Below are positions 1 through 25,236 of a stretch of DNA of 25,236 nucleotides, piece by piece. The notes under the pieces were generated by a model, which was not told where the DNA came from, ran no database searches, and saw only the letters and a list, made by a program, of their open reading frames with translations. The first letter of the stretch is position 1; the number at the start of each line of letters is the position of its first letter. The translations under genes were made by a program, and so were the position numbers. The stretch comes from Gemmatimonadota bacterium (GTDB lineage: Bacteria > Latescibacterota > UBA2968 > UBA8231). The stretch lies in NCBI GenBank assembly GCA_002712305.1, contig PATE01000072.1:20856-46091 (forward strand), read 5' to 3'.

Positions 1-726
1 GGGCGTGCGTGCAGACTCGATGCGCCAGATACGGTGGCCGCCTGGCACGAACACCTCCAAGGGCTGGCCTCGCGTGCTGCCCGTCTGACGACCAACGCCT
101 ATCACGGCCTGAATTTTGTAGGCCCCGGAACCGATCTGCACGTAGGTCTGGTCGACGGACATCGCTGGATCGGTGGTCAGTCGGCCACCGAATCGGGTGT
201 CACCTTTACACCAAATGTGCCGACGGAGGAAGTCTTCACCACGCCCCATCGTGATCGGGTGGACGGCGTTGTCACCGCGTCGAAACCTCTCAACTATGGG
301 GGCAATCTGATCGAAGATTTCAGTGTGCGATTTGAGGCGGGTCGTGTCGTCGAGATCAAGGCGGCGGCGGGACAGGATGTACTGCAGGGTCTCATCGACA
401 CCGACGAAGGTGCTTCAAGACTGGGCGAGGTCGCCCTTGTACCGGCTTCCTCGCCGATCGCGCAGACGGGGACCCTGTTTTACAACACCTTGTTCGATGA
501 AAACGCAGCCAGCCACATCGCTCTGGGCAAGGCGTACGACGAATGTGTCACGGACGCGGACAAGATGAACGAGGAACAGCTATTGGCGCACGGCGTCAAT
601 GACAGCCTGACGCACGTCGATTTCATGATCGGTGGAGATCGGGTTGATGTGTTCGGCCAACAGGCCGACGGGACGCAGGTGCCCTTGATGGAACAGGGCG
701 AGTGGGCGCAGGCCATGGACGAGTAG
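1..726 (+). CDS. M29-family metallo-aminopeptidase, C-terminal part (5' end outside window)
   Basis: The reading frame is open from base 1, giving 241 visible residues and a TAG stop; the N-terminal part lies to the left. The visible part matches the C-terminal half of M29 (aminopeptidase S/T type) enzymes. It has a GPGTDL strand near the start, an E-V-A-L-V-P segment carrying a metal-ligand glutamate, then FYNTLFDENAASHIALGKAY, which holds the conserved His and Tyr, and finally THVDFMIG with the last His-x-Asp ligand pair. In this family these residues bind a two-metal centre that removes N-terminal amino acids from peptides in the cytosol. The internal GTG at 34 is not the real start because homology continues upstream of it. 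The gene is convergent with the minus-strand operon ending at 808 and appears intact as far as it is visible. Confidence 0.9.
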   Translation, partial: GRACRLDAPDTVAAWHEHLQGLASRAARLTTNAYHGLNFVGPGTDLHVGLVDGHRWIGGQSATESGVTFTPNVPTEEVFTTPHRDRVDGVVTASKPLNYGGNLIEDFSVRFEAGRVVEIKAAAGQDVLQGLIDTDEGASRLGEVALVPASSPIAQTGTLFYNTLFDENAASHIALGKAYDECVTDADKMNEEQLLAHGVNDSLTHVDFMIGGDRVDVFGQQADGTQVPLMEQGEWAQAMDE

Positions 727-807
727 GGCGCACCAGATACGTCGGGCTGGTCCGTGCCGGAGGGTGAAGCCTTTGGCCTCGGACTCCAGCATGTCGGCGG
801 TTCTACG

Positions 808-1491
808 TCAGCCGAACGTCAGTGTCTGGAAGAATTGGGGTGCGTGGAAGCTGGCATTCTCCAGTTCGATCGGTGCCCACGTCCCCCAGTGCGGGTGCGA
901 AGAGGCGGCAGCGCACTTGTAGAGATTCCCTTTCCATTCGACACCCGGCTCCGGCCGGGGCAGATCGACGAAATACCGGCCGAACAATTCGAAGGGCGCA
1001 TGTAACTCGACCAGCCAGGTCGTGGGTGTGGTGATCTCCGGGTCGACGCGCGGCGGCATGGTGTGCGCGATTCGCACGAGTGCCCCATCTGCGGCGGCCA
1101 GCATCGGGCTCGGGCGACCCCAAGCGCGCTCCGTCGTGGAAGAACACCGTCGCAGCAGCAGAACCCCTCCACAGTTGAGTTCGAAATTGAAGTAGGCGTC
1201 CGTCTGCCCCATGGCATACGGGGAAACAAAGAACTCGACACAGCTGTCAGAGCTGACCGGATCTCCAAAGGATTCGGCCACGGCTCGAACCCAGCAGTCC
1301 TCGACGCGGAAGATGGCGCCAAGAAACCCATCATCGTAGGCGATGCGCACCTGGGTTCGCGGATGATGGCCAGAGTCCTCCCAGCGATATTCGGCGATGT
1401 CGAGGGTTTCGATACCCGCCCACTGCGGGCCGTCCCAGTCGGTATTCGGGTGACCGAGGGGCAAGGGGGCTCGGGCAATGGTGTATTGCAT
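808..1491 (-). CDS. CBM9-like (carbohydrate-binding family 9-like) protein, copy 2
   Basis: 227-residue protein with the signature of family 9-like carbohydrate-binding proteins: WEDSGHHP near residue 37, SDSCVEFFVSP in the middle, AYFNFELNCGG, and a C-terminal SHPHWGTWAP. The ATG at 1491 has a good ribosome-binding site (AAAGGAG) and sits 9 bases after the stop of its neighbour. It is exactly as long as that neighbour and close to half identical along its full length, so the two are tandem duplicates. I see no signal peptide, no membrane segment and no fused catalytic domain, so it is probably cytoplasmic or exported by an unrecognised route. Sugar binding is the family expectation; the ligand is unknown. 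It is the last gene of the operon that starts at 4498. Confidence 0.85.
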   Translation of the reverse strand: MQYTIARAPLPLGHPNTDWDGPQWAGIETLDIAEYRWEDSGHHPRTQVRIAYDDGFLGAIFRVEDCWVRAVAESFGDPVSSDSCVEFFVSPYAMGQTDAYFNFELNCGGVLLLRRCSSTTERAWGRPSPMLAAADGALVRIAHTMPPRVDPEITTPTTWLVELHAPFELFGRYFVDLPRPEPGVEWKGNLYKCAAASSHPHWGTWAPIELENASFHAPQFFQTLTFG

Positions 1492-1500
1492 AGTGCTCCT

Positions 1501-2184
1501 TTAAGTGAACCGCAACGGTTGGTAGAAGTCCGGCTGGTGGAAACTCGGTCGTGGTGTGTCGACTGGCGACCAGGAGCCCCAGTGAGGATGAGAGGTCCGA
1601 TCACCACATTTGTAGAAGTTTCCCCGCCAGATCAGTCCCGGTTCGGGCGGCGCGACGTCGAAGTACTTCTCAAACAAGCTCCATGGAACGTGGTATTCGA
1701 CGGACCAATCCGTGGGGTCGGTCAGCTCGGGCTCGACGATCTTTGGTAGCGTGGCCGCCATGCGGATCAACTCACCATCTTCCTCGCTCACGTGCACGGA
1801 GTTGGCCCCCGCAAGAGCCTGAGAAGTGGATGGACATGCGTGCAGGAGCATCGTACCCCCGCAGTTCACCTCGAAGTTGAAATACGCATTCTCCGCTGGG
1901 TCTTCGCTGGGAGCGACGAAGAATTCAACACAACTGTCACTGCAAACCGAGTCGTTGAATTTTTCAGCCACGGCCCGCACGTACCGATCCTTTACGTCGA
2001 AGCGCACCGCAAGCCATTTCTCGTCGTAGAGAAGGTGGCCGCGTACATCGGGGCGGTGGCCGGAGTCCTCCCATGTGAAGTGGGTCACGGGAGCCACCTC
2101 GGCACCAGCCCACAGTGTGTTATCTGCCAGATCGGGCGACCCAAGGGCCGCCGGTGCTCGTTGAATCGTATATGAAGCACTCAT
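1501..2184 (-). CDS. CBM9-like (carbohydrate-binding family 9-like) protein, copy 1
   Basis: 227-residue paralogue of the next gene, with WEDSGHRP, SDSCVEFFVAP, AYFNFEVNCGG and SHPHWGSWSP in the same order and spacing. I chose the ATG at 2184 over the in-frame start at 2205. It makes the protein the same length as its paralogue, it overlaps the upstream dioxygenase stop as ATGA, and it follows a GGAAGG ribosome-binding site. The overlap points to translational coupling. As in the paralogue, no signal peptide is visible, which is unusual for a carbohydrate-binding module. Conservation of the aromatic and cysteine positions between the copies suggests both are folded and functional. A divided role, such as two ligands or a heterodimer, is inference. 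Confidence 0.87.
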   Translation of the reverse strand: MSASYTIQRAPAALGSPDLADNTLWAGAEVAPVTHFTWEDSGHRPDVRGHLLYDEKWLAVRFDVKDRYVRAVAEKFNDSVCSDSCVEFFVAPSEDPAENAYFNFEVNCGGTMLLHACPSTSQALAGANSVHVSEEDGELIRMAATLPKIVEPELTDPTDWSVEYHVPWSLFEKYFDVAPPEPGLIWRGNFYKCGDRTSHPHWGSWSPVDTPRPSFHQPDFYQPLRFT

Positions 2185-2933
2185 AGTCGACCTTCCTTCT
2201 CCCACTGCTCATAAAGTTTCTGCCGATACGCCTCTGACCGATCTTTGTCTTCATTTGCGGAGGCGGCGAAATACACAAAACCGAGTGCTGCCCGTCGCCG
2301 GCGAGACGGATTGGGGTCGGCGCGATGCATCGTCATCGAGTGATGGGCAAACAGATCTCCGGGTTTGGCATGGACTGGCTCTTCCCGCGCCGTGTCGGCG
2401 TCCCCATAGTCGGTGATTCCCTGTGAAAAACCGATCACATTCGAACGTTGATGTGGACGCATTCCGTCGTGGTGTGTGCCTCGAACGTAGCGCACGCAGC
2501 CATTCTCCTCGTCGATATGATCCAGGGCCAGCCAGAGGGTGATGGCTTCATTGGGCTCGAGCATGAAGTAGAAACCATCCTGATGGGGGGGTGTCGGGCC
2601 GCCCACTCCGGCTGGTTTGTTAAACCATTGGAGATTCTTGCCCACGACCTCGTCGCCCAACAGATGGCGGGCAAGACCTGCCATCGATTCACTGTAGTAG
2701 AGCTCGTGAAACCATTCATCGTGCTCAAGCATATTCTGCAGGCGCATGATCGAAGATGGATCATCCGGATCTTCATAAAACGCCGTCGTGGCCGGTGCCG
2801 TGGGCAAGAGATCGCGGATGAATCGATCAATCTGAGAATCCACATTCGCCGCTTCGTCCGCATCGACGTATTGACGCAATACGACGAAGCCATCACGGTC
2901 GAAGTCCTGCTTCCATTGAGGTTCGAAGGTCAA
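2181..2933 (-). CDS. Phytanoyl-CoA dioxygenase (PhyH) family Fe(II)/2-oxoglutarate oxygenase
   Basis: 250-residue protein of the PhyH superfamily. The metal-binding facial triad is visible: HQD at residues 117-119 (H117 and D119) and a distal His in MHRADPNPS (H203), followed by the Arg cluster at 211-214 that would hold 2-oxoglutarate. Such enzymes hydroxylate small substrates in the cytosol using Fe(II), O2 and 2-oxoglutarate; the substrate here cannot be read from sequence. The start is a TTG at 2933 with GGAG eight bases upstream, because no in-frame ATG fits the conserved N-terminus (FDRDGFVVL at 11-19). It begins 21 bases after the second amidohydrolase and overlaps the first CBM9-like gene. 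The operon context suggests oxidative breakdown of a sugar-like or otherwise cyclic compound. Confidence 0.92.
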   Translation of the reverse strand: MTFEPQWKQDFDRDGFVVLRQYVDADEAANVDSQIDRFIRDLLPTAPATTAFYEDPDDPSSIMRLQNMLEHDEWFHELYYSESMAGLARHLLGDEVVGKNLQWFNKPAGVGGPTPPHQDGFYFMLEPNEAITLWLALDHIDEENGCVRYVRGTHHDGMRPHQRSNVIGFSQGITDYGDADTAREEPVHAKPGDLFAHHSMTMHRADPNPSRRRRAALGFVYFAASANEDKDRSEAYRQKLYEQWEKEGRL

Positions 2934-2954
2934 TCGTTCGTCTCCGAGGCGGTG

Positions 2955-3725
2955 TCAGGGCAGCTTGAGGAGCTTGGCCGCGTTCCGCCAGGCGATGCCG
3001 TCTTTGACTTTCTTGGGACGGTCGAGCAATTCGAGTTTGAGCAGCGTTGGCTCTGGCATACTCCAGTTCATTCCCGTTCCAAAAGCCAGGCGGTCCGGCC
3101 CGGCATCGTCGAGGAAGCTCTGCATGTTGCGCTGCAGGACACTCGTCATTCTTGAGATGTCCACCACATAGCGGGCCTTGGCAGGAAACCGGCTGCCATT
3201 GAGCCCGAGGGCGTTGAGGAGCATCCAGCCGACCTTGGGTCGACTTTTTATCGCTTCGACAAACTCCGCCGGTGCAATGTCTCGGGCCACGTCCCAAGGG
3301 TGTCGTGTTCGTCGATCTTCGATTCGCTGGGGCACCTGTACGCACCAGCCCAGGTCTGCACCCTCGTCGATCAAGTCGAGGGCTGCCGGATCGGTCAGCT
3401 TGTACTCGTGATACTGTGGCACCAGGCGCAATCCTTTGAATCCCAGATCCTGGCAACGCTTCAGATCGTCGTCCCAGCTGGGGTCGAGGGGGTTCATCAG
3501 CGCAAAGGGCACGAGTCGATCTGTATGCCGTCGAGTCTGCTTGGCCAGCTCATCATTGGCAGGTTGGACATTGCGGTACAGAACCCCCGTCAGGGAACCG
3601 ACGACGGCGCGCTCAATGCCATGTTTGTCCATGCGTTTGAGCAGGCCACTGACCGAGCCATCGCGCAGCTGCCGGAAGGGCCAGGCGCCAACCCATGTGT
3701 TGATATCCAGCAAGGGAGCCGTCAT
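2955..3725 (-). CDS. Amidohydrolase-like TIM-barrel protein lacking canonical metal ligands
   Basis: 256-residue protein resembling amidohydrolase family 2 (COG2159-type) barrels, including the C-terminal RLAFGTGM...PEPTLLKLELL segment. The ATG at 3725 overlaps the stop of the upstream amidohydrolase as ATGA; the longer in-frame extension only reads through that gene. The usual metal ligands are missing. The N-terminal His-x-His is replaced by LDINTWVG (residues 6-13), and the C-terminal catalytic Asp of the FGTD motif is Gly (FGTG, 215-218). It may therefore be a metal-independent enzyme, a non-catalytic partner of the neighbouring intact amidohydrolase, or a member of a divergent subfamily with other ligands. 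It lies 21 bases upstream of the dioxygenase gene. Confidence 0.85.
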   Translation of the reverse strand: MTAPLLDINTWVGAWPFRQLRDGSVSGLLKRMDKHGIERAVVGSLTGVLYRNVQPANDELAKQTRRHTDRLVPFALMNPLDPSWDDDLKRCQDLGFKGLRLVPQYHEYKLTDPAALDLIDEGADLGWCVQVPQRIEDRRTRHPWDVARDIAPAEFVEAIKSRPKVGWMLLNALGLNGSRFPAKARYVVDISRMTSVLQRNMQSFLDDAGPDRLAFGTGMNWSMPEPTLLKLELLDRPKKVKDGIAWRNAAKLLKLP

Positions 3726-4498
3726 GAGGACGCTCCTTTCCGTCGATCGAGCATGGATTGGAAGTTCCGCCAGAAGATCTTCTCCTGCTGGGCCTGTGTC
3801 AGCTCGGCCCCCAGAATCTTGCCGACACCCCCTTCCATGGTCATGTCGGTGGCGAACAGGATCCGATCGGCGCCCAATTCCCGGACGCACATTTCCACCA
3901 TGCCGTCGTCGATGATAGATCCGGACGTGTCGAGATATACACTGGGAGCTTTGCGCAATTGCTTGATCGACCACTCCCAGTCGCCACCACCGCCGATGTG
4001 GGCTTCGATGAGCATGCATTCGGGATAACGAGTCGCGGCCTCAACGAAGTGAGACGCATCGGAGATGTTGGGCTGCTGGTCATGGAAATCGCGGGTCGTG
4101 GGCCGTCCCGCGTGTTCGAGGACCGGAGCAGCCTCCTCGATGGCCCGTTCCAGCACCGGATACACGACCGGGTCGCAGATCTTGTACTGATTGTAGAGTT
4201 TGATGCCGATCATTCCCGCATCGAAACACCGACTGATCTCATCCTGTGATTCGGAGTGGCCGGGTACGATGTAGCAATAACCGAGCAGTCGGTCTGGATA
4301 CTGCTTCATCGCCGCGATGACGTCATCGTTGCAGCGACGGATCGTCGCATACTCAGGCATGCCGCGCATCACTGGGATCGACACGGCCAACTGATCGATC
4401 CCCAGGGCGTCTGCCGCTTCGATGATGCGATCATTGTGATCCCATCCCCAATTGACGTCCGCCCCCCGCACATGCATATGGCAGTCTATCCTGCGCAC
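3722..4498 (-). CDS. Metal-dependent amidohydrolase (amidohydrolase 2 / COG2159 type)
   Basis: 258-residue TIM-barrel hydrolase and first gene of the operon. I place the start at GTG 4498. It follows the ribosome-binding sequence GGGAGAAGG and puts the His-x-His metal motif (H7, H9) at the extreme N-terminus, as is normal for the family; the open frame up to 4675 has no protein-like character. Further expected ligands are present: H129 in LEHAG, H167 in EAHIGG and D218 in FATD. Members of this group hydrolyse or decarboxylate cyclic or carboxylated small molecules in the cytosol. It has all the catalytic residues that the next gene lacks, and the two overlap by four bases. The pair could therefore form an active/inactive heteromer, which is inference. 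Confidence 0.88.
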   Translation of the reverse strand: MRRIDCHMHVRGADVNWGWDHNDRIIEAADALGIDQLAVSIPVMRGMPEYATIRRCNDDVIAAMKQYPDRLLGYCYIVPGHSESQDEISRCFDAGMIGIKLYNQYKICDPVVYPVLERAIEEAAPVLEHAGRPTTRDFHDQQPNISDASHFVEAATRYPECMLIEAHIGGGGDWEWSIKQLRKAPSVYLDTSGSIIDDGMVEMCVRELGADRILFATDMTMEGGVGKILGAELTQAQQEKIFWRNFQSMLDRRKGASS

Positions 4499-4642
4499 GA
4501 TCCTTCTCCCTGTCTTAAAATGTGGCGATCCCGAACCCAAATGTGTGGACCGCCTCTGTTCTGACCTGCAGATGGAAAGCTCTGCGGCCGCATTCGTCCA
4601 GTCCCGATCAGAGACCGGTGTTCGCAGCGTTCCAGAACCCGC

Positions 4643-4665
4643 AGTGGCCACCGGTGGTGGCCGCT
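4643..4665. other. GC-rich hairpin upstream of the amidohydrolase operon
   Basis: A perfect 7-bp stem (GGCCACC, GGT loop, GGTGGCC at 4646-4662) extends to 10 bp with one G-T wobble. There is no T-run on either side, so it is not a classical intrinsic terminator. On the minus strand it lies just downstream of the decayed methyltransferase frame (end 4701) and about 150 bases upstream of the amidohydrolase start. It could reduce read-through into that operon. The rest of 4499-4700 shows no convincing gene. Confidence 0.4.
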
Positions 4666-4700
4666 CGAACTTCAAAACCCATGCCGCACCTGATCCAGGT

Positions 4701-5208
4701 TCAGCTCATGGCGCGAATCACCAGGTGAGAGGCCATGGTAAAGACCATCGCGCCGATCAGCAGGTCGACATCCGTCAGTAGTTCCTCTCCCACTTGGGCA
4801 AAACCCGCTGTCACCGGATTCACCTCGACCTGGTTGAGATCGCTCAGCATCTCCACAAAAGGGAACACAAGAAGATCGATGTCGACGGCCGTCACCCGGG
4901 CGCCCTTTCTTGCACAGTAGATAGAGGCGAGCCCGCAACCGCAGCCCACGTCGATGATTCGGCACCTATCTAGCTGCATCGTCTCGAGACACGAGATAAA
5001 CAGCCAACTGGCGTTCCAGGGACGGTGACCCTGATAGTGATGGGCATTCTGTCCCTTCAGTGACCGCAACGCAGGATCGCCCGGCCGTGGCAGCGCACAC
5101 CAAAGGCCTCGCGGTCTGCCTCCGCTTGACGGTGGGAAGGGGTCTCGGCTTCATTTCCTCCGGGGCCCTGACCCGGTCCCAGATTCTGGCCGCGATCCAT
5201 TCCGCCAT
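4701..5208 (-). pseudogene. Decayed class I SAM-dependent methyltransferase
   Basis: The frame from about 5069 to 4701 contains a clear methyltransferase core: HRPWNASWLFISCLE, then the SAM-binding glycine motif IDVGCGCGLASIYCA, the acidic end of strand 2 in VTAVDID, and LLIGA, where the fourth strand should end in Asp. The protein stops about 15 residues later, losing the C-terminal half of a family normally over 200 residues long. At the other end there is no ATG, only a TTG at 5069. Plausible N-terminal pieces appear in the other two frames: AEWIAARIWDRV from the ATG at 5208, then AEADREAFGVR. This suggests two frameshifts plus a 3' truncation. Sequencing or assembly errors could produce the frameshifts but would not easily explain the missing C-terminus. 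Confidence 0.6.
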
Positions 5209-5275
5209 TGGTCAAGCCGTCCGTTAGGCTGTCTGGGCGATGCCGGTCATGGCCGTCGCTGGTGTTACTCATCGA

Positions 5276-5303
5276 TTGTCCCCCTACGCGGACCACCTAT
5301 TCT
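5276..5303 (+). promoter_or_regulatory. Possible sigma-70-like promoter for the aminotransferase gene
   Basis: TTGTCC at 5276-5281 and TATTCT at 5298-5303 are separated by 16 bases, in a locally AT-richer stretch just upstream of the aminotransferase ATG at 5328. The match is partial and rests on pattern only. Confidence 0.35.
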
Positions 5304-5327
5304 CTCTTTCTCACAAGCGACACCCTG

Positions 5328-6434
5328 ATGGGCACCCGTCTACCCCTGACCTCCGTCGTTCGAAATCTCCCCGAGATGGTTCCCTTCGTGGGACCCGAAA
5401 CCTTCGAACGCCGGCAGGGCCGCGCTCTGCGTGTCCGATTGGGTGCCAATGAGAGTGTCTTCGGCATATCGCCCGTCGCTGCAGAGGCCATGTCCGCCGC
5501 CGCCGCAAAGGCCTGGATGTACAATGACCCCGAGGCCTATGATCTGACCGAAGCGTTGGCGCAGGCCCACGGTGTTCCGCAAACCCATGTTCAAGTGGGC
5601 GCCGGAATCGACGAACTCCTTGGCCTGCTCGTACGTGTCTTCGCCGACGTGGGTGAGCCTGTGGTCATGTCCGACGGCTCCTACCCGACCTTCGCCTACC
5701 ATGTGGTGGGACATGGAGCCCGACTGGTGGGTGTCGACTATCAAAATGGCCACGTCGATCTGGCGGCAATGGCTGATCGGGCTCGAACCGAACAGGCGCG
5801 TCTGGTCTACATGGCCAATCCAGACAATCCCATGGGAAGTTGGTGTGCGGCGCGGCAGATTGAGCATTTTGTCGACGCCGTCGGGGAGGACTGTATCGTC
5901 ATCCTCGATGAGGCCTATGCCGATTTCGCACCCACCGAAGCCATCGTTCCTGTGCTGCCTCTGCGCCCGAACCTCGTACGCACGCGGACCTTCTCGAAGG
6001 CTCATGGGATGGCGGGTGCCCGCGTCGGGTATCTGCTGGCAGACCCTTCCATCGTGGAGATCCTCGGGCGGGTTCGGAACCAGTTTGGCGTGAATCGCAT
6101 CGCCCAGGCTGGTGCCCTGGCGTCCCTTTCGGATGCGGGGTTCGTTCATCGAGTCGTCGAGTCAGTGACTGTCGGTCGCCAGCAACTGTCTGCTCTGGCA
6201 GAAAGGCTGGGTCTGTCCTGTCTACCTTCGGCGACGAATTTCGTCAACATCGATGTCGGGGATGGGGAGCGTGCGCGGCAGATCCTGCAGCAGCTTCTGG
6301 AACGAGATATTTTCGTTCGCATGCCGTCCAAGCCGCCCGGTGATCGGTGCATTCGCGTCACCATCGGTCACGCCGAAGATCATGAGATCCTGATCGACGC
6401 CCTGGCCGAGATCCTAAACGGGTTGCCAGGCTGA
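5328..6434 (+). CDS. HisC-like class I/II PLP-dependent aminotransferase
   Basis: 368-residue fold-type I aminotransferase most like histidinol-phosphate aminotransferases. Visible landmarks are LGANES at 38-43, YNDPEAYDL near 65-73, ANPDNPMG at 163-170, DEAYADF at 194-200 and the PLP-lysine motif TFSKAHGMAGARVGY, with K224 as the Schiff-base lysine. The C-terminal arginine motif RCIRVTIG is also present. The ATG at 5328 was chosen because homology-like sequence starts there; an upstream GTG in frame only adds low-complexity residues. No other his gene is nearby, so it may act on another amino acid or phosphorylated amine and not in histidine synthesis. Its stop overlaps the next start (TGATG), showing a two-gene unit with the epimerase-like gene. 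Confidence 0.9.
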   Translation: MGTRLPLTSVVRNLPEMVPFVGPETFERRQGRALRVRLGANESVFGISPVAAEAMSAAAAKAWMYNDPEAYDLTEALAQAHGVPQTHVQVGAGIDELLGLLVRVFADVGEPVVMSDGSYPTFAYHVVGHGARLVGVDYQNGHVDLAAMADRARTEQARLVYMANPDNPMGSWCAARQIEHFVDAVGEDCIVILDEAYADFAPTEAIVPVLPLRPNLVRTRTFSKAHGMAGARVGYLLADPSIVEILGRVRNQFGVNRIAQAGALASLSDAGFVHRVVESVTVGRQQLSALAERLGLSCLPSATNFVNIDVGDGERARQILQQLLERDIFVRMPSKPPGDRCIRVTIGHAEDHEILIDALAEILNGLPG

Positions 6435-7336
6435 TGACGGGTCGATTCCTCCTGTGCGGTGGAAGTGGGCTGATCGGCACCGCGCTGACGGATCTGTGGT
6501 CCACACGTCGTGTGGAGGTCGTGCACCTATCGAGGCGATCTCACGTCCAGGGCGTACAGGCGGTTCAGTGGAATCCAACGATGGGAGATCTTCCTACGGA
6601 GTCGGTTGATGGTTTCGATGGGGTCCTCCACCTGGCGGGGGAGAGTATCGCCAGCGGCCGCTGGACTCGAGCCCGCAAGGAGCGCATTCGAGCCAGCCGT
6701 GTGCAGGGGACGGCGCTGCTGGCGAATCGTCTGGCAGCCGCACAAGAGCGCCCGCGGACACTAGTGTGTGCCTCGGCCATCGGATACTACGGTGACCGTG
6801 GTGCGGATGTGGTCAACGAGGAGAGCGCAGCTGGAACCGGGTTTCTGGCCGATGTCGCGCAAGAATGGGAAGCGGCCGCGCAACCGGCACGGGATGCCGG
6901 CATTCGCGTCGTACATCTGCGCCTGGGTGTGGTCCTGAGTCCGTCAGGCGGGGCCCTGGCGTCGATGCTGCCTCCCTTCAAGTTCGGTTTGGGCGGACCG
7001 ATCGGGTCAGGAGATCAGTATCTGAGTTGGGTCACGCTGCGCGACGTGGTGAGGTCGATCGATCACGTCCTCAACGACGACGGTCTGTCCGGTGCGATCA
7101 ATGTCGTGGCGCCGACGCCGGTCTCACAGCGTCAGTTCGCAGCCTCCCTGGGTCGTGTTCTTCGTCGACCAACAGTGTTGCCGCTGCCGTCCTGGGCCGT
7201 CAGCCTCTTGCTGGGCGAGATGGGCAGGGAGCTGCTTCTCGCCTCTACCCGTGTGGAACCCACGCGTCTGAAGGCCAGTGGTTACGCCTTCGAACACGAC
7301 GATCTGGACACGGCGCTCCGCGATTTGCTCATCTGA
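6434..7336 (+). CDS. TIGR01777-family NAD(P)-dependent epimerase/dehydratase-like protein
   Basis: 300-residue extended short-chain dehydrogenase of the YfcH/TIGR01777 group. The nucleotide-binding loop GGSGLIG is at 9-15, the family hallmark LAGESI at 67-72 is followed by W77, and the active-site region SAIGYYGDRG is at 114-123. The C-terminal half carries the LGVVLSPSGGALASMLPPFKFGLGGPIGSG stretch seen in this group (given here for its G and P pattern), then SWVTLRDVVR and a C-terminal DUF1731-like tail. The reaction of this family is not firmly known. The ATG at 6434 shares a base with the aminotransferase stop (TGATG), so translation is likely coupled. It appears complete. Confidence 0.9.
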   Translation: MTGRFLLCGGSGLIGTALTDLWSTRRVEVVHLSRRSHVQGVQAVQWNPTMGDLPTESVDGFDGVLHLAGESIASGRWTRARKERIRASRVQGTALLANRLAAAQERPRTLVCASAIGYYGDRGADVVNEESAAGTGFLADVAQEWEAAAQPARDAGIRVVHLRLGVVLSPSGGALASMLPPFKFGLGGPIGSGDQYLSWVTLRDVVRSIDHVLNDDGLSGAINVVAPTPVSQRQFAASLGRVLRRPTVLPLPSWAVSLLLGEMGRELLLASTRVEPTRLKASGYAFEHDDLDTALRDLLI

Positions 7337-7573
7337 GAATCGGGCCTGTTTAGGGGCTGTCGTTGCGCACGTCCACCTGGAACGCGACATTCACGGCCGG
7401 GTGTGCCGGGTCAGGCCCTGACGCGAGCTACACTTCGTGACCTAAAGTTCTGGCCACAACATGACGATCGATGTCGCAGACATGGAAGAGGTCTCCATGC
7501 CCCGAATGAGCCGCAACCAGAAAACCCTCCTTTGTCGTGAGGGTTCTGCGTGCTCAGCGGGCAGGATGACCCG
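7337..7573. other. Intergenic region between epimerase and acyltransferase genes
   Basis: No convincing gene is visible in these 237 bases. A hairpin with a 7-bp stem (AACCCTC at 7523-7529, GAGGGTT at 7539-7545, 9-base loop) lies 28 bases upstream of the next ATG. Read on the minus strand it is followed by a short T-run. It could be a weak terminator or a leader structure affecting the downstream ribosome-binding site. Confidence 0.35.
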
Positions 7574-8341
7574 ATGATGACGAATCTGGCGCTATCGACG
7601 GACTTCCTATTGTGGTATGCCGGTGCCGGTGCTGTGGCCAAGGCTCTCACTGTCCTGCAGAGCCGTACACATGTCGGTTTTCCGCGGATCTTCGTCCTCC
7701 TTTCGCCATCCTACGCACTGGACGCGTGGCGTGATGTGATCGGCCGCCGCGAGGCGATTGTTGCCGCCCTCCTGAGGATTGGCTGGAGTGTGCCACTGGC
7801 AGGTCTCACCATCGTCGGCTTCCGCCATGTGGCATCGCAGGGGCTGATGGACGAGTGGTTGTTCCCCTTCGCCGCGGTCTTGCCGTTCTACATTGTCACC
7901 GAGGCGATGGGTGCCATCCTTGCTCTGCCCTTTGCACTGGGTGGGCTGCCACTGCGACCTGTGCACAACAATCCCCTCGTGTCGGGTAGCGTTGCTGAAT
8001 TCTGGGGACGCAGATGGAATCGTTGGATCGGCGGTTGGCTGCGCAGTCAGTTTTTTCGGCCTCTGCGTCATCATCCTTATGTGGCGTTGTTCTGCGCCTT
8101 TCTGGCGTCGGGCCTCTGGCACGAACTCGTGTTGCATCTGCCCGTCTATCTCGCCGGCTTCAGCGTCCCCTTCGGTTCGATGCTGCTGTATTTCCTGCTT
8201 CAGCCGCTAGGGTGGTGGGGTGATCGGGCGCTACGTCGCCACCCACTGTTGCGTCGTGCCTGGGCATGGATCGCCGTCGTCGGACCGGCACCTCTGCTGC
8301 TAAACGAGCCGCTGCGCCGGATCTTCCTCCTCCAACCCTGA
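7574..8341 (+). CDS. Small MBOAT / wax-synthase-like membrane acyltransferase
   Basis: 255-residue hydrophobic protein with about six to seven membrane segments. Two motifs identify it as a membrane-bound O-acyltransferase of the plant wax-synthase-like (MBOAT_2) type. PLVSGSVAEFWGRRWNRW at 134-151 matches the conserved S-x-FWGRRWN block, and SGLWHE at 179-184 carries the presumed catalytic His (H183). Such enzymes transfer an acyl chain to an alcohol within the membrane; the acceptor here is unknown. I chose ATG 7574 because AGGA lies seven bases upstream, over an in-frame GTG at 7550. It is shorter than plant relatives, apparently lacking N-terminal membrane segments, but both active-site motifs are intact. 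Confidence 0.82.
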   Translation: MMTNLALSTDFLLWYAGAGAVAKALTVLQSRTHVGFPRIFVLLSPSYALDAWRDVIGRREAIVAALLRIGWSVPLAGLTIVGFRHVASQGLMDEWLFPFAAVLPFYIVTEAMGAILALPFALGGLPLRPVHNNPLVSGSVAEFWGRRWNRWIGGWLRSQFFRPLRHHPYVALFCAFLASGLWHELVLHLPVYLAGFSVPFGSMLLYFLLQPLGWWGDRALRRHPLLRRAWAWIAVVGPAPLLLNEPLRRIFLLQP

Positions 8342-8360
8342 TCCGCCCCGGGGAAGGGAG

Positions 8361-8810
8361 GTGCAGCCCCATGGGTGCCATCTTCTCGTGATCTTCCTTC
8401 TGCACTGTGCCGCGGCCCTGTTCATGACCGGCGTGATCTGGTTTGTCCAGATCGTCCATTACCCGCTTTTCGAGTTCGTGGGTGGACGTTTCTCCGACTA
8501 TGCGCGCGAACACACGCGACGCACGACCCCCGTCGTGGCGCCAGTGATGATTCTGGAGCTGCTCAGCGGTCTCTGGCTGGCGTGGTCGGCGTCCGATACG
8601 ATGGTTCTTGGTCTGCGGATCAATGCCGGCCTGTTGCTCGTGACCTGGCTTTCCACCCTCATCCTCCAGGTTCCCCTGCATCACCGCCTGAAGGAATCTG
8701 ATGGTGCGTCTGAAGTGCCACGGCTCGTGGCCGGCAACTGGGTTCGGACCGTGTGCTGGTCGGTGCGCGCCATCCTTTTACTCTGGTTGCTTTCCACGCC
8801 CGTCGCCTGA
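8361..8810 (+). CDS. Small conserved-looking four-TM membrane protein
   Basis: 149-residue protein with four predicted membrane helices: around residues 8-32, 60-78, 82-102 and 128-147. A distinctive MTGVIWFVQIVHYPLF segment is followed by a charged loop and TTPVVAPVMILELLSG. I recognise the pattern from uncharacterised bacterial membrane proteins but can assign no function. The start is uncertain. GTG 8361 has a GGGGA six bases upstream, while an in-frame GTG at 8388 fits the expected short N-terminus better. An ATG at 8371 with the best ribosome-binding spacing is in the wrong frame and stops after six codons. Its TGA overlaps the next ATG (TGATG). It starts 19 bases after the acyltransferase gene. 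Confidence 0.75.
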   Translation: MQPHGCHLLVIFLLHCAAALFMTGVIWFVQIVHYPLFEFVGGRFSDYAREHTRRTTPVVAPVMILELLSGLWLAWSASDTMVLGLRINAGLLLVTWLSTLILQVPLHHRLKESDGASEVPRLVAGNWVRTVCWSVRAILLLWLLSTPVA

Positions 8811-9070
8811 TGCGCCTCTATCTGGTCGATGGCAGCTTCGAGCTGTTCCGCTGCTACTACGGTGCACCACAGGCGCGACGACCCGATGGCCGGGAGGTGG
8901 GGGCTGTGCGGGCCCTGTTCCACACACTCACATCTCTGTTGCGGGATGACGAGCTCACTCACGTCGCGATCGCCTTCGACGCCGTGACCGTTGGGTCGGC
9001 GACGGCTAGCAGGGGAGACAGGCACAACAGAAGGAGGATTCGCAATCCGGCTCTACCGGTGAGGGTCTGA
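8810..9070 (+). pseudogene. Truncated 5'-3' exonuclease (flap endonuclease / PIN-type) remnant
   Basis: The first 59 residues read MRLYLVDGSFELFRCYYG, then REVGAVRALFHTL and THVAIAFDAV. This is the N-terminal part of bacterial 5'-3' exonucleases related to the polymerase I exonuclease domain, with D7 as the first metal-binding Asp. From about base 8987 the sequence changes abruptly to an Arg-rich, non-homologous tail and ends after 86 residues. The family is normally over 250 residues, so all later metal ligands and the DNA-binding helix-hairpin-helix are missing. The start is coupled to the preceding gene by a TGATG overlap, showing that the gene was once a normal operon member. No remaining 3' part is visible downstream, so a deletion is likely. 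Confidence 0.72.
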
Positions 9071-9193
9071 CCTTGCAAACGCCCGATGGGGCAGAAAGGT
9101 TCACGACGGCTGGCCGGTTCGCGGCCGTTGGCTGGCTTCCGCCTGGGTGTCGTCGTATCGTAGCACCTCCCCTCGTGGTGGAGCGACGCTTCT

Positions 9194-9931
9194 ATGGATC
9201 CGAAAACCCAGACATTCCTCTTCGAAGCGCTGTGTCACAGACAGCGACTTGATCTTACCGGAGAGATCGTCGGTGCGGTTGCGCACGATCTCAACAATGC
9301 CCTGAGCGTGGTAAATGGCAACGTAGAGCTCCTGCTGGAACGATTGCAGGAGAGCGATGCAAAGAGCGACGAAAGTCTTCTGCAGGATGCGCGAACGGCT
9401 CACAACTGGTCCGGCACCGCCATGGCTTCGGCTCGGCGGCTCCTCCATTTTTCCAGACAGCTTCGATCACCTGCCAAAGCGATTCCCGTCAACGATCTGG
9501 TGGCCGAAGCGGTCGAGCTATGCCGCTACCGATGCGAGATGGATGGGCTGCTGTTGATGTCCGATCTGGCGACGGACGCGGGGCAGATCAACGTCCCACC
9601 GGGCCAGATCCAGCAGGTCGTGATCGAGATGGTGCAGAACGCACGTGAGGCTTTATCGCCAGAAGAGGGTGGATCGATTCAGGCGAGCACAGCTGCCGGG
9701 GATGGAGTGGTCAGGATCGAGATCGAAGACGATGGGGAGGGTGTGCCCGAACAGCTGCAAGAGCGTGTGTTCGATCTCGGATATACGACGAAGGAAAGCG
9801 ATCAACCCGCCGGAATCGGGCTGACCATCGGCCGTCACCTTGCCCGTGCCCACGGTGGGGACCTAAAGATTGAATCGGTGGATGAGGGTGGGGGGCTGCA
9901 GGTGTTGACGTTGCCCCGCGTCGAGGACTGA
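9194..9931 (+). CDS. Compact soluble sensor histidine kinase
   Basis: 245-residue histidine kinase consisting almost only of the catalytic core. The H-box is AVAHDLNNALSVV with phospho-acceptor H31. The N-box is EMVQNAREAL with N149, G1 is DDGEGVPE at 179-186, and G2 is GIGLTIGRHLARAHGG at 207-222. There is no membrane segment and no PAS or GAF domain; only about 20 residues precede the H-box region, so the signal must come from a partner protein or cytosolic interaction. A GGTGGAG lies upstream of ATG 9194. It converges on the gene at 9994-10947, whose receiver domain is the nearest possible phospho-acceptor, so the two may form a two-component pair (inference). Confidence 0.9.
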   Translation: MDPKTQTFLFEALCHRQRLDLTGEIVGAVAHDLNNALSVVNGNVELLLERLQESDAKSDESLLQDARTAHNWSGTAMASARRLLHFSRQLRSPAKAIPVNDLVAEAVELCRYRCEMDGLLLMSDLATDAGQINVPPGQIQQVVIEMVQNAREALSPEEGGSIQASTAAGDGVVRIEIEDDGEGVPEQLQERVFDLGYTTKESDQPAGIGLTIGRHLARAHGGDLKIESVDEGGGLQVLTLPRVED

Positions 9932-9993
9932 TGCCGACAGAGGAAGGTGCAGCAGACTTCTCTATCCTTGAGACTCGACGGTGCTCGACTGGC

Positions 9994-10947
9994 TCAGGAT
10001 GAATTGTCTAGGGCAACTTCAATGAGAGCGCGGAAGTCGGTGACGGCGATGGGTTTGCTCATGAATCTACCGAAGGTGGCCTCATCAACCTCGTCGGGGC
10101 CGACGAAACCAGAGACACCGACAATCGACAGCGCCGGATAAAGCCTGAGCAGATTCTGCGCCAACTCCATGCCATCCATGACCGGCATGCGGATGTCGGT
10201 CACCACGACCTGAACCATCTCCTGCTCGAGAGCCGTCAGGGCCTGCTGGCCATCGGCCGCTTCGCGCACGGCACAATAGGAGAGGGTGCGACGCACGAGA
10301 TCGCGAAAGTCCGGCTCGTCATCGACGACCAGCACTCGCGGAGCTTGGGCCAGAATCTGTTCGTCCATCTGATGCGTTGCCTGGTCACGTTCACCGCCGG
10401 AGGCCACGACCAGATCCAGCGCCAGCTCCGTGCGCTGTTCATGCAGCTTTAGTCGAGACTCCATTCCTCCAGCCGTCGAGCGATAGGCACTCACATCCTG
10501 CACAAACTCGCGCAAGCGGACATTGTCATCAGCCACACGCCGAGCGAGGATCTCGATAAAGTTTCGCATCACGCGCGAACTCAGGGCGGCATCATCCTGG
10601 ATTGCCGTGTCAAAACGATCTCGCTTCAAAACCAGAACCCGGCAGGCGCGCACCGCGGTCACCGTCGCCGAACGAGGTTGTCCGGTGATCACCCCCATCT
10701 CGCCCACCGTCGTGACCGGCGTTAGTGTGGCGACGAGCATTCCCCCTTCATTCGTGACTGACAGTTCACCCGCCAGCAGGATATACATCTCATCACTCGG
10801 TGTCCCGCCGGTGCAAAGCTCTTCGCCTTCTTCGAGTGAACGCGGCTCACACAGGGAGACGAGCAACTTCACACTGTTGGGTGGAAGAGCGTCGAAGATC
10901 GGGATCTTCTTCAGGCTATTGATGAGTAGCTTGGACTTGTCGGCCAC
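9994..10947 (-). CDS. Cyclic-nucleotide-binding domain / response-regulator receiver hybrid
   Basis: 317-residue two-domain protein. Residues 15-140 form a cNMP-binding barrel with the phosphate-cassette motif GEMGVITGQPRSATVTA (82-98, R92 and S93). A helical linker spans 130-195. Residues 203-315 are a CheY-like receiver with acidic pocket D209/D210, phospho-acceptor D251 in TDIRMP, S279 in the Thr/Ser position and K298 in SKPI. There is no DNA-binding or output domain, so it probably acts by protein contact, integrating a nucleotide signal with phosphorylation. The start is a GTG (10947), 11 bases after the upstream gene. It is the last gene of the long minus-strand run that begins with another cNMP-domain protein. 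Confidence 0.9.
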   Translation of the reverse strand: MADKSKLLINSLKKIPIFDALPPNSVKLLVSLCEPRSLEEGEELCTGGTPSDEMYILLAGELSVTNEGGMLVATLTPVTTVGEMGVITGQPRSATVTAVRACRVLVLKRDRFDTAIQDDAALSSRVMRNFIEILARRVADDNVRLREFVQDVSAYRSTAGGMESRLKLHEQRTELALDLVVASGGERDQATHQMDEQILAQAPRVLVVDDEPDFRDLVRRTLSYCAVREAADGQQALTALEQEMVQVVVTDIRMPVMDGMELAQNLLRLYPALSIVGVSGFVGPDEVDEATFGRFMSKPIAVTDFRALIEVALDNSS

Positions 10948-10958
10948 GTAGATACCGG

Positions 10959-11369
10959 CTAAGGGGCTACGAAGAAGGACTGCCAGGGAATGAAGAGAGA
11001 CGCGAGCATCAGAATGAGTGTGACTCCAGCGGCCGCCGCCAACGCCAACAAATGGACACGGGCGGCGCGTTTCTCAATGGCCTGGCGAAGCGTCGGGTCC
11101 TCAATGGTCGCTGTGCCTCCCTCTACCGTGCAAGCACCTTTTGCCGACAGAAAGACACACACACCTGTCTGAGCCTGCAGCAGACAGAGAATTCCCGCCC
11201 ACATGGGAAAGAACACGACGGCTCGCATGGCCAGAGGAACTGCCATCACGGCCAGCAGAAGCGTCATCCCCAAGCCGAAGATGACAAACAAGGCGCTGGA
11301 AAACAGCCGAAACTGACGCCCCGTTGTGCCAATGTTATGCCCCCGCTCGAGGTCTGCGTTCGCGTTCAT
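10959..11369 (-). CDS. Small integral membrane protein, function unknown
   Basis: 136-residue protein with three or four hydrophobic segments: around residues 22-45, 46-62, 66-80 and a C-terminal one at about 108-130. Between them a hydrophilic stretch reads AKGACTVEGGTATIEDPTLRQAIEKRAARVH and probably lies on the cytosolic face. ATG 11369 was preferred over 11414 because it starts five bases after the stop of the upstream gene; the longer frame would overlap that gene. I do not recognise the family. Its position between the transglutaminase-like gene and the cNMP-receiver gene, with gaps of 5 and 11 bases, implies co-transcription. Confidence 0.72.
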   Translation of the reverse strand: MNANADLERGHNIGTTGRQFRLFSSALFVIFGLGMTLLLAVMAVPLAMRAVVFFPMWAGILCLLQAQTGVCVFLSAKGACTVEGGTATIEDPTLRQAIEKRAARVHLLALAAAAGVTLILMLASLFIPWQSFFVAP

Positions 11370-11374
11370 CCAGA

Positions 11375-13687
11375 TCAGACCGAAACCAGCGGTGGATGGA
11401 CCTGCACATCCCAACCGACGACGTCGACACCGCCCCGTCCATTGTGGACCCGCAGAGTCACTGTGTGGTTTCCCAACGCACCCTTGGCGGGCGGGGACAA
11501 CGACAGGCAGCCGGTCACCGCATCGAGGCTGATCCAGTTGGGGCCCTCGTCCAGAAGGAACTCGACCTGATCGCCATCGCGGAAGGCCTGGAAATACCTA
11601 AGCGGGCCTTCGCTCTGCGCACGCAGATCACCTCGTGAACGCAGGCAACTCACCTGCACGGGCGTGGTTTCACCAGCCGCGATCTGTGGCGGCAGGGTGG
11701 TGGTGATGAAGGGCCGAGGCGCTTCGATCATGCTTGTGGGGCCACTGCGTACCCCCGCCTCATCGACCGCCACGATCCGATAGTACGGCCTGGCCAGCGC
11801 CTCATCTGTGGTGGGACCGATGACTTGGAACTGAGGGTTCGGGCCGGCGTCGATCACGGCGAGCAAATTCGACGGTTCGGTCTGACGGTGCGGCTCTGCC
11901 TCATTGCTCACGAGCATCTCATAGGATTCGCGGCGAGCGCTGAACCCCCGCTCGTCACTTCCATGAATCTCATAGGCGACAGGAGGTGTCCCCTGAGCAT
12001 TCGGGTGCCACTGCAACACGCCGATGCGGCGCTCCCCATCCATCGCCAGCGATGCGGCCACCGGCAGCCCCGGGGCCGCGACACGAAAGTGGGCTGGTTC
12101 ACTCCACGGCCCCCACACACCTTCGGGGCTGCGCCCACGGACCTTCCAGTAGTAGTCCGTCTCCGGATTCAGCAGTCCCTCCTCTGGGGCGACCCAGAAA
12201 CACTCCCCCGCGGAAGCGGTCTTCGACACGATCTTGTCAAAAACGGGAGACAGGGCGTGTTCGGCCCCGGTATCAAGACCGAGACGAAAGTGATAGTCCT
12301 GAGCCCCCTCTCCCGGTGCCCAAGTCAGGCGCACACGACTGGCCGCCTGTGGCTGTCCCGCATCTGGCGTCAGGCCGTCGACCTTCGAGGGCACTTTCCA
12401 GTCATCGCGTTCCTGCCAGCGATAGGTCAGTCGCACCTGCCGAGCATCGCTGCCGTCGCTGTAGTGGACCTGGTTTGTGCCGACGCAAAGGGCAGGCAGT
12501 GCCAGGGGAGCCATCTGCAGATCATTCTCGATCGTCAGTGAACGAAGTGTCCAATCGGTGCCCTGCAGTCGCAGACGGAAGCGATAACATGCCACAGAGG
12601 CCGGTGGCAGCAGATCATCCAGGTTGATTTCGCCATCTCCGCTCAGCGTCTGCCATTCATCCTCGCCATCCTTCTGCATGGACCACACGCCGTCGCCCTC
12701 CACCTGCGAAAGCAACTGGCCTCCCACAAGCACATAGGGCGATCGGATCTCATACACGACCTCGCCCTGGCCTTCAGCCACGAGCCCTTCCGTTGTTCCG
12801 CTGACATGCGTACTCGAGAGTGCCCATCGCGTCTGGGCCAACGGCACCGACCAGTGCAGAAGACCGTTGGCGAACCGGGGAGGAGGCGAGCCAAATCCGT
12901 GGTATTTCCCCCTCTCGGACCAACCCCATTCGAGGCGTTCACCGGGCCGAAGGTTGATCTCCATTCTGTGATCGCCAACAGGTTCGCGTGTTCCGGACCG
13001 AGGTCCATCGAAGCAGAACAGGGAGGCTGCCGACTCAGTGGTTTCGCGATTCTCGGCGGCGCCGATTCCGTAGGCATGGGAACGTTTCATCAGGTCATGA
13101 TCGGCACTGATTTGCCCCTCGGAGGCGATGGTCAGATTGTCGCGATCCAGAACCTGCAGATGCTCATCACTGTCGAGCAGATGATAGTCGCCGTCGTAGA
13201 AAACCTCTGATGTGCAGTGACCGTGTGGCAGCCCACGTCTCACCTTGAGCCCTGCTGCCTGCCACAGATTGGACACGGTAAAGGCCTCATCCCAGCACAG
13301 GGTATAGCCGTAGGCATTCAGCATCTTCACTGTGTCCTTGACCTCATCGTCGCCTGTGGTGCTGTGATATCGATAATGTCGCGCAAAATCCCAGATCGCT
13401 CGCGCCTTGGATGCGTCATCCATCCCGGCGGCCAGTATGGAGTCGAGGATGGTTTCCATGTTGCGCATCACAGGCCTGCCCTCGACTCGGACCCAGGCAT
13501 CGAGGACCTCCTCGTCACCCACATTCTCGAGGCTGAGACCGACCATATTCTCCCAGCTCTGGCCATAGTAGCCGTAGCCCACCGGATCTCGTGTCATCTC
13601 ACCATCGATCCTCCCGCCCACATCGATCCGCATCGTCTGCTTGGATGTGGTGATCTGTTCGACAAACTGACGTGCCTGGATCGTCAT
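11375..13687 (-). CDS. Transglutaminase-like protein with fibronectin type III-like repeats
   Basis: 770-residue multidomain protein. The N-terminal third holds a transglutaminase-like cysteine peptidase fold. Its apparent Cys-His-Asp triad is C131 in YTLCWDEAF, H157 in GLPHGHCTSEVFYDG and D172 in YHLLDSDEHL. A beta-rich middle region follows, then two fibronectin III-like domains, recognisable by DYYWKVRGRSPEGVWGPWSEP (Trp/Tyr core pattern) and ARPYYRIVAVDEAG. A C-terminal cadherin/Ig-like domain reads ISLDAVTGCLSLSPPA and TLRVHNG. No signal peptide or membrane anchor is seen, which is odd for such an architecture. The ATG at 13687 overlaps the upstream hydrolase stop (ATGA). It could be a protease, amidase or cross-linking enzyme acting on a surface polymer; the substrate is unknown. 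Confidence 0.85.
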   Translation of the reverse strand: MTIQARQFVEQITTSKQTMRIDVGGRIDGEMTRDPVGYGYYGQSWENMVGLSLENVGDEEVLDAWVRVEGRPVMRNMETILDSILAAGMDDASKARAIWDFARHYRYHSTTGDDEVKDTVKMLNAYGYTLCWDEAFTVSNLWQAAGLKVRRGLPHGHCTSEVFYDGDYHLLDSDEHLQVLDRDNLTIASEGQISADHDLMKRSHAYGIGAAENRETTESAASLFCFDGPRSGTREPVGDHRMEINLRPGERLEWGWSERGKYHGFGSPPPRFANGLLHWSVPLAQTRWALSSTHVSGTTEGLVAEGQGEVVYEIRSPYVLVGGQLLSQVEGDGVWSMQKDGEDEWQTLSGDGEINLDDLLPPASVACYRFRLRLQGTDWTLRSLTIENDLQMAPLALPALCVGTNQVHYSDGSDARQVRLTYRWQERDDWKVPSKVDGLTPDAGQPQAASRVRLTWAPGEGAQDYHFRLGLDTGAEHALSPVFDKIVSKTASAGECFWVAPEEGLLNPETDYYWKVRGRSPEGVWGPWSEPAHFRVAAPGLPVAASLAMDGERRIGVLQWHPNAQGTPPVAYEIHGSDERGFSARRESYEMLVSNEAEPHRQTEPSNLLAVIDAGPNPQFQVIGPTTDEALARPYYRIVAVDEAGVRSGPTSMIEAPRPFITTTLPPQIAAGETTPVQVSCLRSRGDLRAQSEGPLRYFQAFRDGDQVEFLLDEGPNWISLDAVTGCLSLSPPAKGALGNHTVTLRVHNGRGGVDVVGWDVQVHPPLVSV

Positions 13688-14652
13688 CGAGTCTCTCCTC
13701 CTACTTCGCAGAGCCATTCACCAATGGTCTGTGCCAACTGGCGGGGCTTCTCAAGGTGCGGTGCGTGGCCACAGTCATCGATCAAATGCAGTCTGGACTG
13801 GGGAAGATCCTCAGCAAGACGTTGTGCATACAGCGGTGAGATCACGCGGTCCTGCCTTCCCCAGCACACGAGGGTTGGCCAGGCAACACTCGAATAGGCA
13901 TCGACGATCCAGTCCATGTTGGAGGGCACCATGTTGCGTGCGGTTTCCTGGGCCGCTCGGATGCGCTGCGAAGATGTCAGCAGACTCAGGTATCGTTCCC
14001 ACAATCCCGGCGGAATGGCGTCTGGGTCAGCGAAGGCTCTTCGAATCGATCGCTTGATGACCCACTGCGCGATCCCGAGGGAGAGAAGCACTCGACGAGA
14101 CCACGGGGCGGTGATCAGGGACCCCAGACGGCCCTGGAACACTCTGAGCAGGCTTGGGATCTGTTGAGGATACGCGGCGGCATCTTCAAGGATCAGCCCC
14201 ACCATCGCCGGTCGATCGGGCCAGGGGGTGCACAGCATACGCAGCGCCAGACCCCCTCCGAGTGAACTACCCATCAACACGAGATTCCGCAGCGACAACT
14301 CGGCGATCAGCTGCTGCAACTGTTTGACATGCAGATCTGCATCGTAGCGATGTGTCGCAGGAGTTGTCGCCAGGTGCGGCGTGCTGCTGAGCCCTGCCCC
14401 GAGCAAATCGACGGTGACCATGTATCGATCGCCGTGACGAAGATGGGGCAGAAGATACTGCCACGTACGCTGATCGTCGAACAGGCCATGAATCAGCAGC
14501 AGATGAACCGGTGCCTCCACCTGGCCATAACAGGTGTAGGCCAATTGCACGGGCTTACCATCCTCGGTGCCAACCGTGACTGCACCCCTGCACACATTCG
14601 GGTCAGACAAGGATGCAGACCCCTCCACCGTTGAGGAAGCGGGCGTAAGCAT
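13684..14652 (-). CDS. Alpha/beta-hydrolase fold protein
   Basis: 322-residue alpha/beta hydrolase. The oxyanion-region HG is in LLIHGLFDD (54-60), the nucleophile elbow is GSSLGG (S130), the acid is D268 in WGRQDRVISP, and the base is H296 in CGHAPHLEKP. This complete triad supports esterase, lipase or related hydrolase activity; the substrate cannot be assigned. About 30 N-terminal residues precede the fold without a clear signal peptide. The ATG at 14652 lies 24 bases after the membrane-protein gene and has no strong ribosome-binding site. Its stop overlaps the transglutaminase-like start by four bases, so the two hydrolytic enzymes are likely made together. Confidence 0.88.
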   Translation of the reverse strand: MLTPASSTVEGSASLSDPNVCRGAVTVGTEDGKPVQLAYTCYGQVEAPVHLLLIHGLFDDQRTWQYLLPHLRHGDRYMVTVDLLGAGLSSTPHLATTPATHRYDADLHVKQLQQLIAELSLRNLVLMGSSLGGGLALRMLCTPWPDRPAMVGLILEDAAAYPQQIPSLLRVFQGRLGSLITAPWSRRVLLSLGIAQWVIKRSIRRAFADPDAIPPGLWERYLSLLTSSQRIRAAQETARNMVPSNMDWIVDAYSSVAWPTLVCWGRQDRVISPLYAQRLAEDLPQSRLHLIDDCGHAPHLEKPRQLAQTIGEWLCEVGGETR

Positions 14653-14676
14653 GGGCGCGTTTTGGCTGTTGCCGTC

Positions 14677-15402
14677 CTACATCACGTGTAACCAGTCGTC
14701 GAGCAGGAAGCGGATCCGGCCGATCAGCAAGGACAGGCGTGCCATGATCGTGTAGCCGAAGGACGCGCCGAAGGAGATCATCAGAAACCAGATCCCCACC
14801 TTCGAGATGCCACCCACCACGCCGCGATGCTCGACGGAGAAAAAGAAGTAGACGAGGACGCTCACCACGCCGATCAGGATCAGCAGGAGATTGAGGCCAT
14901 CTACATCCATCGTAATGGGGCGGATGGTCGCTTCGATCTGCGACAGGAGGAAGGCGGAGATGTATCGCGGAATCGTAAAGCCTGCTCCTACGCCGACGAC
15001 GAAGGCGAAACTGATGCGACTCAACCAGCCGATCTTCACCGACATCCGGGTCAGGATCAGCAGGCCGAGCACGGACGGCACCAACAGCAGGAGGCGCTGT
15101 GTCATCGTGGCAGGGTCATCGCCGATGCCGAAGATGCGGACCACCACCTCCCCATAGAGGCTCTGATACCAATAGATACCGAAGATGTACGCCGCGGCGA
15201 CACCGACGAAGATATGCTCGGCGAGTTTGAACAGTGGATTGTCGCGATAGAGGAAGCTATAGAGACTGACGGTCAAACCTGCCGCCGTGATGACGCCAAG
15301 GCTGGTCCAACTCATGTCGAGGTAGCCGCCAACGAGCAGAATCGCATTCAGGATGACGAAGATGCCGATGAAGCCGAGAAACAACATAGAATCGCGTGTC
15401 AT
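14677..15402 (-). CDS. Polytopic membrane protein of the MutL/DUF6754 cluster
   Basis: 241-residue protein with about seven membrane helices spread from residue 7 to 220, for example LFLGFIGIFVILNAILLVGG at 7-26 and LNLLLILIGVVSVLVYFFFS around 170-190. Short polar loops contain LYRDNPLFKLAEHIFVG, a motif that looks specific to this cluster. I know no enzyme family to match it, and see no transporter or redox signature. The ATG at 15402 has GAGG eight bases upstream. It follows the preceding gene after 82 bases, one of the two largest gaps inside the run. It is likely a membrane subunit of the complex suggested by the neighbouring MutL and DUF6754 genes. Confidence 0.8.
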   Translation of the reverse strand: MTRDSMLFLGFIGIFVILNAILLVGGYLDMSWTSLGVITAAGLTVSLYSFLYRDNPLFKLAEHIFVGVAAAYIFGIYWYQSLYGEVVVRIFGIGDDPATMTQRLLLLVPSVLGLLILTRMSVKIGWLSRISFAFVVGVGAGFTIPRYISAFLLSQIEATIRPITMDVDGLNLLLILIGVVSVLVYFFFSVEHRGVVGGISKVGIWFLMISFGASFGYTIMARLSLLIGRIRFLLDDWLHVM

Positions 15403-15484
15403 TGTGTCTGCCTCACAGTCGTCAGCTGCGCCATCATTAGGGCCTGTTCAGCCGCCTCGCATGATCTGGTTGTCAAATGGGCCC

Positions 15485-16309
15485 TCATGCTGCCCCCCTG
15501 CGTCGCGAGGCGAAATAGGCGGCATTGCCGATGAGGATAAAGGCGACGATGATGAGGTGCGCGATCGATTGCGCCCGCATACCGGCCGTCGCTGAGCCGG
15601 GGATTTCCACGAGTTTCTCGTATTCTGCGGCACCGGCGAGTCCGCCGATCATGCCACGCAGCTGATTCGACTGCAGAAATGGATACAGGTCAGGTGCCAT
15701 GACGGCCGTACATCCACCTGAGAAGGCGAACTTGTATTTCTCCACGCCAAAGGGAATCCACCAGAATTCGATCGAATCTCCTGCGGCGAAATCGAAGACC
15801 AGATTGAAGTCGTTCAGATTCCGAATGTTCGCCGTCACCGGAATGTCGCCCACCAGCGTGCCCTGTGTATCACGCGGCCAGGCGTCGTGGAAGTCCTGCC
15901 CCATGTTGATGATGGGCGCCCACAGTCCCGGTTTGTAGCCCAGGAAGGCGTAGTCGGTTCCGTATTCCTTGCCGTATTCTCCCGCCACCTGGTCCAGTGC
16001 AGCCTGCGCAAGCCCAGGCGCTTCCGGCCACAGGCAGATGGCCACGACCTTGATGTCACGGCTGAAGGCATGGCGCAGAATCGCCAACGACATGGGCTGC
16101 ATCTCCGGCACCGTACTGGCACCATAGGAGAAGGCGAGCAATACGACAGGATCATCTTCGGACGCGACGCGTTCGAATTCGTCATACACGCGCTGCACCG
16201 GTTCGGTGGGCTTGATGGGGAAGGAGAAATCGATGAGAAGGGGGACGGCGACGCCGACAAAAACGAAGGCGAAGATGATCCGTCGGTCGATGTTCAGTAG
16301 ACGTTCCAT
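15485..16309 (-). CDS. Bitopic membrane protein with large soluble domain, MutL/DUF6754 cluster
   Basis: 274-residue protein. One N-terminal membrane helix (about residues 10-28, IIFAFVFVGVAVPLLIDF) and one near the C-terminus (about 248-266) flank a soluble alpha/beta domain of roughly 215 residues. That domain contains DDPVVLLAFSYGASTVPEMQP, followed by DIKVVAICLWPEAPGLAQ and LGYKPGLWAPIINMGQDF. Charges predict that the domain is outside the cytosol. The ATG at 16309 shares one base with the upstream stop (TGATG) and has a strong GGAGGAG ribosome-binding site; a GTG three bases earlier is possible. I do not recognise the fold with certainty; it looks like a Rossmann-type domain but lacks a clear nucleotide loop. 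Confidence 0.8.
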   Translation of the reverse strand: MERLLNIDRRIIFAFVFVGVAVPLLIDFSFPIKPTEPVQRVYDEFERVASEDDPVVLLAFSYGASTVPEMQPMSLAILRHAFSRDIKVVAICLWPEAPGLAQAALDQVAGEYGKEYGTDYAFLGYKPGLWAPIINMGQDFHDAWPRDTQGTLVGDIPVTANIRNLNDFNLVFDFAAGDSIEFWWIPFGVEKYKFAFSGGCTAVMAPDLYPFLQSNQLRGMIGGLAGAAEYEKLVEIPGSATAGMRAQSIAHLIIVAFILIGNAAYFASRRRGAA

Positions 16310-16962
16310 CACTCATCTCCTCCGCCCAGATAGGACCGTTCAATACCGAAGATGATGCGCAGCGACGTCGCAATCGCGCCGAGACTGACGCCGAGGATGA
16401 TACCACGCTTGGCGGCAAGATTCGGTACTTCCATCAGCCACGCAACGGCCTCTGGAAAGAAATCGGAGATCGCATGGCCGATCGGCACGCGCCCGACCAT
16501 CAGTATGATCGCCGCCACCAGAAGAATCGCCGCATCGGACGACCGGGCGCGGAAGGTTCGATATGCCGCCGAGGCGATGTAGAAGGCGAGCATGGAGAAC
16601 ATGGTCGAGGAGCAGGCGACATGGATGTAGGTGAACATCCACTGATAACCACCGGCACTGGCCTGCGGCGCAAAGGGCCCGGCGCCGTCGTTGTAGACGA
16701 CGAAGAGGAACATGACCAGGAAGCTCGCGATGGCGACGCCCGAGTAGGCCCAGCCTCCCTGGCGTCTCTGGATTCGTGTCCAGTGCAGATTCAGGATGCT
16801 GTAGAGCCCCAGGAAGTAGGCGAAGGCGTAAAGGATGCGCAGCCACAGAGACAACTCACGTTCGATCTCTTGAGCCACTCCATGGGGGATGTAGTAGATG
16901 AGGACCGCCACGGCTCCGAAAGCGAAGGCCAGCAGCGTCGGTAACGTTCGAGTCAGGAACAT
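16309..16962 (-). CDS. Six-TM membrane protein of the MutL/DUF6754 cluster
   Basis: 217-residue integral membrane protein with about six helices: around residues 7-25, 40-58, 76-94, 112-132, 145-162 and 187-206. A conserved-looking polar loop, NLHWTRIQRRQGGWAYS, lies between helices 2 and 3. Later, the hydrophilic stretch VPIGHAISDFFPEAVAWLMEVPN could line a channel or bind a partner. The ATG at 16962 has AGGAG nine bases upstream, overlapping the stop of the DUF6754 gene (gap 12 bases). Its own TGA overlaps the next start. Function is unknown; co-translation with its neighbours argues for a shared membrane complex. Confidence 0.8.
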   Translation of the reverse strand: MFLTRTLPTLLAFAFGAVAVLIYYIPHGVAQEIERELSLWLRILYAFAYFLGLYSILNLHWTRIQRRQGGWAYSGVAIASFLVMFLFVVYNDGAGPFAPQASAGGYQWMFTYIHVACSSTMFSMLAFYIASAAYRTFRARSSDAAILLVAAIILMVGRVPIGHAISDFFPEAVAWLMEVPNLAAKRGIILGVSLGAIATSLRIIFGIERSYLGGGDE

Positions 16963-16974
16963 GATCAGACGCTC

Positions 16975-18186
16975 CTAGTGGGCGGCCAGCGCGTGAGTGA
17001 TGAAGGGCCAGCCGGCCGTCGCCAGCAGGCTGCCGAATAGAATTGCGGCAATGAGGAAGGCTTTGCCGATGTCCTGTCCCTTGAGCGATCCGAGCATGCG
17101 TGGCTCGCGGGACAGATAGGCACTGGCGGCGTAGAGTTCCTCTCCCATGAGGGTGTAGTCGCAAGTGGTGACAAAGAAGGGCAACTGCGTGAAGGCGTCC
17201 GTTCCAGCAATCTGGATCGCACCGGTCATCGATCCGGTTTCGGCCAACAGCAGCGACTCGGCATAGAAATAACCCATCATGATGTGGGCGGCAGGTCGCT
17301 CGCGGACCATCATCCCTTCGACGGCCGCTGCATAGCTGAACTGATCTGTCCCCGCGACGAAGATGTTGTCCTCGTTGTAGGCGTCGGGTCGTCCCACCTC
17401 GACATAGGCTTCCTTGACGGTTTCCTGACTGACCGACATCACCACCGGGTCGTAGCTGGTCACCTTGAGCAGGGTGTCATACTGGGCCGTCTTGCGAGCC
17501 ACCTGGCCGAGGATGTTGACGGCGGCGATAGTGGAGATCTTGTCCATCTCTCGAAGGCCGTGTACGAACATGACAGCCTTGCCCATCTCCGTCGCTCGCC
17601 CTAAGGCCTCGTCAATCGCTTCCAGCCCGGCAATACGACGGATGAACATCTCCTTGCGTCGAGCCAGCGAGATCGAAGCCAGGATGATGAGGGACAGGGC
17701 TGTGCCAATGACGAAGTTGTTCAGTTTCGCCGTGTTGATCAGGTTCGCCTCAGGAACGGCAGAGGTGATGGCGCCGCGCAGTTCCATCCCGTCGGTTCGT
17801 ACCGCGACTCTGACGTAGTAGATCTGGTCGTTTTCAAGGGACTGTCTGCCATCGTCGAGGGCATAGTCGGAGACGTTGACATAATGCGTGGCGTCCTGTT
17901 CCTCACCGCGCCCGAAGTTGCCGGGGTCGTCAGCCAACACGGCTGCAAGCGGAGCTTCGACTTCGGCGGCCAGGTGAAAGGGCCCCGACTCGTCCGCGGC
18001 GACATACACCAGATACGTCGTGCCCCCAACTGCCTCACCGCGTGGCCAGGTGACGGTGATGCTCGCCCCAGCGTCATTCGGTGTGTCGGAGGCGGCGGAC
18101 TTCGGCGGGGTCTGGGCTAGCAATTGGGCAGGCAGCAGTATCGCCATGCACAACGCCGTGAGGCCTCGATTCGCTCTGCGACGCAT
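16975..18186 (-). CDS. DUF6754-type membrane protein with FN3-like N-terminal domain
   Basis: 403-residue protein. It has a signal-peptide-like N-terminus (RRRANRGLTALCMAILLPA, possible cleavage after LLAQ near residue 25), then a fibronectin-III-like domain at about 42-145 with TYLVYVAADESGPF and QIYYVRVAVRT. A membrane helix at 156-174 follows, then a roughly 200-residue cytosolic-side domain and a C-terminal helix at 376-397. The soluble part after helix 1 (FVHGLREMDKISTIAAVNIL, DPVVMSVSQETVKEAY, FYAESLLLAETGSMTGAIQIAGT) is what I recall as DUF6754, a family with no known role. The ATG at 18186 has AGAGGAAGG upstream. It is the natural bridge between extracytoplasmic FN3-like domain and the cytosolic MutL-like ATPase. 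Confidence 0.8.
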   Translation of the reverse strand: MRRRANRGLTALCMAILLPAQLLAQTPPKSAASDTPNDAGASITVTWPRGEAVGGTTYLVYVAADESGPFHLAAEVEAPLAAVLADDPGNFGRGEEQDATHYVNVSDYALDDGRQSLENDQIYYVRVAVRTDGMELRGAITSAVPEANLINTAKLNNFVIGTALSLIILASISLARRKEMFIRRIAGLEAIDEALGRATEMGKAVMFVHGLREMDKISTIAAVNILGQVARKTAQYDTLLKVTSYDPVVMSVSQETVKEAYVEVGRPDAYNEDNIFVAGTDQFSYAAAVEGMMVRERPAAHIMMGYFYAESLLLAETGSMTGAIQIAGTDAFTQLPFFVTTCDYTLMGEELYAASAYLSREPRMLGSLKGQDIGKAFLIAAILFGSLLATAGWPFITHALAAH

Positions 18187-18274
18187 GGACCGTCCTTCCT
18201 CTTTGCTGGGTTGCCACCATCGACTACCCTGGGTACTTCACGTGTCGCCGATTCTGCAGCGTCAGCGGACTTTG

Positions 18275-19396
18275 CTACTCTTCGATCAACTCCACATTGG
18301 CTCGGGGCACGATGGCTCGCTCGCCATCCTCGAATTCGACTTCCAGAACTCGAACCGTGGCGCCCGACTCCACTTGGCGCAACTCAGAGATCAACTCGAC
18401 GACGGTTCCGATGCGGCCGAAGTATGGCGCCCGAATCACGCGCAGGGGGTCGCCTTCTCCCATGCCCCCCACGTGAGAAGCGTCTGGCACCTGCGTCGCA
18501 TCTTCGTTAGAGGGTATGATGATCTCCGGTCGTAGAACGCCGGCTCGGATCTGCGTGGCGCCTGATAGTGACGCATCACGCCCATCACAGGCGGACAGCG
18601 TATTGAAGGTTTTGCGCGCCATGGCAATATCGCCAAATCCTTCGGTGACGATCACGGTCAGGTCGATCTCTTCGCTGCCTGTGATGGCCACACCCAGGTC
18701 GTAGCCGAGCAACTGCCGCAGGTCGCGATCGGCTATGCCACCGGCGATGATTCCCACGGCTCCCTTGTCCCGGGCGGCTTCGACGGCGGCGTGTGAGACA
18801 CGTCCACCGCCCACCAGGATCTTGCCCTCACTGTCAGCGGGCAGGATATCGGGTGTCACGTCCTGTTGCGGCGTGTCGGTGATCATCTGGAGCTTGCCCC
18901 AGCGTTCGCCACCGATGCCGAAGATTCCCTGCACAAAAGCACCTACGTTCTCGACGATGACACCCTCTTCGGGGATCACCTCCACAACGATGCCGTCGAT
19001 ATAGGCTGGCACTTCCACAGGCGCCGGCGGTTTGCGCAACATGACCTGGCCCGTGACGGAGGAGATGCTCTCGATGGTGCCGTCGATCTCAGAGGCGATT
19101 TCGGTCTTGAACCACTTGATCAGGGGCCGCGTCTCGGCGAGGATCTCGCCGACGCTGACCACATCGCCTTCAGACTTGAGCATGTATCGGGGAATCTCTT
19201 CAGCCGAAATGCCGAGTCGGTTGACGATATTGAGGGTCACCACATCGCCCGGCAGATCGGTTCGGGCCACGACCTGGTCACGACGCACATGATCACCTTC
19301 TGCGACCAGGACCTCTCCCTTCAGAGGCAGACGCCGTGTCCTGCGCAATGCGGTGTTGGCCGTGACCCGCAGACCGGGTGTATAGGCATGGGCCAT
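18275..19396 (-). CDS. Barrel-sandwich / KOW-like domain protein partnered with MutL
   Basis: 373-residue soluble protein. The first half looks like lipoyl/biotinyl-type barrel-sandwich sequence: LPLKGEVLVAEGDHVRRDQVV (about 23-43), EGDVVSVGEILAE, EIDGTIESISSVTGQVML and YIDGIVVEVIPEEGV. It lacks a modifiable MKM lysine, as in RnfC/NqrA-like or membrane-fusion-like adaptors. A central domain (about 190-260) has KGAVGIIAGGIADRDLRQLLG. The C-terminal 55 residues carry a KOW-like motif, RVIRAPYFGRIGTVVEL, and a second strand set ending NVELIEE. The start is one base after the MutL stop, so the two proteins are almost certainly co-produced. An adaptor between MutL and the membrane subunits is a reasonable guess, not shown by sequence. 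Confidence 0.8.
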   Translation of the reverse strand: MAHAYTPGLRVTANTALRRTRRLPLKGEVLVAEGDHVRRDQVVARTDLPGDVVTLNIVNRLGISAEEIPRYMLKSEGDVVSVGEILAETRPLIKWFKTEIASEIDGTIESISSVTGQVMLRKPPAPVEVPAYIDGIVVEVIPEEGVIVENVGAFVQGIFGIGGERWGKLQMITDTPQQDVTPDILPADSEGKILVGGGRVSHAAVEAARDKGAVGIIAGGIADRDLRQLLGYDLGVAITGSEEIDLTVIVTEGFGDIAMARKTFNTLSACDGRDASLSGATQIRAGVLRPEIIIPSNEDATQVPDASHVGGMGEGDPLRVIRAPYFGRIGTVVELISELRQVESGATVRVLEVEFEDGERAIVPRANVELIEE

Positions 19397-19397
19397 C

Positions 19398-21263
19398 TTA
19401 CGCCTGCTCCCCGTAGATCTGCAGTGCCTGATACCAACCTTCCAACTGCTGCACCCGTGTCACTGGATCGGGCGACATCTGCAGGGGTCGTCCGCGTCCA
19501 TCAAGGATCACGCCGACGGTTCCACCGTGAATGGTCGTTTCGTAGGCCTGGCCAGCACCGCCACCCACATCGACGTCACGCACGGGGGAGATGCTCAGCT
19601 TGGCTTCGGCGCCCTCAGCCAATGGAATCAGACGCAGGTCCGAGACACGCAGTTCACCCGATTCGACACCACTGCCGAATGCTCCGGAGGTCATTTCATA
19701 GGTGGCCAATACGTCATTCGGCTTCATCTCGCGTTTGCCCACGTTGACCGGTGCCACACAGGTTCCCAGATGGACGATACAGTCGCGTTCAAAGACCTCC
19801 GTTGCGGCCTTCTCGTTGACCGTCGACAGAACCCCCAGGTGGGGCATCATGAAGATGCTGTCTACGGCGAGTCGCGTGATCCCCTCGGGTTGGTAGGCAT
19901 CGACCATCATCGCCGCTGTCTGCGAGCGCCGCGGCGCGTGAGACAGAACACCACCGGAACCCACGAGCAGATCGAGGGCCATCATGTCGATGAGAGACGC
20001 ACCGGCTTCGGTCTGGTCAAACACGTCAGACAGCGTTCGTTCAGCCTGAACGCCCTTGAGCCCGACAGCCAGTTGGCGATGCTGGACATAGGCCAGTCGC
20101 AGGGCTTCTCGTGCGACGCCGTGCTCGATCTGTAATTCCTGCAGGGTCTGGGGGATCGTGGTGGGGCGGATCATCTTGTTCTTGATCCGGTCTCGTAGAT
20201 CAGCCTCGTCCAACTCGAAGGGGATCCAGCGCATGACGTCGTCGAGTCCGGCCGCTGACAGGACATTCGAAATGCTGTACGACATACCGAGGTTGGCGCT
20301 CACGGTGCGATTGAACACCGATTCGCCATCGACGGTAAACACGGAGAACACATCGGTCGTGGCCCCACCGATATCGACGCCAAGAACATTGATGCCCCGC
20401 TGCCTGGCGATGGTCTGCATGATCTGGCCCACCGCTGCAGGGGTCGGCAGGATTGGGGCCCCCGTCCATCCCATGAGCTTGCGATAGCCCGGAGCCTGCG
20501 CCATGACGTGCTCGAGAAACAGATCGTGAATGACGTGACGGGCGGGCCCGAGATTCTCCTGCTCGAGAACAGGTCTCAGATTCTCCGTCAGGGTGAGCGC
20601 CGTCTTCTCGCCGAGGGTTTCCTCGATCTTCTCTGCCGCATCCTTGTTGCCAGCATAGATCACGGGCAGTTGGAAACCACTGCCAAATCGGGGGCGCGGG
20701 TCGGCGGCGGAGATGAACTCGGCCAGTTCAACGACGTGAGAGAGCGTGCCGCCGTCGGTGCCGCCGGATAGCAGGACCATGTCAGGTCGAAGCTGACGGA
20801 TTCGTTCGATCTTCTGATGGGGAAGGCGTCCGTCATTCGAGGCCAGCACGTCCATGACGATGGCACCCGCGCCCAGGGCGCACCGCTGTGCACTTTCGCC
20901 CGTCATCGATTGCACCACGCCGGCGACCATCATCTGCAGTCCGCCACCGGCTGAGCTGGTGGAGATATACACATCTACCCCCTCCTCGCCTTTGGCGGGA
21001 GTGATGATGCGCTCGCCATCCAGAATGCGGCGACCCGACAACTCCTCTACCTCTTGAATGGCATTCAGGACGCCGCGGGTTACGTCTTCGAAAGGCGCTT
21101 CGACCGTGGTCGGCGCTTCTCCTCGGAACGTCTGGCGGTAGACATCGCCCTTGCGCTCGATGAGAATCGCCTTGGTCGTCGTCGATCCACAGTCCGTGGC
21201 GATGACGACATCGATCTTGTCGGGTGTTTCGGTAGCTGTTGCGGCGGGTACAGATTCAGTCAT
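19398..21263 (-). CDS. MutL-like (glutamate mutase L / GlmL-type) ASKHA ATPase, long form
   Basis: 621-residue member of the MutL family, related to the GlmL accessory protein of glutamate mutase and to the actin/Hsp70/sugar-kinase fold. Nucleotide-binding motifs are intact: phosphate 1 DCGSTTTK at 24-31, phosphate 2 DIGGATTD at 297-304 and the glycine-rich LVGSGGVLSH at 433-442. In between, LLSGGTDGG occurs at 164-172. Clostridial GlmL proteins are about 460 residues. This one has a C-terminal extension with HGGTVGVILDGRGRPL, which I recall from long MutL proteins of other phyla. GlmL probably reactivates a B12-dependent mutase, but no mutase or B12-domain gene is present here. It starts inside the end of the upstream small gene (8-base overlap). 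Confidence 0.92.
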   Translation of the reverse strand: MTESVPAATATETPDKIDVVIATDCGSTTTKAILIERKGDVYRQTFRGEAPTTVEAPFEDVTRGVLNAIQEVEELSGRRILDGERIITPAKGEEGVDVYISTSSAGGGLQMMVAGVVQSMTGESAQRCALGAGAIVMDVLASNDGRLPHQKIERIRQLRPDMVLLSGGTDGGTLSHVVELAEFISAADPRPRFGSGFQLPVIYAGNKDAAEKIEETLGEKTALTLTENLRPVLEQENLGPARHVIHDLFLEHVMAQAPGYRKLMGWTGAPILPTPAAVGQIMQTIARQRGINVLGVDIGGATTDVFSVFTVDGESVFNRTVSANLGMSYSISNVLSAAGLDDVMRWIPFELDEADLRDRIKNKMIRPTTIPQTLQELQIEHGVAREALRLAYVQHRQLAVGLKGVQAERTLSDVFDQTEAGASLIDMMALDLLVGSGGVLSHAPRRSQTAAMMVDAYQPEGITRLAVDSIFMMPHLGVLSTVNEKAATEVFERDCIVHLGTCVAPVNVGKREMKPNDVLATYEMTSGAFGSGVESGELRVSDLRLIPLAEGAEAKLSISPVRDVDVGGGAGQAYETTIHGGTVGVILDGRGRPLQMSPDPVTRVQQLEGWYQALQIYGEQA

Positions 21264-21585
21264 CCCGTGCGTTTTCTAACTCGAGGATCGTATCACAGAT
21301 GAGATCGACGGATCGCCGCTTCTCGAGGAGGCGAATGAAGCGGTCCACGTCCGACGAATTGAAAATAAGGGTCAACAGGGGAGAGAGAAAAGCCAGGGCC
21401 TGACTGCCGACGAAATTCAGGGGGCGACTCGACTCGAGCGTCATCAGCGCGACGGACGACATTCGACGCCGCACGACGAATTCTGCCAACCGTTCGATCA
21501 ACTCTTGCTCGTCCGCTTCCAGTGTCTCATCGGCTGCATCCTCGATGGCAAATGCGTGGGCCCATCTGTCTCGCCACGTGCTCAT
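21256..21585 (-). CDS. 109-residue protein upstream of MutL, function unknown
   Basis: Short acidic protein starting at ATG 21585, which overlaps the upstream stop as ATGA; the longer frame to 21759 merely lies over the upstream gene. The N-terminal part is charged and helical (ADETLEADEQELIERLAEFVVRRR). A hydrophobic stretch, FVGSQALAFLSPLLTLIF (about 64-81), may be a buried helix or a membrane-associated hairpin. The last 25 residues are again charged (RFIRLLEKRRSVDLICDTILELE). I recognise no family. Because it is wedged between the PH-like protein and the MutL ATPase with overlaps on both sides, it is probably a small regulatory or assembly subunit of that system. Confidence 0.75.
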   Translation of the reverse strand: MSTWRDRWAHAFAIEDAADETLEADEQELIERLAEFVVRRRMSSVALMTLESSRPLNFVGSQALAFLSPLLTLIFNSSDVDRFIRLLEKRRSVDLICDTILELENARDD

Positions 21586-22052
21586 GAGGCCGTCCCATCG
21601 TGCGCCCGCCGATGATCGTCGATGGCGCCGGCGACCTGTGCCTGGTTGTCGGCGTAGCGAACAAAGAGCCCCCGAAACCCGTCCAATCGCGAGGGCACCC
21701 TGAAAGGGCTCATAAACAGACCGTCTGCATGTACGTCGATGCGGTTGATCTGGCGCCATGTCAGTCGACGGGCGACGCCCAGATTTTTTGTCGTCACGCC
21801 CTGGTCATCGACGACGTAGTCGGTGGGAAGAAGATAACGAGCCATGGAGAGCGCCAGAACCACCAGCGAGATCAGACCGAACAGAATGTGCTCAAGGCTC
21901 CAGGCAGCCATGGCCGACACGGCGAAGATCAGCGCAAGCAGGCAGGTCGTGCGAGCGGCGGACTCCTGTCGCAGGGGATGGACGCGCCAGGATAGGGGGG
22001 ATGTAGTTTTTGGGTCAGTGTCGAGACGGGCAGGGGCGGGACTCGATGTCAT
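21582..22052 (-). CDS. Two-TM protein with bacterial PH-like domain
   Basis: 156-residue protein. A polar N-terminus of about 30 residues leads into two adjacent membrane helices (about 35-52 and 54-70). A small beta-rich domain follows, beginning YVVDDQGVTTKNLGVARRLTWRQI; this matches the pattern of bacterial PH (YdbS/YdbT-like) domains, in which a strand-turn-strand with 'I...G' is followed by a W-x-x-I-x-x-I motif. Such domains often mediate membrane or protein contacts. The ATG at 22052 overlaps the Crp-like regulator stop (ATGA). It is the first membrane protein of the run and its start is well supported by the overlap; the exact role is unknown. Confidence 0.78.
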   Translation of the reverse strand: MTSSPAPARLDTDPKTTSPLSWRVHPLRQESAARTTCLLALIFAVSAMAAWSLEHILFGLISLVVLALSMARYLLPTDYVVDDQGVTTKNLGVARRLTWRQINRIDVHADGLFMSPFRVPSRLDGFRGLFVRYADNQAQVAGAIDDHRRAHDGTAS

Positions 22053-22726
22053 CCCTCTTTGCCCGCCTCGTCCGGCGTCAGCACGATGATGTCTCGACCC
22101 CGGGTGGTGATGTAGCCCTGTTGCTCTAGCTGTTTCAGTTCGCGCGTGACCGTCTCTCGAGTGGTTCCCGCCATATTGGCCAGTTGCTGGTGCGTTGGGC
22201 GGCCTGTGATCATGACGCCACCTGGGGCAGGTTCGCCCTGGTCGGTGGCCAGGCGAAGGATGGTCTTGGCCACTCGATGGTGTACATCGAGCAGAGCAAG
22301 TCCCTCCACCTGATCGTCGGTACGTCGCAGCCGCTGGGCCAATTCCTCCAGCAGTGACACGGCGATCTGCGGGATCTTCGACAGCAAGGCGCGGAAGTCC
22401 GAACGCTGGAGCATGACCAGTTGGGTTTCTGTCATGGCCGTCACATTCGCCGAGCGGGGCTGATCGTCCAGAAGAGACAGTTCGCCAAACACCTCACCTT
22501 CACCCAACAGGGAGAGGATGAATTCTTTTCCGTCTTCGTGGATGAGGCTGACCTTCACCTGTCCTGAGCGGATGATGAAGAGAGAATCGCCGGGCTCTTC
22601 GGCGAGAATGATGAATTGCCCCTTGTCGAACGTACGCGTGTACGTCAGCTCAGCTAAGGCGTCGAGCTCGGACTCGCCAAGGCAGTCGAACAGGGGCACC
22701 TGGCGCAGGAATTGGCTGAGGGACAT
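22049..22726 (-). CDS. Crp/Fnr-family transcriptional regulator
   Basis: 225-residue regulator with an N-terminal cyclic-nucleotide-binding barrel (about 10-120), a dimerisation helix (120-145) and a C-terminal winged helix. The cassette FGELSLLDDQPRSANVTA (80-97) keeps G81, E82, R91 and S92, so cNMP binding is possible. The recognition segment is RPTHQQLANMAGTTRETVTRELKQLEQQGYI. There is no N-terminal cysteine cluster, so it is not an Fe-S Fnr. I prefer ATG 22726 to the in-frame TTG at 22732. It is the first gene of the thirteen-gene run and likely controls that run. The last gene of the run is also a cNMP-domain protein, suggesting that one nucleotide signal is sensed twice. Confidence 0.92.
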   Translation of the reverse strand: MSLSQFLRQVPLFDCLGESELDALAELTYTRTFDKGQFIILAEEPGDSLFIIRSGQVKVSLIHEDGKEFILSLLGEGEVFGELSLLDDQPRSANVTAMTETQLVMLQRSDFRALLSKIPQIAVSLLEELAQRLRRTDDQVEGLALLDVHHRVAKTILRLATDQGEPAPGGVMITGRPTHQQLANMAGTTRETVTRELKQLEQQGYITTRGRDIIVLTPDEAGKEG

Positions 22727-22760
22727 GGGCAACGCTCACAATGAGGGATCAAAGCACGCG

Positions 22761-22771
22761 TTCAATATATA
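22761..22771 (-). promoter_or_regulatory. Possible -10 element of the crp-mutL run
   Basis: On the minus strand TATATATTGAA stands out in a GC-rich intergenic region, about 35 bases upstream of the Crp-like ATG. No good -35 is found at the standard distance; TTTGCC lies about 20 bases upstream. An inverted repeat CTCA-TTG-TGAG (22735-22745) lies between it and the start codon and could be an operator, but it is short. Confidence 0.35.
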
Positions 22772-22839
22772 GGACGGGCCGCTCGGAGGGGGCAAACCCT
22801 CGAGGGCCAGGCGGCAACGACCGCTGGGCCTCGGGCCTG

Positions 22840-23739
22840 TTACCCCCCGGTGATCTGTTGATAGCGGGGGGCCAACACTACGCCGTTGCGATCCAGTTCC
22901 TCGCCTGCATAGTGCTGATTCATCTCGTTCGAACACCGTGCCCGGGACGACGCCAGCAGTTGGGGGCAGTCGAGCACGTGAAAGCGGCTCTGAAGAAAAC
23001 CATCGTCGTCGAGGGTGATCTCTCGAAACCCGAGTGGGTGACCCACCAGGCACGCCGTGTCCACGAGTACGATGTCCCGCCAGAGACGCAGCCGATTGAC
23101 GTGTCGGTGCCCCGAGAATGTGGCGACCACACTCGAGCACTCCACCAGGGTCGCACGAAGTCGATCGGCATGAACGACACAGCCGGTGTCGTAGTCGTCG
23201 CCAGGGCGTACGTGGCCGGGCGCGATCCATTCGTGCAGGACCAAAAGCAGGGCTGCGCCGTCCTTCTTCGCGGCCAGATCGGCGACACGCAACGCCTCGT
23301 CCAGTTCCTGGGTCCAGTGCCCCGTCACCGGATCGCGGTGATAGAGATTGGCCAGTGCCAGGCGCACACCCGGCGCCACGTCGACCACATCGAGGATCTG
23401 CGGCATGGTGAAGGTGCTGAACAGCGAATCGAAGGAGCCCGTCTGGGCATCGCAGTCGTGATTCCCGGGTACATAGTGGATGGGGGCCTGCAGGCGCCCG
23501 TAGGTTTCGGCCACATGGCGGATGGAGTGTTCGTATTCGTCGGTGGGCAGATCAAAGGATCCTCCGCCGCACACCAGATCCCCTCCGTGGATGATGAAAT
23601 CCGCATCCAGCGCGTTCACGGCGGGTACACTGGTTTCAAGCGCCTCACCAGACTGGGTCAGCATCTTGGGAGCACCCCAGTCCCGAATCGCTGTCGGGTG
23701 GTAGTGGGAGTCCGTCATCACGACGAATCGAATGGTCAT
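22840..23739 (-). CDS. Calcineurin-like metallophosphoesterase
   Basis: 299-residue binuclear metallophosphoesterase. All family motifs are in order: DSH at 10-12 (D10, H12), GGD at 52-54, GNHD at 92-95, H169 in LVLHEW and GHRH at 210-213. This pattern resembles the CpdA/Icc and purple-acid-phosphatase-like groups, which cleave phosphomonoesters or cyclic nucleotides; the real substrate is unknown. The ATG at 23739 has AGAGGA upstream and lies 16 bases after senB, so it is probably the last gene of the sen operon. A link to cyclic nucleotides would be interesting because the next gene downstream encodes a cNMP-domain regulator, but this is inference. Confidence 0.9.
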   Translation of the reverse strand: MTIRFVVMTDSHYHPTAIRDWGAPKMLTQSGEALETSVPAVNALDADFIIHGGDLVCGGGSFDLPTDEYEHSIRHVAETYGRLQAPIHYVPGNHDCDAQTGSFDSLFSTFTMPQILDVVDVAPGVRLALANLYHRDPVTGHWTQELDEALRVADLAAKKDGAALLLVLHEWIAPGHVRPGDDYDTGCVVHADRLRATLVECSSVVATFSGHRHVNRLRLWRDIVLVDTACLVGHPLGFREITLDDDGFLQSRFHVLDCPQLLASSRARCSNEMNQHYAGEELDRNGVVLAPRYQQITGG

Positions 23740-23755
23740 TGCGTCCAGTCCTCTT

Positions 23756-24703
23756 TCAGAATTCTTCGACCAGGTCGTTCAGTAGTCGACGTTCAGTGGC
23801 TGGCAGAACCATCGTACGACACGCCTGGATACGCTGGAGCAGGTCATCACGAAAGCGCGCATCCTCCTCAAGTCGCTGCAACTGCTGCGCCAACCCATCT
23901 GAATCACCTACGGGGAAATAGCCGGGATAGTCGTCACCGAGCAGTCCAATCGATCCCGAGATGCGCGAACTGATGACGGGGACGCCACAGGCGATCGCTT
24001 CGCACACGACGTTGGCCCCTCCTTCCATCACCGATGTGAGCACCATCGCCCGGCATCGAGCCAGCAGATGCATCGCTCGCCAGCGTGGCAGTTCACCCAG
24101 CCAGCGGTAGCGTGGATTCTCGTCTATCTCGCGCTGCGCTCGGGCTTCCATCTCAGGGCTGAGAGCACCGCCTGCCTGGCGGACGAGGATCTTCGAGGCT
24201 GCTGGCAACCTCCGGACGGCTTCGGCGGTGCGGAAGGGATCTTTCACCTCTCGCAGATGACCCAGAACACATACTTCGAAGACCCCACGGCGATGGGGGA
24301 ACTGGCCGCGTGGGGCTCGCACGGACTGCACGATGACCCGGATCCTGGCGTGGTATTGCTCCGGGGCCTCATGGACCCCGGCCTCCTGCAGGACGATGAA
24401 TCGGTCTGCCAGTTCGAGCGATTGCTGCGCGTCGGCGTCGTTGTGGATGTCTTTGTAGAGATCGGTTCCGGTCAGGGCCAGGACCAACGGTGCTGACGGG
24501 TATCGGGCACGCCACTGAACCATCGATGCGTGACTTCGGCGCGCATGCAGGGCGATCAGAAGATCCGGGCGCTGCCTTTCGAAGTGCGTCGCCACCGAGA
24601 CTCGATGGCCACACTGTCGAAGCAGCCGCGCCCAACGCATGGCGGTGACGCGATTGCCGCTGCGCGATCCCGCGGCTGCCGGTGTCACGATGAGGATGCG
24701 CAC
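23756..24703 (-). CDS. senB: SenB-type glycosyltransferase (selenosugar synthase, selenoneine pathway)
   Basis: 315-residue GT-B glycosyltransferase. Marks include the N-terminal TPAAAGSRSGNRVTAMRWA (7-25), LTGTDLYKDI at 78-87, LGHLREVKDPFRTAEAVRRL starting at 147 and the GT4 acid pair in MEGGANVVCEA (E227, E235). This matches the family I know as SenB, which makes a selenosugar from UDP-sugar and selenophosphate. The strongest support is context: the adjacent upstream gene encodes the EgtB-like SenA. The start is GTG 24703, 12 bases after the senA stop, with a weak ribosome-binding site. SenC, a selenophosphate synthetase, is not in the window. I see no defect in the sequence. A generic GT4 enzyme is the alternative if SenA were misassigned. 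Confidence 0.85.
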   Translation of the reverse strand: MRILIVTPAAAGSRSGNRVTAMRWARLLRQCGHRVSVATHFERQRPDLLIALHARRSHASMVQWRARYPSAPLVLALTGTDLYKDIHNDADAQQSLELADRFIVLQEAGVHEAPEQYHARIRVIVQSVRAPRGQFPHRRGVFEVCVLGHLREVKDPFRTAEAVRRLPAASKILVRQAGGALSPEMEARAQREIDENPRYRWLGELPRWRAMHLLARCRAMVLTSVMEGGANVVCEAIACGVPVISSRISGSIGLLGDDYPGYFPVGDSDGLAQQLQRLEEDARFRDDLLQRIQACRTMVLPATERRLLNDLVEEF

Positions 24704-24715
24704 GAAAGAGGAAGG

Positions 24716-25236
24716 TTACCGCGCGCAGGTGCGGAAACCGGTGAGGACGTCCCGGCGATCGGGGGTCATGAAGTTCCGATACTGAGTTCGGATCAAACGC
24801 GACCGCGTCACCCAGCAGCCGCCTCGCATCACCTTGCGCGTGTGGAACCAGGGCAAGGAGTAGTCCTTGTACGGATCGACCTCGAATCCTGGGAAGGGCC
24901 CAAAGTCTGTCGACGTCCATTCCCATACGTTGCCGATCATCTGCCGGCAACCCCATGGGCTGTCGCCGCCGCCCAGGGCGCCCACATCGACGGTCCCCAT
25001 GGCGTGCCAGTCGAGATTGGCCACCTGGGGTGAAGGGCTTCCTTCACCCCAGGGGTACGGCCGTTTGTCTTGGGACAGGCCACCATCTGGCGTGGGTTCG
25101 ACGGCGGCGGCCGTTTCCCACTCGGCCTCGGTCGGGAGTCGTCGGTCTGCCCAGCGGCAATAGGCGTCTGCTTCAAACCAGTTTACATGGATGATCGGCA
25201 GGTGTGGCTCTAACCCATGCCAGGTGTCGAAATGAC
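24716..25236 (-). CDS. senA: SenA-type selenoneine synthase, C-terminal part (5' end outside window)
   Basis: 172 residues are visible, open to the right edge. The sequence is a formylglycine-generating-enzyme-like (EgtB/FGE sulfatase) domain: [20 protein letters not shown], then EAEWE, GNVWEW at visible residues 101-106 and MRGGCW at 136-141. It ends with [18 protein letters not shown], the C-terminal signature of EgtB-related proteins. EgtB makes a C-S bond on trimethylhistidine; SenA makes the C-Se bond of selenoneine using the selenosugar from SenB. The 12-base gap to a SenB-type gene favours SenA over EgtB. The N-terminal DinB-like metal-binding half should lie beyond 25236. Confidence 0.87.
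25024..25053. repeat. Perfect 13-bp inverted repeat inside senA
   Basis: CCTGGGGTGAAGG (25024-25036), loop GCTT, then CCTTCACCCCAGG (25041-25053). It lies in coding sequence for [10 protein letters not shown]. It is far stronger than chance base-pairing and can form a stable hairpin in mRNA or DNA. Confidence 0.8.

Follow-up and report, generated by a model that had tools for sequence, protein, structure and literature searches.

Nine co-directional genes occupy positions 14677–22732 on the minus strand of the window, the stretch of 25,236 nucleotides that was analysed (Table 1). All nine open frames exist, separated by intergenic gaps of −4, −4, −8, +1, +88, +12, −4 and +82; six of the eight junctions are thus at most 12 bases and two are 82–88, in line with a sequence-only reading that had described the genes as mostly overlapping or within 12 bases. 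The conserved unit is smaller than nine genes, yet far wider than the window's genome. About 100 loci share its gene order, more than chance would give, and the conservation of the neighbouring genes elsewhere, set beforehand as a test of whether they belong together, is thereby observed.

Table 1. Genes of the locus (positions in the window)
Feature	Position	Strand	Remarks
Crp/Fnr-type regulator	22049..22732	-	same transcription unit; window's genus only
Two-TM PH-like protein	21582..22052	-	accessory; 22 of about 100 loci
G109, 109-aa helical protein	21256..21585	-	no known family
Long MutL ASKHA ATPase, 621 aa	19398..21263	-	Pfam MutL; two intact phosphate motifs
KOW protein, 373 aa	18275..19396	-	barrel-sandwich (lipoyl/RnfC_N-like) domains and C-terminal KOW
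DUF6754 protein	16975..18186	-	Pfam DUF6754; FN3; TM segments
6-TM protein	16309..16962	-	no known family
Two-TM protein, extracytoplasmic Rossmann-like domain	15485..16312	-	no known family
7/8-TM protein	14677..15402	-	no known family; invariant E62, Q155, R222

The regulator, which has cNMP-binding and Crp HTH domains by Pfam, stands beside the system in the window's genus only; it is therefore not part of the conserved system, and its inclusion as a core component was rejected. The next protein had been labelled PH-like, a label that is weakly backed (bPH_6 E 0.013, below the cut-off); it is common in the window's phylum but not universal.

A membrane quartet and a cytosolic module

The quartet comprises the DUF6754, 6-TM, two-TM Rossmann-like and 7/8-TM proteins, invariant in membership and order across about 100 loci that span a dozen phyla. 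Its topology is derived from the positive-inside rule and from two structure models, of the DUF6754 and two-TM proteins (pLDDT 92 and 94, respectively). The DUF6754 protein (Pfam E 8e-114) consists of a signal-like N-terminus, an extracytoplasmic FN3 domain, a TM segment, a cytosolic Rossmann-like DUF6754 domain with a near-invariant motif C342-D-Y-T, and a C-terminal TM segment. The FN3-like domain, proposed earlier, is confirmed by a fold match (Z 10.7, rmsd 2.8, 96 aligned); this domain and the quartet copy number are variable. Counts of six and 7–8 TM-like segments agree with the 6-TM and 7-TM labels. The remaining member had been called bitopic with an extracytoplasmic domain: the domain is indeed placed outside by the positive-inside rule, but it lies between two TM segments, 12–30 and 250–268.

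Foldseek and VIA-align comparisons of the soluble domains of the quartet gave FN3 and generic Rossmann-like matches, and little weight can be put on the lack of closer ones. The best structural matches of the two-TM extracytoplasmic domain are the CODH epsilon subunit CdhB (Z 10.3, rmsd 3.0, 145 aligned) and TrkA/RCK Rossmann domains. No sequence similarity to these was found, the two-TM domain differs in being membrane-anchored and predicted to lie outside the cytosol, and at a Z this low the CdhB match may reflect no more than a widespread fold. When solved structures were searched by sequence, the two-TM, MutL and KOW proteins had no relative among them, and DUF6754 matched FN3-bearing chains only; for the 6-TM, 7-TM and two-TM families, Pfam scans of every member gave scattered matches only. 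No outer-membrane or periplasm-spanning part is conserved, so the envelope-spanning complex envisaged earlier is not supported; by its predicted topology, the quartet system sits in the inner membrane and has domains on either side of it.

The cytosolic module, made up of G109 (about 110 aa), MutL (about 600 aa) and the KOW protein, is found directly upstream of the quartet or elsewhere in the genome. G109, whose gene immediately precedes that of MutL at the majority of loci where it is present, carries the conserved pattern FLESxxPLxFxGSQ..P...LExR, and a Pfam scan of all members of its family gave scattered matches only. MutL matches PF13941 far above the threshold (E 6e-128, 427.9 bits versus a cut-off of 27), has both phosphate motifs intact (TDCGSTTTK and VDIGGATTD), is about 66–86% identical across the window's phylum and extends C-terminally past the Pfam MutL domain. 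The window's KOW protein gives weak RnfC_N, biotin-lipoyl and KOW matches in Pfam (RnfC_N 16.6 bits versus a cut-off of 25.6), and its relatives give firmer ones (RnfC_N 1.6e-6, Biotin_lipoyl 1.5e-5, KOW 0.004). These are barrel-sandwich domains of the same kind as the RnfC/NqrA N-terminal and biotin/lipoyl domains. The cluster, however, contains no Rnf/Nqr genes, the membrane partners match no Rnf/Nqr family and the window's KOW protein has a single cysteine. It differs from lipoyl and biotin carriers as well, in that the alignment has no invariant modifiable lysine at the hairpins (the candidate position is K, S, Q or R), and lipoylation of the KOW protein itself was rejected for this reason. 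MutL–KOW fusion proteins occur naturally in several genomes, in some paralogues, so the two parts probably act as one unit; the fusions support the suggestion that the KOW protein is the partner of MutL.

The two modules are found together even when unlinked: of 30 diverse genomes with DUF6754, 29 have MutL and 28 the KOW protein, the latter counted here and in the neighbourhood surveys with a profile free of MutL sequence from the fusion proteins. MutL, KOW and DUF6754 have identical distributions in Elusimicrobia, each being present in the same 4 of 60 genomes and in no other. Co-occurrence gives p 2e-5 in Latescibacterota, the window's phylum, and p 0.005 in the WOR-3 group, values to be read with the non-independence of related genomes in mind. 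Of 60 WOR-3-group genomes, 55 carry a long MutL and 54 DUF6754, usually with one long MutL to 1–5 DUF6754 copies; tandem quartets occur. In a few MAGs one module is present alone, for which incompleteness may be the explanation. Judged from genome sequences, then, the cytosolic module and membrane quartet are co-inherited as a set, across many uncultured and nitrogen-cycling bacterial phyla; co-inheritance by itself does not establish contact between them. Together with the conserved synteny and the lack of a mutase link described below, this co-occurrence strongly supports the earlier proposal of a separate membrane system containing this MutL.

Genomic neighbours and competing readings

Lipoate or glycine-cleavage genes, with identities confirmed by Pfam, neighbour the MutL module in five groups. 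Within 5 kb and on the same strand, they occur at 36 of 104 MutL loci versus 0 of 38 quartet-only loci (p 2e-6, uncorrected for kinship). LplA adjoins the module in Latescibacterota, and LipA (and E2) in Nitrospirota; gcvPB is present in 20 of about 36 WOR-3-group loci, one locus (L210) has both lplA and gcvPB, and three (L122, L126 and L129) have the entire gcvTHPAPB operon and LplA. With these neighbours, and with lipoyl-like barrel-sandwich domains in the KOW protein, MutL, G109 and KOW could use ATP to activate lipoyl enzymes or to help assemble them (P-protein/H-protein, pyruvate dehydrogenase, lipoate ligation), the quartet supplying or sensing a related metabolite. ASKHA relatives of MutL act as enzyme activators; those of the BcrAD/BadFG type (PF01869), which are ATP-dependent, belong to the same fold superfamily, and MutL may likewise be an ATP switch on a partner, although it scores below that family's cut-off (24 bits versus 31.5) and a dehydratase/reductase partner is not seen. 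We nevertheless find a lipoyl-enzyme activase unlikely, if worth keeping in view: by itself it does not explain the four membrane proteins, many loci have no lipoate or glycine-cleavage neighbours, the quartet without MutL is never near lipoate genes and the KOW hairpins have no invariant lysine. In some phyla, the module stands beside unrelated housekeeping genes (trpE, tpiA-secG, ispH and rseP-like, identified by reading), so the association with lipoate genes may reflect no more than how these operons arose.

The quartet could instead be a sensor or signalling complex, with MutL as its output switch, rather than a transporter. It exposes domains to either side of the membrane (FN3 and one Rossmann domain outside, another Rossmann domain inside), its FN3 domain and copy number vary, and a Crp-type regulator adjoins it in one genus; no kinase, cyclase or receiver conserved with the system was found at the loci, however, and we give this reading a low probability. 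Lower still is the probability that the system assists an oligopeptide-type ABC transporter, whose solute uptake it would control or energise. OppA/OppB/OppC-type genes (Pfam-checked) are interleaved with or beside MutL and KOW at about 15 loci, mostly in Latescibacterota and also in Elusimicrobia (L106 and L251), but the system has no such neighbours in Nitrospirota, Planctomycetota and the WOR-3 group. In the 6-TM and 7-TM proteins themselves, matches to ABC permeases are isolated, weak and confined to single members, with no family recurring.

GlmL/MutL (PF13941; NF040745) is an accessory protein of B12-dependent glutamate mutase. Like the window's MutL, GlmL has the ASKHA ATPase domain over its full length and both phosphate motifs, and the GlmL model NF040745 is the best NCBIfam match of the window protein, though at 231.5 bits, below the equivalog cut-off of 475. 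The window's MutL, unlike GlmL, is longer C-terminally, is linked to the KOW protein and the quartet, and lies on a separate deep branch (in a quick tree with long branches). The mutase epsilon subunit is missing from its genome and 62 others of the phylum; the sole genome of the 64 that has it carries the mutase next to a second, separate 542-aa MutL, which is the true GlmL. Among the 60 WOR-3-group genomes, none has the epsilon subunit above the cut-off, despite the 55 with a long MutL. Regular placement of this MutL next to mutase genes in related organisms, which the sequence-only reading had named as refuting its proposal, is not seen; with mutase nearly absent from genomes that have the long form, the link was rejected, and it is highly improbable that the protein is a standard GlmL-type accessory serving a B12-dependent amino-acid mutase among unrelated neighbours. 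The annotation 'methylaspartate mutase accessory protein' is probably misleading for the long-MutL clade. In another genome (G021), the second MutL adjoins a 153-aa frame that resembled a B12-binding protein; it gave no Pfam match and was discarded.

A predicted two-module inner-membrane machine

The reading that we favour, with slightly better than even confidence in the whole, is an undescribed two-module inner-membrane machine in which the ATPase module of MutL, KOW and G109 would switch the quartet. MutL, a predicted ATPase with an actin/Hsp70 fold and intact nucleotide motifs, may be the 'motor or switch' first suggested, formed jointly with the KOW protein. This switch would dock on the cytosolic Rossmann-like DUF6754 domain, and ATP binding and hydrolysis would alter the conformation of the multi-pass core, a change that the Rossmann and FN3 domains on the extracytoplasmic side would read or use, whether to regulate transport or to pass a signal across the inner membrane. 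Coupling of ATP hydrolysis to the membrane subunits is predicted from the motifs, the co-inheritance and the fusions. In genomes with a single MutL and several quartets, one cytosolic module would serve them all. ECF-type transporters similarly share one energising module among several membrane units per genome; the ATPase here is ASKHA instead of ABC, and the likeness is one of analogy, not homology. Because operons for lipoate and glycine cleavage repeatedly contain the MutL module, the small molecule or target could, at low confidence, be one that belongs with lipoyl-dependent metabolism (glycine cleavage, pyruvate dehydrogenase).

None of the papers searched mentions DUF6754, nothing on PF20539 or PF13941 came up, and the MutL–quartet system appears never to have been described. 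No role is assigned to six of its seven core proteins, and the annotated function of the seventh is one that the genomes mostly cannot support. More tentatively, and with clearly less than even confidence, the system could be the first ASKHA (actin/Hsp70-fold) ATPase module to energise or gate a multi-subunit inner-membrane transporter, with several interchangeable quartets relying on one module, coupled to lipoyl-dependent glycine and pyruvate metabolism in Nitrospira, anammox relatives and many uncultured phyla. The lipoate and glycine-cleavage neighbourhood provides the first testable lead on its role. Since the system is near-universal in some phyla and present in Nitrospira, an ecologically important carrier, current knowledge misses a core process of many lineages.

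Gene content and conservation of the cluster

All nine minus-strand genes of the cluster described by the sequence-only reading were confirmed in place, with junctions of −4, −4, −8, +1, +88, +12, −4 and +82 bases. Pfam assigned Crp/cNMP-binding, MutL (E 6e-128) and DUF6754 (E 8e-114) families and returned nothing above cut-off for the remaining six proteins. The barrel-sandwich/KOW label of the 373-aa protein (KOW) is good, because relatives match the barrel-sandwich domains RnfC_N (1.6e-6), Biotin_lipoyl (1.5e-5) and NQRA_N (0.0013) as well as KOW (0.004). The PH-like label of one two-TM protein (PH) is weak, and the protein read as bitopic has two TM segments.

Within the window's phylum, whose named members are mostly Candidatus Latescibacterota, DUF6754 is present in 54 of 64 genomes. 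Its presence correlates with that of the long MutL (621 aa in the window): 51 genomes have both, 7 neither and 6 are discordant (p 2e-5), with contig ends accounting for at least two of the six (L143, L144). One family (G006–G009) lacks both. The recurrent order in 20 fetched regions is PH–G109–MutL–KOW–DUF6754–6-TM–two-TM–7-TM, where G109 is a 109-aa helical protein; inserted genes sometimes separate MutL from the rest, and the Crp gene is confined to the window and its genus-mate. Twelve diverse long MutL proteins are about 66–86% identical to the window's, with both nucleotide motifs invariant.

Beyond the phylum, scanning a named genome collection with the DUF6754 alignment gave at least 575 relatives, the best 80 of which include Nitrospira, Methylomirabilis, anammox and other Planctomycetota, Elusimicrobia, WOR-3/Stahlbacteria, Poribacteria, Zixibacteria, Edwardsbacteria and Fermentibacteria. 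The three membrane-protein genes do accompany DUF6754, this quartet being collinear in almost all of roughly 100 loci, some with tandem duplicates or triplicates (L120, L122, L126, L127, L129, L130). In Latescibacterota, Nitrospirota and Planctomycetota, KOW, MutL and G109 immediately precede the quartet; in other groups they are encoded at a different place in the genome. KOW is likewise a regular companion: 30 sampled genomes yielded MutL in 29 and KOW in 28. Among 60 Elusimicrobia, MutL, KOW and DUF6754 occur in the same 4 genomes and in none of the other 56 (about 2e-6 by chance for one pair). In 60 WOR-3-group genomes MutL occurs in 55 and DUF6754 in 54, usually with one long MutL versus one to five DUF6754 copies.

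A Memo-like gene (AmmeMemoRadiSam B, PF01875 E 1e-43) follows the 7-TM gene in Nitrospirota (L077–L121), on the quartet's strand in 25 loci and mostly within about 300 bases; its product may be an added part of the system there. The length of one two-TM gene (L066) suggests an added domain.

Features in and around the cluster and its relatives
Feature	Location	Strand	Remarks
Nine-gene cluster	window 14677-22732	minus	
317-aa protein	window 9994-10947	minus	N-terminal part matched by Crp profile; C-terminal part looks receiver-like
Same, genus-mate	L032 15667-16623		kept at same site
Alpha/beta hydrolase and 780-aa protein	window 11375-14652		downstream of 7-TM gene; kept with cluster only within genus (L032)
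Two-TM gene	L066 4075-6009		1935 bases, about 370 codons above usual
Transporter genes at MutL/KOW	L039, L040, L043, L044, L140, L142, L144, L146, L147		Latescibacterota
Transporter genes at MutL/KOW	L106, L251		Elusimicrobia

Candidate partners of the long MutL

A role as glutamate mutase accessory was rejected. Mutase epsilon is near-absent, found in 1 of the phylum's 64 genomes (G058), with no match reaching cut-off in 60 WOR-3-group genomes; the window MutL falls below the GlmL equivalog cut-off, and a long branch divides it from mutase-linked or GlmL-like proteins in a quick tree. Nor is the long MutL regularly beside mutase genes: in G058, a natural control carrying both kinds, epsilon directly adjoins a different, 542-aa MutL, a true GlmL, and the long MutL adjoins KOW elsewhere. 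In that genome (L036, L139, L140) a divergent quartet is unlinked from the long MutL–KOW pair.

Natural gene fusion is classical evidence of joint function. In five genomes (G077, G081, G092, G133, G148) a MutL domain and KOW-like barrel-sandwich repeats share a single frame of about 740–950 aa, and the window KOW protein matches one such frame by BLASTP (E 1e-15 over 285 columns). These sequences support MutL and KOW as probable partners in general rather than the exact window pair, because the fusions fall in a divergent paralogous branch of the quick tree. The Fermentibacteria genome G081 (L124, L200–L202) has three fusion paralogues plus separate MutL and KOW, one fusion having a quartet and a PAS-like protein of 1134 aa nearby.

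Lipoate, glycine-cleavage and transporter neighbours

The genomic neighbourhood adds to the earlier finding. About nine Latescibacterota loci carry LplA upstream of the module, five Nitrospirota loci have LipA beside it (four also with an E2 gene), and gcvPB accompanies it in 20 of some 36 loci of the WOR-3 group; L122, L126 and L129 have gcvT-gcvH-gcvPA-gcvPB upstream and LplA downstream, and one Edwardsbacteria locus has gcvPB and LplA. Pfam confirmed representatives. Such genes occur near 36 of 104 MutL loci versus 0 of 38 quartet-only loci (p 2e-6; per locus, at most 5 kb, same strand, kinship ignored, test chosen after the data were seen), and we regard the association as a lead. In the window genome the Crp gene occupies this position; other phyla have unrelated housekeeping genes upstream.

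Genes of oligopeptide-type ABC transporters (SBP_bac_5, BPD_transp_1) intermingle with MutL and KOW or adjoin them, the order differing between loci, as though transporter and MutL–KOW system stayed together.

Topology and a candidate mechanism

In the DUF6754 model (pLDDT 91.7) an N-terminal helix is followed by FN3 (Z 10.7), a TM helix, a Rossmann-like alpha/beta domain (Z about 9 versus dehydrogenases, 8.1 versus an RpiR SIS domain) and, at the C-terminus, another TM helix. A Rossmann-like domain also sits between the TM helices of the two-TM protein (pLDDT 93.6), closest in fold to CODH epsilon (Z 10.3) and next to TrkA/RCK (Z about 8.6). Positive-inside counts predict the DUF6754 domain to be cytosolic, with FN3 and the two-TM protein's Rossmann domain outside. 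In DUF6754 several glutamates are invariant and a C342-D-Y-T motif is nearly so; judging from this conservation, these residues could serve catalysis or ligand binding.

The complex had been proposed to span the envelope, which is not supported because no outer-membrane part is conserved. Most likely, MutL together with KOW and G109 forms an ASKHA ATPase switch that acts on a two-sided inner-membrane complex; co-inheritance, fusion and intact ATPase motifs are observed, and the topology is predicted. No mention of DUF6754, PF20539 or PF13941 turned up among the open-access papers searched, and targeted queries of these papers were likewise empty. The ATPase superfamily is known, and the whole system fits no known kind. 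The switch would contact DUF6754, with ATP driving conformational coupling to the membrane complex, which may perform transport or signalling, perhaps connected to lipoyl metabolism.
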